From NCBI RefSeq assembly GCF_900172265.1, contig NZ_FWFK01000009.1, positions 1-64,000 on the forward strand: a DNA stretch of 64,000 bases. Direction: 5' to 3'. Origin of the DNA: Roseivivax jejudonensis. Its GTDB lineage: Bacteria; Pseudomonadota; Alphaproteobacteria; Rhodobacterales; Rhodobacteraceae. Numbering within the stretch: position 1 is the stretch's first letter; each line of letters starts with the position of its first letter. A program made the position numbers and the translations under genes. Positions 1-64,000 of the stretch are shown in pieces. The notes under the pieces are model-generated. The model made no database searches. It was not told the DNA's origin and worked only from the letters and a program-made list of their open reading frames with translations.

Positions 1-96
1 ATCGCGCCGATCGCGATGGAAGACGGCCTGCGCTTCGCCATCCGCGAAGGCGGCCGGACCGTCGGCTCGGGCGTCGTCTCGAAGATCCTCGAGTGA
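1..96 (+). CDS. tuf: Elongation factor Tu, C-terminal end (partial)
   Basis: The first 31 codons read in frame from base 1 give the C-terminus of EF-Tu, including the highly conserved [16 protein letters not shown] stretch, and end at a TGA. EF-Tu is the GTPase that delivers aminoacyl-tRNA to the ribosome. The rest of the gene lies upstream of the window. Its position immediately before rpsJ matches the str-S10 junction of alphaproteobacteria. Confidence 0.97.
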
Positions 97-103
97 TCGG
101 ACC

Positions 104-162
104 GGGACGCCGACAGGCGTCCCGACCGTTTGCTCCGCCGGGTGCGCCCCCGTGGCGCACCC
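104..162 (+). other. Two tandem hairpins between tuf and rpsJ
   Basis: There are two perfect stem-loops. The first has an 8-bp stem (GGGACGCC / GGCGTCCC, 104-111 with 116-123). The second has a 9-bp stem (GGGTGCGCC / GGCGCACCC, 140-148 with 154-162). Neither is followed by a clean U run, so they may be mRNA processing or stability elements or the leader structure of the S10 operon rather than efficient terminators. No convincing promoter was seen in the 149-base gap. Confidence 0.5.
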
Positions 163-245
163 GTCTCATTCAAGGGTTCGACGAAGGGGCAGGGTGGTCT
201 TGCCTCCTCCTCTCAACTCTCACTAGCCGATGAAGGCCTACGATA

Positions 246-554
246 ATGCAAAGCCAGAACATTCGGATCCGGCTCAAGGCGTTCGACTACCGCGTGCTGG
301 ACGCCAGCACGCAGGAGATCGTGAACACCGCCAAGCGGACCGGTGCCGACGTGCGCGGCCCGATCCCGCTGCCGAACAAGATCGAGCGGTTCACCGTCCT
401 CCGCGGGCCCCACGTGAACAAGAAGTCGCGCGACCAGTGGGAGATCCGTACCCACAAGCGTCTGCTCGACATCGTCGATCCGACGCCGCAGACGGTGGAC
501 GCGCTGATGAAGCTCGACCTCGCCGCCGGCGTCGACGTCGAGATCAAGGTGTAA
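246..554 (+). CDS. rpsJ: 30S ribosomal protein S10
   Basis: This 102-residue protein is the normal length for S10 (NusE), a 30S head protein that also takes part in NusB/NusG-dependent antitermination. The loop region with [14 protein letters not shown] (about residues 49-62) is the family signature. It is the first gene of the S10 operon, 150 bases after tuf and 12 bases before rplC. A GAAGG Shine-Dalgarno lies about 10 bases before the ATG. Confidence 0.98.
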
Positions 555-566
555 GGAGGGCAAGGT

Positions 567-1439
567 ATGATGCGCTCTGGAATCATCGCACGGAAGGTCG
601 GGATGACCCGGATCTTCCAGGACGACGGGAAGCAGATCCCGGTGACCGTCCTGCAACTCGACAAGCTGCAGGTCGTGGCCCAGCGGACCGTCGACGCGCA
701 TGGCTACTCGGCCGTGCAGCTCGGCACCGGCACGATCAAGGCCAAGAACGTCTCGAAGCCGATGCGCGGCCATTTCGCCGCCGCCAAGGTCGAGCCCAAG
801 CGCAAGGTCGCGGAGTTCCGCGTCGCGCCGGAGAACCTGATCGAGATCGGTGAGGAGATCACCGCCGACCACTACTTCGAGGGCCAGTTCGTCGACGTCA
901 GCGGCACCTCGATCGGCAAAGGCTTCGCCGGCGCCATGAAGCGGCACAACTTCGGCGGCCTGCGCGCCTCGCACGGTGTGTCGATCAGCCACCGCTCGCA
1001 CGGTTCGACCGGCCAGTGCCAGGACCCCGGCAAGGTCTTCAAGGGCAAGAAGATGGCCGGCCACATGGGCGCCGTCCGCGTGACCACGCAGAACCTGCAG
1101 GTCGTGAAGACGGACGCGGATCGCGGCATCATCATGATCAAGGGTGCCGTGCCAGGCGCCAAGGGCGGCTGGGTCACCATCAAGGACGCGGTCAAGAAGC
1201 CCGTGCCCGACGGGATCATCCTGCCCGCCGCTCTGAAGTCGGCCGCCGACGAGGCCAAGCGTGCCGCCGAGGAAGCCGCGAAGGCTGCCGAAGAAGAGGC
1301 CCGCGCCGCCGAGGAGGCCCGTCTGGCCGAAGAAGCGGCGCAGCAGGAAGCCGCGCTGAAGGAAGCCGAGGCGGATATCGCCGACGAGTCGTCCGATACC
1401 GACAATTCGGACGCCGAGAAGAAGGACGGTCAGGAATGA
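567..1439 (+). CDS. rplC: 50S ribosomal protein L3 with long Ala/Glu-rich C-terminal tail
   Basis: Residues 1 to about 215 are a standard L3, an early 23S rRNA assembly protein. The conserved [18 protein letters not shown] region and a GQCQDPGK segment (Q152) correspond to the glutamine that PrmB methylates in E. coli. Residues 221-290 are a charged tail rich in Ala, Glu and Lys, predicted to be helical or coiled-coil and then acidic. It makes the protein about 80 residues longer than E. coli L3 (209). The tail is read through in frame without codon-use change. The stop overlaps the rplD start (ATGA). Confidence 0.97.
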
Positions 1440-2053
1440 AACTCGACGTGATCAAACTGGACGGCGGCAGCGCCGGGTCGGTGGATCTCGCGGACGAGAT
1501 CTACGATCTCGAACCGCGCGCCGACATCCTGCACCGGGTCGTGCGCTGGCAGCGCAACAAGGCGATGCAGGGCACCCATTCGACGCTCGGCCGCTCGGAC
1601 GTGAGCTACTCGACCAAGAAGATCTACCGCCAGAAGGGCACCGGTGGCGCTCGCCACGGCGACCGCGGCGCGCCGATCTTCCGCAAGGGTGGTATCTACA
1701 AAGGCCCGACGCCGCGCAGCCACGCGCACGAGCTGCCCAAGAAGGTGCGCCGGCTCGGGCTCATGCACGCGCTGAGCGCGAAGGCGCGCGAGGGCAACCT
1801 CGTGATCCTCGAAAGCGCGGAGACCGACGGCAAGACCAAGACGCTCGCCAAGGCCGTGAAGGATCTCGGCTGGAAGCGCGCGCTGGTCATCGACGGGGCC
1901 GAGGTGAACGACGATTTCGCCCGCGCCGCGGCGAATATCGACGGGCTCGACGTGCTGCCGTCGATGGGCGCCAACGTCTACGACATCCTCAAGCGTGACA
2001 CTCTGGTGATCACCAAGGCGGGGATCGAAGCACTGGAGGCTCGTCTGAAATGA
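1436..2053 (+). CDS. rplD: 50S ribosomal protein L4
   Basis: This 205-residue L4 contains the internal loop motif [20 protein letters not shown] (about residues 62-81) that lines the peptide exit tunnel. The chosen ATG overlaps the L3 stop codon and gives the expected N-terminus [11 protein letters not shown] longer in-frame reading begins at 1016, but it would run through rplC. In E. coli L4 represses its own operon; nothing here shows whether that applies. Its end overlaps the rplW start by four bases. Confidence 0.97.
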
Positions 2054-2346
2054 ACGCGAAGGCAGAGCACTACGACGTGATCCGCAAGCCGGTCATCACC
2101 GAGAAGTCCACGATGGCGTCGGAAAACAACGCCGTGGTCTTCGAGGTGGCGATGGACTCGACCAAGCCGCAGATCCGCGACGCGGTCGAGGCGCTGTTCG
2201 GCGTAAAGGTGAAGGCGGTGAACACCGCCATCCACAAGGGCAAGGTGAAGCGCTTCCGCGGCCAGAAGGGCCGCCGCGCGGACACCAAGAAAGCCTATGT
2301 CACGCTCGTCGAGGGCAACACCATCGACGTGACAACCGGCCTCTGA
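2050..2346 (+). CDS. rplW: 50S ribosomal protein L23
   Basis: This 98-residue L23 sits at the exit of the peptide tunnel and docks trigger factor and SRP. Recognisable segments are [14 protein letters not shown] near the N-terminus and the [14 protein letters not shown] loop. Start and stop overlap neighbours in the usual translationally coupled manner. It is followed by an unusual 208-base gap with a strong terminator-like hairpin before rplB. Confidence 0.98.
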
Positions 2347-2364
2347 TAGGAGGCTGCGAATCGT

Positions 2365-2404
2365 GACGTGGCCCCGGGCCTGACCCCGGGGCCACGTCGC
2401 TTTT
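2365..2404 (+). terminator. Terminator-like hairpin inside the S10 operon (rplW/rplB)
   Basis: A perfect 14-bp stem (GACGTGGCCCCGGG 2365-2378 with its complement 2385-2398) has a six-base loop and is followed by GC and four T. This fits an intrinsic terminator or attenuator. If active it would separate rpsJ-rplC-rplD-rplW from rplB onward, so partial read-through or a regulated event is expected. Confidence 0.65.
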
Positions 2405-2407
2405 CCA

Positions 2408-2425
2408 CCGGGCGGATCCGCCCGG
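2408..2425 (+). other. 18-bp perfect palindrome after the rplW hairpin
   Basis: CCGGGCGGATCCGCCCGG is its own reverse complement and follows the terminator-like hairpin by three bases. It may form a second stem or serve as a protein site. The rest of the gap up to rplB (2426-2554) shows no ORF or clear promoter. Confidence 0.4.
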
Positions 2426-2554
2426 CCACCACCGGGGACCTTCGGGGCCCTACATCCGACGCCGGGCGCCCGATCGAGATCGGGTCCGGCCGACACATAG
2501 GCGAGGCGCCCGCTCGGGGCGACCGCGCCGCTTGCAAAACGGAAGACAGAAAGC

Positions 2555-3397
2555 ATGGCACTCAAGTCGTACAAGCCGACGACGCCGGGCCAGCGCGGGC
2601 TGGTGCTGATCGACCGTTCGGAGCTGTGGAAAGGACGTCCCGTCAAGGCGCTCACCGAGGGCCTGACGAAGAAGGGCGGTCGCAACAACACCGGACGGAT
2701 CACCGCACGCCGCCGCGGCGGGGGCGCAAAGCGCCTTTACCGGATCGTGGACTTCAAGCGTCGCAAGTTCGACATCCAGGGCACCGTCGCCCGGATCGAA
2801 TACGACCCCAACCGCACCGCCTTCATCGCGCTCGTCCAGTACGACGACGGCGAGCAGGCCTACATCCTCGCGCCCCAGCGCCTCGCCATCGGCGATCGCG
2901 TGATCTCGGGCCAGCGCGCGGACATCAAGCCGGGCAACGCGATGCCGTTTTCGGGCATGCCGATCGGCACGATCGTTCACAACATCGAGCTGAAACCCGG
3001 CAAGGGCGGCCAGATCGCGCGCGCGGCGGGCACCTACGCCCAGTTCGTCGGTCGTGACGGCGGGTACGCCCAGATCCGTCTGTCGTCGGGCGAACTGCGC
3101 ATGGTCCGCCAGGAATGCATGGCGACCGTCGGCGCGGTGTCGAACCCCGACAACTCGAACCAGAACATCGGCAAGGCCGGCCGCACCCGCCACATGGGCA
3201 AGCGTCCGTCGGTCCGCGGTGTCGTGATGAACCCGATCGACCACCCGCACGGCGGTGGCGAGGGGCGCACCTCGGGCGGCCGTCACCCGGTCACGCCGTG
3301 GGGCAAGCCCACCAAGGGCGCGCGCACGCGGGATACCAACAAGGCGTCGCAGAAGCTCATCATTCGCTCGCGTCACGCTCGGAAGAAGGGTCGCTAA
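2555..3397 (+). CDS. rplB: 50S ribosomal protein L2
   Basis: This 280-residue L2 is the primary 23S rRNA-binding protein near the peptidyl-transferase centre. The C-terminal signature [20 protein letters not shown], with the catalytic-site histidine region, is intact, and the basic tail ends RHARKKGR. It starts after a 208-base gap and is followed three bases later by rpsS. Length and motifs are typical. Confidence 0.98.
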
Positions 3398-3400
3398 CAC

Positions 3401-3679
3401 ATGACACGTTCCGTCTGGAAAGGTCCGTTCGTCGACGCCTACGTCCTGAAAAAGGCCGAGGCCGCGCGCGAATCGGGCCGCAACGAAGTCATCAAGATCT
3501 GGTCGCGTCGGTCGACCATCCTGCCGCAATTCGTCGGCCTGACCTTCGGCGTCTACAACGGGCACAAGCATGTGCCGGTGAACGTCTCCGAGGACATGAT
3601 CGGCCAGAAGTTCGGCGAGTACTCGCCCACCCGCACCTATTACGGGCACGCGGCGGACAAGAAAGCGAAGAGGAAATAA
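3401..3679 (+). CDS. rpsS: 30S ribosomal protein S19
   Basis: S19 of 92 residues, a 30S head protein that pairs with S13. The conserved [11 protein letters not shown]-terminus and [16 protein letters not shown] are present. It is tightly packed, three bases from both rplB and rplV. Confidence 0.98.
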
Positions 3680-3682
3680 GCC

Positions 3683-4063
3683 ATGGGCAAGGATAAGAAT
3701 CCCCGCCGCGTGGCGGACAACGAGGCGATGGCGAAGCTTCGCATGCTGCGCACCAGCCCGCAGAAGCTGAACCTCGTCGCGGCGCTCATTCGCGGCAAGA
3801 AGGTCGACAAGGCCCTGAACGACCTGACCTTCTCGAAGAAGCGTATCGCCGTCGACGTGCGCAAGTGCCTCCAGTCGGCCATCGCCAACGCCGAGAACAA
3901 CCATGGTCTCGACGTGGACGAACTGGTCGTCGCCGAGGCATATGTCGGCAAGAACCTGGTGATGAAGCGCGGTCGCCCGCGGGCCCGCGGCCGGTTCGGG
4001 CGCATCATGAAGCCGTTCTCGGAAATCACCATCAAGGTGCGTCAGGTCGAGGAGCAAGCCTAA
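3683..4063 (+). CDS. rplV: 50S ribosomal protein L22
   Basis: L22 of 126 residues. Its beta-hairpin lines the peptide exit tunnel; the segment [14 protein letters not shown] (about residues 94-107) is that hairpin. The N-terminus has a short extension compared with the E. coli protein (110 residues). Its TAA shares one base with the rpsC ATG (TAATG). Confidence 0.97.
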
Positions 4064-4770
4064 TGGGTAACAAGACCAATCCGATCGGCATGCGGCTCCA
4101 GGTCAACCGCACCTGGGACAGCCGCTGGTACGCCGACACCAAGGACTACGGCAATCTGCTGCTCGAGGATCTGAAGATCCGCGAGTTCATTCACGACGAG
4201 TGCAAGCAGGCCGGCGTGGCGCGCGTGATCATCGAGCGTCCGCACAAGAAGTGCCGCGTGACCGTTCATGCCGCCCGCCCGGGCGTCATCATCGGCAAGA
4301 AGGGCGCCGACATCGAGTCGCTGCGCAAGAAGCTCGCGCGGATGACCGCCTCGGAACTGCACCTCAACATCGTCGAGGTCCGCAAGCCCGAGCTCGATGC
4401 GCGGCTCGTGGGCGAGTCGATCGCGCAGCAGCTCGAGCGCCGGGTGTCGTTCCGCCGCGCGATGAAGCGCGCGGTCCAGAACGCGATGCGCATGGGCGCC
4501 CAGGGCATCCGTGTGAACCTGTCGGGCCGCCTCGGCGGCGCCGAGATCGCCCGGACCGAATGGTACCGCGAGGGCCGCGTTCCGCTGCACACGCTGCGTG
4601 CCGATATCGATCACGCGTCGGTCGAGGCCGAGACTCCCTATGGCATCATCGGGATCAAGGTCTGGATCTTCAAAGGCGAGATCATGGAGCACGATCCCCA
4701 GGCGCGCGACCGTCGCACGCAGGAGCTCCAGGACGGACCTGCACCGCGCGGTGCCGGCGGCCGTCGCTGA
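4063..4770 (+). CDS. rpsC: 30S ribosomal protein S3
   Basis: S3 of 235 residues, part of the mRNA entry channel. It begins [13 protein letters not shown] and contains the KH-domain GXXG-type segment [13 protein letters not shown] and the C-terminal [14 protein letters not shown] signature. The start is fixed by the TAATG junction with rplV and the universal N-terminus; an in-frame upstream reading from 3865 is not used. Confidence 0.98.
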
Positions 4771-4783
4771 GGAGGACTGAGAG

Positions 4784-5197
4784 ATGCTTCAACCCAAACG
4801 CACGAAGTTCCGCAAGCAGCAGAAAGGCCGGATCAAGGGCGAAGCCAAGGGCGGCTCCGACCTCAACTTCGGCTCCTACGGCCTGAAAGCGACCCAGCCC
4901 GAGCGCGTCACCGCGCGCCAGATCGAGGCGGCCCGCCGTGCCATGACGCGCCACATGAAGCGTCAAGGCCGCGTCTGGATCCGCATCTTCCCCGACACGC
5001 CCGTGTCGGCGAAGCCGATCGAGGTCCGGATGGGCAAGGGCAAGGGCTCGGTCGATCGCTGGGCCTGCAAGGTCAAGCCCGGCCGGGTGATGTTCGAGAT
5101 CGACGGCGTCGGCGAGGACATCGCGCGCGAGGCCCTGCGCCTCGCCTCGATGAAGCTGCCGATCAAGACCCGGATCGTGGCCCGCGAGGACTGGTGA
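4784..5197 (+). CDS. rplP: 50S ribosomal protein L16
   Basis: L16 of 137 residues, which helps position tRNA near the peptidyl-transferase centre. The signature [11 protein letters not shown] and [10 protein letters not shown] are present. The arginine in [10 protein letters not shown] (R82 here) is equivalent to E. coli Arg81, the residue hydroxylated there by the 2-oxoglutarate oxygenase YcfD/RoxA. It is followed by a terminator and then by an unusual two-gene insertion that includes an oxygenase-like gene. Confidence 0.98.
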
Positions 5198-5228
5198 TCC
5201 GGCGCATCTGCGCCGCAGGATAATTTGG

Positions 5229-5262
5229 CGCCTCCCGTCGCATCCGCGGCGGGGGGCGTTTT
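5229..5262 (+). terminator. Rho-independent terminator after rplP
   Basis: A 12-bp stem with two G-U pairs (5229-5240 with 5247-5258) and a six-base loop is followed by TTTT. It ends the S10 block, so the two following genes and rpmC probably depend on another promoter or on read-through. Confidence 0.75.
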
Positions 5263-5311
5263 CCGTTTCGCCGCATGGCTTTACCGATCGGAACAGGACA
5301 GGGGGGGCGGC

Positions 5312-5611
5312 ATGGCGCTCTACCGGATGGCGTTTGCCGGACAATCGACGTTCGGGGCATTCGAGGTGGCGGCGACCGTCGCGGCCGAGGATGTCGACAC
5401 AGCCGAGGCCCGGTCGCGGCTGGCGATCTATCGCGCCTGGACCGATGCCGGGCACGCGCGGAGCGGGGACGGAGCGATGCCGGACCTCGCGCTGACCGAT
5501 GCCGAACGGCTGTCACTGCTGTCGCGCGCCACTGCGTCCGAGGGTGTCGGCACGTTCGACTTCCGCGGCGAGGGCCAGCCGCCGGTTTCCACCGCGCGCA
5601 GGCTTCGCTAG
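5312..5611 (+). CDS. Unrecognised 99-residue protein in the ribosomal block
   Basis: I do not recognise this family. The start is placed at ATG 5312, after a purine-rich GGGGGGGCGG stretch. An in-frame ATG at 5225 would start inside the terminator hairpin. The protein is soluble-looking, with no signal peptide, membrane segment or cysteine. It has a central alpha-helical acidic part (EDVDTAEARSRLAIYRAW, about residues 27-44) and a C-terminal Arg-rich end. Codon use is like its neighbours. It lies 36 bases before the oxygenase-like gene on the same strand, so the two are probably co-transcribed and may act together. Confidence 0.6.
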   Translation: MALYRMAFAGQSTFGAFEVAATVAAEDVDTAEARSRLAIYRAWTDAGHARSGDGAMPDLALTDAERLSLLSRATASEGVGTFDFRGEGQPPVSTARRLR

Positions 5612-5647
5612 GAGAGGCGCGATCGCAGCTTTCGCAGGGGCCCTGCC

Positions 5648-6268
5648 ATGTCCGATATCCGCTCGCTCTTCGCCACGCGCCTCTATCGGGCACGCCTGTC
5701 GGACCACGGCCCGTCGATCGACGCGCGGGAGCTCGAGGCGTCGTGCCTGTCCATCGCCGAGGATGACGAGGCCGGGCAGGAATGGTGCGAACGCGAAGGC
5801 TATCCCGGCTACACCTCCTACGCCTCGCTGACCGATCTGCCCTGGCGGTTCCCGATCTTCGCCGAAGTGGTGAAGGCGCTCGACGCGCATGTGGCGGCTT
5901 TCGCGCAGGACCTGCAGTTCGATCTCGGCGACAAGGGGCTCGTGCTCGAGGACATCTGGATCAACGTTCTGCCCGAGGGCGGCTCGCACGGCTCGCACAT
6001 TCACCCGCATTCGGTGATATCGGGCACCACCTACGTCGCGATGCCCGAGGGAACGAGCGCGCTCAAGCTCGAGGATCCGCGCCTGCCGATGATGATGGCC
6101 GCACCGACCCGCACGCGCGACTGCCGCGACGAGCTTCGCAGCTTCGTCTACGTCGCGCCGGAGGCCGGCGACGTCCTTCTGTGGGAGAGCTGGCTGCGCC
6201 ACGAAGTGCCGATGAACATGGCCGAGGAGGATCGGATCTCGGTCAGTTTCAATTACAAGTGGGAGTAG
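5648..6268 (+). CDS. Putative 2-oxoglutarate/Fe(II)-dependent oxygenase (TIGR02466-like)
   Basis: This 206-residue protein resembles the TIGR02466 / 2OG-FeII_Oxy_5 family of putative 2OG-dependent oxygenases. Residues 114-130 (HGSHIHPHSVISGTTYV) look like the first metal-binding strand and turn, with H117, H119 and H121 as candidate ligands. H185 in SWLRHEVP is a candidate distal ligand, and R196 in DRISVSFNYKW is placed like the 2-oxoglutarate-binding arginine. There is no signal peptide, so it should be cytoplasmic. The substrate is unknown. Its place between rplP (L16) and rpmC (L29) suggests, by inference only, a ribosomal protein or translation factor. Most characterised ribosomal oxygenases (YcfD/RoxA, MINA53, NO66) are JmjC-type; the prolyl hydroxylase OGFOD1/Tpa1, which acts on ribosomal protein S12/uS12, is the closer analogy. 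Confidence 0.75.
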   Translation: MSDIRSLFATRLYRARLSDHGPSIDARELEASCLSIAEDDEAGQEWCEREGYPGYTSYASLTDLPWRFPIFAEVVKALDAHVAAFAQDLQFDLGDKGLVLEDIWINVLPEGGSHGSHIHPHSVISGTTYVAMPEGTSALKLEDPRLPMMMAAPTRTRDCRDELRSFVYVAPEAGDVLLWESWLRHEVPMNMAEEDRISVSFNYKWE

Positions 6269-6316
6269 CCGCAGGGGCGTAACGGCCCGCCATTGCCGAT
6301 GTCGCGGTATTCGGGG

Positions 6317-6345
6317 TTGCCAAACGGCAGGATCCGCTGTACGCG
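6317..6345 (+). promoter_or_regulatory. Possible promoter for rpmC and the spc genes
   Basis: TTGCCA and TACGCG are separated by 17 bases in the 164-base gap between the oxygenase gene and rpmC. The -10 match is poor. It is listed because a terminator precedes the inserted genes and a promoter for the spc genes is expected somewhere here. Confidence 0.25.
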
Positions 6346-6432
6346 ACGCGCTCATCCACGGACTCCACCGGAATCAGGGTGACCCTCGCATAGGGGAGGG
6401 GCTCTCCGGTGATGTTGAGAGAAAGGGGCGAC

Positions 6433-6639
6433 ATGAACGCCAGCGACCTCCGTGACAAGACCCCGGACGAACTCCGGGACCAGCTTGTCCAGCTCAAGAA
6501 AGAGGCCTTCAACCTGCGGTTCCAGCAGGCGACCGGCCAGATGGAAAGCACCTCGCGCATGCGCAGCGTCCGCCGCGACGTCGCGCGCGTGAAGACCATC
6601 CTGAACGAAAAGGCGGCCGCGGCCGCCACGACCGAGTAA
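6433..6639 (+). CDS. rpmC: 50S ribosomal protein L29
   Basis: L29 of 68 residues, close to the tunnel exit. It has the typical helical hairpin and the [15 protein letters not shown] signature. ATG 6433 gives the normal N-terminus [10 protein letters not shown]; the ATG at 6409 would add eight unusual residues. An AAGGGG ribosome-binding site precedes it. Confidence 0.96.
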
Positions 6640-6652
6640 GGGGACACAGAGA

Positions 6653-6979
6653 ATGCCCAAGCGTATCCTGCAAGGCACCGTGACCTCGACCGCCAACGCC
6701 CAGACGGTGACGGTTTCGGTCGAACGCCGCTTCAAGCACCCGGTGCTTCAGAAGACGATCAAGAAATCCAAGAAGTACCGCGCCCACGATGAGGGCGACG
6801 CCTTCAACGTCGGTGATTTCGTGATGATCCGCGAATGCGCGCCCAAGTCCAAGACCAAGCGCTGGGAGGTCATGACCCCCGAGATGATCGAGGATCACGA
6901 GAAGAAGCGCGCCGAGAACGCCCAGTACGAGCGTGAGCGCTGGGAGGCCAAGCAGGCCGGAACCGAAGCCGCCCACTGA
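6653..6979 (+). CDS. rpsQ: 30S ribosomal protein S17 with C-terminal extension
   Basis: S17 binds 16S rRNA early in assembly. Residues 1 to about 72 are the standard OB-fold core ([20 protein letters not shown]). Residues 73-108 are an extra charged, helical tail (for example [17 protein letters not shown]) absent from the roughly 84-residue E. coli protein. It is 13 bases after rpmC. Confidence 0.96.
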
Positions 6980-6989
6980 GTGGGCGCAG

Positions 6990-7012
6990 CCGGGGCCCGG
7001 CTCGGGCCCCGG
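6990..7012 (+). other. Hairpin between rpsQ and rplN
   Basis: A perfect 10-bp stem (CCGGGGCCCG / CGGGCCCCGG) has a three-base loop and no following T run. It is probably an mRNA stability or processing structure in the 96-base gap rather than a terminator. Confidence 0.45.
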
Positions 7013-7075
7013 ACCAGATCAATCGAAACCCCGGAGAGTTAACCAGAACAGCTCCGGAAGGTCGGGAGAAACGCC

Positions 7076-7444
7076 ATGATCCAGATGCAGACCAATCTGG
7101 ATGTCGCTGACAATTCGGGTGCCCGAAAAGTTCAGTGCATCAAGGTCCTGGGTGGCTCCAAGCGCAAGTATGCGTCCGTGGGCGACATCATCGTCGTCTC
7201 GGTCAAGGAAGCCATCCCGCGCGGCCGCGTGAAAAAGGGCGATGTCCGCAAGGCCGTCGTCGTGCGCACCGCCAAGGAAGTCCGTCGCGAAGACGGAACC
7301 GCCATCCGCTTCGACCGCAACGCGGCGGTGATCCTCAACAATGCGGGCGAGCCGATCGGCACCCGTATCTTCGGCCCCGTGGTGCGCGAGCTCCGGGCGA
7401 AGAACTTCATGAAGATCATCTCGCTGGCTCCGGAGGTGCTCTGA
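7076..7444 (+). CDS. rplN: 50S ribosomal protein L14
   Basis: L14 of 122 residues at the subunit interface (bridge with 16S rRNA, and the site where RsfS binds in other bacteria). It starts [24 protein letters not shown]. The [13 protein letters not shown] signature is near the end. The stop overlaps the rplX start (ATGA type). Confidence 0.98.
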
Positions 7445-7755
7445 TGGCTGCGAAACTCAAGAAGGGCGACAAGGTCGTCGTGCTTGCCGGCAAGGACAAG
7501 GGCAAGGAAGGCACCATCACCACGGTGCTCCCCAAGGACGGCAAGGCGATCGTCGACGGCGTGAACATGGCCGTCCGTCACCAGCGCCAGACCCAGACAA
7601 ATCAGGGCGGCCGTCAGCCGAAGGCGCTGCCGATCGACCTGTCGAACCTCGCGCTGCTCGACAAGAACGGCAAGCCGACCCGCGTCGGTTTCCGCGTCGA
7701 GGGCGAGAAGAAGGTGCGCTACGCCAAGACCACGGGGGACGTGATCGATGCTTGA
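7444..7755 (+). CDS. rplX: 50S ribosomal protein L24
   Basis: L24 of 103 residues, an assembly initiator on 23S rRNA. The KOW motif ([18 protein letters not shown], residues 6-23) is present. The ATG overlaps the rplN stop. An in-frame reading from 7135 is longer but runs through rplN. The last eight bases overlap the rplE start. Confidence 0.97.
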
Positions 7756-8308
7756 TACCGCGACCTACACCCCGCGTCTGCGTCAGCAGTTCCGCGACGA
7801 CGTCAAGGCCAAGCTCAAGGAAGAGTTCGGCTACAGGAACGACATGCAGATCCCGCGGCTCGACAAGATCGTGCTGAACATCGGCTGCGGTGCCGAGGCG
7901 GTGCGTGACTCCAAGAAGGCCAAGTCGGCCCAGGAGGATCTCACCCGGATCGCGGGCCAGCATGCCGTCGTGACGAAGGCGAAGAAGTCGATCGCCGGCT
8001 TCCGCGTGCGTGAAGAGATGCCGCTCGGCGCGAAGGTCACCCTGCGGGGCGACCGGATGTACGAGTTTCTCGACCGGCTGATCACCATCGCGATGCCGCG
8101 CATCCGCGACTTCCGCGGGGTGAAGCCGAGCTTCGACGGCCGCGGCAACTTCGCGATGGGCATCAAGGAGCACATCGTCTTCCCCGAGATCGATTTCGAC
8201 AAGGTCGACGAGGTCTGGGGCATGGACATCATCATCGCCACCACGGCGAAGACCGATGCCGAGGGCAAGGCGCTTCTGAAGCACTTCAACATGCCGTTCA
8301 CGAGCTGA
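7748..8308 (+). CDS. rplE: 50S ribosomal protein L5
   Basis: L5 of 186 residues binds 5S rRNA in the central protuberance. Typical motifs are [13 protein letters not shown] and the [13 protein letters not shown] stretch. Its ATG lies within the end of rplX, indicating translational coupling. Confidence 0.98.
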
Positions 8309-8321
8309 AGGAACCTAGGAC

Positions 8322-8627
8322 ATGGCAAAGAAATCCATGGTCGAACGTCAGAAGAAGCGTGAGCGGCTCGTGGCACAATACGCCGCCAAGCGCGCTTCTC
8401 TGAAAGAGATCGCAAACGACGAATCCAAGCCGATGGAAGAGCGGTTCAAGGCCCGCCTCAAACTGGCGGAGCTGCCCCGCAACTCCTCGCCCACGCGGCT
8501 CAACAACCGCTGTCAGCTGACGGGGCGTCCGCACGCCTATTACCGCAAGCTGAAGATCAGCCGGATCATGCTGCGCGACCTCGGCAACAAGGGCCAGCTT
8601 CCGGGCATGGTCAAGTCGAGCTGGTAA
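8322..8627 (+). CDS. rpsN: 30S ribosomal protein S14 (zinc-free type)
   Basis: S14 of 101 residues, long form. Only one cysteine (in [15 protein letters not shown]) is present, so it lacks the CxxC...CxxC zinc site of the short form. It is 13 bases after rplE. Confidence 0.98.
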
Positions 8628-8641
8628 GGAGGGGCTGAGAC

Positions 8642-9034
8642 ATGAACGATCCGATCGGTGATATGCTCACCCGCATCCGCAACGCCGGCATGCGCGGCAA
8701 GTCGACGGTGTCGACGCCCGCGTCCAAGCTGCGCGCCTGGGTGCTCGATGTCCTCGCGGACGAAGGCTACATCCGTGGCTACGAGAAGACGACCGACAAG
8801 AACGGTCACCCCGCGCTCGAGATCTCGCTCAAGTACTACGAGGGCGAGCCGGTGATCCGCGAGCTCAAGCGCGTCTCGAAGCCCGGCCGCCGCGTCTATC
8901 TCGGTGTCCAGAACATTCCGCAGGTCCGCCAGGGTCTCGGCGTGTCGATCGTCTCCACGCCCAAGGGCGTCATGAGCGATCACGCGGCGCGCGCCCAGAA
9001 CGTGGGCGGCGAAGTGCTCTGCACGGTATTCTAA
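8642..9034 (+). CDS. rpsH: 30S ribosomal protein S8
   Basis: S8 of 130 residues, central in 16S rRNA assembly and, in E. coli, the repressor of the spc operon. It begins [15 protein letters not shown] and ends GGEVLCTVF. An AAGGAGGGGC ribosome-binding site lies upstream. Confidence 0.98.
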
Positions 9035-9046
9035 GGAGGCCTGACA

Positions 9047-9580
9047 ATGTCTCGTATTGGTAAGAAGCCGGTCGAGCTGCCCTCGGGTGTCTCCGCATCC
9101 GTGTCGGGCCAGACGATCGAGGTGAAGGGGCCGAAAGGCACCCAGAGCTTCACCGCCACCGACGACGTGACCATCGCGGTCGATGACAACCTCGTCACCG
9201 TGACGCCGCGCGGCAAGTCCAAGCGCGCGCGTCAGCAGTGGGGTATGTCCCGCACCGTGATCTCCAACCTCGTCCACGGGGTCCAGAACACCTTCAAGAA
9301 GGATCTGGAGATCCAGGGCGTCGGTTACCGGGCGCAGGTTCAGGGCAACGTCCTGAAGCTGAACCTCGGCCTGTCGCACGACGTCGACTTCCCCATTCCG
9401 GAAGGGATCACCATCACCGCGGCGAAGCCGACCGAACTCACCGTCGAGGGTCACGACCTTCAGCAGGTGGGGCAGGTGGCCTCGGACATCCGCGATTGGC
9501 GGCGCCCGGAACCCTACAAGGGCAAAGGCATCCGCTACAAGGGTGAGTACATCTTCCAGAAGGAAGGCAAGAAGAAGTAA
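9047..9580 (+). CDS. rplF: 50S ribosomal protein L6
   Basis: L6 of 177 residues near the factor-binding site. The N-terminal [11 protein letters not shown] and the C-terminal [16 protein letters not shown] signature are intact. It is 12 bases after rpsH with a strong AAGGAGG site. Confidence 0.98.
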
Positions 9581-9591
9581 GGACGGCGAAC

Positions 9592-9951
9592 ATGGCATAC
9601 GACAAGAGAGTGCAGTTCCTGAAGCGCCGTCTGCGCGTGCGGAACAAGTTGCGCGCGGTGAACGAGGGGCGGATGCGCCTGTCGGTCCACCGCTCGAACA
9701 AGAATATCAGCGTTCAGCTGATCGACGACGTGAACGGCGTGACCGTCGCGGCGGCCTCGACGCTTGAGAAGGACCTCGGCGTCGTCGGCAAGAACAACGT
9801 CGAGGCGGCCCAGAAGGTCGGTGCGGCGATTGCCGAGCGCGCCAAGAAGGCGGGCGTCGAAGAGGCGTATTTCGACCGTGGCGGCTTTCTGTTCCACGGT
9901 CGGGTGAAGGCCGTGGCGGACGCCGCGCGCGACGCCGGCCTCAAGATCTGA
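9592..9951 (+). CDS. rplR: 50S ribosomal protein L18
   Basis: L18 of 119 residues binds 5S rRNA together with L5. The basic N-terminal region ([10 protein letters not shown]) and the [20 protein letters not shown] end are typical. It is followed by a 197-base gap before rpsE that carries a hairpin. Confidence 0.98.
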
Positions 9952-9957
9952 TGCGAG

Positions 9958-9975
9958 GGCGGGGGAGACCCCGCC
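9958..9975 (+). other. Hairpin in the rplR-rpsE gap
   Basis: A 7-bp stem (GGCGGGG / CCCCGCC) has a GAGA tetraloop and no T run. The remaining bases to 10148 contain further GC-rich dyads but no recognisable gene or strong promoter. Confidence 0.4.
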
Positions 9976-10148
9976 CCGTGCATTTGGCGGTCTCGGGCCG
10001 CCGCGTCGCGGGCATCGCGCGGGGTCGTTCCCCCGGCGCCCGCAACAAGAGCAGGCGGCCCGCGCCGCCTCGATGATCGGGGGCCTGTTAATGGTCACTG
10101 CGATTGGATCAGCCGGGCGCCAGCGCCCATGACGAAAAGGATGCCTGA

Positions 10149-10736
10149 ATGGCAGAACGTGACAACAGACGGGGCGGCCGCCGCGATCGCGACGAGGCCC
10201 CCGAATTCGCCGATCGCCTCGTTGCGATCAATCGCGTCTCGAAGACGGTGAAGGGCGGCAAGCGCTTCGGCTTTGCGGCGCTCGTCGTCGTGGGCGACCA
10301 GAAGGGCCGTGTCGGCTTCGGCAAGGGCAAGGCCAAGGAGGTCCCCGAGGCGATCCGCAAGGCGACCGAGCAGGCGAAGCGCAAGATGATGCGCGTGCCG
10401 CTGCGCGAAGGTCGGACGCTGCACCACGACATCAACGGCCGTCACGGCGCGGGCCGCGTCGTGATGCGCACCGCACCGCAGGGTACGGGTATCATCGCGG
10501 GTGGTCCGATGCGCGCCGTGTTCGAGATGCTGGGCGTCCAGGACGTCGTGGCGAAATCGAACGGGTCGCAGAACCCCTACAACATGATCCGTGCCACGCT
10601 CGAGGGCCTCTCGCGCCAGCAGAGCCCGCGCCACGTGGCGCAGCGCCGCGGCAAGAAGGTGTCCGACATCCTGCCCAAGCGGGACGAGGCTCCGGATCAC
10701 GGCGACCCGCAGACCATCCTCGCCGAGGAGGCGTAA
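10149..10736 (+). CDS. rpsE: 30S ribosomal protein S5
   Basis: S5 of 195 residues, involved in decoding accuracy and mRNA unwinding at the entry channel. The S5 N-terminal domain signature [20 protein letters not shown] is near residues 29-48. The protein is longer than E. coli S5 (167) at both ends. rpmD follows three bases later. Confidence 0.98.
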
Positions 10737-10739
10737 TCC

Positions 10740-10928
10740 ATGGCCAAGACCATCGTCGTGAAGCAGATCGGCTCGCCGATCCGCCGCCCCGAGATCCAGC
10801 GCAAGACGCTGATCGGCCTCGGGCTCAACAAGATGCACAAGACGCGCGAACTCGAGGATACGCCGGCGATCCGCGGCATGATCCGCAAGATCCCGCATCT
10901 CGTCGAGATCGTCGAAGAGCGCGGCTGA
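10740..10928 (+). CDS. rpmD: 50S ribosomal protein L30
   Basis: L30 of 62 residues. The motif [24 protein letters not shown] spans most of the family profile. It is the last gene before a strong terminator; rplO, which usually follows directly, lies 2.8 kb further on. Confidence 0.97.
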
Positions 10929-10957
10929 GGCAGCGCCCTTTCGAAGCGAACAGAAGA

Positions 10958-10988
10958 CCCCCCGCCGGACGACCGGCGGGGGTTTTTT
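10958..10988 (+). terminator. Strong terminator after rpmD
   Basis: A C-rich/G-rich stem (CCCCCGCCGG with CCGGCGGGGG) and a four-base loop are followed by six T. It ends the spc transcription unit and separates it from the convergent minus-strand genes that follow. Confidence 0.9.
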
Positions 10989-11006
10989 CGTGTCGGGGGG
11001 CGGGCG

Positions 11007-12014
11007 TCAGACCTGGACGCTGATCTTGCCGAAATGCGCGCCGGATTCCTCGTGCCGGAAGGCGTCGGCCAGCTCGTCGAGCGGGAAGCTGCGGTCGAGC
11101 ACCGGGTGGAGGCCTGTGGTTTCCATTGCGCGGACCATGTCCTGCTGGTGGCGCCGGCTTCCGACGATGAGCCCCTGAAGACGCTGGTGCTTGGCCATCA
11201 TCGCGGCTGTCGGAATCTCGCCCGTGCGCCCGGTCAGGACGCCGATCAGCGCCATGTGTCCGCCGATGCGGCAGGCCTGTATCGACTGTCCCAACGTGGC
11301 CGGGCCCCCGACCTCGATCACGTGATCGACACCGCGTCCGTCGGTGGCGTCGGCGATGGCAGCGCCCCACTCCTCGGTGTCGCGGTAATTCACGACATGG
11401 GCCGCCCCCATCTGGGTCAGCCGCTCGGCCTTGTCGGGCGACGATGTCGTGGCGAAGACCCGTGCGCCCATAGCCCTGGCGATCTGCAGCGCATAGATCG
11501 ACACGCCCCCGGTGCCGAGGACGAGCACGTCGTCACCGGCCTTCAGCCCGCCATCGACCACAAGGGCGCGCCACGCCGTGAGGCCCGCGGTGGTGATGGT
11601 CGCGGCTTCCTCGTGGCTCCAGCCTGCCGGCGCACGGGTGAACGACGTGGCCGGGGCGACCACCACTTCGCGCGCGAAGCCGTCGATGCCGTCGCCGGGC
11701 GTGGTCGAAAAATCCGCGATCGGCGGCGGCCCGTCGATCCAACGCGGAAAGAAGGTCGATACGACCGCGTCGCCCACGGCGAAATCGGTCACGCCGTCGC
11801 CGATGGCTTCGACATCGCCGGCCCCGTCGGACATCGGGATGCGCCCGTCCTCGGTCGGCATGTTGCCCGAGACGACGCCGTAATCGTGGAAATTGAGCGA
11901 GGAGGCGCGGACACGAACGCGGATCTCGCCGGGGCCGGGGTCACCGGGATCCGGCGCCTCGGTCACCGACAGGCGATCGAGGCCGCCGGGCTTGGCGAGT
12001 GTCATTGTCTTCAT
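11007..12014 (-). CDS. MDR-family zinc-type/NAD(P)-dependent oxidoreductase
   Basis: This 335-residue medium-chain dehydrogenase/reductase has an N-terminal GroES-like domain (SSLNFHDYGVVSGNMP, about residues 38-53) and a Rossmann domain with VLVLGTGGVSIYALQIARA (about 165-183). The catalytic-zinc cysteine of alcohol dehydrogenases is not evident, so it is closer to zinc-independent quinone/enoyl reductases of the family; the substrate cannot be told. A GGAGG site precedes the ATG. It is probably co-transcribed with the DEAD-box helicase upstream, and its presence inside the spc gene order is unusual. Confidence 0.85.
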   Translation of the reverse strand: MKTMTLAKPGGLDRLSVTEAPDPGDPGPGEIRVRVRASSLNFHDYGVVSGNMPTEDGRIPMSDGAGDVEAIGDGVTDFAVGDAVVSTFFPRWIDGPPPIADFSTTPGDGIDGFAREVVVAPATSFTRAPAGWSHEEAATITTAGLTAWRALVVDGGLKAGDDVLVLGTGGVSIYALQIARAMGARVFATTSSPDKAERLTQMGAAHVVNYRDTEEWGAAIADATDGRGVDHVIEVGGPATLGQSIQACRIGGHMALIGVLTGRTGEIPTAAMMAKHQRLQGLIVGSRRHQQDMVRAMETTGLHPVLDRSFPLDELADAFRHEESGAHFGKISVQV

Positions 12015-12058
12015 GGAGTCCTCCGCAACTGGGCATCGTGCCGGGCGGAGGTAATCGC

Positions 12059-12086
12059 GGGCCGCGCGGGATCAAACGCGCGGCCC
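12059..12086 (-). other. Hairpin between helicase and MDR gene
   Basis: A 10-bp stem (GGGCCGCGCG / CGCGCGGCCC) has an eight-base loop and no T run on either strand. It may reduce read-through from the helicase into the MDR gene or stabilise the upstream mRNA. Confidence 0.4.
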
Positions 12087-12100
12087 GTGACGCTGCGAAA

Positions 12101-13345
12101 TCAGGCTGCCCGGCGCTGGCGCGAGCGACGCGGCCGACGAGCTGCGGGTTTGCCGCCGCCGCCCGGCTTGCCGCCGCCGCCGCCGCGGCGCTTTTTCGGC
12201 GCGGAGTCGCGCGGAGCGGACCAGGGTTCGCCACCGGCGACCGGAATCTCGCGGCCCATCACCTTTTCGATGTCGCGCAGCTCTCCCATCTCGGCGGGTG
12301 CGCAGAATGCGATGGCGGCGCCGTCACGCCCGGCCCGGGCGGTGCGGCCGATCCGGTGCACGTAGTTGTCCGGCACGTTGGGCAGATCGAAGTTGTAGAC
12401 GTGGCGGACCTCCGGCACGTCGATACCGCGGGCGGCGACGTCCGTGGCGACCAGCACGCGCAGGTCCCCGGCGCGGAAGCCCTTGAGCGCGCGTTCGCGC
12501 TGGCCCTGGCTCTTGTTGCCGTGAACCGAGGCGGCGGCAAAGCCCGCCCGGTCGAGCGTCTTCATCAGTCGCTCGGCGCCGTGCTTGGTGCGCGCGAAGA
12601 CCAGCGCCGACTCGTCGCGATGCGCGTCGAGCATGTCGATCAGGAGCGACGCCTTTTCGGCCTGCTCGACGAAATGCACGCTCTGCTCGATCTTGTCGGC
12701 GGGCTTGCCCGGGGGCGCCGTTTCGATCCGGACCGGATCGGTCAGGTATGCGCTCGCGATCTCGCCCATCAGCTTGGGCATGGTCGCGGAGAACAGCATC
12801 GTCTGACGCTCCGCCGGAAGCAGTTTCGCGATCTGGCGCAGCGCATGGATGAACCCGAGGTCGAGCATCTGGTCGGCCTCGTCGAGCACCAGGAACTCGG
12901 TGCGGTCGAGGCGGACCGACTGACGCTCGAGGTGGTCGATGAGCCGGCCCGGCGTGGCGACGAGGATGTCGCAGCCGCGCGAGAGCTTGTTGACCTGCGG
13001 ATTGATCGAGGCGCCGCCGACCACAAGCTCCACGCGCACCGAGGTGCCCGCGGCGTAGGCGCGGAGGTTGTCGAGGATCTGCCGCGCAAGCTCGCGCGTC
13101 GGTGCGAGGACGAGGCCGCGCACCGTCTTGGGGGCGGGGCGTCCCTCCATCCGCATCAGCGCGGAGACGAGGGGCAGGCCGAAGGCCGCGGTCTTGCCGG
13201 TGCCGGTCTGGGCGAGGCCCATGACGTCGCGACCATTCATCGCTTCGGGGATGGCGCGGGTCTGGATCGGGGTCGGGTCGGTGATGCCCATCTCGGTGAG
13301 ATTGCGGGCGAGGCGGGGCGGCAGCCCCAGCATGTCGAAATCCAA
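12101..13345 (-). CDS. DEAD-box ATP-dependent RNA helicase (RhlE-like)
   Basis: It contains all helicase motifs in order: Q motif (TDPTPIQ), AQTGTGKT, PTRELA, TPGR, DEAD, SAT, then RVLVATDVAARGIDVP and HRIGRTARAG. The C-terminus is a low-complexity Gly/Lys/Arg tail likely to bind RNA. I place the start at a TTG (13345), which has AGGA eight bases upstream and gives an N-terminus of the MDFDMLGLPPRL type; in-frame ATGs at 13372 and 13399 are alternatives. Such helicases assist ribosome assembly or RNA decay, often in the cold. It faces away from rplO and has its own promoter and a leader of roughly 200 bases or more. Confidence 0.92.
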   Translation of the reverse strand: MDFDMLGLPPRLARNLTEMGITDPTPIQTRAIPEAMNGRDVMGLAQTGTGKTAAFGLPLVSALMRMEGRPAPKTVRGLVLAPTRELARQILDNLRAYAAGTSVRVELVVGGASINPQVNKLSRGCDILVATPGRLIDHLERQSVRLDRTEFLVLDEADQMLDLGFIHALRQIAKLLPAERQTMLFSATMPKLMGEIASAYLTDPVRIETAPPGKPADKIEQSVHFVEQAEKASLLIDMLDAHRDESALVFARTKHGAERLMKTLDRAGFAAASVHGNKSQGQRERALKGFRAGDLRVLVATDVAARGIDVPEVRHVYNFDLPNVPDNYVHRIGRTARAGRDGAAIAFCAPAEMGELRDIEKVMGREIPVAGGEPWSAPRDSAPKKRRGGGGGKPGGGGKPAARRPRRSRQRRAA

Positions 13346-13592
13346 GGGATATGTCCTGTCATGGCGCGGCATGAGCCGCTCGTCGGTCGGCGCCCGCATC
13401 CCGGTCCGGGGCGGGCGGTCGCGTTCGGGTGAACCCGCCGATCGACGCGCGGCCGGATGCCGTCGCGTCGCCTGCGGGCGTCGGACCCCCGCGTGAATTG
13501 GGAACCAGGTTGAAATGTCGCGCTGCGCCCCGGGCCCGTGGCCACTTCGGGGGGCGTCGCCTGCTCACGCGGCAGGACTGGCGCATGGCGTG

Positions 13593-13621
13593 CAGATAGA
13601 CAGGCGTCGTAGTGAAGTCAA
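13593..13621 (-). promoter_or_regulatory. Promoter for the DEAD-box helicase
   Basis: On the minus strand TTGACT (13616-13621) and TATCTG (13593-13598) are separated by 17 bases. This predicts a start of transcription near 13586 and a long 5' leader, as is common for cold-shock or autoregulated helicases. The leader (13346-13586) holds no recognisable riboswitch. Confidence 0.6.
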
Positions 13622-13640
13622 TCCGCGCCGGACGCGGGTC

Positions 13641-13669
13641 TTGATCCGGCCGACGGGCCATTCTATACG
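13641..13669 (+). promoter_or_regulatory. Promoter for rplO-secY-adk
   Basis: TTGATC (13641-13646) and TATACG (13664-13669) with a 17-base spacer lie about 100 bases before rplO. Because a terminator follows rpmD and two opposite-strand genes intervene, rplO needs a promoter here. It sits back to back with the helicase promoter in a 424-base gap that otherwise shows no gene. Confidence 0.65.
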
Positions 13670-13769
13670 CGCCCGGTGATCCCGCCCGGGGTCACGACTC
13701 GTACACATGCAAAGCCGTGGTCGGCCCGCTTCCGTCGCTCGGGGGCCGCATCCGGCAAGGAGAAGCGAC

Positions 13770-14255
13770 ATGAAACTGCACGAACTGCGCGACAACGACG
13801 GCGCGGCCCGCAAGAAGAAGCGCATCGCGCGCGGCCCCGGCTCCGGCAAGGGCAAGATGGGCGGCCGCGGCATCAAGGGCCAGAAATCCCGTTCGGGCGT
13901 GGCGATCAACGGCTACGAGGGCGGCCAGATGCCGCTCTACCAGCGCCTTCCCAAGCGCGGCTTCAACAAGCCCAACCGCAAGTCCTATGCCATCGTGAAC
14001 CTCGGCATGATCGCCAAGTTCGTCGAGGCGGGCAAGATCGACGCCGGCGCTCCGGTCACCGAAGAGGTGCTGGTGCAGTCGGGCCTCGTCCGCCGCAAGC
14101 TCGATGGCGTGCGCGTTCTCGCCAAGGGCGAACTGACCAAGCCGGTCAATCTCGAGGTGTCCGGCGCGTCCAAATCGGCCGTCGAGGCGGTCGAGAAGGC
14201 TGGCGGCTCGATCAAGGTGACCGCTCCGGTCACGGCGGATCAAGCGGCCGAATAA
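13770..14255 (+). CDS. rplO: 50S ribosomal protein L15
   Basis: L15 of 161 residues, a late 23S rRNA assembly protein. The Gly/Arg-rich N-terminal segment [20 protein letters not shown] is typical. ATG 13770 follows AAGGAGAAGC and gives the usual MKLHELRDN start; an in-frame ATG at 13707 is not supported by a ribosome-binding site. Confidence 0.97.
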
Positions 14256-14305
14256 GGAGTTGTGGGGCGCGCGCGCGCCCTTTACATCTCCCCTGAGTTT
14301 TCCGG

Positions 14306-14340
14306 CGCCGCCCCGAGCCCGCACACGCTCGCGGGCGGCG
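14306..14340 (+). other. Long hairpin upstream of secY
   Basis: CGCCGCCCCGAGC (14306-14318) can pair with GCTCGCGGGCGGCG (14327-14340) with one bulged C, giving 13 pairs and an eight-base loop. No T run follows. It may tune secY translation or mRNA stability. The ribosome-binding region of secY lies 20 bases downstream. Confidence 0.4.
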
Positions 14341-14365
14341 TTCGTCTGATAAAGAAGGACGCTCC

Positions 14366-15727
14366 ATGGCTTCCGCAGTCGAACAGATGGCCGCCAACAC
14401 GAGCTGGGCAGCTCTTGGCAAGGCCACCGACCTCCGCAACCGCATTCTCTATACGCTCGCGCTGCTGTGCATCTTCCGCCTCGGGACGTTCATCCCCGTG
14501 CCCGGGATCGATGGCGTCGCGCTGCGCGAGTTCATGGAGGGCGCGGCCGCGGGCATCGGCGGAATCCTCACCATGTTCACGGGCGGGGCGCTCGGTCGGA
14601 TGGGCATCTTCGCCCTCGGCATCATGCCGTACATTTCGGCCTCGATCATCGTTCAGCTGCTGGCGTCCATGGTGCCCGCTCTCGAACAGCTCAAGAAAGA
14701 GGGCGAGCAGGGGCGCAAGAAGATCAACCAGTACACGCGTTACGGCACGGTGCTGCTGGCGACGTTCCAGGCCTACGGCCTGGCGGTCAGTCTCGAGGCC
14801 GGCGATCTCGTGACCGATCCCGGCTGGTATTTCCGCGCCTCCACGGTCATCACGCTGGTCGGCGGCACGATGTTCCTGATGTGGCTGGGTGAACAGATCA
14901 CCGCCCGGGGCGTCGGCAACGGCATCTCTCTGATCATTTTCGTCGGCATCATCGCCGAGGTTCCGGCGGCACTGGCCCAGTTCTTCGCCTCCGGTCGTTC
15001 GGGCGCGATCAGCCCGGCGGTGATCATCGGCGTCATCGTCATGGTCGTCGCGGTGATCATGTTCGTGGTTTTCATGGAGAGGGCGCTACGAAAGATCACC
15101 ATCCAGTACCCGCGCCGCCAGGTCGGCATGAAGATGACCGAGGCACAGAACAGCCACCTGCCGGTCAAGGTGAACCCGGCGGGCGTGATCCCGGCGATCT
15201 TCGCGTCGTCGCTGCTGCTGTTGCCGACCACGATCTCGACGTTCTCGGGCTCCGAGACGGGTGTCGTGATGTCGACACTGCTTGCCTATTTCGGGCCGGG
15301 TCAGCCGCTGTACCTTCTGTTCTTCGCGGCCATGATCGTGTTCTTCGCCTACTTCTACACGTTCAACGTGTCGTTCAAGCCGGATGACGTGGCCGACAAC
15401 CTGAAGAACCAGAACGGCTTCGTGCCCGGGATCCGTCCGGGCAAGCGGACCGCGGAATACCTCGAATACGTGGTGAACCGTGTTCTCGTTCTCGGGTCGG
15501 GCTATCTCGCTCTGGTCTGTCTCCTGCCGGAGATCCTGCGCAACCAGTTCGCCATCCCGTTCTACTTCGGCGGCACGTCGGTGCTGATCGTGGTGAGCGT
15601 GACCATGGACACGATCCAGCAGGTCCAGAGCCATCTGCTGGCGCATCAGTACGAAGGTCTTATTCAGAAGTCGCAACTGCGCGGCAAGGGTAAGGGCCGC
15701 AAGAAGGGGGGGCCGGCTCGGCGATGA
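14366..15727 (+). CDS. secY: Preprotein translocase subunit SecY
   Basis: SecY of 453 residues forms the protein-conducting channel of the inner membrane with SecE and SecG. About ten membrane segments can be followed. The first follows [20 protein letters not shown], with the plug region around [12 protein letters not shown], and the cytoplasmic loop QYPRRQVG before TM7 is conserved. Its last four bases overlap the adk start, as in many bacteria. Confidence 0.98.
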
Positions 15728-16368
15728 ACATCATACTTCTCGGACCGCCGGGCGCGGGGAAAGGCACGCAGGCCAAGCGCCTCGAAGAAACCCGCGGCAT
15801 GATGCAACTCTCGACCGGCGACATGCTGCGCGAGGCCAAGGACTCCGGCTCCGAGATGGGCGAGAAGGTCGCTGCCATCATGGCCCGCGGGGATCTCGTG
15901 ACCGACGACATCGTCATCGGCCTGATCCGTGAGAAGCTCCAGACCGAGACGGCAAACGGGTTCATCTTCGATGGCTTTCCCCGCACGCTGAAGCAGGCCG
16001 ACGCGCTCGGCGAACTGCTCGACGACATGGGCCAGACACTGGACCACGTGATCGAACTGCGCGTCGATGACGATGCGCTGGTGGAGCGGATCACGGCCCG
16101 GTCGACCTGCGCCAATTGCGGCGAGGTCTACAACGACAACTCGAAGCCGATCCCGGCCGATGGCGCGTGCGAGAAATGTGGCGGCACGGAGTTCAAGCGG
16201 CGCGCGGACGACAACGCCGAGAGCCTCAAGAAGCGGCTTATGGAATATTACAAGCAGACCTCTCCGCTGGTGGGCTACTATTACGTGAAGGGTCAGTATT
16301 CTCGCGTGGACGGCCTCGCCGAGATCGAAGAGGTCCAGAAGGCGCTCGAGGAGCGGCTGGCCGGCTGA
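15724..16368 (+). CDS. adk: Adenylate kinase (long form, zinc-type lid)
   Basis: Adenylate kinase of 214 residues interconverts ATP + AMP and 2 ADP. The P-loop GPPGAGKGT is at residues 7-15, and the FDGFPRT motif is at about 82-88. The LID carries four cysteines (C129, C132, C149, C152) in a CxxC...CxxC arrangement, predicting a structural zinc as in Gram-positive enzymes rather than the E. coli H-bond network. It is translationally coupled to secY. Confidence 0.97.
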
Positions 16369-16446
16369 CCTTCGACACATGCGGCAGGGCGAACCTTTCC
16401 TTGCCGCATGCGTTTTCCTTTGGTGGATGCAACACCGGAGGACGAG

Positions 16447-16653
16447 ATGCGCATTATGATCCTGTCCATGGCCGTGCTTGCGATCGGCGCACTGCTGATC
16501 GCACTCAAGCCGCTGCTCGGCGGCGCCCCGATCGAGAATGCCGAGGTGCCGGGCGTGTTCCCGGAGTGGATTGCGCCGGTCGGATATTTCACCATGCTCG
16601 TCGGTGCCGCGGGCCTCTTCATCGGCTGGACGCGCGCCCGATCCGCACGCTGA
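16447..16653 (+). CDS. Small two-helix membrane protein
   Basis: This 68-residue protein of unknown function has two hydrophobic segments (about residues 2-19 and 41-61) and a short loop with conserved-looking PIENAEVPGVFPEWIAP. The ATG at 16447 follows GGAGG by five bases; an upstream in-frame ATG at 16408 lacks a good site. It sits between adk and the promoter of rpsM, so it may end the rplO-secY-adk unit. Confidence 0.65.
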   Translation: MRIMILSMAVLAIGALLIALKPLLGGAPIENAEVPGVFPEWIAPVGYFTMLVGAAGLFIGWTRARSAR

Positions 16654-16707
16654 AGCGGCCGAATTCGCCGGCGTGGCCGGGCCAAACAGCGGGGTGTCAA
16701 GCAGCCC

Positions 16708-16736
16708 TTGACGCCCCGGATGAATCGCACTACCCA
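16708..16736 (+). promoter_or_regulatory. Candidate promoter of the alpha operon (rpsM)
   Basis: TTGACG (16708-16713), a 17-base spacer and TACCCA (16731-16736) lie about 155 bases upstream of rpsM. The strong -35 and the absence of T at the last -10 position fit Rhodobacterales promoters that depend on CarD. The leader up to 16891 may carry autoregulatory structure but none is obvious. Confidence 0.45.
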
Positions 16737-16891
16737 CCGCCATCTCTAGCAGAGAATCGCGTTTGCGGCGCGCTGTCGCGCGTGCAGCAGATCACCTGAA
16801 CGACCTACGGCCCGGAGGCGCTTCGCCAAAGGGCCATATGTTGTGAAAAAAGGTTCTGGCGTTACGGAACCGCAACGAGAGGAATACCGGT

Positions 16892-17260
16892 TTGGCACGA
16901 ATTGCCGGCGTAAACATCCCCACAGCGAAGCGCGTGCCTGTCGCGCTTACCTACATCCACGGAATCGGCCCGTCCGCCGCGAAGGCGATCTGCGATGCCG
17001 TGAACATCGACGCGGCCCGCCGCGTCAACGAGCTGAGCGACTCCGAAGTCGTCGCCATGCGCGAACATATCGACGCGAATTACACCGTCGAGGGTGACCT
17101 GCGCCGCGAGGTGCAGATCAACGTCAAGCGCCTGATGGACCTTGGCTGCTACCGCGGCCTGCGCCATCGCCGCAATCTCCCTGTGCGCGGTCAGCGCACG
17201 CATACGAATGCCCGGACCCGCAAGGGACCGGCAAAGCCGATCGCCGGCAAGAAGAAGTAA
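16892..17260 (+). CDS. rpsM: 30S ribosomal protein S13 (TTG start)
   Basis: S13 of 122 residues in the 30S head, contacting tRNA and L5. The universal N-terminus ARIAGVNIP is preceded directly by TTG, not ATG. With AGAGGA seven to ten bases upstream, TTG is the initiation codon. The [20 protein letters not shown] signature is intact. The rare start codon may lower or regulate initiation. Confidence 0.96.
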
Positions 17261-17275
17261 GGGAGACCGAGGCAA

Positions 17276-17671
17276 ATGGCACGCGATACCCGTACCCGCG
17301 GAGGCAAGAAGAAGGTCTCCAAGAACATCGCCGCCGGCGTGGCGCATGTGAATTCCAGCTTCAACAACACCAAGATCCTGATCTCGGACGTGCAGGGCAA
17401 CGCGATCTCGTGGTCGTCCGCAGGCACGATGGGCTTCAAGGGCTCGCGCAAGTCGACGCCCTACGCCGCCCAGCTCGCCGCCGAGGATGCCGGCAAGAAG
17501 GCCCAGGAGCACGGCATGAAGACCCTCGAGGTCGAAGTGCAGGGTCCGGGGTCCGGCCGGGAATCGGCGCTGCGCGCGCTGGCTGCCGTCGGGTTCAACA
17601 TCACCGCGATCCGCGACGTGACCCCGATCGCCCACAACGGCTGCCGCCCGCCCAAGCGTCGCCGGGTCTGA
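17276..17671 (+). CDS. rpsK: 30S ribosomal protein S11
   Basis: S11 of 131 residues on the 30S platform. [18 protein letters not shown] and the C-terminal [15 protein letters not shown] signature are present. It is 15 bases after rpsM. Confidence 0.98.
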
Positions 17672-17690
17672 CAGCAGACGAAGTTCGAGC

Positions 17691-17716
17691 CGGGGCCGCG
17701 ATTTCTCGCGGCCCCG
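17691..17716 (+). other. Hairpin between rpsK and rpoA
   Basis: An 11-bp stem (GGGGCCGCGA core with TCGCGGCCCC) closes a TTTC loop. It is followed after 12 bases by TTTAA, so it could be a weak attenuator setting the rpoA to ribosomal-protein ratio. Confidence 0.5.
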
Positions 17717-17786
17717 TGCTGCCGCTTTAACCTCGGGCGTCTTCGGCCTTTAGGACATGGGGCCGGGACAGGAATGGAGGTCTGAC

Positions 17787-18803
17787 ATGATCCACAAGAA
17801 TTGGGCCGAGCTGATCAAGCCCACACAGCTCGAGATCAAGCCCGGCAACGATCCGACGCGGCTCGCCACCGTCGTGGCCGAACCGCTCGAGCGCGGCTTC
17901 GGTCTGACCCTCGGCAACGCGCTGCGGCGCGTTCTGCTGTCTTCGCTGCAGGGCGCGGCGATCACGTCGGTCCAGATCGACAACGTCCTGCACGAGTTCT
18001 CGTCCGTCGCGGGCGTCCGCGAAGACGTGACTGACATCGTCCTGAACCTCAAGGGCGTGTCGCTGCGGATGGAAGTCGAAGGTCCGAAGCGGCTGTCGAT
18101 CTCGGCCAAGGGCCCGGGCGTCGTTACCGCGGGCGATATCTCGGAGTCGAACGGCATCGAGATCCTGAACCGCGATCACGTGATCTGCCACCTCGACGAC
18201 GGCGCCGACCTGTTCATGGAGCTGACCGTCAATACCGGCAAGGGCTACGTGTCGGCCGACAAGAACAAGCCCGAGGATGCGCCGATCGGCATGATCCCGA
18301 TCGACGCCATCTACTCGCCGGTCAAGAAGGTCGCCTACGACGTTCAGCCGACCCGCGAGGGCCAGGTTCTGGACTACGACAAGCTGACCATGAAGATCGA
18401 GACGAACGGGGCGGTCACGCCGGAGGACGCGGTGGCCTACGCCGCGCGCATCCTGCAGGATCAGCTGTCGATCTTCGTCAACTTCGACGAGCCCGAGAGC
18501 GCGAGCCGCGACGATTCCGACGATGGGCTGGAGTTCAACCCGCTCCTTCTCAAGAAGGTCGACGAGCTCGAGCTGTCGGTCCGGTCGGCGAACTGCCTGA
18601 AGAACGACAACATCGTCTACATCGGCGACCTGATCCAGAAGACCGAGGCGGAGATGCTGCGCACCCCGAACTTCGGCCGCAAGTCGCTGAACGAGATCAA
18701 GGAAGTGCTGTCGGGCATGGGGCTGCACCTCGGCATGGATGTCGAGGACTGGCCGCCCGACAACATCGAGGATCTCTCGAAGAAGATGGAAGACACGTTC
18801 TGA
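17787..18803 (+). CDS. rpoA: RNA polymerase alpha subunit
   Basis: RpoA of 338 residues. The N-terminal dimerisation and assembly domain (about 1-235) includes [21 protein letters not shown]. The flexible linker is followed by the alpha-CTD (about 255-330) with [17 protein letters not shown] and [14 protein letters not shown] for UP-element and activator contact. ATG 17787 with AATGGAGG upstream gives the normal N-terminus [12 protein letters not shown]. Confidence 0.98.
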
Positions 18804-18842
18804 TCCATCGCCGGGGCCGCCCGGCATCGCAGCACGCGCCGC

Positions 18843-18861
18843 GGCCGGATCGGATCCGGCC
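18843..18861 (+). other. Hairpin between rpoA and rplQ
   Basis: GGCCGGAT (18843-18850) pairs with ATCCGGCC (18854-18861) around a CGG loop, with no T run. It lies in the 149-base gap that otherwise only leads to the rplQ ribosome-binding site. Confidence 0.4.
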
Positions 18862-18952
18862 GGGGCGACCCGCACCAGGGCAATTCCGCCCCAAGGAGAG
18901 CGGCTCTCACGCAGGGGCCGCCAGACAAAGCAAAATCTGAAGGAGACACGAC

Positions 18953-19372
18953 ATGCGTCACTCGAAGGGCTACCGCAAGCTCAACCGCACCCACGAGCAC
19001 CGCAAGGCGCTGTGGGCCAACATGGCCGGCTCGCTGATCGAGCACGAGCAGATCAAGACGACCCTGCCCAAGGCGAAGGAACTTCGCCGCGTGGTCGAAA
19101 AGCTCGTCACTCTCGGCAAGCGCGGTGACCTGCACGCCCGCCGCCTCGCCGCGGCGCAGCTCAAGCAGGACATCCACGTCGCCAAGCTGTTCGAGGTTCT
19201 CGGACCCCGCTACGCCGAGCGTCAGGGCGGCTATGTCCGCGTTCTGAAGGCCGGCTTCCGTTACGGTGACATGGCGCCGATGGCGATCATCGAGTTCGTC
19301 GACCGCGACACCGAGGCGAAGGGCAAGGCCGACCGCGAACGGGTCGAGGCCGAAGACGCCGCCGACGCCTGA
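18953..19372 (+). CDS. rplQ: 50S ribosomal protein L17
   Basis: L17 of 139 residues near the tunnel exit. It starts [20 protein letters not shown], and the [20 protein letters not shown] region is typical. An AAGGAGA site precedes it. It is the last gene of the alpha operon. Confidence 0.98.
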
Positions 19373-19402
19373 TACGGGCGCGATCCTAGAGATTTCATGA
19401 AG

Positions 19403-19428
19403 GCCCCGCGGTGCACGCGGGGCTTTTT
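19403..19428 (+). terminator. Terminator after rplQ
   Basis: An 8-bp stem (GCCCCGCG / CGCGGGGC) with a five-base loop is followed by five T. It closes the ribosomal cluster, just before the convergent rarA gene. Confidence 0.88.
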
Positions 19429-19455
19429 CGTTTCTGCGGGCGGCTGCGGGGGCGG

Positions 19456-20772
19456 CTATTCGGACCGCTCACGCCGAAGCTTCGCGAAATACTCGACGCG
19501 CTTTTTCAGATCGCGCTCGAAGCCACGCTCCACCGGCGCGTAGAACGCCGCGCGGTCCATGTCGTCGGGAAAGTAGTCCTGCCCCGAGAACCCGTCTTCG
19601 GCGTCATGGTCGTAGGCGTATCCGGATCCGTAGCCCTGATCCTTCATCAACGACGTGGGCGCATTCAGGATATGCTTCGGCGGCATCAGCGACCCGGTCG
19701 ATTTCGCCGCGCGCCGCGCGGCCTTGTAGGCGGCGTAGGCGGCGTTCGATTTCGGTGCGAGAGCGAGGTAGATCACCGCCTGCGCCAGCGCGAGTTCGCC
19801 CTCCGGAGATCCCAGACGTTCGTAGGTCTGCCAGCCCTCGAGGCAGAGCCGCTGCGCTTCGGGATCGGCGAGCCCGATATCCTCGACCGCCATGCGGGTG
19901 ATGCGCCGGGCGAGGTAGCGCGGATCCTCGCCCGCCTCGAGCATCCGCGCGAACCAGTAGAGGCTGGCATCCGGATCAGAGCCGCGCACCGATTTGTGCA
20001 GGGCCGAGATCAGGTTGTAGTGACCGTCGCCCGACTTGTCGTATTGCGCGGCCCGGCGCATCAGTCGCGTGCGCAACGCACCTGTGTCGAGCTCGCCATC
20101 CACGCGCCAGGCGGCCACCTGTTCCACGAGGTTGAGGAGCGCTCGCCCGTCCCCGTCGGCCATCTCCAGCAGCGCGCGGCGGGCATGTGCGTCGAGGGGC
20201 AGGGGGCGATCCATCTCGGTCTCGGCGCGCGCGGCAAGCTGCTCGAGCTCCGCGTGGCTCAAACGCTCCAGCACCAGCACCTGCGCCCGGCTCAGAAGCG
20301 CGGCATTGAGCTCGAACGACGGATTCTCGGTGGTGGCGCCCACGAGAAGGATCGTGCCGTCTTCCATGTGCGGCAGGAAGCTGTCCTGCTGCGCCTTGTT
20401 GAAGCGGTGGATCTCGTCGACGAAGAGAAGGGTGCCCTGGCCGGTGCGGCGGCGTTGCTTGGCCGCCTCGAAGACCTTCTTGAGTTCGGCCACGCCCGAG
20501 AAGATCGCGCTGATCTGCACGAAATGCAGGTCCGTCTCGTCGGCGAGGAGGCGCGCGATTGTTGTCTTTCCGACACCCGGAGGCCCCCAGAAGACGAGGC
20601 TGGACAAGGCGCCGGAGTCCAGCATCACGCCAAGCGGCCCGTCCGGGCCGATGACCTTCGTCTGGCCGATGACCTCGGACAGGCGCGTCGGCCGCAACCG
20701 GTCGGCGAGGGGTCGCGGCGCGCGGCCCTCGGGCGCAGGATCGCCCGGCGCGGGATCGAAGAGGTCGGCCAT
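19456..20772 (-). CDS. rarA: Replication-associated recombination protein A (AAA+ ATPase)
   Basis: RarA/MgsA of 438 residues, an AAA+ protein acting at stalled replication forks and with SSB. The Walker A motif GPPGVGKTT and Walker B motif [10 protein letters not shown] are present, followed by the sensor-1 region [12 protein letters not shown]. The C-terminal MgsA tetramerisation domain includes [23 protein letters not shown]. Its ATG overlaps the stop of the upstream protease gene, implying co-transcription. Confidence 0.96.
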
Positions 20773-22166
20773 CAGAGACGGAACCGCAGCAGCCGGCGGC
20801 GCCCGTCGCGCAGGATCTCGACGGCCAGTCGTGGCGCCCCGGCGGCCAGCGCCGGGGCGACGTCGCCGGGGCCGCCGACGGCGAGCCCGTTGACCGCGCG
20901 CAGGATGTCGCCGCGCCGCAGACCGGCGCGCGCGCCCCAGGGGCCGGGATCAAGCACCGCCACCCCGTCGGTCATCAACGGCAGGTCCAACTCGGCGATC
21001 ACGGCCGGATTGACGCGGGCGACCGAAAGCCCGGGCAGCACCGTTCGCTCGCCCAGCGACTGCGCCGCGCGGGGCGGCGTCTCGGGCGGGGCGGCGAGGG
21101 CCACGGTGATCTCGCGCTCTTCGCCCTGACGGACGACGGTCACGCGGCTCTCGGCGCCGATGCCGCGCACCGAGAGGTGATACAGAACCTCGGCCGGGGT
21201 GTTCACCGGCTTGTCGTCCACCGCGACGATCAACGCGCCGGGCAACAGGCCGGCGGCGGCGAAGGGGCTTTGCGGATGGACGTCGGACACCAGCACGCCC
21301 TGCGGCACACCCTGTCCGAGACTCGCCGACAGATCGGCATCGACCGGCTGTCCGGTGATCCCGGCCCAGGGCCGGGCGAACTGTTCGTGACCGGCCTCGG
21401 CCTGCGCCACGAACTGGGCGACGAGCGCGGCCGGAATCGCAAAGCCGATACCGTTCGATCCGCCCGAGCGCGACAGGATCGAGGTGTTCACCCCGATCAG
21501 ACGCCCCTGCATGTCGATCAGCGCACCGCCCGAGTTGCCGGGATTGATGGGGGCATCGGTTTGGATGAAATAGCCGCGGCCGGTGCCCGTCGCGGTGCCC
21601 GACCGCGCCAGGCCCGACACGATCCCGGACGAGACCGTCTGGCCCACGCCGAACGGGTTGCCGATGGCGAGGACCAGCTCACCCACCTCGACCGCGTCGC
21701 TGTCGCGCAGCGGCAGGTGTGGCATGTCCTCGGCGCCTTCGAGACGCAGGATCGCGAGATCCGCCTCCTCGTCTCCGAGAAGCACCCGCGCGGCGTATTC
21801 GCGGCGGTCGTTCAGCACCACGCGAATATCCTCGGCCTCGCCCACCACGTGGTAGTTCGACACCACGATGCCGTCCTCCGACAGGATCACGCCCGATCCG
21901 AGAGAGTTCTGAACGCGCGGCCGCCCGCGCCCGAGATCGCGAAAGAAGTCGCCGAAGAACGGGTCGTCGGCAAAGGGAGAGCGCTGCGCGACCACGCGCC
22001 GGGCATAGATGTTGACCACGGCCGGCGCGGCTTCGCGCACGAGCGGCGCGAAGGACAGCGCGATTTCCGCGCGGCTCGACGGCACGCGCACGACCTCATC
22101 CGCCCGGACGGGCAGCGCGGCGGCGCAGAGTGCGACGAGCAGCGACAAAATGGCGTTTCGGGTCAT
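20772..22166 (-). CDS. Periplasmic Do/DegQ-type serine protease
   Basis: This 464-residue HtrA-family protease has a signal peptide (residues 1-22, predicted cleavage after VRA). The trypsin-like domain carries the triad H106 (SNYHVV), D136 (EEADLAIL) and S212 (PGNSGGAL). Two PDZ domains follow, around 260-350 and 375-464. It should degrade or refold damaged periplasmic proteins. The ATG at 22166 is chosen because it begins the signal peptide; the longer reading to 22316 has no such feature. rarA follows in an overlapping arrangement. Confidence 0.95.
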   Translation of the reverse strand: MTRNAILSLLVALCAAALPVRADEVVRVPSSRAEIALSFAPLVREAAPAVVNIYARRVVAQRSPFADDPFFGDFFRDLGRGRPRVQNSLGSGVILSEDGIVVSNYHVVGEAEDIRVVLNDRREYAARVLLGDEEADLAILRLEGAEDMPHLPLRDSDAVEVGELVLAIGNPFGVGQTVSSGIVSGLARSGTATGTGRGYFIQTDAPINPGNSGGALIDMQGRLIGVNTSILSRSGGSNGIGFAIPAALVAQFVAQAEAGHEQFARPWAGITGQPVDADLSASLGQGVPQGVLVSDVHPQSPFAAAGLLPGALIVAVDDKPVNTPAEVLYHLSVRGIGAESRVTVVRQGEEREITVALAAPPETPPRAAQSLGERTVLPGLSVARVNPAVIAELDLPLMTDGVAVLDPGPWGARAGLRRGDILRAVNGLAVGGPGDVAPALAAGAPRLAVEILRDGRRRLLRFRL

Positions 22167-22187
22167 CCGGCTTGGTCCTCCGTCTTC

Positions 22188-22216
22188 GATATGTCGGCCC
22201 GGGACGGCGAAGACAA
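22188..22216 (-). promoter_or_regulatory. Candidate promoter of the Do protease-rarA unit
   Basis: On the minus strand TTGTCT (22211-22216) and CATATC (22188-22193) are separated by 17 bases, ending about 20 bases before the gene start. The -10 match is moderate. Confidence 0.4.
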
Positions 22217-22414
22217 GACGCCTGATCGGGGGAGGGGTGTGGCGACCGATGGAGGGCCGGGAGTGCACCGCAGCGCCGGTTTCGGCGGTATCCCGGTGCC
22301 CCGGGCAACCGCGCACGCAAACCTATGACTTCGGCCCCGGCGTTCGGTCGACAGGCGCGCCGCCGCCTATGCATTCGACGACTGACACGCCATCGACGAT
22401 TGCAAACCGAAGCG

Positions 22415-22580
22415 CCGATGATAATGTCGCCCCGTTCGGAAAGACGAGGGAAGTCGGTGAAAGGCCGACGCTGCCCCCGCAACTGTAAGCGATGAGCAGG
22501 CTTTCGTGATGCCACTGGCCACGCGGCTGGGAAGGCGGAAGCCGTGCGATGATCCGCGAGCCAGGAGACCTGTCGCCGGA
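22415..22580 (+). ncRNA. Cobalamin riboswitch
   Basis: The conserved B12-element blocks appear in order. GGGAA...GGTGAAA (22448-22462) comes first. GACGCTGCCCCCGCAACTGT follows at about 22467-22486 and contains the B12-box-like core. GCCACTG is at 22511-22517, GGGAAGGCGG at about 22529-22538, and GATGATCCGCGAGCCAGGAG at about 22549-22568. A short hairpin (AGGGGC...GCCCCT, about 22593-22611) then lies just before the AAGGAGA site of the next gene, which suggests control of translation. Bases 22217-22414 upstream show no gene. Confidence 0.95.
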
Positions 22581-22624
22581 CGGACCAGAAACGAGGGGCG
22601 GAGGGCCCCTGAAAAGGAGATATC

Positions 22625-23113
22625 ATGTTTCAACGCACTCTGTTCGCGACCGCGATCGCGGCCGCGTCCGTAATGCCGGCGTTCGCACATCACGACGGCG
22701 ACACGGCCAGCACCAGCGGCATCGTGGTCAGCCACGCCCACACCGTCGAGGTCAGCGCGACCGCGCATTCGATGGACGTGTTCCTGACCATCGAGAACAC
22801 CTCGGACGTGGCCGTGACGCTCACCGGCGCGTCGGTCGATTTCGCGGCCGACGGCGTGTTCCAGGCGCCGTCCGTGGACGACAGCGGCAAGATGTCGGTG
22901 CGGGAGGTGACGGCGCTCGAGATCGCGCCCGGTCAGGTTCTGACCATGCAGCCGAGCGGCGTCCACGTCGTGTTTCACGACGTGAAGCGCGCCTTCGAGG
23001 CCGGCGAGCACTTCCACGCCGACCTGACCTTCGAGGACGTCGGCACGCTGGAGATCGAGGTCGAGGTCGAAGCGGGCGATCACGACCTCGAGCACGACGC
23101 CGAGACCAGCTGA
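22625..23113 (+). CDS. B12-regulated PCuAC-like periplasmic metal-handling protein
   Basis: This 162-residue secreted protein has a signal peptide of about 21 residues ending MPAFA, then an HHDGD sequence. The mature part resembles the PCu(A)C copper chaperone fold (DUF461): VFLTIENTSDVAVTLTGASV, and FEAGEHFHADLTFEDVGTLE near the end. In PCuAC proteins copper is bound by a Met/His set including HxM. Here the second site reads GVHVVFH (H114, V116, H118), so the Met is missing. Further histidines occur at both ends (DHDLEHD at the C-terminus). Because a cobalamin riboswitch controls it, a role with cobalt or cobalamin uptake is likely, but that is inference. Confidence 0.8.
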   Translation: MFQRTLFATAIAAASVMPAFAHHDGDTASTSGIVVSHAHTVEVSATAHSMDVFLTIENTSDVAVTLTGASVDFAADGVFQAPSVDDSGKMSVREVTALEIAPGQVLTMQPSGVHVVFHDVKRAFEAGEHFHADLTFEDVGTLEIEVEVEAGDHDLEHDAETS

Positions 23114-23150
23114 CCCGACAGCCCGGGGCTGTTCGACATACTGTTCTTCA

Positions 23151-23183
23151 AGAGGCCCGGCGCGACATCGCCGGGCCTCTTTT
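23151..23183 (+). terminator. Terminator after the B12-regulated gene
   Basis: A perfect 12-bp stem (AGAGGCCCGGCG / CGCCGGGCCTCT) has a six-base loop and is followed by TTT. It can also work for the opposite strand, where mcl1 ends 160 bases away. Confidence 0.88.
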
Positions 23184-23345
23184 CGCTCGGCCGGGCGGTT
23201 CGGACCGCGGTCGGTGCCACGCGCCCTCGAGGCCCGTAGCCCGCGGATCGGTCCGCGAGACGCTTCGGGCCGATCCGCGGAACGCATCTGCCCGTTCCGT
23301 TGTGCTTCGGGGAAGGTCGATCCGGTGACCGGACTGGCGCCGCTT

Positions 23346-24302
23346 TCAGAGCCCGATCATCTCTGCCTGGCGCACGATCACCTCGGCTTGCTTGATCGAG
23401 GCGATGTCCACCAGGCGCCCCTTGTAGACCGTGGCGCCCTGGCCGCTCTTCGTGGCCTCTTCCATCGCCGCGAGGATCTCGCGCGCTTCGCTCACCGCGT
23501 CTTCGGTGGGCGTGAAGACCGCGTTGGCGAGGGCCACCTGCTTGGGATGGATCGCCCATTTGCCGACCATGCCGAGCGTGGCGGAGCGCAGCGCCTGCGC
23601 GCGGAAGCCCGCGTCGTCCGAGAAGTCACCGAACGGGCCGTCGACCGGCAGGACGCCATGCGTGCGGCAGGCCGCGACGATGGCCGCCTGCGCCCAGTGC
23701 CACGGATCGGCCCAGTAGTTCTGGCCGTCGCGATGCATGTAATAGTTGTCCTGCGTGCCGCCGATCCCCGTCGTCGCCATGCCCATCGATGCGGCGAAGT
23801 CGGCGGCGCCAAGGCTCATCGCCTGCAGCCTTGGCGAGGCGGCAGCGATCTCTTCGACATGGCTTATGCCGGCGGCGCTTTCGATGATGACCTCGAAGCC
23901 GAGCGGCTTCGTCCGGCCGGCGGCGCGCTCCACCGCGGTCACGAGGGCGTCGACCGCGTAGAGATCCGCCGCGCAGCCGACCTTGGGGATCATGATGAGA
24001 TCGAGCCGGTCGGCACCGTTCTCGATCAGTTCGACAACATCGCGGTACCAGTAGGGGGTGTCGAGGCCGTTGATCCGCACCGACAGTGTCTTGTCGCCCC
24101 AGTCCACGTCGCCGATCGCCGCGATCACGTTCGCCCGCGCCGTGGCCTTGTCGTCGGGCGCGACCGAATCCTCGAGATCGAGGTTGATGACGTCCGCATC
24201 CGAGGCGGCCATCTTCTCGAAGATCTGCGGCCGCGAGCCGGGTCCGAAGAGCTGACAGCGGTTGAGCCGGGCGACCGGAGCGGGCTGGATGCGGAACGAC
24301 AT
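23346..24302 (-). CDS. mcl1: L-malyl-CoA / beta-methylmalyl-CoA lyase
   Basis: This 318-residue CitE-like lyase is very similar to Rhodobacter Mcl1. It splits malyl-CoA to acetyl-CoA + glyoxylate and beta-methylmalyl-CoA to propionyl-CoA + glyoxylate in the ethylmalonyl-CoA pathway. The Mg ligands correspond to E141 (VIIESAAGI) and D168 (SLGAADFAAS). The start at 24302 gives the standard MSFRIQPAPV terminus. It is divergent from the D-Glu operon. Presence of this enzyme implies acetate assimilation through ethylmalonyl-CoA in this organism. Confidence 0.95.
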   Translation of the reverse strand: MSFRIQPAPVARLNRCQLFGPGSRPQIFEKMAASDADVINLDLEDSVAPDDKATARANVIAAIGDVDWGDKTLSVRINGLDTPYWYRDVVELIENGADRLDLIMIPKVGCAADLYAVDALVTAVERAAGRTKPLGFEVIIESAAGISHVEEIAAASPRLQAMSLGAADFAASMGMATTGIGGTQDNYYMHRDGQNYWADPWHWAQAAIVAACRTHGVLPVDGPFGDFSDDAGFRAQALRSATLGMVGKWAIHPKQVALANAVFTPTEDAVSEAREILAAMEEATKSGQGATVYKGRLVDIASIKQAEVIVRQAEMIGL

Positions 24303-24319
24303 GGAACCTCGCGCAAGAA

Positions 24320-24334
24320 TGTTTCGCAAATTGC
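24320..24334. promoter_or_regulatory. Operator-like TTTCGCAAA/TTTGCGAAA site at mcl1
   Basis: The sequence GTTTCGCAAATTGC just downstream of the predicted mcl1 start resembles half-sites of short-chain acyl-CoA regulators of the ScfR/RamB type, which control the ethylmalonyl-CoA pathway in relatives. No second full copy was seen. Confidence 0.35.
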
Positions 24335-24341
24335 TCCCTGA

Positions 24342-24370
24342 CGGATAGAAGTCTGCGCGAGCGGGATCAA
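24342..24370 (-). promoter_or_regulatory. Promoter of mcl1
   Basis: On the minus strand TTGATC (24365-24370) and TATCCG (24342-24347) are spaced by 17 bases, predicting a leader of about 35 bases. Confidence 0.6.
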
Positions 24371-24562
24371 GCGGGTTTTCTGCACCTGCAGCATGGCCGC
24401 GTGTGGCGCCCGCGGGCGCCGGCCGCGGTGCCGTCTCGCCGGGCAAAGCGGCCTGTCAGGCGCCGAAAAGCGCCGCGAGGCGTTGGAAACCGCCGGGATT
24501 TGCGACACGTTCTGCACGATAGAACCTCGGTCTGCGCCGGGGACGACCGAACGAGGACGCCG

Positions 24563-25564
24563 ATGATCGAGACACCGTATCTGCTTTTCCTGGGGGACGC
24601 GCCCGATCCGCTCGCCGCGAAGGTGGCGCAGGGAATCAAGGATTGGCGACCGGACAATTGTGTCGGCCAGTTCCGAATGTCGGGCTGCAAGGCCGACATG
24701 AACCTGCCCGACATGACGCTGGAGGAGGCGAAGGCGGCCGGCGCCAAGACGCTGGTGATCGGCGTCGCGAACCGCGGCGGCAAGATCTCGGCGGCCTGGA
24801 AGGAGGTGCTGATCGATGCGCTCGACCAGGGCTTCGACCTCGCCTCGGGGCTGCACAACCTGCTGCGCAACGAGACGGACCTGACGGAGAAGGCCGCGGC
24901 GACCGGCCGCGCGCTGCACGACGTGCGCATTCCCGAGGTCGAGTACCCGATCGCCAACGGCGAGAAACGGCGCGGCAAGCGGGTGCTGGCGGTCGGCACC
25001 GATTGTTCGATCGGCAAGATGTACACCGCCCTCGCGCTCGACCGCGACATGAAGGAGGCGGGGCTGAAATCGTCGTTCCGCGCGACCGGACAGACCGGCA
25101 TCCTGATCACCGGCGAGGGCGTGCCGCTCGATGCCGTGGTCGCCGATTTCATGGCCGGCGCGGTCGAGTGGCTGACGCCCGACAACGACGACGACCACTG
25201 GGACGTCATCGAGGGGCAGGGGAGCCTGTTCCACGTGTCCTATTCCGGTGTGACGCTGGCCCTCATCCACGGCGGACAGCCCGACGCGCTCGTGCTCTGC
25301 CACGAGCCGACGCGCACGCATATGCGCGGTTTGCCGGGCTATGCGCTGCCCTCGCTCGAGGCGCTGCGCGACATGGCACTCGAACTCGCGCGCGTGCCCA
25401 ACCCCGGCTGCCAGGTGATCGGCGTGTCGGTGAACACCGCGGCGCTCGACGATGGCGAGGCCGAAGCGTATCTGCGCCAGGTCGAGGACCGGATGGGCCT
25501 GCCGGCCGTTGATCCGTACCGCCACGGCACCGCGCCGCTGGTCGAGGCGCTGAAGGCGATGTGA
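24563..25564 (+). CDS. dgcN: DUF1611 protein, probable D-glutamate N-acetyltransferase (DgcN-like)
   Basis: This 333-residue protein of the DUF1611 family has an N-terminal Rossmann-like domain and a P-loop-like segment GTDCSIGKMYTALAL (about 145-159). In a marine bacterium a member (DgcN) acetylates D-Glu as the first step of D-Glu catabolism. The next gene is a DgcA-like epimerase and the third a D-amino-acid aminotransferase, which supports that role here. ATG 24563 gives MIETPYLLFLGD; the longer upstream reading is arginine-rich and unsupported. The gap to mcl1 (24303-24562) holds the divergent control region. Confidence 0.82.
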   Translation: MIETPYLLFLGDAPDPLAAKVAQGIKDWRPDNCVGQFRMSGCKADMNLPDMTLEEAKAAGAKTLVIGVANRGGKISAAWKEVLIDALDQGFDLASGLHNLLRNETDLTEKAAATGRALHDVRIPEVEYPIANGEKRRGKRVLAVGTDCSIGKMYTALALDRDMKEAGLKSSFRATGQTGILITGEGVPLDAVVADFMAGAVEWLTPDNDDDHWDVIEGQGSLFHVSYSGVTLALIHGGQPDALVLCHEPTRTHMRGLPGYALPSLEALRDMALELARVPNPGCQVIGVSVNTAALDDGEAEAYLRQVEDRMGLPAVDPYRHGTAPLVEALKAM

Positions 25565-25609
25565 GCGCGGACGCACCGGCGGCGCGCAGGATTGCGGCCG
25601 TCGTTATTC

Positions 25610-25635
25610 GAGTATTTTTCGCCAAGAAGAAGGAC
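25610..25635 (+). repeat. Dispersed intergenic repeat, copy A
   Basis: GAGTATTTTTCGCCAAGAAG followed by AAGGAC matches copies F and G of a family found at seven sites in the window. It lies between the dgcN-like and dgcA-like genes, in the sense orientation relative to dgcN. No clear hairpin precedes this copy. Confidence 0.7.
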
Positions 25636-25642
25636 AGGGCGC

Positions 25643-26608
25643 ATGAAAGTGGACGTGACGCGCGACGTCTTCCGGCTGGCCGAGGCGTTCACCATCTCGC
25701 GCGGGTCGCGGACCGAGGCGAAAGTGCTGACCGTGCACGTCACCGATGGCGGCGTCACCGGGCGGGGCGAATGCGTGCCCTACGCGCGCTACGACGAGAC
25801 GCTGGAGAGCGTCGAGGCCGAGATCCACGCGCTGCCCGATCGGTTCGACCGCGCGGTGCTGCAGGATCTGCTGCCGGCGGGCGCGGCGCGCAACGCCGTC
25901 GATTGCGCGTTGTGGGACCTCGAGGCGAAAGCGGCGGGCACGCCCGCTTGGGCGCTTGCGGGCCTTGCGCGGCCCGGGCCGGAGATCACCGCCTTCACGC
26001 TGTCGCTGCAGGACGCCGACAAGATGCGCGCGGCGGCGGCGAAACACGCGCACCGCCCGCTTCTGAAGGTCAAGCTCGGCACGCCCGACGACATGCCGCG
26101 GCTCGAGGCGGTGCGCGCCGGCGCGCCGGCGGCACGCATCATCATCGACGCCAACGAAGGCTGGAGCGCAGAGGTCTACGCCGATCTCGCGCCGCATTTG
26201 CTGCGGCTCGGCGTCGAGCTGGTGGAGCAGCCGCTGCCCGCCGGCGACGACGAGACGCTTCGGGGCCTGGATCGCCCGGTGCCCGTCTGCGCCGACGAAA
26301 GCTGCCACGACCGCGCGTCGCTGGCGGCGCTCGAGGGCAAGTACGACATCGTCAACATCAAGCTCGACAAGACCGGCGGGCTGACCGAGGCGCTCGCGCT
26401 GCGCGCGGAGGCCGAGCGGCGGGGCTACGGCGTCTTCGTCGGGTGCATGGTGGGCTCCTCGCTGGCCATGGCGCCGGCGGTGCTGGTCGCGCAGGGCGCG
26501 GCGGTCACCGATCTCGACGGGCCGCTGCTTCTGGCCGAGGACCGCGACCCGCCGCTGCACTACGACGCGGACGGCGTGCATCCGCCCGACCCGGCGCTCT
26601 GGGGGTGA
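25643..26608 (+). CDS. dgcA: Enolase-superfamily epimerase (DgcA / Ala-D/L-Glu epimerase-like)
   Basis: This 321-residue enolase-superfamily protein has all catalytic residues of the dipeptide epimerase group: KVK (K142, K144), metal ligands D169, E195 and D218, and general base K240. Annotated relatives epimerise L-Ala-D/L-Glu. The DgcA member of this family racemises N-acetyl-D-Glu to N-acetyl-L-Glu. The DUF1611 neighbour favours the second activity, but both are possible. ATG 25643 begins MKVDVTRDVF; upstream in-frame codons overlap a repeat element. Confidence 0.85.
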   Translation: MKVDVTRDVFRLAEAFTISRGSRTEAKVLTVHVTDGGVTGRGECVPYARYDETLESVEAEIHALPDRFDRAVLQDLLPAGAARNAVDCALWDLEAKAAGTPAWALAGLARPGPEITAFTLSLQDADKMRAAAAKHAHRPLLKVKLGTPDDMPRLEAVRAGAPAARIIIDANEGWSAEVYADLAPHLLRLGVELVEQPLPAGDDETLRGLDRPVPVCADESCHDRASLAALEGKYDIVNIKLDKTGGLTEALALRAEAERRGYGVFVGCMVGSSLAMAPAVLVAQGAAVTDLDGPLLLAEDRDPPLHYDADGVHPPDPALWG

Positions 26609-26702
26609 GGGCGCGCCCGCGTTTGCCGCGACAGGGGCCGGGCTTGACCGGCGCCGCGGGTTGGCGCACCTGTCACGACATCCGAACCGGAGGATCCGCA
26701 CC

Positions 26703-27566
26703 ATGACCCGTACCGTCTACGTCAACGGAGAATACCTGCCCGAGCACGAGGCGCGGGTGTCGATCTTCGACCGCGCCTTCCTCATGGCCGACGGGGTCTA
26801 CGAGGTGACAAGCGTGCTTGGCGGCAAGCTGATCGATTTCGACGGCCACGCGCGGCGGCTCGAGCGTTCGCTCGGCGAACTCGAGATGAAGAGCCCGGTG
26901 ACGCCGGAGCAGCTGCTCGAGATCCACCGCGAACTGGTGCGCGTGAACGAGATCGAGGACGGGCTGGTCTACCTGCAGATCACGCGGGGCGCCCCCGGCG
27001 ACCGCGATTTCGCGTTTCCCGACCCGGACACCACCGACCCGACGATCGTTCTCTTCACGCAGTCGAAGCCGGGGCTGGCCGACAGCGCGGCGAGCCGCGA
27101 GGGGATCAAGGTGATCTCGATCGACGATCACCGCTGGGGCCGGCGCGACATCAAGACCGTGCAGCTTCTCTACCCGTCGATGGGCAAGATGATGGCCAAG
27201 AAGGCCGGCGCCGACGACGCCTGGATGGTCGAGGACGGCGCGGTGACCGAAGGCACGTCGAACAACGCCTACATCGTCGTCGGCAACAAGATCGTCACCC
27301 GGCAGCTGTCGACCGACATCCTGCACGGCATCACCCGTGCCGCTGTGCTGCGTTACGCGCGCGAGGCGCAGATGGAGGTCGAGGAGCGGCCGTTCACGAT
27401 CGCCGAAGCGCAGTCCGCGGACGAGGCCTTCGTCACCTCGGCCTCGGCCTTCGTCATGCCGGTGGTCGAGATCGACGGCGTCGCGCTCGGCGACGGCAAA
27501 CCGGGCCCGCGCGCGCGTCGTCTGCGCGAGATCTACCTCGACGAAAGCCGCAAGGCGGCGATCTGA
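26703..27566 (+). CDS. D-amino-acid aminotransferase (class IV PLP enzyme)
   Basis: This 287-residue fold-type IV aminotransferase has the PLP lysine at K151 (RRDIKTVQLL) and the E183 phosphate/pyridine contact region (AVTEGTSNNAY). The motif spacing is closest to D-alanine/D-amino-acid transaminases (D-Ala + 2-oxoglutarate to pyruvate + D-Glu) rather than BCAT. In this operon it could feed amino groups of D-amino acids into D-Glu, which the two upstream enzymes then convert. A GGAGG site lies before the ATG at 26703. Confidence 0.88.
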   Translation: MTRTVYVNGEYLPEHEARVSIFDRAFLMADGVYEVTSVLGGKLIDFDGHARRLERSLGELEMKSPVTPEQLLEIHRELVRVNEIEDGLVYLQITRGAPGDRDFAFPDPDTTDPTIVLFTQSKPGLADSAASREGIKVISIDDHRWGRRDIKTVQLLYPSMGKMMAKKAGADDAWMVEDGAVTEGTSNNAYIVVGNKIVTRQLSTDILHGITRAAVLRYAREAQMEVEERPFTIAEAQSADEAFVTSASAFVMPVVEIDGVALGDGKPGPRARRLREIYLDESRKAAI

Positions 27567-27575
27567 CGGGATCGG

Positions 27576-27594
27576 CCGGGCGGATGCCGCCCGG
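27576..27594 (+). terminator. Possible terminator after the D-amino-acid aminotransferase gene
   Basis: An 8-bp stem (CCGGGCGG / CCGCCCGG) with an ATG loop lies between convergent genes. Only TT follows, so termination may be weak or assisted. Confidence 0.45.
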
Positions 27595-27606
27595 TTGCGC
27601 GTGCGC

Positions 27607-28263
27607 CTAGACCGCGCGCGACGCCGTGTCGGCGGCCGGCGCGTCGGCCGAACGGGTGAAGCCGCGAAAATAGGCGTAGACGAGCGCGGCCGCCACGGCC
27701 ACGAGCGCGGATTTCGCGGCGAAGTCCGCGGTGAGACCGCCCCCGAGCGCCGCCGACAGCGCCGAGACGAGATCGCCCACAAGCGTGAGGGCTGCCACGA
27801 ACATCGCCGCGTGCGCCAGCCAGTCCCGCACCGCCGAGCGCCGGAGCGACCGGTCGGCGCGCGCGGCGCGCGCCACCCGCAGGTTCAGCACCAGGAACAG
27901 GGGTGCGAAAACGGCGAGGCTCGCCACAGCCGAGCGCACCCGCCAGGTCCCGAAAGACGGTGGCGCCGAATCCTGGCCCAGCCAGCCGTCGATGAGGGCA
28001 AACCCGAGCGACAACGCCTGGACGACGGACACAGCAAGCGCCACGAACATCAGTCCGTAGACCAGCGCTTCGCGCGCCGAGACCGCCGGCCGGGGCCGTG
28101 GCACCGGCAGCGGAAAGTCACCCGCCGCCCAGTCGCCGAGCGCCTTGTCCGCCTCCGCCCGGGACCAGCCCGCGGCGGTGAGCGCGCGGGCCACCTCGGC
28201 ACGCCCGTGCCCGGCCTTCAGCGCATCGGCGACGAAGGCGGCAAGCCGATCCTCGGATCGCAT
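27607..28263 (-). CDS. DUF5671-type membrane protein
   Basis: This 218-residue protein has an N-terminal helical, UBA-like segment (FVADALKAGHGRAEVARALT, about residues 10-29). About four hydrophobic membrane segments follow, between residues 65 and 200, as in DUF5671 proteins. The function is unknown. It is one base from the DUF1244 gene on the same strand, so the two are probably co-transcribed. Confidence 0.75.
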   Translation of the reverse strand: MRSEDRLAAFVADALKAGHGRAEVARALTAAGWSRAEADKALGDWAAGDFPLPVPRPRPAVSAREALVYGLMFVALAVSVVQALSLGFALIDGWLGQDSAPPSFGTWRVRSAVASLAVFAPLFLVLNLRVARAARADRSLRRSAVRDWLAHAAMFVAALTLVGDLVSALSAALGGGLTADFAAKSALVAVAAALVYAYFRGFTRSADAPAADTASRAV

Positions 28264-28264
28264 G

Positions 28265-28579
28265 TCAGCCCTTGGAACCGACGTTTTCGGAAAAGCTCTT
28301 CTCGAAGGCGGCCTGCGTGTCGGGCGACGCGTCGGTCTGGTAGTTCGCCTTCCATTCCGACATCGGCATGCCGTAGAAGATCTCGCGCGCCTGCTCCTTG
28401 TCCATGTCGATGCCGCGCGCGTTCGCGGCCTCCTGGTACCAGCGCGACAGGCAGTTCCGGCAGAAGCCGGCGAGGTTCATGATGTCGATGTTCTGTACGT
28501 CCGTCCGCTCTTCCATCAGGTGCTGGCGCAGGCGGCGGAAGGCGGCGGCCTCGAGTTCGATGCGGGTCTGGTCGTCCAT
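28265..28579 (-). CDS. DUF1244 family small protein
   Basis: This 104-residue soluble protein has the DUF1244 core: FRRLRQHLMEERTDVQNIDI, then the conserved FCRNCLSRWY with a CxxC pair, and the YGMPMSEWK segment. The function is unknown. The ATG at 28579 is preferred because GGAGG lies eight bases upstream; the GTG at 28588 would overlap that site. Confidence 0.85.
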   Translation of the reverse strand: MDDQTRIELEAAAFRRLRQHLMEERTDVQNIDIMNLAGFCRNCLSRWYQEAANARGIDMDKEQAREIFYGMPMSEWKANYQTDASPDTQAAFEKSFSENVGSKG

Positions 28580-28768
28580 GTCTGTCACCTCCGGATGCTG
28601 TCCCAGACATCGGCCTTTTGGCGGCCCGCTTCAAGACGCGGCGGGGCCGGGGCGTGGGCATCGCGGTATCGTGCCGGGAGCCGATCAGGGCTTGCCAAGC
28701 GTCCCTCGCGTCGCGCAGGCAGGAGGCAGAGAGCGGCGGGGGTCAAATCGACGGTGGCCCCGAGCCGC

Positions 28769-28782
28769 CGTTAGCGATAACG
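28769..28782. promoter_or_regulatory. LacI-type (CceR-like) operator upstream of pyk
   Basis: CGTTAGCGATAACG is an imperfect dyad (CGTTA / TAACG around GCGA), 110 bases before pyk. It resembles the TGTTAGCGCTAACA motif reported for the central-carbon regulator CceR/AkgR in Rhodobacter. The rest of the 312-base gap between the DUF1244 gene and pyk (28580-28891) shows no ORF I can support. Confidence 0.5.
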
Positions 28783-28891
28783 ATGCGATCGGGGCCGGCC
28801 GGAGCCGGTGTCCGGAGACGATTGCGGGCTACGGCCGGAGAGACACGAGCGCGGCCGCGGACCGAAAAGACCGAGCGGAACGGGAGATCCC

Positions 28892-30337
28892 ATGAGACGT
28901 ATGCGAAACGTGAAGATCGTGGCCACGCTGGGCCCGGCCTCCTCGGACTACGCGACGATCCGGGCGCTGCACGAGGCCGGTGCCGACGTGTTCCGGCTCA
29001 ACATGAGCCACGGCACGCACGACGAGATCGCCGCGCGCCACGCGATTATCCGGCAGGTGGAACGCGACCTCGATTCGACGATCGCGATCCTCGCCGACCT
29101 CCAGGGGCCGAAGCTGCGCGTGGGCCGCTTCGCCAACGGCGAGGAAGAGCTCGAGGAAGGCGCCGCCTTCCGGCTCGATCTCGACGATGCGCCCGGTGAC
29201 GTGCACCGCGTGCACCTGCCGCATCCGGAGATCTTCGCGGTGCTCGAACCGGGCGCGGCGCTTCTCGTCAACGACGGCAAGATCCGCCTTCGGGTCGAAC
29301 GCTGCGGATCCGACTTCGCCGAATGCACGGTGACGGTCGGCGGCACAATCTCCAACCGCAAGGGCGTGAACGTGCCGGACGTCGTGCTGCCGCTCGCGGC
29401 GCTATCCGACAAGGACCGCTCGGATCTCGATTTCGTCTGCGATCTGGGGGTCGACTGGCTGGCGCTGAGCTTCGTGCAGCGACCCGAGGACGTGACCGAG
29501 GCGCGCGAGCGGGCCCGCGGCCGCGCGGCGATCCTGTCGAAGATCGAGAAGCCGGCCGCGGTCAAGAGCTTCGACGCCATCCTCGCCGCGTCGGACGGGA
29601 TCATGGTCGCCCGCGGCGATCTCGGGGTGGAACTGCCGGTCCAGAACGTGCCGCCGATCCAGAAGCGTCTGACACGGGCCTGCCGCGCGGCCGCCAAGCC
29701 CGTGATCGTCGCCACGCAGATGCTCGAATCGATGATCGAGAGCCCGATGCCCACGCGGGCCGAGGTGTCCGACGTCGCCACCGCGATCTACGAGGGCTCC
29801 GACGCGATCATGCTGTCGGCCGAAAGCGCCGCCGGCCAGTACCCGGTCGAGGCGGTGCGGACGATGGACAACGTCGCGCAGGAGGTCGAGGGCGACCCCA
29901 ACTACCGCCAGATCATCGATGCGCAGCGCGGCGCCGAACGCGCCACGGTGGCCGACGCCATCGTCGCCGCCGCGCGCGAGATCACCGAGACCACCGACGT
30001 GAAGGCGATCTGCTGCTACACCCAGTCGGGCACGACGGCGCTCCTCGTCGCCCGCGAGCGGCCCCCGGCGCCGATCCTCGCGCTCAGCTCGGTGCAGTCC
30101 ACCGCGCGGCGCCTCGCGCTCAGCTGGGGCACGAAGTGCGTCATCACGGGCGAACTCGACCGGTTCAAGTCGGCGGTGGTCAATGCCGCCCGCGCCGCGC
30201 GCAAGCTCGGCTACGCCGGAACGGAGGACCAGATCGTGGTGACCGCGGGCGTGCCGTTCAACACGACGGGCACGACGAACATTCTTCGCGTCGCGCCCTG
30301 CGACGAACGTTTGATCTACAACACCGATCCGGAGTAG
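28892..30337 (+). CDS. pyk: Pyruvate kinase
   Basis: Pyruvate kinase of 481 residues converts PEP + ADP to pyruvate + ATP. It shows the N-terminal KIVATLGPASS and FRLNMSHG motifs, the catalytic lysine segment AILSKIEKP, and the metal-binding VARGDLGVELP. The C-terminal regulatory domain ends in a conserved VTAGVPFNTTGTTN. The start is placed at ATG 28892, after CGGGAGA. A terminator follows. Confidence 0.97.
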   Translation: MRRMRNVKIVATLGPASSDYATIRALHEAGADVFRLNMSHGTHDEIAARHAIIRQVERDLDSTIAILADLQGPKLRVGRFANGEEELEEGAAFRLDLDDAPGDVHRVHLPHPEIFAVLEPGAALLVNDGKIRLRVERCGSDFAECTVTVGGTISNRKGVNVPDVVLPLAALSDKDRSDLDFVCDLGVDWLALSFVQRPEDVTEARERARGRAAILSKIEKPAAVKSFDAILAASDGIMVARGDLGVELPVQNVPPIQKRLTRACRAAAKPVIVATQMLESMIESPMPTRAEVSDVATAIYEGSDAIMLSAESAAGQYPVEAVRTMDNVAQEVEGDPNYRQIIDAQRGAERATVADAIVAAAREITETTDVKAICCYTQSGTTALLVARERPPAPILALSSVQSTARRLALSWGTKCVITGELDRFKSAVVNAARAARKLGYAGTEDQIVVTAGVPFNTTGTTNILRVAPCDERLIYNTDPE

Positions 30338-30364
30338 CATTCGCTCGGCGCCTGGGGATCACCG

Positions 30365-30393
30365 GCGGCCCGTTCCGCGGGCCGCGCTCTTTT
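30365..30393 (+). terminator. Terminator after pyk
   Basis: An 8-bp stem (GCGGCCCG / CGGGCCGC) with a five-base loop is followed by GCTCTTTT. It falls between pyk and a small membrane-protein gene. Confidence 0.75.
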
Positions 30394-30407
30394 GGGGTGT
30401 GCCTCGC

Positions 30408-30632
30408 ATGGGACCCGATCTCGCTCTGACGCTCGGCCTCGTTCTGGCCGTGTTCGCCGTGCCCTCCGTCGCTTCCGCATTGTCGGACGGGCGCAGCCCC
30501 CGCATCTCCTCTCTCGTGGTCGCGATCTCCGGCGGGCTCGTGATCTACGCGCTGCGCGCCAAGCAGGGCGGCTACACCCTGGGCGACATTCCGGACGCGA
30601 TCTACCGCACGCTGTCGAGCTTCATGGGCTGA
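30408..30632 (+). CDS. Small membrane protein downstream of pyk
   Basis: A 74-residue protein with two hydrophobic segments (about residues 5-26 and 33-52) and a short cytosolic end. The ATG at 30408 and a GTG at 30399 are both possible starts. The function is unknown. Similar small ORFs between pyk and rpmI seem plausible in relatives, but I cannot confirm this. Confidence 0.6.
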
Positions 30633-30798
30633 CGACCCGGCGCGGCGCGCGCGGCATATGCCAGGTCGCGCACCCGATATCCGCCGCTTGCATTCCTTCG
30701 CCGTCTGCTCTATCGCGACGGCTCGCACGAACCTGCGCGCGGCCGGCCGGATCGGTATGCCGAGTCGCGCGGTTATCTCTGACCGTCAGGAGACCGAA

Positions 30799-30999
30799 AT
30801 GCCGAAGATGAAGACCAAGTCGAGCGCCAAGAAGCGCTTCAAGGTGTCGGCGGGGGGCAAGGTCATCGCCGCCCAGGCCGGCAAGCGCCACGGCATGATC
30901 AAGCGCACCAACAAGTTCATCCGCGACGCGCGCGGCACGACCACGCTGTCGAAGCCCGACGCGAAGATCGTCAAGGGCTACATGCCCTACGACCGCTGA
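30799..30999 (+). CDS. rpmI: 50S ribosomal protein L35
   Basis: L35 of 66 residues. [20 protein letters not shown] and the C-terminal GYMPYDR are typical. ATG 30799 follows CAGGAGA; the longer in-frame reading upstream is not part of L35. infC, which usually precedes it, is absent here. Confidence 0.97.
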
Positions 31000-31018
31000 A
31001 CGAGAAGGAGCCTGAAGC

Positions 31019-31384
31019 ATGTCCCGTACCAAAGGCGGAACCGTCACCCACGCGCGCCACAAGAAGATCACCAAGGCGGCGAAGGGCTATTACGGCCGGC
31101 GCAAGAACACCTTCAAGGTGGCGCGCCAGGCGGTCGACAAGGCGAACCAGTACGCCACGCGCGACCGCAAGAACCGCAAGCGCAATTTCCGCGCGCTCTG
31201 GATCCAGCGCATCAACGCCGCTGTCCGCGCGCATGACGAGGCGCTGACCTATTCGCGCTTCGTCAACGGCCTGTCCAAGGCCGGGATCGAGGTGGACCGC
31301 AAGGTGCTCGCCGATCTCGCCGTGCACGAGCCCGAGGCTTTCGGCGCCATCGTCGAAAAGGCGAAAGGCGCACTCGCGGCCTGA
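31019..31384 (+). CDS. rplT: 50S ribosomal protein L20
   Basis: L20 of 121 residues, essential for 50S assembly and, in E. coli, the repressor of rpmI-rplT. It has the long N-terminal basic helix ([20 protein letters not shown]) and the [14 protein letters not shown] core. It follows rpmI by 19 bases. The usual downstream pheS is not present. Confidence 0.98.
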
Positions 31385-31412
31385 TACCACGGGTCTCGAG
31401 GCCGTCATTCGA

Positions 31413-31449
31413 GGGCGCGTCGCTTCCGGGCGGCGCGCCCTTCGCGTTT
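31413..31449 (+). terminator. Terminator-like hairpin after rplT
   Basis: A 10-pair stem (31413-31422 with 31431-31440, one G-U) is followed by TTCGCGTTT. It is a moderate terminator for the rpmI-rplT unit. Confidence 0.6.
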
Positions 31450-31492
31450 CCGGCACGACCCTCGGCGCGCGTGGGTCGACGCGCTTCGATCC

Positions 31493-31541
31493 TCCTTCAT
31501 CTTGCCGAAAAACCCCGGGGGTGCGGGGGCAGAGCCCCCGC
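31493..31541 (-). repeat. Dispersed intergenic repeat, copy B, terminator-like
   Basis: Read on the minus strand this is an 8-bp hairpin GCGGGGGC / GCCCCCGC with a three-base loop, then ACCCCCGGGGTTTTT and GGCAAGATGAAGG. It directly follows the minus-strand oppC-like gene and probably terminates it. The hairpin and the AAGAxGAAGG end are shared with other copies. Confidence 0.8.
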
Positions 31542-31571
31542 GCGTCGGTCCCGGCCCCGCGCCCGAGCCTG

Positions 31572-32537
31572 TCAGCGCTGCCGGATCCGCGGGTCGAGCG
31601 CGTCGCGCAGCCCGTCGCCCATGTAGTTCACGCCCAGCACCGTGAGCGAGATCGCGATGCCGGGCAGCAGCACCCGCTCGGGATACTCGACCATCCGCGG
31701 CACCGCGTCAGCGAGCATCTTGCCCCAGGTGGGGAAGTCCGAGGGAAACCCCACGCCGAGAAACGACAGGGCGCTTTCGGTGATGATCGCCGTGGCGAGG
31801 CCCAGCGTCGCCGAGACCATGATCGGCGACAGCACGTTGGGGAGGAGGTGGCGCAGCATGATCCGGCCCGGCGTCGTGCCGAGGGAGCGCGCCGCCAGCA
31901 CGAACTCGCGTTCCTTCAGCGCGAGGACGTCGCCGCGAACGATGCGCGCGGTCGGCATCCACGAGGTCACGCCGATCACCGCGACGATCAGGATGAACAT
32001 GCCGCCCTCCGGCCCGAAGGAGGCGCGCAGCGGTTGCCGGAACAGCGTCACCGCCACGAGCAGGAGCGGCAGGATCGGCAGCGCGAGAAAGAGGTCGGTC
32101 AGGCGCATGAGCACGCCATCGAGGCGCCGGAAAAACCCGGCGACCACCCCGATCGCCGTGCCGATCACCAGCGACAGGAGCATAGCCGCCCAGCCCACGG
32201 CGAGCGACGCGCGCCCGCCCGCGATCATCTGCGCGAGCATGTCGCGGCCCAGGTTGTCGGTCCCGAAGGGATGGGCCCAAGACACCGAGGCGTCGGCCGC
32301 CCAGAGCCCTGTCCAGATCGGCCGGAGGTTCTTGGCGCGGATGTCCAGCGTCTGCGGATCGGTGGTCCAGATCAACGGGCCGACCAGCACCGCAAGCGTG
32401 ACGAAGACGAGAAAGCCGCCGCCCGCGACCGCGCCGCCGTGGCGGGCGAACTGTGCCCAGACGTCGCGCCAGCGGCCACGCGGTGGCTCGTCGGGGCCGT
32501 CGTCGCGCAACGCCTCGGTGAAGCCGGTCTCAGTCAT
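31572..32537 (-). CDS. Peptide/nickel-type ABC transporter permease (OppC/DppC family)
   Basis: A 321-residue permease with an N-terminal OppC-type domain, then six membrane segments. The EAA-type loop (ALSFLGVGFPSDFPTWGKML, about 255-274) contacts the ATPase. The start is placed at ATG 32537, which overlaps the stop of the upstream permease; a longer reading adds only 12 residues. It works with the neighbouring permease, binding protein and fused ATPase. Confidence 0.92.
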   Translation of the reverse strand: MTETGFTEALRDDGPDEPPRGRWRDVWAQFARHGGAVAGGGFLVFVTLAVLVGPLIWTTDPQTLDIRAKNLRPIWTGLWAADASVSWAHPFGTDNLGRDMLAQMIAGGRASLAVGWAAMLLSLVIGTAIGVVAGFFRRLDGVLMRLTDLFLALPILPLLLVAVTLFRQPLRASFGPEGGMFILIVAVIGVTSWMPTARIVRGDVLALKEREFVLAARSLGTTPGRIMLRHLLPNVLSPIMVSATLGLATAIITESALSFLGVGFPSDFPTWGKMLADAVPRMVEYPERVLLPGIAISLTVLGVNYMGDGLRDALDPRIRQR

Positions 32538-33567
32538 AGCGGATCCTCGGGTCGAGCAGGCCGTAGAGGACATCGGCGATGAGGTTGAACACCACGATCA
32601 GCACCGCGAAGATGAAGGTCAGGGTCATGACCATCGGCAGGTCGTTGGCGAAGAGCGCCGTGATCAACAGCTGGCCGATCCCGTTCACCTTGAAGATCGT
32701 CTCGGTGATGATCGCGCCTCCAAAGATCGACGGCACGCCGAGCGCGATCACGGTGACCACGGGGATCATCGAGTTGCGCACCACGTGCACGCCGACGACC
32801 ACCGCCTCCGGCAGCCCCTTGGCGCGGGCCGTGCGGACGTAGTCCTGACGCAGGTTGTCGAGCGTGGCCGCCCGCATGTAGCGCGCGAACTGCGCGGTGA
32901 TCTGCAGCGCCAGCACCATCACCGGCATGATCATCTGGCGCAGTTGCACCACGAAGCTGTCCCAATCGGTCACCCGGTGCGTCGTATCGTAGATCGACGG
33001 CAGCCAGCCGAGCCCGACCGAGAAAATCACGATCAGCAGTGGCCCGGTGAAGAAAGGCGGGATCGAGAAGCCGACCATGGTCACGAAGGTCCCCGCCTGG
33101 TCGAACACCGAATACTGCCGATAGGCCGAGTAGATGCCGATCGGCAGCGAGATGAGGATGCCGACGACATAGGCCAGCCCGACGACCCAGAGCGTCTGCG
33201 GAAGACGCTGCAGCACGATATCGAGGACCGGCGAGCGGGTCTGCCAAGAGATCACGCGCAGCTCGCCGGAATAGAGTGCGGTGTCGGGCAGCCAGCCCAG
33301 CAGCCAGCTTTCGCGCGTCGCCCAGTCGACGAAGATCTGCGGCTCCAGAACGAAGAGCTGCCAAAGCCACTTGCCGTATTGCACGAGCGGCGGCTCGCCC
33401 AGCCCGAGCGCCTCGCGCATCTGCGCGCGCACCTCCGGCGGCACGGTCAGCGGCACCTGCGCGAGCGGATCGCCCGGCGCAAGCTGCAGCAGCATGAACA
33501 CGACGAAGCTGATGAAGATCAGCGTCGGCACCGCGAGGATCAGTCGGCGGATCGTGTAGGTCAGCAT
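32530..33567 (-). CDS. Peptide/nickel-type ABC transporter permease (OppB/DppB family)
   Basis: A 345-residue permease starting MLTYTIRRLILAVPTLIFIS, with the BPD-type permease domain and EAA loop VRTARAKGLPEAVVVG (about 224-239). It overlaps oppC by eight bases. Substrate specificity (oligopeptide, dipeptide, nickel or other) cannot be read from the permease. Confidence 0.93.
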   Translation of the reverse strand: MLTYTIRRLILAVPTLIFISFVVFMLLQLAPGDPLAQVPLTVPPEVRAQMREALGLGEPPLVQYGKWLWQLFVLEPQIFVDWATRESWLLGWLPDTALYSGELRVISWQTRSPVLDIVLQRLPQTLWVVGLAYVVGILISLPIGIYSAYRQYSVFDQAGTFVTMVGFSIPPFFTGPLLIVIFSVGLGWLPSIYDTTHRVTDWDSFVVQLRQMIMPVMVLALQITAQFARYMRAATLDNLRQDYVRTARAKGLPEAVVVGVHVVRNSMIPVVTVIALGVPSIFGGAIITETIFKVNGIGQLLITALFANDLPMVMTLTFIFAVLIVVFNLIADVLYGLLDPRIRYD

Positions 33568-33931
33568 CGGTGCACACCCGTGGCCGCCGACGCGGCCGCT
33601 CTGTCGCCTGGTCGGCCGTATCGCCAGGTCGCGTGCCGCCGAAACGTCCGAAGACGGCGCGGTCTCGGCGGTCCGGTGCGTTTCGACGCCTGCGCCAAGT
33701 GGTCCGCCGGCCGGCGGTGCGCATCGGCGTTGGCGCGCCGCGCGTCCGGCGGGTCCTGCACGGGGCAGGGTGCGCGCCGGATGGCCGGACCGGCCCGCTG
33801 GCCGCGGTCGCCACTCCGGGACGGCGTGATCTGCACCGGTGGCCGGCGCAGCCAGCCCGCCGGGCCGAAGGCTTTCCCCCGGGTCCGGCCAGGCAGGGCC
33901 GTCGCGGGCCCGACAGGCGACCGGAGGGGGA
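33568..33931. other. 364-base gap between binding-protein and permease genes
   Basis: This GC-rich gap on the minus strand separates the binding-protein gene from the permease genes. Short dyads occur, but there is no supported gene or clear promoter. Such gaps in transporter operons often hold a processing hairpin that lets the binding protein be made in excess; that is inference here. Confidence 0.4.
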
Positions 33932-35638
33932 TCAGCCCTCCTCGCGGGTCCAGTCGGCGATGTTCCACAATTCGCTGTCCCAGACGTTCAGCACGACCCC
34001 GCCGAGCGTGTTCGACTTGGCCGACACCCGACCGCGGTGCACGAGCGGCACGATGACCATCGAGTCGGCGGTGAGCATGTCGTTCAGCGTCTTGGCGATC
34101 TCCTGCCGGCGCGCGGGCTCCGCCGTCTGCGCCAGCTCGTCCAGAAGCGCGTCGTATTCCTCGCTGCAGAAGCGGTTGATGTTGGTGCCCTGCCACTGGG
34201 TATCGGGCTTGGGCTCCTCTCCGCAGCGATAGCGCGCGAGGTAGCTCTGCGGGTCGGTGCCGTCGAAGAGGTTGGCGTACATCTCCACGTCGGCATAGAA
34301 CTTCTGGAACGTGTCCGGGCTGGCGGGATCCGCGCCGAAGAACACCGAGCCGTCGATGTTGCGCAGCTCCGTCTCGACCCCGATCTCGGACCACCACTGC
34401 TTGATCAGCGCCTGGAAATCCTGCCGCACCGCGTTGGTCGAGGTCTGGAAGACGAGCGACAGGCGCTCGCCGTCCTTCTCGCGCACGCCGTCGCCGTCGC
34501 TGTCGGTCCAGCCGGCCTCTTCGAGAAGCGCGCGGGCGCCCTCGATGTCCTGTTCGAGACAGGCGGTGTTGTCCGAGGCGAAGCTTTCGGGCGCGGCGAC
34601 GAGGTTGCAGGTCGGGCGCCCGGCCTGGCCGTAGCCGACCTCGGTCAGAAGCTCCCGGTCGATCGCCATCGACAGAGCGCGGCGCACCGGTTCCTCGGTC
34701 AGGAAGGGATGCGGGTGCGCGACGGTCGATCGCTCGCCCTCGGGCAGGTCGGGCGACGGATCGGTCAGGTTCATCTCGATCCGCTCGACCAGTGTGCCGA
34801 ACGCGGCGATGATCTCGCCCTCGCCGGATTGCGCCATCTGGTCGAGGACGTCGGGGGCGAGCTGCGTGTTCCAGGCGTAGTCGTATTCGCCGGTCTCGAG
34901 CACCGCGCGCGCCGCCGCCATCTCGTCGCCGCCGCCCTTGAAGGTGACTGTTGCGAAGGCGGGCTTCTCGGGGTCACGGTAGTTCTCGTTGGCGGCAAAG
35001 GTGATCACGTCGTTCGGTCGGAAATCGGTCACCACGAACGGTCCGGTCCCGATCGGCGCGAAGTTCTCTTCGGTGCAGGACACGGCCGCGGCGCCGAGGC
35101 AGTCCTCGAATTGCGCCTTCTGGATGATCGGTGCCTGCGCCCCGACGAAGGGACCGTACGGAAACGGCTTCGGCGCGTCGAAGGTCACACGCACGGTGTG
35201 TTCGTCGACGGCCGTGACATCGGCCACACCGTCGTAGTTCGACCGCCATGAACAGCCGCCCTCGGGCGACATGCAGAACGCGGCGCTGAACACCACGTCC
35301 TCGGCGGTCATGGGCGTGCCGTCCGACCACAGGATGTCGTCGCGCAGGGACCACGTGATCGTGGTGAGATCCTCGGAGACGCCGCCGTTCTCCAGCGTCG
35401 GGACCTCGGTCGCGAGGTAGGGCACGAGCGTCGCGGTCTCGTCGTAGCGGGCGAGCGGTTCGAGAACGAGGCTCGCGGCCTGCACGTCCTTGGTTCCGCT
35501 CGAGAGGTAGGTGTTCAGAATGGACGGGGCCTGATGGTAGAGGATACGGACCTCGCCGTCCGATCCGCGCTCCGCGGCGGCCGGGCTGGTCAGAAGCGCG
35601 CCGGCGGCGGCCCCTGCGAGAAGGGTCTTGAGCGTCAT
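33932..35638 (-). CDS. Peptide-type ABC transporter substrate-binding protein
   Basis: A 568-residue family 5 solute-binding protein with an N-terminal signal peptide (MTLKTLLAGAAAGALLTSPAAA, cleavage near residue 22). The SBP_bac_5 domain includes WSLRDDILWSDGTPMTAEDV and the C-terminal extension typical of the family. It is periplasmic. The ligand is unknown; the adjacent M20 amidohydrolase suggests peptides or acylated amino acids. Confidence 0.93.
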   Translation of the reverse strand: MTLKTLLAGAAAGALLTSPAAAERGSDGEVRILYHQAPSILNTYLSSGTKDVQAASLVLEPLARYDETATLVPYLATEVPTLENGGVSEDLTTITWSLRDDILWSDGTPMTAEDVVFSAAFCMSPEGGCSWRSNYDGVADVTAVDEHTVRVTFDAPKPFPYGPFVGAQAPIIQKAQFEDCLGAAAVSCTEENFAPIGTGPFVVTDFRPNDVITFAANENYRDPEKPAFATVTFKGGGDEMAAARAVLETGEYDYAWNTQLAPDVLDQMAQSGEGEIIAAFGTLVERIEMNLTDPSPDLPEGERSTVAHPHPFLTEEPVRRALSMAIDRELLTEVGYGQAGRPTCNLVAAPESFASDNTACLEQDIEGARALLEEAGWTDSDGDGVREKDGERLSLVFQTSTNAVRQDFQALIKQWWSEIGVETELRNIDGSVFFGADPASPDTFQKFYADVEMYANLFDGTDPQSYLARYRCGEEPKPDTQWQGTNINRFCSEEYDALLDELAQTAEPARRQEIAKTLNDMLTADSMVIVPLVHRGRVSAKSNTLGGVVLNVWDSELWNIADWTREEG

Positions 35639-35862
35639 CGGGATCTCCCTGTCCGGCGGTTCATGCGCCGCCTGTCTGTTCTGGTTCCGATCGGTCGGAC
35701 CCGGCGCTAGTCGCTACCGGCCCGCGGGAAGATCGAAACAGAGATTCACGAAAAAGCAAGCCTCGCGCCGCGCGTGGCGTGTTTCGGGGAACGGGCATCG
35801 GTCGCAGGCGCCCGGAAAACGGCCGCTCGCCAGCTCGGGCGTCCGACGCGGCACCGCGAGGT

Positions 35863-35892
35863 TTGACAGCACACGGCGTCGCTTCCTACCGT
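35863..35892 (+). promoter_or_regulatory. Candidate promoter for the fused ABC ATPase gene
   Basis: TTGACA (35863-35868), an 18-base spacer and TACCGT (35887-35892) lie 25 bases before the ATG. The gap to the divergent binding-protein gene holds no other recognised feature. Confidence 0.5.
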
Positions 35893-35916
35893 GGCACGTC
35901 TCCGTCCGGAACGCGC

Positions 35917-37761
35917 ATGCTCGACACCTCTTCCTCCTCTGACGACGCCGTGCCCGTTGCGCGCATCGACGGGCTGCGCGTGATGTTCGCGACGCGCCGG
36001 GGCGCCATCGAGGGCGTGCGGGACGTGTCCTTCGACATCGGCGCCGGAGAAACTGTCTGCGTCGTCGGCGAAAGCGGATCGGGGAAGTCGGTTTCCGCGC
36101 TGTCTTTGATGCGACTCGTGGAATTCGGTGGCGGCGAGATCGCCGGCGGGCGCGTCCTTTTCGACCGCGGGTACGGCGCGGCGCCGGTGGACCTCGCGCA
36201 GCTCGACCAGGCGGCGATGCGCGCGATCCGGGGCGCCGAGATCGGCATGATCTTTCAGGAGCCGATGACGGCGCTGAACCCGGTCTTTACCATCGAACGG
36301 CAGCTGACCGAGGGGCTGAGACGACACGAGCGGTTGCGCCGTGGAGCGGCACGGAGCCGCGCGCTCGAGTTGCTGCGCGAGGTCCGGATCCCCGAACCCG
36401 AGCGACGGCTTACCCAGTATCCACACGAATTGTCGGGCGGCATGCGCCAGAGGGTCGTCATCGCGATGGCGCTGGCCTGTTCGCCGCGCCTGCTGATCGC
36501 CGACGAGCCGACGACGGCGCTCGACGTGACGATCCAGGCCGAGATCCTCGCCCTGATCGACCGGTTGAAGCGCGAGCGTGGCACGGCGGTCCTGTTCATC
36601 ACGCACGACATGGGCGTTGTGGCCGAGATGGCCGACCGCGTGGTCGTCATGTTTCGGGGCGAGAAGGTCGAGGAGGGGCCGGTCGCGCAAATCTTCGATG
36701 ACGCCGCACACCCTTATACCCGCGCGCTCCTCGCGGCGGTGCCGCGCCTGGGCGCGATGCGGGGCACGGACGCGCCGGTGCCGATGCCGCTGGTGGGCCG
36801 CGACGCCGTATCGGCCGAGCCGGTGCGCGGCACCGACACGCCGCTTCTCGAGGTGCGCGGGCTGACCACGCGGTTCCCGGTGCGCGGCGGGCTGCTCCGG
36901 CGGCGCGTCGCGCAGGTGCACGCGGTCGAGGATATCGGCTTCACGCTGAACCGCGGCCAGACGCTCAGTCTCGTGGGCGAGTCGGGTTGCGGCAAATCCA
37001 CGGCGGGGCGCTCGGTCCTGCGGCTGGTGGAGCCGATGCGCGGGTCCGTCACCCTCGACGGGCAGGACGTGCTTGCGATGTCGGGGGCGGACCTGCGCCG
37101 CACCCGGGCAAGGATGCAGATGATCTTTCAGGATCCTTTCGCGTCGCTGAATCCCCAGATGCCGCTTCTCGAACAGGTGGCGGAGCCGCTCCGCAACTTC
37201 TCCTCGATGGGTGAGGCCGAGCGCGAGGCGCGCGTGGCAGAGCTCTTCGACCGGGTCGAACTGCCGCGGTCCTTCATGCGGCGCTATCCGCACGAATTGT
37301 CCGGCGGGCAGCGTCAGCGCGTGGCGATCGCGCGTGCGCTGGCGCTCGAGCCGAAGCTGATCGTCGCCGACGAGGCGGTTTCCGCGCTCGATGTAAGCGT
37401 GCAGGCGCAGGTTCTGAACCTCATGCTCGAGCTGCAGGCAGAGCTGGGTCTGTCCTACCTGTTCATCAGCCACGACATGGGCGTGGTCGAGCGCGTCAGT
37501 CACAAGGTCGCAGTCATGTATCTCGGCCGGATCGTCGAGATCGGGCCGCGCCGCGCGGTGTTCGAGGACCCGCGCCATGCCTACACCAAGGCGCTGATGG
37601 CCGCCGTCCCGGTGGCCGATCCGCGCGCACGGCGGACCCGCACGCCGTCTTTCAAGCCGATCCCGTCGCCCATCCATCCGCTCGGCCACGAACCCGGACC
37701 GGCAGAGTATGCCGAGGTTGGTCCCGGCCACTTCGTGATGGTGTCGGACAGCGGATACTGA
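35917..37761 (+). CDS. Fused OppD-OppF type ABC transporter ATPase
   Basis: A 614-residue protein with two complete ABC ATPase domains. Domain 1 has Walker A GESGSGKSV, signature LSGGMRQRV and Walker B LLIADEPTT. Domain 2, from about residue 310, has GESGCGKST, LSGGQRQRV and LIVADEAVS. Each carries an oligopeptide-type C-terminal region. It supplies both ATPases for the divergent permease/binding-protein genes. The start at 35917 is the first ATG after the promoter; upstream in-frame codons extend into promoter sequence. Confidence 0.93.
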   Translation: MLDTSSSSDDAVPVARIDGLRVMFATRRGAIEGVRDVSFDIGAGETVCVVGESGSGKSVSALSLMRLVEFGGGEIAGGRVLFDRGYGAAPVDLAQLDQAAMRAIRGAEIGMIFQEPMTALNPVFTIERQLTEGLRRHERLRRGAARSRALELLREVRIPEPERRLTQYPHELSGGMRQRVVIAMALACSPRLLIADEPTTALDVTIQAEILALIDRLKRERGTAVLFITHDMGVVAEMADRVVVMFRGEKVEEGPVAQIFDDAAHPYTRALLAAVPRLGAMRGTDAPVPMPLVGRDAVSAEPVRGTDTPLLEVRGLTTRFPVRGGLLRRRVAQVHAVEDIGFTLNRGQTLSLVGESGCGKSTAGRSVLRLVEPMRGSVTLDGQDVLAMSGADLRRTRARMQMIFQDPFASLNPQMPLLEQVAEPLRNFSSMGEAEREARVAELFDRVELPRSFMRRYPHELSGGQRQRVAIARALALEPKLIVADEAVSALDVSVQAQVLNLMLELQAELGLSYLFISHDMGVVERVSHKVAVMYLGRIVEIGPRRAVFEDPRHAYTKALMAAVPVADPRARRTRTPSFKPIPSPIHPLGHEPGPAEYAEVGPGHFVMVSDSGY

Positions 37762-37786
37762 TCCGCGGCCGTTCGGCGCGGATCGT

Positions 37787-38950
37787 TCAGGCGGCCGGCA
37801 GGCGGCGCTCGACGATCTCGGCCCACCAGGAGCATCCCGCCGGAATGGTCTCGTCGTTGAAATCGTAGTCGGGCGAGTGGACCGACGCCGTGTCGCCATT
37901 GCCGACGAGGATGTAGGCGCCGGGCCGTTCCTCGAGCATGAAGGCGAAATCCTCGCCACCCATCACGAGATCGGCCTCCTCGCAGTCGCCGGCGACCGCG
38001 CGCGCCACGTCGGCGGCAAAGCGGGTCTGTTCGTCAGAGTTCACCATGACCGGATAGTTGCGCACGTACTCGACGCGGGCCTCGGCGCCGAAGGCGGCGG
38101 CGACGGATGTCGCGATCGCCGTCAGGCGCTCTTCGGCCAGGTCGCGCATCTCGGGCGACAGAGTGCGCACCGTGCCCCTCATGTGCACCTTCTGGGGGAT
38201 CACGTTGAAGGCGTCTGACGAGGTACGGAACGACGTCACGGAGACCACGATCTGCGCGACCGGGTCGGCGTTGCGGCTTGCGATCGTCTGCAGCGCGCTG
38301 ACGATCTGCGCCGCGGCGACCGTCGTGTCGATCGTCTCGTGCGGCTTGGCGGCGTGGCCGCCGCGGCCCTCGACCTCGATGTCGAACAGGTCGGTGGCGG
38401 CGAAGAACGCTCCGGGCCGGATCTGGAACTGGCCGACCGGCACGCCGGGCCAGTTGTGCATGCCGTAGACCTCCTCGATTCCCCAGCGGGTCATCAGGCC
38501 GTCCTCGCACATCTCGCGGCCGCCCCCGCCGCCCTCCTCGGCAGGCTGGAAGATGACCACCACGGTGCCGTCGAAGTTGCGGGTCTCGCACAGGTATTTC
38601 GCCGCGCCGAGCAGCATGGCGGTGTGTCCGTCATGGCCGCAGGCATGCATCGAGCCGTCGGTCTGCGACGCCCATTCCGCCCCGGTCGTCTCGTGGATCG
38701 GCAGGGCGTCCATGTCGGCGCGCAGGCCGATGGTCCGGCCCGATCCGGTCGCGCGGCCGCGGATCACGCCGACCACGCCGGTGCGCCCGATGCCCTCGGT
38801 CACCTCGTCGCACCCGAAGTCGCGCAGGCGCTGGGCCACGAGGCCGGCCGTGCGGTGCGTCTCGAACAGGATCTCGGGGTTCCGGTGCAGATCGCGCCGC
38901 CACTCGGTGATCTCGGAATGCATCTCGGCAAAGCGGTTCTTGACCGGCAT
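37787..38950 (-). CDS. M20-family amidohydrolase/aminoacylase
   Basis: A 387-residue M20D-type metallohydrolase. Metal ligand motifs are GLRADMDALPI and MHACGHDGHT (C104, H106), with the glutamate pair in FQPAEEGGGG. A central dimerisation domain contains GRGGHAAKPHETID. Such enzymes remove acyl groups from amino acids (hippurate hydrolase, N-acetyl-amino-acid deacetylase). The start at 38950 gives MPVKNRFAEMH; the longer reading lacks support. It may process compounds taken up by the adjacent ABC transporter. Confidence 0.9.
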   Translation of the reverse strand: MPVKNRFAEMHSEITEWRRDLHRNPEILFETHRTAGLVAQRLRDFGCDEVTEGIGRTGVVGVIRGRATGSGRTIGLRADMDALPIHETTGAEWASQTDGSMHACGHDGHTAMLLGAAKYLCETRNFDGTVVVIFQPAEEGGGGGREMCEDGLMTRWGIEEVYGMHNWPGVPVGQFQIRPGAFFAATDLFDIEVEGRGGHAAKPHETIDTTVAAAQIVSALQTIASRNADPVAQIVVSVTSFRTSSDAFNVIPQKVHMRGTVRTLSPEMRDLAEERLTAIATSVAAAFGAEARVEYVRNYPVMVNSDEQTRFAADVARAVAGDCEEADLVMGGEDFAFMLEERPGAYILVGNGDTASVHSPDYDFNDETIPAGCSWWAEIVERRLPAA

Positions 38951-39034
38951 GACACGGGGCTCCGGGGAAAAGGGAAGGACCGCGCAAGAGTGCACGAGCC
39001 GCGGGTCGCCCGCAAGGCGGCGGCGCCGGTCGCG

Positions 39035-39736
39035 TCAGTCCTCGGCGGGCGGGGTCTCCATCCCGACCTGGACCGCCGGCCGGGCGAAGAACCGCTCCAG
39101 GTATCCGGGCACGTTGGTCAAATCGTCGAACCCGACCATGTCTTTCGCGCCGTAGAAGTCGAGCGCGTTGATCCACGGCGCGATCGCGATATCGGCGATC
39201 GAGTAGGGGCCGGCGATCCATTCGCGCTTGTCGAGCTCGCAGTCGAGAACCTTGAGCAGGCGCTTGGCCTCGCCGATGTAGCGCTCGCGCGGGCGCGGAT
39301 CCTCGATGTCACGGCCACCGAGCTTCACGAAGAATCCGAGCTGGCCGAACATCGGGCCGACGCCGCCCATCTGCCACATCAGCCATTGAATGACATGCGC
39401 GCGTTCGCTCGCCGTATCGCCCAGGAACCGGCCGGTCTTTTCGGCGAGATAGATCAGGATCGCCCCGGATTCGAACAGACCGAGCGGTGAGCCGTCCGGG
39501 CCGTCGGGGTCGATCAGCGCCGGGATCTTGTTGTTCGGGCTGAGAGACAGGAACTCGCGGCTCTTGACGTATTCGTCGCCGAGCGGGACGCGATGCGCCT
39601 CGTAGGGCAACTCCATTTCCTCGAGCGCGATCGACGCCTTCACGCCGTTCGGCGTCGGGAAGGCGTAGAGCTGGATGCGGTCTGGATGCGACGGCGCCCA
39701 GCGTTCGGTGATCGGAAAGGCGGACAGGTCGGCCAT
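39035..39736 (-). CDS. Glutathione S-transferase family protein (YghU/YfcG-like)
   Basis: A 233-residue GST with an N-terminal thioredoxin-like domain (IQLYAFPTPNGVKASIALEE, then NNKIPALIDPD and ESGAILIYLAEKTG) and a helical C-terminal domain. The FPTPNG start resembles Nu-class enzymes (YghU/YfcG), which act as disulfide-bond reductases. The physiological substrate is unknown. Confidence 0.88.
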   Translation of the reverse strand: MADLSAFPITERWAPSHPDRIQLYAFPTPNGVKASIALEEMELPYEAHRVPLGDEYVKSREFLSLSPNNKIPALIDPDGPDGSPLGLFESGAILIYLAEKTGRFLGDTASERAHVIQWLMWQMGGVGPMFGQLGFFVKLGGRDIEDPRPRERYIGEAKRLLKVLDCELDKREWIAGPYSIADIAIAPWINALDFYGAKDMVGFDDLTNVPGYLERFFARPAVQVGMETPPAED

Positions 39737-39931
39737 GATGCGGTCTCCGGGCTCAGACAGGGATGCGTTGCGGCAGAGCTAAGCCGCATCGCCGCCGCGA
39801 ACAGCCGCGGCGGGCCGATTCCGCGGAGCGCGGCGGACAGGGTGTGCGAGGGCGGGCGCGGTCTGCGCCTGACCGTCGTGGCGGCGAGAGGCCCCTCGCA
39901 AGAGCGCGGCGGAAAAACTGTCCAAAACGTC

Positions 39932-39951
39932 ATGCGGTCGTGATACCGCAT
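39932..39951. promoter_or_regulatory. Inverted repeat upstream of mscL
   Basis: ATGCGGT and ACCGCAT are perfect 7-bp arms separated by six bases, about 50 bases before mscL. It could be an operator or part of the promoter. No clear -35/-10 pair was identified in the 263-base gap (39737-39999). Confidence 0.35.
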
Positions 39952-39999
39952 ATCGGCGGCGATCGGTGCCGCGGTCGCGTGAACGGTGGGAGACGCGCA

Positions 40000-40434
40000 A
40001 TGATTCAGGAATTCCGGGACTTCATCGCCAAGGGCAACGTCATGGACATGGCCGTGGGCATCATCGTCGGCGCCGCGTTCACCGCGATCGTCACGTCGCT
40101 GGTGGCCGATCTGATCAACCCGATCATCGGGATCTTCACCGGCGGAATCGATTTCTCCGGGTGGTTCTACGTGCTGGGCGAGGCGCCCGAGGGCGGCTAT
40201 GCGAGCGTCGCCGCCGCGCAGGAGGCCGGGGCGGCCGTCTTCGCCATCGGCAACTTCCTCATGGCAGTGATCAACTTCCTGATCGTGGCCTTCGTGGTCT
40301 TCATGCTGGTCAAGATGGTCAACCGCATCAAGTCGGCCGCCGAGCGCCCCGACGAGGTCGCGCCGGAGGTGGATACCGGACCCTCCGAGCTTGACGTGCT
40401 TCTGGAAATCCGCGACGCGCTGAAGCGGTCGTAG
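40000..40434 (+). CDS. mscL: Large-conductance mechanosensitive channel
   Basis: MscL of 144 residues, a homopentameric osmotic emergency valve in the inner membrane. The N-terminal [23 protein letters not shown] pore helix and the C-terminal EIRDALKRS are characteristic. Start ATG 40000; upstream in-frame sequence is not MscL-like. Confidence 0.97.
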
Positions 40435-40444
40435 GGCCGGGCCC

Positions 40445-40472
40445 GGCGCCCGGGCCCCACGGCCCGGGCGCC
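40445..40472 (+). other. Perfect hairpin between mscL and the CDF gene
   Basis: A 12-bp stem (GGCGCCCGGGCC / GGCCCGGGCGCC) has a CCAC loop and no T run. It is a very stable intercistronic structure that may separate expression of the two genes. Confidence 0.5.
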
Positions 40473-40515
40473 GCGCGCCGGGACGCAGGCAGGCAGGAAC
40501 GGGACCGACAGGCGC

Positions 40516-41403
40516 ATGACACGGGCGGCCCGGTTGGCCATGATTTCGCTTCTCGTGGGGCTCTGCGTCCTGGCGCTGAAGCTTGTCGCGTGGCGGGTAA
40601 CCGGATCGCTCGCCATCCTGTCGGACGCGCTGGAGAGCATCGTCAACATCGGCACCGCCGCGATGGCCCTGTGGGCGGTGCGTGTGGCCGCGCGTCCGCC
40701 GGACGCCGAGCATCCGTTCGGGCATCACAAGGCGGAGATCCTGTCGGCCACCGCCGAGGGCGTGCTGATCGTCCTCGCGGCGGTCTTCATTCTCGATGCG
40801 GTACGGACCGGGTTGGCCGAGCCCGCGATGCCGCAGGCGACATGGACCGGCCTCGGCCTCGTCGCGGTCGCCGCCGCGCTCAACGCCGGCTGGGCTCTGG
40901 TGCTCATCCGGCGGGGTCAGGCGTTGCGCGCGCCTGCGCTCGTCGCGGACGGGCGGCACCTGCTGGCCGACGTCGTCACCTCGGCCGGGGTTGTCGCCGG
41001 GGTGGCCGCAGCTCGCGCCACCGGCTGGTGGTGGCTCGACCCGCTGATCGCCGCGTGCGTCGCGTTCTACATCCTCTGGGCGGGCTGGCGCGTGATCCGG
41101 GCGTCGGCCTCCGGTCTTCTCGACGAGAGCCTGTCCGAGGCGGAGCAGGCGGCGCTGCATCGCATCATCGCCGCGCAGGGCGACGGCGCGGTCGAGGCCC
41201 ACGATATCCGTACCCGCCACGCCGGACCCGCGCGGTTCGTGGAATTTCACCTCGTCGTTCCCGGCGCCATGCGGGTCGAGGACGCGCACGGCATCTGCGA
41301 CCGGATCGAGGCGGGCATCCGCGAGGAGATGCCGGGCGCGCGGGTGCTGATCCATGTCGAGCCCGAGCACAAGGCACACGAGACAGGTGCGCTGGTGCTC
41401 TAG
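40516..41403 (+). CDS. Cation diffusion facilitator (metal efflux) transporter
   Basis: A 295-residue CDF protein with six membrane segments and a cytosolic C-terminal domain (from about residue 205, with FVEFHLVVPG and HVEPEHKAHE). Site A in FieF is D45/D49/H153/D157. Here the TM2 positions read E40 and N44 (SDALESIVNIG), while TM5 keeps H and D (GRHLLADV). This E/N variant occurs in a recognisable CDF subgroup of unknown metal preference. Proton-coupled export of a divalent metal is expected. Confidence 0.9.
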   Translation: MTRAARLAMISLLVGLCVLALKLVAWRVTGSLAILSDALESIVNIGTAAMALWAVRVAARPPDAEHPFGHHKAEILSATAEGVLIVLAAVFILDAVRTGLAEPAMPQATWTGLGLVAVAAALNAGWALVLIRRGQALRAPALVADGRHLLADVVTSAGVVAGVAAARATGWWWLDPLIAACVAFYILWAGWRVIRASASGLLDESLSEAEQAALHRIIAAQGDGAVEAHDIRTRHAGPARFVEFHLVVPGAMRVEDAHGICDRIEAGIREEMPGARVLIHVEPEHKAHETGALVL

Positions 41404-41432
41404 ACGCCGGTCGGCACGCGACAGATGGCACA

Positions 41433-41487
41433 GCGAGGGGCGCTGCCCCTCGCGCTCCCCGGAGTACTTGGACCAAGAAGAAGGGCG
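41433..41487 (+). repeat. Dispersed intergenic repeat, copy C, terminator-like
   Basis: A 9-bp hairpin (GCGAGGGGC / GCCCCTCGC, loop GCT) is followed by CTCCCCGGAGTACTTGGACC and AAGAAGAAGG. It lies just downstream of the CDF gene in sense. The stem differs from copies B, D and E by compensated changes. The following bases to 41620 are GC-rich with no gene. Confidence 0.8.
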
Positions 41488-41620
41488 CGGCCGGGTGGTC
41501 TTGGGGGCGTGGCGCGCCGCGCGCCGCGAAGGAACCGGGCCGAGGTGACGGGCGGGGCCGGGCCGTCCCGTGGTGGCCGCGCGGGGAGGGGCGTGGCGGA
41601 AGGTTCAGCGGGCTGTGGGT

Positions 41621-41645
41621 CCGGGGCGGCGTTCGGCCGCCCCGG
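41621..41645 (-). other. Hairpin at the 3' end of ald
   Basis: A 10-bp stem (CCGGGGCGGC / GCCGCCCCGG) with a GTTCG loop lies seven bases beyond the ald stop on the minus strand. There is no T run. Confidence 0.45.
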
Positions 41646-41652
41646 GAGGAGG

Positions 41653-42774
41653 TCAGGCGGCCTTGACCACGACCTGGGGCGAGGTGACGTCGATGCCGAG
41701 CGCGCGGCCGACCGCGAAATAGGTCAGCTTGCCGGCGTGGACGTTGAGGCCGTTTAGCAGGTTCGGATCGTCGAGGCAGGCCTGCTGCCAGCCCTTGTCG
41801 GCGATCGCCAGCATGAAGGGCAGGGTGGCGTTGCCGAGTGCCAGCGTCGAGGTGCGCGCGACCGCACCCGGCATGTTGGCCACGCAGTAATGCATGATGC
41901 CGTCGACATCGTAGACCGGATCCTGGTGCGTGGTGGCGCGCGAGGTCTCGAAACAGCCGCCCTGGTCGATGGCGACGTCGACGAGGACCGCGCCGGGCTT
42001 CATGTCGGAGAGGTCGGCCCGGCTGACGAGCTTGGGCGCGGCGGCCCCGGGAATGAGCACCGCGCCCACCACCATGTCGGCGGCGCGGACCTGCTCGGCC
42101 GTGTTGGACTGGGAGGCGTAGAGCGTCTTGAACTCGCCGCGGAACATGTCGTCGAGCGCCTTGAGCCGCGGCAGCGAGCGGTCGAGGACCGTAACGTCGG
42201 CGCCCATTCCGGCGGCGACGCGCGCCGCGTGGGTGCCGACGACGCCGCCGCCGATCACCGCGACCCGTGCCGGCAGCACGCCTGGCACGCCGCCCATGAG
42301 CACCCCGCGCCCGCCATTGGCCTTCTGCAGCGTCCAGGCGCCCATCTGCGGCGCAAGCTTGCCGGCGACCTCCGACATCGGCGCGAGGAGCGGCAGGCCG
42401 CCGCGATCGTCGGTCACCGTCTCGTAGGCGATACAGGTCGCGCCGGATGCGATGAGATCGTGCGTCTGGTCGGGATCCGGGGCGAGATGCAGATAGGTGA
42501 AGAGGATCTGACCCTCGCGCAGCATGCCGCGCTCGACGGCCTGCGGTTCCTTGACCTTCACGATCATGTCGGCCTCGGCGAAGATCGCCTCGGCACTGTC
42601 GGCGATGCGTGCGCCGGCGGCCGTGTAAACGGCATCCTCGAAGCCGGCACCGGTGCCGGCGCCGGACTGCACGATGACCTCGTGGCCGTGCGCCACCGCC
42701 TCCGCGGCGGCAGCGGGTGTGACCCCGACACGGAATTCCTGCGGCTTGATCTCGGTCGGGCATCCGATCTTCAT
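41653..42774 (-). CDS. ald: Alanine dehydrogenase
   Basis: Alanine dehydrogenase of 373 residues (L-Ala + NAD to pyruvate + ammonia + NADH). It begins MKIGCPTEIKPQEFRVG; the substrate region includes YLHLAPDPDQT, and the nucleotide-binding VAVIGGGVVGTHAARVAAGM is at about 170-189. The divergent Lrp-family gene upstream is the expected regulator (compare AldR). Confidence 0.96.
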   Translation of the reverse strand: MKIGCPTEIKPQEFRVGVTPAAAAEAVAHGHEVIVQSGAGTGAGFEDAVYTAAGARIADSAEAIFAEADMIVKVKEPQAVERGMLREGQILFTYLHLAPDPDQTHDLIASGATCIAYETVTDDRGGLPLLAPMSEVAGKLAPQMGAWTLQKANGGRGVLMGGVPGVLPARVAVIGGGVVGTHAARVAAGMGADVTVLDRSLPRLKALDDMFRGEFKTLYASQSNTAEQVRAADMVVGAVLIPGAAAPKLVSRADLSDMKPGAVLVDVAIDQGGCFETSRATTHQDPVYDVDGIMHYCVANMPGAVARTSTLALGNATLPFMLAIADKGWQQACLDDPNLLNGLNVHAGKLTYFAVGRALGIDVTSPQVVVKAA

Positions 42775-42822
42775 GGCGGCCTCCTCTCTGTCTGGGTCTC
42801 CATCGGCTCCTGAGGTGCAAGA

Positions 42823-42875
42823 TGGGCGCGCACGCTTGCAATTTCACCGCAAAGACGATGCGATGTGAGCGCCCA
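42823..42875. promoter_or_regulatory. Operator-like dyads between ald and the lrp-type gene
   Basis: Two nested inverted repeats occur in the 149-base divergent gap: TTGCAATTTCACCGCAA (42836-42852), and the outer pair TGGGCGC (42823-42829) with GCGCCCA (42869-42875). Lrp-type proteins bind AT-rich dyads in such gaps. Confidence 0.4.
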
Positions 42876-42923
42876 CAATGCGCGAGTCTTCGGCATCTCG
42901 TCGCAAAAACGGGAGGATGTTGC

Positions 42924-43388
42924 GTGAGAGGTGCGCTCGACGACACGGATCTGCGGATTCTCCGGCTGCTGCAGCGGCGCGGGCGGATCTCGAATGCCGA
43001 GCTTGCGGAGGCGGCGCACCTGTCCGCCTCGGCCTGTCACCGCCGGGTCCAGCGGCTCGAGGCGGAGGGGTTCATCGCCGGCTACGTGGCGCTTCTCGAT
43101 CACCGGAAGCTGCGCCTGCCGGCGACGATCTTCGTCGAGATCACCCTGTCGGGGCAGTCCGACGATGTGCTCGACGCCTTCGAGACCGCGATCCGCCGGG
43201 TGCCCGACGTGCTCGAATGCCACCTCATGGCGGGATCGGCCGACTACCTGCTGAAGATCGTCGCGGAGGACACGGAGGACTTTGCCCGCATCCACCGCCA
43301 GTATCTGACGCGGCTGCCGCATGTCACGCGGATGCAGTCCAGTTTCGCCCTGCGCACGGTGTCCTCGACGACCGCTCTGCCGCTTTGA
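42924..43388 (+). CDS. Lrp/AsnC-family regulator, probable regulator of ald
   Basis: A 154-residue Lrp/AsnC protein. The N-terminal winged HTH (DTDLRILRLLQRRGRISNAE, SASACHRRVQRLEAEGFI) is followed by a RAM ligand-binding domain (LLDHRKLRLPATIFVEI to the end). A GTG start at 42924 with GGGAGGA upstream gives the normal N-terminus; longer in-frame readings lack an SD. Being divergent from ald, it likely activates that gene in response to alanine. Confidence 0.9.
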   Translation: MRGALDDTDLRILRLLQRRGRISNAELAEAAHLSASACHRRVQRLEAEGFIAGYVALLDHRKLRLPATIFVEITLSGQSDDVLDAFETAIRRVPDVLECHLMAGSADYLLKIVAEDTEDFARIHRQYLTRLPHVTRMQSSFALRTVSSTTALPL

Positions 43389-43481
43389 ACTGGTCCGCGC
43401 GCGCGCCTGCGCTATGTCGTCGCAGCATCGTGACACGCAATCCGAACAAGAGCCCGCGAGAACGGGCGGTCAGGGACCGAT

Positions 43482-45131
43482 ATGCATGACAAGATGAAGC
43501 AGGAGCCGCTCCTGTTCTTTCCGAAGGTCAACCGACGCGTCTTCGGCGTTTCGGCGATCCTCATTCTCGGCTTCATCGTCCTCGGGGCGCTGTTCAGCGA
43601 GACCGCGGGCACCGTGTTCTCGACGATGCAGGGCTGGCTTGCCGGGAATTTCGGCTGGGCGATGATCCTGCTGGTCAACATCCTCCTGATCGCGGTGATC
43701 TATCTCGCGTTCGGGCGCTACGGCGACATCCGGCTGGGACGGATGAACGAGGAACCCGCCTACGAACTGTTTTCGTGGACGGCGATGCTGTTCTCGGCGG
43801 GAATCGGCATCGGGCTGATCTACTGGGGGGCCGCGGAGCCGCTCTACCACTACTTTTCGCCGCCGGTCGGCGAGCCCGAAACCGAGGCGGCAGCGCGCCA
43901 GGCGATGACGCTGTCGTTCCTGCACTGGGGATTCCACGCCTGGGCGATCTACGCGATCGTTGCGCTGAGCCTTGCCTATTTCCATTTCCGCAAGGGTCTG
44001 CCGCTGACGATCCGCTCGGCACTCTACCCGCTCCTCGGCGACCGGATCTTCGGGCCCTGGGGCGACGCGGTCGATATCCTCGCGGTCTTCGGCACCATGT
44101 TCGGCATCGTCACGTCGCTCGGTCTCGGCGCGATGCAGATCAATTCCGGGCTCGGCGAGGTCTTCGGCATCGAGCAGTCGCCGGTGGTGCAGATCCTTGT
44201 CATCGCGGGGATCACCGCGCTCGCCACGATGTCGGTCATCGCCGGCCTCAACGGCGGCATCAAGCGGCTGTCGAACCTCAACATCCTGTTGTCGATGGTC
44301 TTTCTCGCCTTCATGCTGGTCGTCGGGCCGACGCTGTTCATCTTCGACACCTACGTGCAGAGCTACGGCGCCTATGTCCGCGACCTCGTGCAATGGGGCA
44401 CCTGGGCCGAAGCCTGGACCGATGGCGGCACGTGGCAGAATTCCTGGACGATCTTCTACTGGGCCTGGTGGGTCAGCTGGGCACCCTTCGTCGGCGTGTT
44501 CGTGGCGCGCATCAGCCGCGGCCGCACGATCCGAGAGTTCCTGATCGGGGTGATGCTGCTGCCGTCGTCCATCATGTTCTTCTGGTTCTGCGCGTTCGGC
44601 GGCACGGCGCTGCAGATCTCGCTCGGCGGCGATCCGGCGCTGGTCGAGGCGACGCGCGAAAGCTACGGCGACGCGATGTTCGCGCTGCTCGACTACTTCC
44701 CGGCGTCCGAGCTGATGTCTGGCTTCGCCATCGTGCTCATCGTCCTGTGGTTCGTGACCTCGTCGGACTCGGGCTCCTTCGTCATCGACATGCTCACCGC
44801 CGGCGGCGATCCCGATCCCCCGAAGGTGCAAAGGATCTTTTGGGCGGTGAGTGAAGGCGCCGTGGCGTCGGTGCTGCTGCTCGCGGGCGGATTGTCGGCG
44901 CTGCAGGCGGCGGCGGTGATCGCCGGCTTCCCCTTCGCGGTGGTGGTGTTCCTGATCCTCATCGGTCTTCTGAAGGCGCTGTCGTGGGATCCGCTGATGG
45001 TCTACCGCCACAACCAGAAATACCGCAGCGACGCCGAGGCGGATCATGCGATGCCGGACGAGCTCCCGGGCGAACTTTACGGATCGGACCCGACGCCGCC
45101 CCCGGGGGCGGAGCCGCGCCCGGCCGAGTGA
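43482..45131 (+). CDS. BCCT-family betaine/choline/carnitine transporter
   Basis: A 549-residue secondary transporter with 12 membrane segments. BCCT signatures are SAGIGIGLIYWGAAEPLYHY and the Trp-rich WTIFYWAWWVSWAPFVGVF. The first reads GIGIG rather than the GMGIG of Na-coupled BetP. An acidic, Pro-rich C-terminal tail may sense osmolarity. The ligand is not certain; a GMC oxidoreductase similar to choline dehydrogenase follows, which suggests choline or a related quaternary amine. ATG 43482 is the first of two possible starts. Confidence 0.93.
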   Translation: MHDKMKQEPLLFFPKVNRRVFGVSAILILGFIVLGALFSETAGTVFSTMQGWLAGNFGWAMILLVNILLIAVIYLAFGRYGDIRLGRMNEEPAYELFSWTAMLFSAGIGIGLIYWGAAEPLYHYFSPPVGEPETEAAARQAMTLSFLHWGFHAWAIYAIVALSLAYFHFRKGLPLTIRSALYPLLGDRIFGPWGDAVDILAVFGTMFGIVTSLGLGAMQINSGLGEVFGIEQSPVVQILVIAGITALATMSVIAGLNGGIKRLSNLNILLSMVFLAFMLVVGPTLFIFDTYVQSYGAYVRDLVQWGTWAEAWTDGGTWQNSWTIFYWAWWVSWAPFVGVFVARISRGRTIREFLIGVMLLPSSIMFFWFCAFGGTALQISLGGDPALVEATRESYGDAMFALLDYFPASELMSGFAIVLIVLWFVTSSDSGSFVIDMLTAGGDPDPPKVQRIFWAVSEGAVASVLLLAGGLSALQAAAVIAGFPFAVVVFLILIGLLKALSWDPLMVYRHNQKYRSDAEADHAMPDELPGELYGSDPTPPPGAEPRPAE

Positions 45132-45135
45132 TCCG

Positions 45136-45170
45136 CGAACGCCCCGCTCCCCCGGCGGGGCGTTCGTTTT
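45136..45170 (+). terminator. Terminator after the BCCT gene
   Basis: A perfect 12-bp stem (CGAACGCCCCGC / GCGGGGCGTTCG) with a seven-base loop is followed by TTTT. The following gene therefore probably has its own promoter in the 78 bases that remain. Confidence 0.88.
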
Positions 45171-45248
45171 CCGAAGCGCCGACCCATCCGCCCTTGCCTT
45201 CGCCGCCTCCGCACGCGACCGTGCGGGTCCGCGCGAGGGAGGGCAGGG

Positions 45249-46841
45249 ATGCAGAGTGACTACGTCATCGTCGGGGCCGGGACGGCGGGCTGCGTGCTGG
45301 CGCGCCGCCTCAGCGACCGCGGCCACAGCGTCACGCTGCTCGAGGCCGGAGGACGCGACAACTACCATTGGGTGCATATCCCGATGGGCTATCTCTACTG
45401 CATCGGCAATCCCCGCACCGACTGGATGTTCCGGACGGCCGAGACCCCGGGCCTCAACGGACGGTCGCTGCTCTATCCCCGCGGCCGGATCCTCGGCGGC
45501 TCGTCGGCGATCAACGGGATGCTCTACCTGCGCGGACAGGCGGCGGATTACGACGGCTGGCGGCAGCAGGGGCTGACCGGCTGGGGCTGGGACGATGTCC
45601 GGCCCTACTTCCTGCGGTCCGAGGATTATGTCGACGGCGCGTCGGACCATCACGGCGCCGGCGGGCCCTGGCGGATCGAGAACCAGCGCTTGCGCTGGGA
45701 CGTGCTCGACGCTTTCGCCGACGCGGCCGAAGTCGCGGGCATCCCGCGAACGCCGGACTTCAATACCGGCGACAACGAGGGCGTGGGCTATTTCAAGGTC
45801 AGCCAGAAGCGCGGGTGGCGCGTCTCGATGGCCGGCGCGTTCCTGCGCGGCGCCGACCGGTCCCGCCTTCGGATCGAAACCGGCGCGCAGGTGCGCGAGA
45901 TCCTGTTCACCGACGGCCGCGCGACGGGCGTCGCGTTCGACCGCGACGGTGCGCGCATCGAGGCGCGGGCCTCGGCGGAGGTGATTCTCGCCGCGGGGGC
46001 GGTGGGATCGCCGCACCTGCTGCAGCTTTCGGGGCTCGGGCCGGGCGAATGGCTCTCCGAACACGGTGTCGCGGTGCGCCGGGACGTTCCGGGCATCGGC
46101 CGCAATCTCCAGGATCACCTGCAACTGCGCTGTTCCTGGCGGCTCGGCGGCGGGGCGAAGACGCTGAACCAGCTGGCCGGCTCTTGGATCGGCAAGGCCC
46201 GCATCGCGCTCGAATACGCGCTCTTCCGCTCCGGTCCGATGTCGATGGCACCGTCGCAGCTCGGCGCCTTCGCGCGCTCGCGCCCCGATGTCGCCACGCC
46301 GGATCTCGAGTACCATGTCCAGCCGCTGTCGCTGCCGGCCTTCGGCGAGCCGCTCGATCCGTTCCCCGCACTCACCGCGAGCGTCTGCCACCTGCGCCCC
46401 GAAAGCCGCGGGCACGTGCGGTTGACCGCGCCGGATCCGGGCGCCGCGCCGGAAATCGCGCCGAACTACCTCTCGACCGAGGGCGACCGCGCGGTCGCGG
46501 CCGATGCGATCCGGCTCACCCGCCGGATCATGGCCGGCCGCCCCATGGCGCGTTATGTGCCCGAAGAGATCAAGCCGGGCCCGGACGCGCAGAGCCCCGA
46601 GGAGCTGGCCCGCGCGGCCGGAGACATCGGCACGACCATCTTTCATCCCGTCGGCACCGTGCGCATGGGTGCCGATCCGGCGGCGCCGCTCGATGCCCAG
46701 CTCTGCCTGCGCGGCGTTCCGGGTCTGCGCGTGGTGGATGCCAGCGTCATGCCCCGGATCACCAGCGGCAACACCAACGCGCCCACCGCGATGATTGCCG
46801 AGAAGGCCGCCGACATGATCCTCGCCGCGGCGCGCGCCTGA
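45249..46841 (+). CDS. GMC-family FAD oxidoreductase (choline-dehydrogenase-like)
   Basis: A 530-residue GMC oxidoreductase. The FAD-binding DYVIVGAGTAGCVLARRL and LLEAGG are at the start, the GRILGGSSAINGMLYLRG signature is at about 78-95, and the catalytic His/Asn pair lies in FHPVGTVRMG and ITSGNTNAPT near the C-terminus. Close relatives include choline dehydrogenase and alcohol dehydrogenases; the adjacent BCCT transporter fits, but the substrate is unproven. Confidence 0.9.
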   Translation: MQSDYVIVGAGTAGCVLARRLSDRGHSVTLLEAGGRDNYHWVHIPMGYLYCIGNPRTDWMFRTAETPGLNGRSLLYPRGRILGGSSAINGMLYLRGQAADYDGWRQQGLTGWGWDDVRPYFLRSEDYVDGASDHHGAGGPWRIENQRLRWDVLDAFADAAEVAGIPRTPDFNTGDNEGVGYFKVSQKRGWRVSMAGAFLRGADRSRLRIETGAQVREILFTDGRATGVAFDRDGARIEARASAEVILAAGAVGSPHLLQLSGLGPGEWLSEHGVAVRRDVPGIGRNLQDHLQLRCSWRLGGGAKTLNQLAGSWIGKARIALEYALFRSGPMSMAPSQLGAFARSRPDVATPDLEYHVQPLSLPAFGEPLDPFPALTASVCHLRPESRGHVRLTAPDPGAAPEIAPNYLSTEGDRAVAADAIRLTRRIMAGRPMARYVPEEIKPGPDAQSPEELARAAGDIGTTIFHPVGTVRMGADPAAPLDAQLCLRGVPGLRVVDASVMPRITSGNTNAPTAMIAEKAADMILAAARA

Positions 46842-46856
46842 GGCGCGCCGCCCGAT

Positions 46857-46906
46857 CCTTCATCTTGCCATAAACCCCGGGGGTGCGGGGGCAGAGCCCC
46901 CGCGGA
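46857..46906 (-). repeat. Dispersed intergenic repeat, copy D
   Basis: On the minus strand it reads GCGGGGGC / GCCCCCGC hairpin, ACCCCCGGGGTTTA, then GGCAAGATGAAGG. It is nearly identical to copy B. It lies downstream of rpsU, beyond the rpsU terminator, and is convergent with the GMC gene. Confidence 0.78.
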
Positions 46907-47003
46907 TCACCGCCCGGACCGGATCGCGGGGGCGATGTGCCGGCGGACCGACACGACAGGCCCCCACACGACGGGCGCGACACGACGAAACCCCGGACAC
47001 GAC

Positions 47004-47031
47004 AAACCCCCGAAGGCATCCGCCCCGGGGG
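47004..47031 (-). terminator. Terminator of rpsU
   Basis: On the minus strand CCCCCG (47031-47026) pairs with CGGGGG (47012-47007) around a 13-base loop, and TTT follows. It lies 35 bases beyond rpsU. Confidence 0.55.
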
Positions 47032-47065
47032 TCGTCACATCTTCATACGTGTTCGAAGAGCTGCC

Positions 47066-47272
47066 TCAGAGGAGACCTTCGCGTTGCGCCTTCTTGCGCG
47101 CCAGCTTGCGGGCGCGGCGGATCGCTTCGGCCTTCTCGCGCGCTTTCTTCTCCGACGGCTTCTCGAAATGCTGCCGCAGCTTCATCTCGCGGAAGACGCC
47201 TTCGCGCTGGAGCTTCTTCTTCAGGGCGCGGAGCGCCTGATCGACGTTGTTGTCGCGAACACTCACCTGCAT
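47066..47272 (-). CDS. rpsU: 30S ribosomal protein S21
   Basis: S21 of 68 residues, very basic, important for initiation on the 30S platform. It starts [20 protein letters not shown], and the [21 protein letters not shown] helix is typical. It is divergent from a COQ9-family gene, an arrangement that gave that family the older name rpsU-divergently transcribed protein. Confidence 0.97.
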
Positions 47273-47325
47273 GTGGTTGTCACCACCTTTCTAGGTTGGA
47301 GTTTCAAGGAAGTGCAGGAGGTGGC

Positions 47326-47354
47326 CGTATACCAACTCCCCGCTAGCTTGTCCA
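47326..47354 (-). promoter_or_regulatory. Promoter of rpsU
   Basis: On the minus strand TGGACA (47349-47354) and TATACG (47326-47331) are separated by 17 bases, about 55 bases before the gene. Confidence 0.6.
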
Positions 47355-47397
47355 GTATCCGGGCCGAGACCCGCCGCAGAAACGGAGTGAACCCCTC

Positions 47398-48123
47398 ATG
47401 TCCGACGCCCAGAGCCCCGGCACCCCGGCCGGAGACCCGACCGACGCGCTGCTCGACGCCGCGCTCATGCATGTGCCCTTCGACGGCTGGACCGAGACCA
47501 CGGTCCGCGCCGCGACCGAGGATGCCGGCATCGACCGCGCGGTGGCGCGCGGCCTGTTTCCGCGCGGCCCGATCGACATGCTGATGGCCTTTCACGCGCG
47601 CGGCGACCGGCGCATGGCCGAACGGGTCGCCGCCGCGTCGCTCGACGGGCTGCGCTACCGCGACAAGGTCGCGCGGGCCGTGCGCCTGCGAGTCGAGGCG
47701 CTCGAGGATCGCGAGGCGGTGCGCCGCGGAATGACGCTGTTTTCTCTGCCGATGCACGGCGCTGACGGCACCCGCGCGCTCTGGCGCACCGTCGACGCGA
47801 TCTGGACCGCGCTCGGCGACGGGTCGGACGATCTCAACTGGTATACCAAGCGGGCCACGCTGTCGGGCGTCTACGGCGCGACCGTGCTCTACTGGCTGGG
47901 CGATGATTCGCCGGGCAGCCGCGACACCTGGGAATTCCTTGACCGGCGCATCGACGGCGTGATGCGCGTCGAGAAGGCCAAGGCGACGATGCGCAAGATG
48001 CCGGTCGTGGGCCAGCTCATGGGCCTGCAGGATCGCGTCGCGAGCCGGGTGAGCGCGCCTGCGCGGCGCGACGACATCCCCGGCCAGACCGACGCCGCGC
48101 GGCCGTCGGGCGGTGCGGAGTGA
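47398..48123 (+). CDS. COQ9 family protein (rpsU-divergent)
   Basis: A 241-residue protein of the COQ9/TIGR02396 family. The N-terminal TetR-like helical part (DALLDAALMHVPFDGWTETT, residues 18-37) and the C-terminal COQ9 part with NWYTKRATLSGVYGATVLYW are clear. In eukaryotes COQ9 binds lipid and helps COQ7 in ubiquinone synthesis. The bacterial role is probably the same. It is divergent from rpsU and starts 125 bases away. Confidence 0.92.
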   Translation: MSDAQSPGTPAGDPTDALLDAALMHVPFDGWTETTVRAATEDAGIDRAVARGLFPRGPIDMLMAFHARGDRRMAERVAAASLDGLRYRDKVARAVRLRVEALEDREAVRRGMTLFSLPMHGADGTRALWRTVDAIWTALGDGSDDLNWYTKRATLSGVYGATVLYWLGDDSPGSRDTWEFLDRRIDGVMRVEKAKATMRKMPVVGQLMGLQDRVASRVSAPARRDDIPGQTDAARPSGGAE

Positions 48124-48214
48124 CCCGAGCGTCGGATTGACGCCATCTCCGCCCCGGCCCATCGTGGCCGCTGGCGAGCGCGGGCGCTCGTCGGACCGGG
48201 CAGAGGAGCGGGCG

Positions 48215-49195
48215 ATGAGCACGATGCGCGTGGTGGAGATCGAGGCGGCAGGCGGGCCCGAGGTCCTCAAGCCGGGACGCCGCGAGGTGCCGGAGCCGGG
48301 CCACGGGCAGGTCCTTCTGAAGATCGCCTATGCCGGCGTGAACCGGCCCGACGCGCTCCAGCGCGCGGGGCTTTATGCACCACCGCCCGAGGCCAGCGAC
48401 CTGCCCGGTCTCGAAGCCGCCGGCGAGGTCGCGGCGATCGGACCCGGCGTGACCGAGCTCTCGGTTGGCGACGCAGTCTGCGCGCTGCTGCCCGGCGGCG
48501 GTTACGCCGAGTATGCCGTGACGCCGGCCGCGCATTGCCTGCCGGTGCCGAAGGACATGGACCTGCGCCGTGCCGCGTGCCTGCCCGAGACGTATTTCAC
48601 CGTCTGGTCCAACGTCTTCCAGCGCGGCGGGCTCGAGGCCGGTGAGCGGTTTCTCTGCCATGGCGGCTCTTCGGGGATCGGGACGACGGCGATCCAGCTC
48701 GGGCGGCATTTCGGCGCACGGGTTTTCGCGACCGCCGGGTCGGCCGACAAGTGCGCGACGTGCACCGAGCTCGGCGCCGAGCGCGCGATCAATTACCGCG
48801 AGGAGGATTTCGTGGAGATCCTCCGCGAGGAAGGCGGCGCCGACCTGATTCTCGACATGGTCGGCGGCGACTACATCCCCCGCAACGTGCGCGCGCTGGC
48901 GGACGATGGCCGGCTGGTGCAGATCGCGTTCCTGTCGGGCCCGAAGGCGGAGCTGAACTTCGCGCAGGTGATGACGCGGCGGCTGACGATCACCGGCTCG
49001 ACCCTGCGCCCTCAGAGCGACCTCGCCAAGGCCCGCATCGCCGAGGCGCTACGCCGGCACGTCTGGCCGCTGCTCGACGCCGGCACCGTCGGGCCGATCA
49101 TGGATTCGGAGTTTCCGCTGGACGCGGCGGCCGACGCCCATGCGCGCATGGAGAGCTCGGGCCATATCGGCAAGATCGTCCTGAAGATCGACTGA
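48215..49195 (+). CDS. NAD(P)H-quinone oxidoreductase, PIG3 family
   Basis: A 326-residue MDR protein close to TIGR02824 (PIG3). It has an N-terminal GroES-like domain (YAGVNRPDALQRAGLYAPPP) and the NADPH-binding FLCHGGSSGIGTTAIQLGRH (about 146-165). There are no zinc-ligand residues. It should reduce quinones with NADPH. ATG 48215 is preferred to the 34-residue longer reading. Same strand as the COQ9 and the next MDR gene. Confidence 0.9.
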   Translation: MSTMRVVEIEAAGGPEVLKPGRREVPEPGHGQVLLKIAYAGVNRPDALQRAGLYAPPPEASDLPGLEAAGEVAAIGPGVTELSVGDAVCALLPGGGYAEYAVTPAAHCLPVPKDMDLRRAACLPETYFTVWSNVFQRGGLEAGERFLCHGGSSGIGTTAIQLGRHFGARVFATAGSADKCATCTELGAERAINYREEDFVEILREEGGADLILDMVGGDYIPRNVRALADDGRLVQIAFLSGPKAELNFAQVMTRRLTITGSTLRPQSDLAKARIAEALRRHVWPLLDAGTVGPIMDSEFPLDAAADAHARMESSGHIGKIVLKID

Positions 49196-49256
49196 GCAGT
49201 CGCGCGGCCCGCCGCCGAGAACGGGCCGCAACAGGCACCCCTGAAGGAGACACGAC

Positions 49257-50231
49257 ATGGCCAAGACCGTCATCATCGAGCAGACCGGCGGACCGGAGGT
49301 CCTGAAGGTCGTCGATCGCGACGTGGGCGCACCGGGCCCGGGCGAGATCCGGATCCGGCACGAGGCCTGCGGGCTGAACTTCATCGACACCTACCAGCGC
49401 AGCGGGCTCTACAAGCTCGACCTGCCGCACGCGCTGGGGATGGAGGCCGCCGGCATCGTAGACGCGGTGGGAGAAGGGGTCACCCACCTCGCGCCCGGAG
49501 ACCGTGCCGCCTATGCCGCGATGCCCCCCGGCGCCTACGCCGAGGCGCGCGTGATGCCCGCGACGCAGGTCTGCCCGCTGCCCGAGGCGATCTCGTTCGA
49601 GGAGGGCGCCGCCATGATGCTCAAGGGGCTCACGGTGCAGTACCTCTTCCACCGCACCTCGCCGCTCGGCCCCGGCGACACGGTGTTGTTCCATGCCGCG
49701 GCCGGCGGTGTCGGCCTGATTGCCTGCCAATGGGCGCGGTCGGAGGGGATCCGCCTGATCGGCACCGCCGGCGGGCCCGAGAAGTGCCGGTTGGCCGAGG
49801 AGCACGGGGCCGAAGCCTGCATCGACTACCGGTCCGAGGACTGGGTCGCGCGGGTGCGCGAGTTGACCGACGGCAAGGGCGTGCAGGCGGTGATGGACGG
49901 CGTGGGCAAGGACACCTTCTCCGGCTCGCTCGACTGCCTCGCCCCGCTCGGAATGATGATGTCCTTCGGAAACGCGAGCGGTCCGGTGCCGCCGGTCGAT
50001 ATCTCGCAACTGGCGGCAAAGGGCTCGCTCAAGGTGACGCGCCCGACGCTCTTCACCCACATCGCCGATCACGCCACCTGCCAGGAGATGGGGCGCATGC
50101 TGATGGAGAAGGTCGGCGGCGGTGACGTGCGGATCCGGATCGATCAGCGCTTCGCGCTCGACGACGTGACAGAGGCGCACCGTGCGCTCGAGGCGCGCCG
50201 GACGACCGGCTCCACGATCCTGACGGTCTGA
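49257..50231 (+). CDS. NADPH:quinone reductase (Qor-like)
   Basis: A 324-residue zinc-free MDR protein of the QOR group. It starts MAKTVIIEQTGGPEVLKVV; the AHGEARVMP-like substrate region and FHAAAGGVGLIACQWARSEG (about 145-164) for NADPH are present. The protein is about 30% similar in plan to its neighbour, consistent with an old duplication. A GAAGGAGA site lies upstream. Confidence 0.92.
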   Translation: MAKTVIIEQTGGPEVLKVVDRDVGAPGPGEIRIRHEACGLNFIDTYQRSGLYKLDLPHALGMEAAGIVDAVGEGVTHLAPGDRAAYAAMPPGAYAEARVMPATQVCPLPEAISFEEGAAMMLKGLTVQYLFHRTSPLGPGDTVLFHAAAGGVGLIACQWARSEGIRLIGTAGGPEKCRLAEEHGAEACIDYRSEDWVARVRELTDGKGVQAVMDGVGKDTFSGSLDCLAPLGMMMSFGNASGPVPPVDISQLAAKGSLKVTRPTLFTHIADHATCQEMGRMLMEKVGGGDVRIRIDQRFALDDVTEAHRALEARRTTGSTILTV

Positions 50232-50259
50232 GGCTGCCCCCCCACGGCGGGCGTCGCGC

Positions 50260-51525
50260 TCAGCCGAGCGCGCGCCAGCCGATGTCGCGGCGGCATATAC
50301 CTTCGGGCCAGTCGATCGCGTCGACGAGTGCGTAGGCCCGGGACTGCGCCTCGGCGAGCGTGGCGCCGCGCGCGGTGCAGTTCAGAACGCGCCCGCCCGC
50401 GGCGACGATCCGTCCGTCATCGCTCGCCGTGCCCGCGTGAAAGGTCATGCGGCTGCCGTCCTCGGGCAGCGCCTCCAGCCCGCCGATGACCGAGCCCTTG
50501 CGGTAGGCGCCGGGATAACCCTCGGCGGCGAGGACGACCGTCATCGCGTGATCGTCGGCCCAGTTCACCTGCGCCTCCGACAAGCGCCCCTCGGCGCAGG
50601 CATGGATCAGATCGAACGCCTGCCCGCCGAGCCGCATCATCAGGACCTGGCATTCGGGATCGCCGAAGCGGACGTTGTATTCCACCAGCCGCGGCGCCCC
50701 GTCCTCGATCATCAGGCCGACATAGAGCACGCCGCTATAGGGCATTCCGCGGCGCGCCATTTCCGCCATCGTCGGGCGCACGATCTCCTCGAGCGCGCGC
50801 GCCTCGACCTCCGGCGTCATCACCGGGGCCGGGGAATAGGCGCCCATGCCGCCGGTATTCGGCCCGGTATCGCCCTCGCCGATCCGCTTGTGATCCTGCG
50901 CGGTGCCGATCGGCAGGCAGGTCTCGCCGTCCACAAGCACGAAGAACGACGCCTCCTCGCCGGTCATGCATTCCTCGATCACCACCTCGGCACCGGCGGC
51001 GCCGAAATCGCCGCCGAACATCGCGTCGATCGCCCCGAGCGCCTCCTCGGTGGTTTCCGCGACGATCACGCCCTTGCCGGCGGCGAGCCCGTCCGCCTTG
51101 ACCACGATCGGCGCGCCGGTGGCGCTCACGTGCGCGCGGGCTGCCGCGGCGTCGTCGAACCGGGCCCAGGCCGCGGTGGGCGCGCCGACCGCCGCGCAGA
51201 TCTCCTTGGTAAAGGCCTTCGACGCCTCGAGCCGTGCCGCCGCCGCCGACGGCCCGAACACGAGGATCCCCGCCTCGCGCAGGCGGTCGGTAACCCCGGC
51301 GGCCAGCGGCGCCTCGGGTCCGACGATGACGAGGTCGACCGCGTGCTCTCCGGCGAATTCCGCGACCGCGCCGCCATCCTCGATGTCGAGCGTCGCGCAG
51401 GTGGCGATCCAGGCGATCCCGGCATTGCCCGGCGCCACGATCAGCTTGTCGCATTTCGGGTTCTGCAGCGTCGCCCAGGCCAGCGCGTGCTCGCGCCCGC
51501 CGCCGCCGAGAATGAGGATGTTCAT
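50260..51525 (-). CDS. purD: Phosphoribosylamine-glycine ligase
   Basis: GARS of 421 residues joins phosphoribosylamine and glycine with ATP in de novo purine synthesis. It starts MNILILGGGGREHALAW. ATP-grasp motifs (VVKADGLAAGKGV at about 139-151, and VEYNVRFGDPECQ at about 283-295) are intact. The start is placed at 51525; a longer reading to 51585 has no SD. It is transcribed away from the Cys-rich gene and xseA. Confidence 0.97.
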   Translation of the reverse strand: MNILILGGGGREHALAWATLQNPKCDKLIVAPGNAGIAWIATCATLDIEDGGAVAEFAGEHAVDLVIVGPEAPLAAGVTDRLREAGILVFGPSAAAARLEASKAFTKEICAAVGAPTAAWARFDDAAAARAHVSATGAPIVVKADGLAAGKGVIVAETTEEALGAIDAMFGGDFGAAGAEVVIEECMTGEEASFFVLVDGETCLPIGTAQDHKRIGEGDTGPNTGGMGAYSPAPVMTPEVEARALEEIVRPTMAEMARRGMPYSGVLYVGLMIEDGAPRLVEYNVRFGDPECQVLMMRLGGQAFDLIHACAEGRLSEAQVNWADDHAMTVVLAAEGYPGAYRKGSVIGGLEALPEDGSRMTFHAGTASDDGRIVAAGGRVLNCTARGATLAEAQSRAYALVDAIDWPEGICRRDIGWRALG

Positions 51526-51648
51526 GGCCTGCGTGCCCCTGTCCTGCCTGCGCCCGCCCATAGCGGCGCACCCGGTGTCGTACAAGTGTCACGGAACCGG
51601 CGCAGCCCGGCCCGGTTGCGCCTCGGAGACCGACAGGAGGGCGCGGCC

Positions 51649-51882
51649 ATGATGGAACAGACCTATTTCGTTACCAGGACGCCGGAGATCGACGGCGTGC
51701 ATTTCGTCCACAGCGACAAATGCCAGGTGTTTCCGGACATGCAGACAGAAGAACTCGGCACGTTCGAAGGCTGCGAGGCCGCGATGGACGTGGCGCGCGG
51801 ACGCTACGATCCGATCAACGCCTGCGCGCTCTGCTGCCCGAAATGCTACGTCAAGCGCGGCGACGCGGACGCCGCCGCCTGA
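51649..51882 (+). CDS. Small Cys-rich protein (CxxCCxxC)
   Basis: A 77-residue protein with HFVHSDKCQVFPD (H18, H21, C25), C42, and the C-terminal CALCCPKC (C59, C62, C63, C66). The pattern H-H-C, LGxFxxCxxA, CxxCCxxC resembles a widespread family of very small uncharacterised proteins and suggests metal binding. AGGAGG lies eight bases before ATG 51649. Divergent from purD and 61 bases before xseA. Confidence 0.72.
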   Translation: MMEQTYFVTRTPEIDGVHFVHSDKCQVFPDMQTEELGTFEGCEAAMDVARGRYDPINACALCCPKCYVKRGDADAAA

Positions 51883-51943
51883 GCGCCGCTTTTCTCCGCC
51901 GCGCCGCGCCGCTAGTCTGCCGCCCGAGGCAAGCGGAGGCAGC

Positions 51944-53494
51944 ATGAACCTGATCGAGGACGCGGACGACGGGGCGCCCGGCAACACGCCCGAGTTTTCG
52001 GTCTCCGAGATCTCGGGCGCGGTCAAGCGCGTGATCGAGGGCGAGTTCGGCCATGTCCGGATCCGCGGCGAAGTCGGGCGCGTCTCGCGCCCCCGCTCGG
52101 GCCACGTCTATCTCGATCTCAAGGATGACCGTGCGGTCATTTCCGGCGTGATGTGGAAGGGGGTCGCGGCCCGCCAGGACACGCAGCCCGAAGAGGGGCT
52201 GGAGGTCGTGGCGACCGGCCGGCTCACCACCTTTCCCGGCCAGTCCAAGTACCAGATCGTGATCGAGGAGATCCGGCCGGCGGGGCAGGGCGCGCTCATG
52301 GCGATGCTGGAAAAGCGCCGGGCCGCGCTCGCCGCCGAAGGTCTCTTCGACCCCGCGCGCAAGCGCGAACTGCCGTATCTGCCCGAGATCGTCGGCGTCG
52401 TCACCTCGCCCTCGGGCGCGGTGATGCGCGACATCCTGCACCGGCTGCGCGAACGCTTCCCGCGCAAGGTGCTGATCTGGCCGGTCGCGGTGCAGGGCGC
52501 CGCCTGCGCACCCGAGGTCGCCCGCGCCATCGAGGGGTTCAATCGCCTGACGCCCGGCGGTGCGCTGCCGCGCCCCGATGTCCTGATCGTCGCGCGGGGC
52601 GGCGGCTCGGTCGAGGATCTCTGGGGCTTCAACGAAGAGGCCGTGGTCCGCGCCGCCGCCGCCTCCGCGATCCCGCTGATCTCGGCGGTGGGCCACGAGA
52701 CCGACACGACGCTGATCGATTTCGCCGCCGACCGGCGCGCGCCGACCCCCACCGCGGCGGCCGAGATCGCGGTGCCGGTCCGGCGCGATCTCCTCGCCGC
52801 GCTGTCGGATATCGGCGCGCGGATGACCCGCGCGGCCGGCTACCGGCTCGAGGTCCGCGGCCAGCGGCTGCGCGATCTTTCGCGCGCGCTGCCCCGGCCC
52901 GAGACATTGATCGAGGCCGCGCGGCAACGCCTCGACGTCGCCGGCGACCGGTTGCCCGCCGCGCTCACACGCTCGGTCCAGGCACGGCGCGTGACGCTGT
53001 CCGAACGCGCGGGCTCGCTCCGCCCGGCGGCGCTGCGGTCGCGCACCGCCGATGCGCGGCGCGGCCTCGGCGCGCTCGCACCCCGGATCGCGCCGGCGCT
53101 CGCCCGCCTCGTCGCCGCACGGCGCGAGGCGCTCGGCCGCCGCACCGACCGGCTCGACCCGCGCCCGCTTCGCACCCGCATCGCGCATCACGACGAGCGC
53201 CTCGCGGGTCTCGCGCGCCGGCTCGACGCCGCCTTCGTCGAGGCGACGGCCGCGCGCCGCACCCGGCTTGATGCGCTCGACCGCCTGCGCGAGACGCTCG
53301 GGTACCGCGAAACGCTCCGACGCGGCTACGCGGTCGTGCGCGGCGACGGCCACGTGGTCACGACGAAACCGGCCGCCGAGGCCGCGAGCGGCCTCGAGAT
53401 CGAGTTTCACGACGGTCGCCTGCGGCTCGGCGGCGCCGCGCCGCGCGGCCCCTCTCGCAAGAAGGGAGCCCCCGAGCAGGGCTCCCTCTTCTGA
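51944..53494 (+). CDS. xseA: Exodeoxyribonuclease VII large subunit
   Basis: XseA of 516 residues, the catalytic subunit of exonuclease VII. The N-terminal OB-fold (FGHVRIRGEVGRVSRPRSGH) is followed by the nuclease core (GVVTSPSGAVMRDILHRLRE, VARGGGSVEDLWGFN, ISAVGHETDTTLIDFAADRR) and a long Arg-rich helical region. xseB is not in the window. The 3' end of the gene encodes a hairpin. Confidence 0.96.
   Translation: MNLIEDADDGAPGNTPEFSVSEISGAVKRVIEGEFGHVRIRGEVGRVSRPRSGHVYLDLKDDRAVISGVMWKGVAARQDTQPEEGLEVVATGRLTTFPGQSKYQIVIEEIRPAGQGALMAMLEKRRAALAAEGLFDPARKRELPYLPEIVGVVTSPSGAVMRDILHRLRERFPRKVLIWPVAVQGAACAPEVARAIEGFNRLTPGGALPRPDVLIVARGGGSVEDLWGFNEEAVVRAAAASAIPLISAVGHETDTTLIDFAADRRAPTPTAAAEIAVPVRRDLLAALSDIGARMTRAAGYRLEVRGQRLRDLSRALPRPETLIEAARQRLDVAGDRLPAALTRSVQARRVTLSERAGSLRPAALRSRTADARRGLGALAPRIAPALARLVAARREALGRRTDRLDPRPLRTRIAHHDERLAGLARRLDAAFVEATAARRTRLDALDRLRETLGYRETLRRGYAVVRGDGHVVTTKPAAEAASGLEIEFHDGRLRLGGAAPRGPSRKKGAPEQGSLF
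53463..53490 (+). terminator. Terminator-like hairpin overlapping the xseA stop region
   Basis: AGGGAGCCC and GGGCTCCCT (53463-53471, 53479-53487) pair with a seven-base loop, followed by CTTC and the stop codon. The hairpin lies inside the last codons of xseA. Confidence 0.5.
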
Positions 53495-53511
53495 CCGGTC
53501 CGCACTCCGGT

Positions 53512-53561
53512 CCTTCTTCTTGGTCCAAGTACTCCCGGGGGTGTGGGGGCAGAGCCCCCAC
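53512..53561 (-). repeat. Dispersed intergenic repeat, copy E
   Basis: On the minus strand: GTGGGGGC / GCCCCCAC hairpin with a three-base loop, then ACCCCCGGGAGTACTTGG and ACCAAGAAGAAGG. It joins the hairpin of copies B and D with the tail of copy C. It follows the minus-strand fadB-like gene directly and likely terminates it. Confidence 0.82.
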
Positions 53562-53574
53562 GGATCCCGCCGGG

Positions 53575-55776
53575 TCAGGCCGCCTCGACCTGCGTCTCCG
53601 GGCCGAACCGCCCGTAGAAGGTCTGGTTCTTCTCGGCCATTTCGCGCAAGAGCGCCGGGCACTCGAACCGGGCGCCGAACCTCTCGCTCAGCCGGTCGCA
53701 GGTCTCGGCCGCGAACGGCGCGCCGATGATGTCGAGCCAGGAGATCGGTCCGCCCGACCACGGCGCGAAGCCCCAGCCGAGGATCGCGCCCACGTCGCCC
53801 TCGCGGATGTCGAGAAGCACGTTCTCCTCGAGCGCCCGCACGGCCTCCAGCGCCTGCGCGAACAGGAGACGATGCTGCACCTCGATCAGGTCGGGCTGCG
53901 TCTCCGCGCGCGGGAAACGCGCGTCGAGGCCCTCCCAGAGACCCTGCCGCTTGCCCTTCTCGTCATAGGCGTAGAAGCCAGCATTGGCCTTGCGGCCGAG
54001 CCGGCCCTCGCTCTCCATCCAGAAGACGATCTCGTCGACCGCCTCGTCGGGATAGGCGTCGCCCATCGCCGCCTTGGTCGCGCGGGCGATCTTCGCGCCG
54101 AGGTCGATCGAGGTCTCGTCCACGAGCTGCAGCGGTCCCAGCGGCATGCCGACCTGCTTGGCCGCGTTCTCGATCAGCACCGGGTTCACGCCCTCGCCGA
54201 GCATCCGGATCCCCTCGTTGATGTAGGGGATGATGCAGCGATTGGCGTAGAAGAAGCGCGCGTCGTTGACGACGATCGGCGTCTTGCGGATCTGGCGCAC
54301 GAAGTCGAGCGCCTTGGCCACCGCGCGGTCGCCCGTCTCGCGCCCCTTGATGATCTCGACCAGCATCATCTTCTCGACGGGCGAGAAGAAGTGGATGCCG
54401 ATGAATTGCTCAGGCCGCTTGGACGCTTTCGCGAGGTCGCTGATCGGCAGGGTCGAGGTGTTGGTGGCGAAGATCGCATCCTCGCCCAGCACCGCCTCGA
54501 CGCGCTCGGTCATGTCGGCCTTGACCTTCGGATCCTCGAAGACGGCCTCGACGATGAGGTCGCAGCCCTTCAGGTCATCGACGGATTCGGTCGGGGTGAT
54601 GAGCCCCAGAACCTGCGCCTTCTTCTCTTCGGTCGCCTTCTTCTTCTTGATGCCCTCGTCCATGTATGACGCGGAATAGGCCTTGCCCTTCTCCGCTGCC
54701 GCCATGTCACGGTCGAGCAGGACGACCTCGATTCCCGCCTGGGCCGAGACGAGGGCGATGCCCGCGCCCATCATGCCGGCGCCGAGCACGCCCACGCGCT
54801 TGACCGTCTCGTCGGCCACGTCCGGGCGGTTCGCGCCCTTCTCGAGCGCGCCCTTGTTGATGAAGAGGGAGCGGATCATCGCACCCGAGGACGGGTTCAT
54901 CAGCACGTGCGTGAACCAGCGCGCCTCGATCTTGAGCGCGGTGTCGAACGGCACGAGCGCGCCCTCGTAGACCGCGGACAGAAGCGCCTTGGCCGCCGGG
55001 TAGACGCCCTGGGTCTTGCCGTGCACCATCGCCGAGGCGCCGACGAAGGTCATGAAGCCCGCCGGGTGATACGGCGCGCCGCCGGGCATCTTGTAGCCCT
55101 TCTGATCCCACGGCTTGACGATGTCGGCGTCGTTGGCGCTCAGCACCCATTCCTTCGCCGCGGCGAGCGGGTCGGCGACGACCTCGTCGACGAGGCCGGC
55201 CTTCTGCGCCTTGATCGGATCGCTGAGCTTGCCTTCGAGCAGGAACGGCGAGGCCGCCATCGCCCCCATCTTGCGTACGAGGCGCGTCGTGCCGCCGCCG
55301 CCGGGGAAGATGCCGACCATGATTTCCGGCAGGCCGATCTTGGCCTTCGGATCCGGCGTCACGAAGATACGGTGGCACGCCAGCGGCAGTTCGAGCCCGA
55401 TGCCGAGCGCGGTGCCGGGCAGAGCGGCCGCGATCGGCTTGCCGCCCTTCTGGGTCTTGGGATCCATCCCCGCGAGTTCGATCTTCCGCAGCACGTGGTG
55501 CAGGCCCATCACGCCGTCGAAAAGACCCCGCGCAGGCGCGTCGCCGGCGGCGTCCTTCATCGCGGCAATGGCGTTGAGGTCCATGCCGGCGGCGAAGCTG
55601 TCCTTGCCGGAGGTGATGACGATGCCCTTGACGCTCTCGTCCCCGAGCGCGTCGTCGATCAGGCCATCGAGGTGCTGTCCGGCGTCCATCGACAGCACGT
55701 TCATCGATTTTCCGGGGCAGTCCCAGGTGATCACCGCGACGCCGTCAGCGCCCTTGTCCATGGTGAAATCGGTCAT
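53575..55776 (-). CDS. fadB: Fatty-acid oxidation multifunctional protein (enoyl-CoA hydratase / 3-hydroxyacyl-CoA dehydrogenase)
   Basis: A 733-residue FadB/FadJ-type protein. The N-terminal crotonase domain has DSFAAGMDL and the catalytic glutamates in ALGIGLELPLAC and KIGLPEIMVG. The Rossmann domain starts at about 320 (KRVGVLGAGMMGAGIALVSA), with the dehydrogenase catalytic His in IGIHFFSPVEKM. The C-terminal dehydrogenase domains follow. It works with the thiolase encoded just upstream. The start is at ATG 55776. Confidence 0.94.
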   Translation of the reverse strand: MTDFTMDKGADGVAVITWDCPGKSMNVLSMDAGQHLDGLIDDALGDESVKGIVITSGKDSFAAGMDLNAIAAMKDAAGDAPARGLFDGVMGLHHVLRKIELAGMDPKTQKGGKPIAAALPGTALGIGLELPLACHRIFVTPDPKAKIGLPEIMVGIFPGGGGTTRLVRKMGAMAASPFLLEGKLSDPIKAQKAGLVDEVVADPLAAAKEWVLSANDADIVKPWDQKGYKMPGGAPYHPAGFMTFVGASAMVHGKTQGVYPAAKALLSAVYEGALVPFDTALKIEARWFTHVLMNPSSGAMIRSLFINKGALEKGANRPDVADETVKRVGVLGAGMMGAGIALVSAQAGIEVVLLDRDMAAAEKGKAYSASYMDEGIKKKKATEEKKAQVLGLITPTESVDDLKGCDLIVEAVFEDPKVKADMTERVEAVLGEDAIFATNTSTLPISDLAKASKRPEQFIGIHFFSPVEKMMLVEIIKGRETGDRAVAKALDFVRQIRKTPIVVNDARFFYANRCIIPYINEGIRMLGEGVNPVLIENAAKQVGMPLGPLQLVDETSIDLGAKIARATKAAMGDAYPDEAVDEIVFWMESEGRLGRKANAGFYAYDEKGKRQGLWEGLDARFPRAETQPDLIEVQHRLLFAQALEAVRALEENVLLDIREGDVGAILGWGFAPWSGGPISWLDIIGAPFAAETCDRLSERFGARFECPALLREMAEKNQTFYGRFGPETQVEAA

Positions 55777-55799
55777 AATCTCGGTCTCCCTCCGCGCGC

Positions 55800-57007
<1,208 letters not shown>

Positions 57008-57011
<4 letters not shown>

Positions 57012-57664
57012 GTTGCCTCCTTGGTCGGTGCGTTCGGCGGGAAGGCCCGCGGCATGAGATCGTAGGGATGCGCCCAGCCGGGCTGTTCGGACAGCCGCGC
57101 CAGCCAGGCGTCGATATGGGGCCAGTCCGCCCGGACGAAACCGAACGGTTCTGGATAATAGAGATAGCCGCAGCAGGTCAGATCGGCGTTGGTGAGCGCG
57201 TCGCCGACGATCCAGTCGCGTCCGTCGAGATGCGCGTCGAGCACGGCATAGGCGCTGCGCAGCCGGTTCGCGGTGAAGTCGATCACCGCCGTCGGGCGCT
57301 TCTCCTCGGGCAGGAAATTCATCAGGAAACGCAGCATCCCGGCCTGGGAGCTCAGCTTGTGATTGTCCCAGAATTGCCAGCGCAGGATCTCGCGCGCCTC
57401 CTCGAGCGACGCGCCGCCGAACCGCCCGGTCCGATCGCTGAGATAGGCCTGGATCACCGCCGATTGCGTGAGGTGCGTGTCGCCGTCCACGAGCACGGGC
57501 GCTTCGCCCATTGCGTTGACGTCCCGGCGGTACGCATCGCTCCGGGTTTCGCCGTTGAAAAAGTCGATGAACTCCGGCGTCCAGTCGACCCCCTGCATCG
57601 AAAGCGCGAGCGCCGCCTTGTAGGAGTGTCCGGATTCACCGAAGCAATGCAGTCGGATCGTCAT
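57008..57664 (-). CDS. Glutathione S-transferase family protein in the beta-oxidation operon
   Basis: A 218-residue GST. The N-terminal thioredoxin-like domain (HCFGESGHSYKAALALSMQG, then GEAPVLVDGDTHLTQSAVI) is followed by a helical domain with WIVGDALTNADLTCCGYL. Translational coupling with fadA (four-base overlap) links it to fatty-acid degradation; possible jobs are thioester or peroxide handling, unproven. Confidence 0.88.
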
Positions 57665-57713
57665 GCGACATCCTTTCCGTGGCGCGGGGCGGTGGCGACG
57701 GGAGCCTCCGGCT

Positions 57714-57736
57714 GGAGTATTTTCGCCAAGAAGAAG
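57714..57736 (+). repeat. Dispersed intergenic repeat, copy F
   Basis: GGAGTATTTTCGCCAAGAAG plus AAG, the same tail module as copies A and G. A short AGCC/GGCT stem lies just upstream. No plus-strand gene ends before it, unlike other copies. Confidence 0.7.
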
Positions 57737-57932
57737 CCGCGGCGCGTCGAGCTTAGGCGCCCGTTAACCCAAATCAGGCCAGTCTGGCGCCGCGGTACAG
57801 GCTGGAGAGCCGATGACCGCCCAAGGAGAAGCCTCGCCGGCCGGCCTGCATTCCGCCTCGCGGTCGGGCCCGTCGGCGAGGTGGACCGGCTGCTGCCCGC
57901 GCTGTCAGACCAGGGTTCGATGTACGGTCCGT

Positions 57933-57954
57933 CTTCTTCTTGGCGAAAATACTC
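57933..57954 (-). repeat. Dispersed intergenic repeat, copy G
   Basis: On the minus strand it reads GAGTATTTTCGCCAAGAAGA, ending AG. It lies about 110 bases downstream of the minus-strand small gene at 58062-58274 and faces copy F. Confidence 0.7.
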
Positions 57955-58061
57955 TCGCCGAAGGCATCCGAACGCCTGCGGAAAGCACGACGAGGGAGTG
58001 GAATGCTCCGGGGTGCCGCTGTCGCGGATCGACATAATCGACAGACTCCTCCATTCCTCTG

Positions 58062-58274
58062 TCACCGTTTCCGGGCATCGAGTTCCGCATTGAACAGGCG
58101 CAGCCGATGGCCCAGCGCCTCGTCGTCGGTCACGCTGTCGAAATGCTCGAACAGGAAGGACAGCGCCTCGCCCTCGTCGAGGCCGGCCTCGGCGGCGAAG
58201 CGCTTGAGGCGCCGGTAGCCGTCCTCGGTCATGGCGACCGGGAAGCGGCGGGTGAGGCGGAAACGCTTGGGCAT
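58062..58274 (-). CDS. Small ribbon-helix-helix-like protein
   Basis: A 70-residue basic protein of unrecognised family. A strand (RRFPVAMTE) is followed by two helices (DGYRRLKRFAAEAGLD and EGEALSFLFEHFDSV), which resembles a ribbon-helix-helix fold; DNA binding is inference. ATG 58274 has AGGAG upstream; a longer reading to 58325 is less likely. It follows the acyl-CoA dehydrogenase gene on the same strand by 58 bases. Confidence 0.68.
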   Translation of the reverse strand: MPKRFRLTRRFPVAMTEDGYRRLKRFAAEAGLDEGEALSFLFEHFDSVTDDEALGHRLRLFNAELDARKR

Positions 58275-58332
58275 CGGGCTCTCCTTCGGGGACGGGACCG
58301 GGCGGCGGTGCGCCGCCCGGCTCACCGTCGGA

Positions 58333-60114
58333 TCAGAAGTGCGCCGCGTCCAGTTCCATCACCGGCGCTGCGCCGCTCTCGATGCGCTTGAGATGCATGC
58401 CGGTCGCGGGCAGCTGGCGCGCCATGTAGTAGCGGCCGGTGGCGAGCTTCGCGGCGTAGAAGTCCTTGTCCGAGGCGCCTGCATCGAGCGCGGCGCGCGC
58501 GGAGACGGCCATCTTCGTCCACATCAGCCCGAGGCAGACATGCCCGAAGAGATGCATGAAGTCATAGGACCCCGACAGCGCCGCGTTGGGGTTCTTCATG
58601 CCGTTCTGCATGAAGTACATACCGGCCGTCTGGAGATCCTTCGAGGCCGCCTTGAGCGGCTCGAGGAAGTCCCGGTCGATCGACTCGTCCCGGCCCTTCA
58701 TCGCCGCGATCTCGGCCTTGATCATGTCGAAGAACGCCATGACGTGCTTGCCGCCGTCCTGCGCGAGTTTTCTGCCCACGAGGTCGAGCGCCTGCACGCC
58801 GTTGGTGCCTTCGTAGATCATGGTGATGCGCGCGTCGCGGACGAACTGTTCGAGGCCCCATTCGCGGGTGAAGCCCGAGCCGCCCAGCGTCTGTTGCGCC
58901 AGCACCGTCGTCTCGAAGCCCTTGTCGGTCAGGAAGCCCTTGATGACCGGCGTCAGGAGCGAGATCAGCCCCTCGGCATCCGCGTCTTCGTTGCGATGCG
59001 CGCGGTCGATCATCTGCGCGCCCCAGAAGACGAAGGCGCGCGCGCCCTCGACGAAGCTTTTCTGGGCCATCAGGTTCCGGCGCACGTCGGGATGCACGAT
59101 GATCGGGTCGGCCGGGCCGTCGGGATTCTTCGTGCCGGTGACATCTCGCCCCTGCAGGCGGTCCTGCGCGAAGGCGAGCGCGTTCTGGTAGGCCACCGCA
59201 CCCTGGGCGTAGCCTTGCAGGCCGACGCCGAGCCGCGCCTCGTTCATCATGGTGAACATGGCGCGCATGCCCTTGTGCAACTCGCCCACGAGGAAGCCAC
59301 GTGCGCCGTCGTAGTTCATCACGCAGGTGGCGTTGCCGTGGATGCCCATCTTCTCCTCGAGGCCGCCGCAGCTGACCGCGTTGCGGTCGCCGAGGCTGCC
59401 GTCCTCGTTCACGAGGAACTTCGGCACGATGAAGAGCGAGATGCCCTTCACGCCGTCGGGGCCGCCCGGCACCTTGGCGAGCACGAGGTGGATGATGTTC
59501 TCGGACAGGTCGTGTTCACCGGCGGAAATCCAGATCTTGGAGCCGGTGATCGCGTAGGAGCCGTCGTCCTGCGGTTCCGCCTTGGTTCGGATCAGGCCGA
59601 GATCGGTGCCGCAATGGGGCTCCGTCAGGTTCATCGTGCCCGACCAGATGCCGTCGATCATGTTCGGCAGGTAGGTCTGTTTCTGCTGCGCCGAGCCGTG
59701 GGCATGAATTGCCGAGTAGGCGCCGTGGGTCAGGCCCTGGTACATGTTGAAGGCCATATTGGAGGACACGAACATCTCGCCCACCGCGCAGTTCAGCACG
59801 TAGGGCATGCCCTGGCCGCCGTATTCGGGATCGGCGTCGAGCCCCATCCAGCCGCCGGCGCGCATCTGCTCGTAGGCATCCTTGAAGCCCTCGGGGGTGC
59901 GCACCACGCCATTCTCGAGCGTGCAGCCCTGGCGGTCGCCGACGGGATTGAGCGGGGCGAGCACGTTCTCGGACAGCTTGCCCGCTTCCTCGAGGATCGC
60001 GGCGGTGGTGTCGGCGTCGAGATCGTCGTAGCCGGGGATGTCCTGCTCGTGAATCTTGAGAACCTCGTGCAGCACGAAGCCCATGTCCTTGGTCGGCGCG
60101 TGATAGATCGGCAT
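58333..60114 (-). CDS. Acyl-CoA dehydrogenase, large C-terminal-extended type
   Basis: A 593-residue flavoenzyme. The core has [19 protein letters not shown] and [18 protein letters not shown]-type motifs for FAD and substrate. A C-terminal Acyl-CoA_dh_C-like extension of about 130 residues is present. Its class includes fatty acyl-CoA dehydrogenases and the DmdC methylmercaptopropionyl-CoA dehydrogenases of marine Rhodobacterales; sequence alone does not separate them. MerR gene upstream; fadA/fadB downstream on the same strand. Confidence 0.92.
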
Positions 60115-60139
60115 GTCGGGGCTCCTCCCGTCTGGAAAC

Positions 60140-60544
60140 TTACTCGGCGGCCTTTTTCGGCTGGTTCAGCGAAGACAGCATCTTCTCGCCCCAGCGCATC
60201 TGCTCCTCGAGCTCGGCGATCGCGGTATCGAGATCGGCGCGCTGCGATTTCAGTTCCGCAAGACGCGCCTCGGCGACCTCGTAGGTCTTGGACAGCTGCG
60301 TCGCCTGTGCATCGCCCATGTGGTAGAGGTCGAGCAGCTGGCGGATTTCCTCGAGGCTGAAGCCGAAGCGCTTGCCGCGCAGGATCAGCTTGAGCCGCGC
60401 GCGGTCGCGCTTCGTGAAGAGGCGTTTCTGGCCCTGGCGGACCGGAAAGATCAGCTCCTTAGATTCATAGAAGCGCAGCGTCCGCGGCGTCACCTCGAAA
60501 GCGTCGCACATCTCGCGGATGGTCATGGTGGTGTCGTCGGTCAT
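60140..60544 (-). CDS. MerR-family regulator (first of two)
   Basis: A 134-residue MerR protein. The HTH part is [20 protein letters not shown], then the [20 protein letters not shown] wing, followed by a coiled-coil dimerisation helix. There are no Cys clusters, so metal sensing is unlikely. It resembles LiuR/PsrA-like regulators of acyl-CoA metabolism. It lies directly upstream of the acyl-CoA dehydrogenase gene, 25 bases away. Confidence 0.9.
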
Positions 60545-60620
60545 ACTTTTCCTGAGACTCTCGCTGGTGTCATCCGGCGGATGTGCGAGGTTCCGCGGCG
60601 TCTTACAACGGGGTTCGAGG

Positions 60621-60663
60621 TTGACGTAAGTTCAACGTCACGTCACTTCGCGCTTGACGTAAG
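60621..60663. promoter_or_regulatory. MerR-type operator region between the two regulator genes
   Basis: TGACGT (60622-60627) and ACGTCA (60635-60640) form a dyad with a seven-base spacer. The 10-mer TTGACGTAAG occurs twice, at 60621-60630 and 60654-60663. This is just upstream of the first MerR gene and is the likely binding site of one or both MerR proteins. No other gene lies in 60545-60812. Confidence 0.55.
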
Positions 60664-60812
60664 ATCAGCATCGGTCACGCCGGTCGCAGGGCAACTTCCT
60701 TGCGCCCGTCCGGCGGTCGCGGCCGACGCCGCGCTGCGCAAGAAAGGTGCCAAAGGGACCGGATCGCGAGACTCAGCGCGGTCGGGCCGCGACGCCTCGG
60801 CACGTGCGGGGC

Positions 60813-61184
60813 TCAGCCCGAGAGGGAGGCGGCGGTCTCGTCGCGCAGGGCCTTCAGCTCGTCCATGGCGGCGTCGAGCTGGCGGCGCTGGTCCTCGAGT
60901 TCGGACATCTGGCGGTCGGCGAGCTTGATCCATTCCCGCATCTGCGCCTCGGTGCCTTCCTTCTCGTAGATCAGCAGCCACTGGCGGATGTCCTCGAGCT
61001 GGAAGCCGAAACGGCGGCCGCGCATGATGAGCGTCATGCGCGCGATCTCGCGCGGGCCATAATAGCGCGCGCGGCCCTGACGTTCGGGCTGCAGCAGCTC
61101 GATATACTCGTAGTACCGCAACGTGCGCGGGGTCACGTCGAACTTCGCGCACATCTCCTTGAAGCTGAGGCGGGTGTCGGTCAT
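60813..61184 (-). CDS. MerR-family regulator (second of two)
   Basis: A 123-residue MerR protein, clearly paralogous to the first (SFKEMCAKFDVTPRTLRYYE, then PREIARMTLIMRGRRFGFQL). It also lacks metal-binding cysteines. The ATG at 61184 is chosen over the upstream reading, which is Arg-rich and unrelated. It may act with the neighbouring MerR on the beta-oxidation genes. Confidence 0.9.
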   Translation of the reverse strand: MTDTRLSFKEMCAKFDVTPRTLRYYEYIELLQPERQGRARYYGPREIARMTLIMRGRRFGFQLEDIRQWLLIYEKEGTEAQMREWIKLADRQMSELEDQRRQLDAAMDELKALRDETAASLSG

Positions 61185-61363
61185 CGCAGGTCCCGGGTTG
61201 CGGCTGGGGCAAAGGTAGGCGCCGCCACCACCGAGGGCAACCGCCGCGGCGCGGTCGACTTCGCCCCTGTCGCGGTGCGCGGGCCCGGTCCGTGCGCGAC
61301 GGGTTGAAGCCGGCCGCACCACGGGCGCATAAAGGCGGCGTTGACCGCAGGAGCCCAATCCCC

Positions 61364-61789
61364 ATGACCGCCGACAAGGCGCGGATCGCGCGCCAGTTCA
61401 TCGAGACGATCCCGCATGCGCAGGCGCTGGGCATGACGATCACCGAGATCGGCGACGGCTTCGCGCGGATCGAGATGCCCTACGACGCGCGGCTCGTGGG
61501 CGATCCGCAGACCGGCGTGATCCACGGCGGGGCGGTCTCGGCGCTGATGGACACCGCCGGCGGTGCCGCGGTGATGAGCCATCCGGAGGCGCCGGCCGGC
61601 ACGGCGACGATCGATCTCAGGATCGACTACATGCGCGCGGCGCAGCCCGGGCAGACCATCGTCGCGGAAGCCACCTGCTATCACATCACCCGCGCGGTCG
61701 CCTTCGTCCGCGCGACCGCGACCGACGAGGACACCGCGCGTCCCGTCGCGGCGGCGACCGGCGCCTTCACCGTGGAGCGCACGTCGTGA
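61364..61789 (+). CDS. PaaI-family (hotdog) thioesterase
   Basis: A 141-residue hotdog-fold acyl-CoA thioesterase. GVIHGGAVSALMDTAGG with the HGG motif of PaaI is at about residues 47-63. The start is at ATG 61364 after CAGGAGC. It overlaps the next thioesterase gene by four bases, so the pair may form a heteromer or be an operon of duplicates. It is divergent from the MerR genes. Confidence 0.9.
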   Translation: MTADKARIARQFIETIPHAQALGMTITEIGDGFARIEMPYDARLVGDPQTGVIHGGAVSALMDTAGGAAVMSHPEAPAGTATIDLRIDYMRAAQPGQTIVAEATCYHITRAVAFVRATATDEDTARPVAAATGAFTVERTS

Positions 61790-62295
61790 GCCGGCCCCGT
61801 CCCGAACCCGTCCAGGTGGTCAAGCAGCGCCGGGACGCCGCGCTCACTGCGCTGGCGGGCGGCGTGCCCTACATCCAGTTTCTCGGGATCCACTTCGACC
61901 GCCGCGGCGACGAGCTGACCGCCGTGCTGCCGTTCCGCGACGAACTGATCGGCAATCCGTTCCTGCCGGCGATCCACGGCGGCGTCACCGCGGCGTTCCT
62001 CGAGGTCACGGCGGTCATCTCGCTGAGCTACCTGTGGCTGTGGGAGGACGTCGAATCCGGCCGGATCGAGGTGGAGGCGCTGGAGGCCGGGCATCTGCCG
62101 CGTCTGCCCAAGACCATCGATTTCACGATCGACTACCTTCGCTCGGGCCTGCCGCGCGACGCTTATGCACGCGCGCGGATCACCCGCTCGGGCCGGCGCT
62201 ACGCCAGCGTGCAGGCCGAGGCGTGGCAGGACAACCGCGACCGGCCGATGGCCGAGGCGATGGCGCATTTCCTGATGCCGCGGCGCGAGGACTGA
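61786..62295 (+). CDS. PaaI-family (hotdog) thioesterase, GTG start
   Basis: A 169-residue hotdog protein with NPFLPAIHGGVTAAFLEVTA (HGG motif at about 65-67) and a longer middle insert than its neighbour. The GTG start overlaps the stop of the preceding gene (GTGA), indicating translational coupling. Substrate unknown. Confidence 0.88.
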   Translation: MSRPRPEPVQVVKQRRDAALTALAGGVPYIQFLGIHFDRRGDELTAVLPFRDELIGNPFLPAIHGGVTAAFLEVTAVISLSYLWLWEDVESGRIEVEALEAGHLPRLPKTIDFTIDYLRSGLPRDAYARARITRSGRRYASVQAEAWQDNRDRPMAEAMAHFLMPRRED

Positions 62296-62296
62296 G

Positions 62297-63619
62297 ATGA
62301 CCGACATCGCGGCGCCGCGCGATGTGACCCATGCGCGCGTCCTGCGGATCGCGCTGCCGATCGTGCTGTCGAACGCGACGATCCCGATCCTCGGCGCGGT
62401 CGACACGGCGGTCGTCGGACAGATGGGACAGGCCGCCCCGATCGGCGCGGTGGGCGTCGGCGCGGTAATCCTCTCGGCGATCTACTGGGTGTTCGGCTTC
62501 CTTCGGATGGGGACCACGGGCCTCGCGGCGCAGGCCGAGGGCGAGGGCAACCGCGCCGAGGTCGCGGCGATCCTGACACGGGTCCTGATCATCGGGCTGG
62601 GCGGCGGCGCGGCGGTGATCGTCGTGCAGCCGCTGCTCTTCGCCGGGGCGTTCCTGATCTCGCCGGCGTCGGCGGAGGTGGAGGCGCTGGCGCGCAGCTA
62701 CATGGGAATCCGGATCTGGTCGGCGCCTGCGGCCATCGCGATTTACGGGATCATCGGCTGGCTCATCGCGCGCGAGCGCACCGCGGCCGTCCTGGTGCTG
62801 CAGGTCTGGATGAACGGGGTGAACGTGATCCTCGATCTGTGGTTCGTGCTCGGGCTCGGGTGGGGCGTCGACGGCGTGGCGTTCGCGACATTCCTGGCCG
62901 AGTGGTCGGGGCTGGCGATGGGGCTCTGGCTCTGCCGCGCGGCGTTCCGCGCGCCCGGATGGCGCGACCGCGCTCGCGTGCTCGACCGCGCAAAGCTGGT
63001 CCGGATGGCGAAGGTCAACTCCGACATCCTGGTCCGGTCGCTGCTGCTGCAGTCGATCTTCCTGTCCTTTATTCTCATCGCGTCGGATTTCGGCGACGTG
63101 ACGCTCGCCGCGACGCAAGTGCTCGTGCAGTTCCTGCAGATCACCGCGCACGGCCTCGACGGTTTCGCCTTCGCGGCCGAGGCGATGGTGGGGCAGGCGC
63201 TTGGCGCGCGGGCGGTTGCCACGGTCCGACGCGCGGCGCTGTTGTCGTCTCTCTGGGGGCTCGTGCTCTGCGGTCTTTTGTCCGCGAGCTTCTGGGCCAT
63301 CGGGCCGTGGCTGATCGATGTCATGGCGGACGTGCCCGAGGTGCAGGCAGAAGGACGCGTCTACCTGCCGTGGATCGTGGCGGTGCCGGTGATGGGCCTC
63401 GCCGCTTGGATGCTCGACGGTGTCTTCATCGGCGCGACGCGGACAGCCGACATGCGCAACATGATGATCCTGTCGGCGGCCGGCTACTACGCGGCGCTCC
63501 TCGTGCTGGTCCCGGCCTTCGGCATGCACGGGCTCTGGGCGGCGATGCACGCGTCGTTCGTCCTTCGCGCACTGACGCTCTGGGCACGCTACCCGGCGCT
63601 AGAGCGCGCAGCGGCCTGA
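62297..63619 (+). CDS. MATE-family efflux transporter (DinF-like)
   Basis: A 440-residue MATE protein with about 12 membrane segments. LPIVLSNATIPILGAVDTAVVG at the start is typical of the DinF branch, and the internal duplication shows in SFILIASDFGDVTLAATQVL and later. The transported compound is unknown. It begins one base after the thioesterase gene and may be co-transcribed. Confidence 0.92.
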   Translation: MTDIAAPRDVTHARVLRIALPIVLSNATIPILGAVDTAVVGQMGQAAPIGAVGVGAVILSAIYWVFGFLRMGTTGLAAQAEGEGNRAEVAAILTRVLIIGLGGGAAVIVVQPLLFAGAFLISPASAEVEALARSYMGIRIWSAPAAIAIYGIIGWLIARERTAAVLVLQVWMNGVNVILDLWFVLGLGWGVDGVAFATFLAEWSGLAMGLWLCRAAFRAPGWRDRARVLDRAKLVRMAKVNSDILVRSLLLQSIFLSFILIASDFGDVTLAATQVLVQFLQITAHGLDGFAFAAEAMVGQALGARAVATVRRAALLSSLWGLVLCGLLSASFWAIGPWLIDVMADVPEVQAEGRVYLPWIVAVPVMGLAAWMLDGVFIGATRTADMRNMMILSAAGYYAALLVLVPAFGMHGLWAAMHASFVLRALTLWARYPALERAAA

Positions 63620-63623
63620 GCGG

Positions 63624-64000
63624 TCAGAGCGTCTCGAGCGCGCGGGCGAAGACCGACGCTTCGACGTTGCCGCCGGAGATGGTGACGATCACCGTGTCCG
63701 CCTCGACCTCCGGCGAGAAGAGTGCGGCAGCGAGAGCGACCGCGCCGCCGGGTTCGGCGACCACCTTGAGCCGTTGGAACGCCAGAGCCATCGCGTGCAG
63801 GACGTCCGTATCCGACACCGCGAGCCCGGGGCCAGCGAGCCGCGCGAGCACCGGGAACGTGAGCGTGCCCGGTGCCGGCGTGAGCACCGCGTCGCAGAGC
63901 CCGGCCTCCGGTCGGCCATGTGGCGTGATCTCTCCGGCCGCGAGCGAGCGTGCCACGTCGTCGAAGCCCTCGGGCTCGACGGTGCGAAGGCGCAGGCCCG
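63624..64000 (-). CDS. PLP-dependent serine/threonine dehydratase (5' part outside window)
   Basis: The readable C-terminal 125 or so residues match the threonine/serine dehydratase family (VEPEGFDDVARSLAAGE, then DVLHAMALAFQRLKVVAEPG, and VIVTISGGNV near the end). The reading frame continues beyond base 64000, so the N-terminal PLP-lysine region is not visible. It is convergent with the MATE gene. Confidence 0.85.
   Translation of the reverse strand, partial: GLRLRTVEPEGFDDVARSLAAGEITPHGRPEAGLCDAVLTPAPGTLTFPVLARLAGPGLAVSDTDVLHAMALAFQRLKVVAEPGGAVALAAALFSPEVEADTVIVTISGGNVEASVFARALETL

Follow-up and report, generated by a model that had tools for sequence, protein, structure and literature searches.

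A single-copy gene under selection, lying between the ribosomal protein genes rplP and rpmC, encodes a one-domain protein with a prolyl-hydroxylase-like (double-stranded beta-helix) fold and an HxH...H...R site that is present throughout its protein family. The gap in which the gene lies is itself characteristic of the bacterial family to which the window (the whole stretch of 64,000 nucleotides analysed here) belongs. By "family" genomes and loci we mean Rhodobacteraceae in the wide sense, a name inferred from those loci that carry one. Among named relatives Roseivivax comes closest, with joined ribosomal proteins 96% identical in R. sediminis. Table 1 gives the local layout.

Table 1. Features in and around the rplP-rpmC gap, in window coordinates
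Feature	Position	Strand	Details
rplP (ribosomal protein L16), final gene upstream of the gap	4784..5197	+	PF00252, E 1.2e-53
Terminator-like hairpin directly 3' of rplP	5227..5260	+	Hairpin scan; 15 pairs (11 G-C) and T-rich tail
Small ORF	5312..5611	+	99 aa; no Pfam or NCBIfam match
TIGR02466 / 2OG-FeII_Oxy_5 oxygenase gene	5648..6268	+	206 aa; TIGR02466 and PF13759 matches
rpmC (ribosomal protein L29), first gene downstream of the gap	6433..6639	+	PF00831, E 1.7e-26

The oxygenase and its active site

The oxygenase reading frame scores 282.7 bits against TIGR02466 (cut-off 62.5), with residues 5-205 aligned to positions 1-200 of 201, nearly the whole model, and 120.5 bits against PF13759 (cut-off 27). 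The first-pass annotation of a TIGR02466-like 2-oxoglutarate (2OG)/Fe(II) oxygenase gene between rplP and rpmC is borne out, and so is the claim that the protein has no signal peptide, as no hydrophobic stretch is visible at the N-terminus of the translation. There is no second copy in the same genome, where the next match has an E-value of 0.29, and the ratio dN/dS against nine relatives is approximately 0.09-0.17 (Nei-Gojobori).

2OG oxygenases carry HxD/E, H and R at corresponding strands. In the AlphaFold model of the oxygenase (pLDDT 92), H117/H119, H185 and R196 map to strands 114-117, 184-187 and 196-205 or to the residues immediately following them. Two features of canonical Fe(II)/2OG oxygenases are found, the double-stranded beta-helix and an arginine in the last core strand (R196, predicted to bind 2OG); the HxD/E...H metal triad is absent, with a histidine instead of a carboxylate at position 119. 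The putative metal ligands are likely H117, H119 and H185, and the putative 2OG-binding residue R196. These four residues are invariant in 25 of 25 orthologs. Among 36 weaker members of the protein family, hand-picked from the list of a profile search, H117, H185 and R196 are present in all 36 and H119 in 35, so that the carboxylate ligand is replaced by histidine in all members examined but one, which has tyrosine. H121, which had been proposed as a ligand together with the other four, is present as claimed, but it varies among the orthologs and is not a family feature in either set. The phage loci discussed below were found using a pattern that contains HxH, and they are excluded as evidence for the motif.

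Two orthologs have solved structures, 2rg4 from Oceanicola granulosus (E 1.2e-115, 81% identity) and 3bvc from Roseovarius nubinhibens (E 1.7e-111, 78% identity), and neither title assigns a function. Outside the protein family, the nearest solved fold is that of the EF-Tu prolyl hydroxylase, with a SnoN fold tied. The P. putida enzyme PPHD (4j25, 4iw3), which acts on EF-Tu, is 16-18% identical to the oxygenase and has the usual HxD...H site, as opposed to the HxH...H found here. In the titles and abstract openings of the open-licence papers searched, we found no functional study of the TIGR02466 / 2OG-FeII_Oxy_5 family; the family names do occur in cyanophage, giant-virus and grapevine papers, and 2RG4 is mentioned in passing in PMC4508852.

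Phages carry relatives as well. The oxygenase belongs to the same sequence family as phrog_81, the phage 2OG-Fe(II) oxygenases (E 2.3e-30), and 27 aligned phage-collection copies, out of 79 kept besides the locus L154, are 20-34% identical to it. L154 itself has a 63%-identical copy (6001-6597) at the end of a viral-collection contig. This copy, far closer than the other aligned ones, could be a piece of host sequence bordering a prophage.

A family-specific gap between rplP and rpmC

The oxygenase is present in 65 of 120 family genomes (one per genus; E up to 1e-40), including two fragments (G416, G500) and two genes with a stop (G427, G406). It lies between rplP and rpmC on one contig in 52 of the 65. 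One of these, G429, has the two halves of the cluster 206 kb apart, with the oxygenase adjoining rpmC; its locus L148 is not scored as lacking the gene, which this genome has elsewhere. Another 10 genomes have the oxygenase within 6 kb of rplP or rpmC, with the other flank on another contig or not found, and a rearrangement in G418 has left it 2.0 kb from rpmC. In the last two it is not seen near either gene: in G439 all three are on separate contigs, and in G471, where only 103 bp separate rplP from rpmC, the oxygenase is elsewhere, and the 17.7 kb surrounding it contain none of the 18 ribosomal genes looked for. A second set comprises 83 loci (80 search loci, the window and two further loci); both flanks are visible in 74, and the oxygenase is between them in all 74; for the other nine, one flank is missing from the available stretch. 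A gene order unique to this genome would have spoken against the first-pass reading, and we observe instead that the order is common to many genera.

When rplP and rpmC share a contig, they are at least 1 kb apart in 50 of 54 genomes with the oxygenase and less than 300 bp apart in 30 of 37 genomes without it. Orientation is not fixed. The gene is on the ribosomal strand in 36 of the 52 genomes and on the opposite strand in 16, and in the second set the corresponding counts are 60 and 14 (n = 74). Placed on a quick tree, the 79 loci scored for orientation (16 opposite) require at least six changes, an approximate count given that 27 of the tree's 92 inner branches are strongly supported. A search of 16 loci for remnants of the oxygenase produced one clear case, 60 residues at 70% identity near rplP (L151, 6258-6437) in a genome counted among those without the oxygenase.

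The hairpin scan, covering 2 kb, turned up five terminator-like sites where 1.2 were expected; the stem directly after rplP is by far the longest. Scored across loci by a single home-made rule, 76 of the 83 that carry the oxygenase have a strong hairpin 3' of rplP (0.15 expected from shuffles), as do 9 of the 15 that lack it (0.0 expected); two Roseivivax loci (L004, L007) are among those where the hairpin is missing. Outside the family, none of 28 alphaproteobacterial loci has a strong hairpin after rplP, and rplP and rpmC are 17-61 bp apart (the 30 best of 86 matching genomes were taken, and the window and one family member among them set aside). These comparisons suggest that the window's family has its ribosomal cluster split behind rplP; the oxygenase is the most constant resident of the gap. 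The gene had been described as embedded beside the L16 gene. It does sit beside rplP, but seemingly between two transcription units, behind a terminator-like hairpin and inverted in 16 of the 52 genomes, and on these two grounds we reject the operon argument. A scan for sigma-70-type promoters in 4700-6700 found none, a result that says little for a high-GC genome.

The other contents of the gap vary. Ten recurring ORFs compared with Pfam include thioesterase, prephenate dehydrogenase-like, DUF3237, peptidoglycan-binding, Fic, DoxX-like and RTX-repeat proteins, one weak LysM match below the cut-off, and two ORFs without any match. The idea of a conserved partner gene is rejected: no other ORF cluster in the gap extends to more than 12 of the 73 loci used for this comparison, and some clusters are possibly shadow frames. 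The small ORF between rplP and the oxygenase, absent from the first-pass annotation, is also rejected as a substrate or partner, since ORFs resembling it (44-46% identity) occur in three Roseivivax loci only.

The second ribosomal stretch of the window is broken up as well (10929-13706): a zinc-binding dehydrogenase gene (11007-12014) and a DEAD-box helicase gene (12101-13399), both on the minus strand, separate rpmD (L30) from rplO (L15). Ribosomal protein L3 (567-1439, 290 aa) has an alanine/glutamate-rich C-terminus of about 65 residues, and its Pfam match stops at residue 183.

Outside the family we find 20 orthologs, 45-69% identical to the oxygenase, and none of the 18 ribosomal genes tested is near them in the 14-19 kb examined. 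Nor does any neighbour keep a constant position beyond close kin: the widest clusters include 5 and 4 of the 20, in varying places, as called by a crude gene caller that missed the oxygenase itself in four (L117, L118, L126, L128). Ten close neighbours were compared with Pfam. One is unmatched, two are methyltransferases of one family code (L131, L153), and the remaining seven are all different (an AraC-type regulator, UreD, an enolase-superfamily enzyme, an aspartyl protease-like protein, a ketopantoate reductase, a cytochrome c and an amidohydrolase). Because these 20 orthologs have no ribosomal neighbours, the ribosomal association is probably one ancestral insertion kept by descent. The distances between oxygenases, which follow those between ribosomal proteins (Mantel r 0.46 for 78 loci; largest of 500 permutations 0.16), accord with this. 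The persistence of the oxygenase in the gap shows that the gene is useful, and is no proof that its product acts on ribosomes.

What the enzyme may act on

Our own proposal is tentative, and we hold it possible without calling it probable. The protein would be an Fe(II)/2OG hydroxylase, binding Fe(II) through the three histidines and 2OG through R196, with one conserved housekeeping substrate that it hydroxylates using O2, and its gene would form a transcription unit of its own, separate from the ribosomal operons. The likeliest single kind of substrate would be a translation protein, either EF-Tu or a ribosomal protein, because no dedicated partner gene was found and because, outside the protein family, the EF-Tu prolyl hydroxylase has the nearest solved fold. 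A component of the protein-making machinery is one plausible target among others. The first-pass annotation suggested that hydroxylation of a ribosomal or translation protein might give an oxygen-sensing modification of the ribosome; of that interpretation, the family assignment, the one-domain fold and the shared gene order are supported, and the tie to ribosomes is weakened.

Those others, taken together, come close to an even chance. The substrate could be a small molecule or a protein outside translation, with a single entry of the gene, in some ancestor within the family, into a permissive gap that follows the rplP terminator, and mainly vertical descent since then, in which case the ribosomal neighbourhood has no meaning for function. 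We rate this higher than our proposal because it is the union of many possible substrates. It agrees with the hairpin and the variable cargo in the same gap, the repeated changes of orientation, the outside-family orthologs, the Mantel correlation and the SnoN tie. A small-molecule tailoring enzyme without accompanying pathway genes is unusual, however, and we see none travelling with the oxygenase.

It is improbable that the protein binds a metal and 2OG (or another ligand) without being a 2OG oxygenase, as a sensor or as a three-histidine metalloenzyme of other chemistry. The usual carboxylate position does lack a carboxylate, and in a prolyl 4-hydroxylase the D-to-H replacement of the same ligand abolished activity (PMC2767507). 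On the other hand, H185 and R196 are kept in all 36 weaker homologs, as expected of a working 2OG site.

RoxA/YcfD and the JmjC ribosomal oxygenases belong to the 2OG-oxygenase superfamily, and the L16 arginine of the RoxA/YcfD system is present in the window too (R82, counted on the translation, which we take to be equivalent to E. coli R81). The residue that the first-pass annotation singled out is there, but it is not evidence, because a search with E-values up to 1 gives no match of the oxygenase to the RoxA/YcfD-type JmjC_2 domain (PF08007) and because L16 has no position that tracks the gene. We define tracking as one residue present in at least 95% with the oxygenase and at most 60% without it; no position qualifies in L16, L29, L22, S19, S17 or L14, and two do in S3, both of which kinship may explain. 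The special case of our proposal in which a RoxA-like enzyme hydroxylates R82 in place of a missing YcfD/RoxA is very improbable: the oxygenase adjoins rplP and JmjC_2 is above cut-off in one of 80 family genomes, but that genome (G395) also carries the oxygenase, which is a single domain of 206 residues, whereas ROX enzymes are described as having dimerisation and winged-helix domains in addition (PMC4295552).

In its most specific form, the proposal is a PHD-like three-histidine-iron oxygenase performing O2- and 2OG-dependent hydroxylation of a translation protein across marine Rhodobacteraceae, its gene lodged where the S10-spc ribosomal cluster is split into two transcription units in this family; we consider it unlikely that all of these parts hold together. 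The split rplP-rpmC junction is a clear departure from a gene order that is strongly conserved among bacteria. A family-wide HxH...H, as a putative metal site, would be unusual for the 2OG-oxygenase fold. And if the substrate is a translation protein, these bacteria, mostly without RoxA-type enzymes, would carry a different oxygen-dependent mark on their protein-making machinery.
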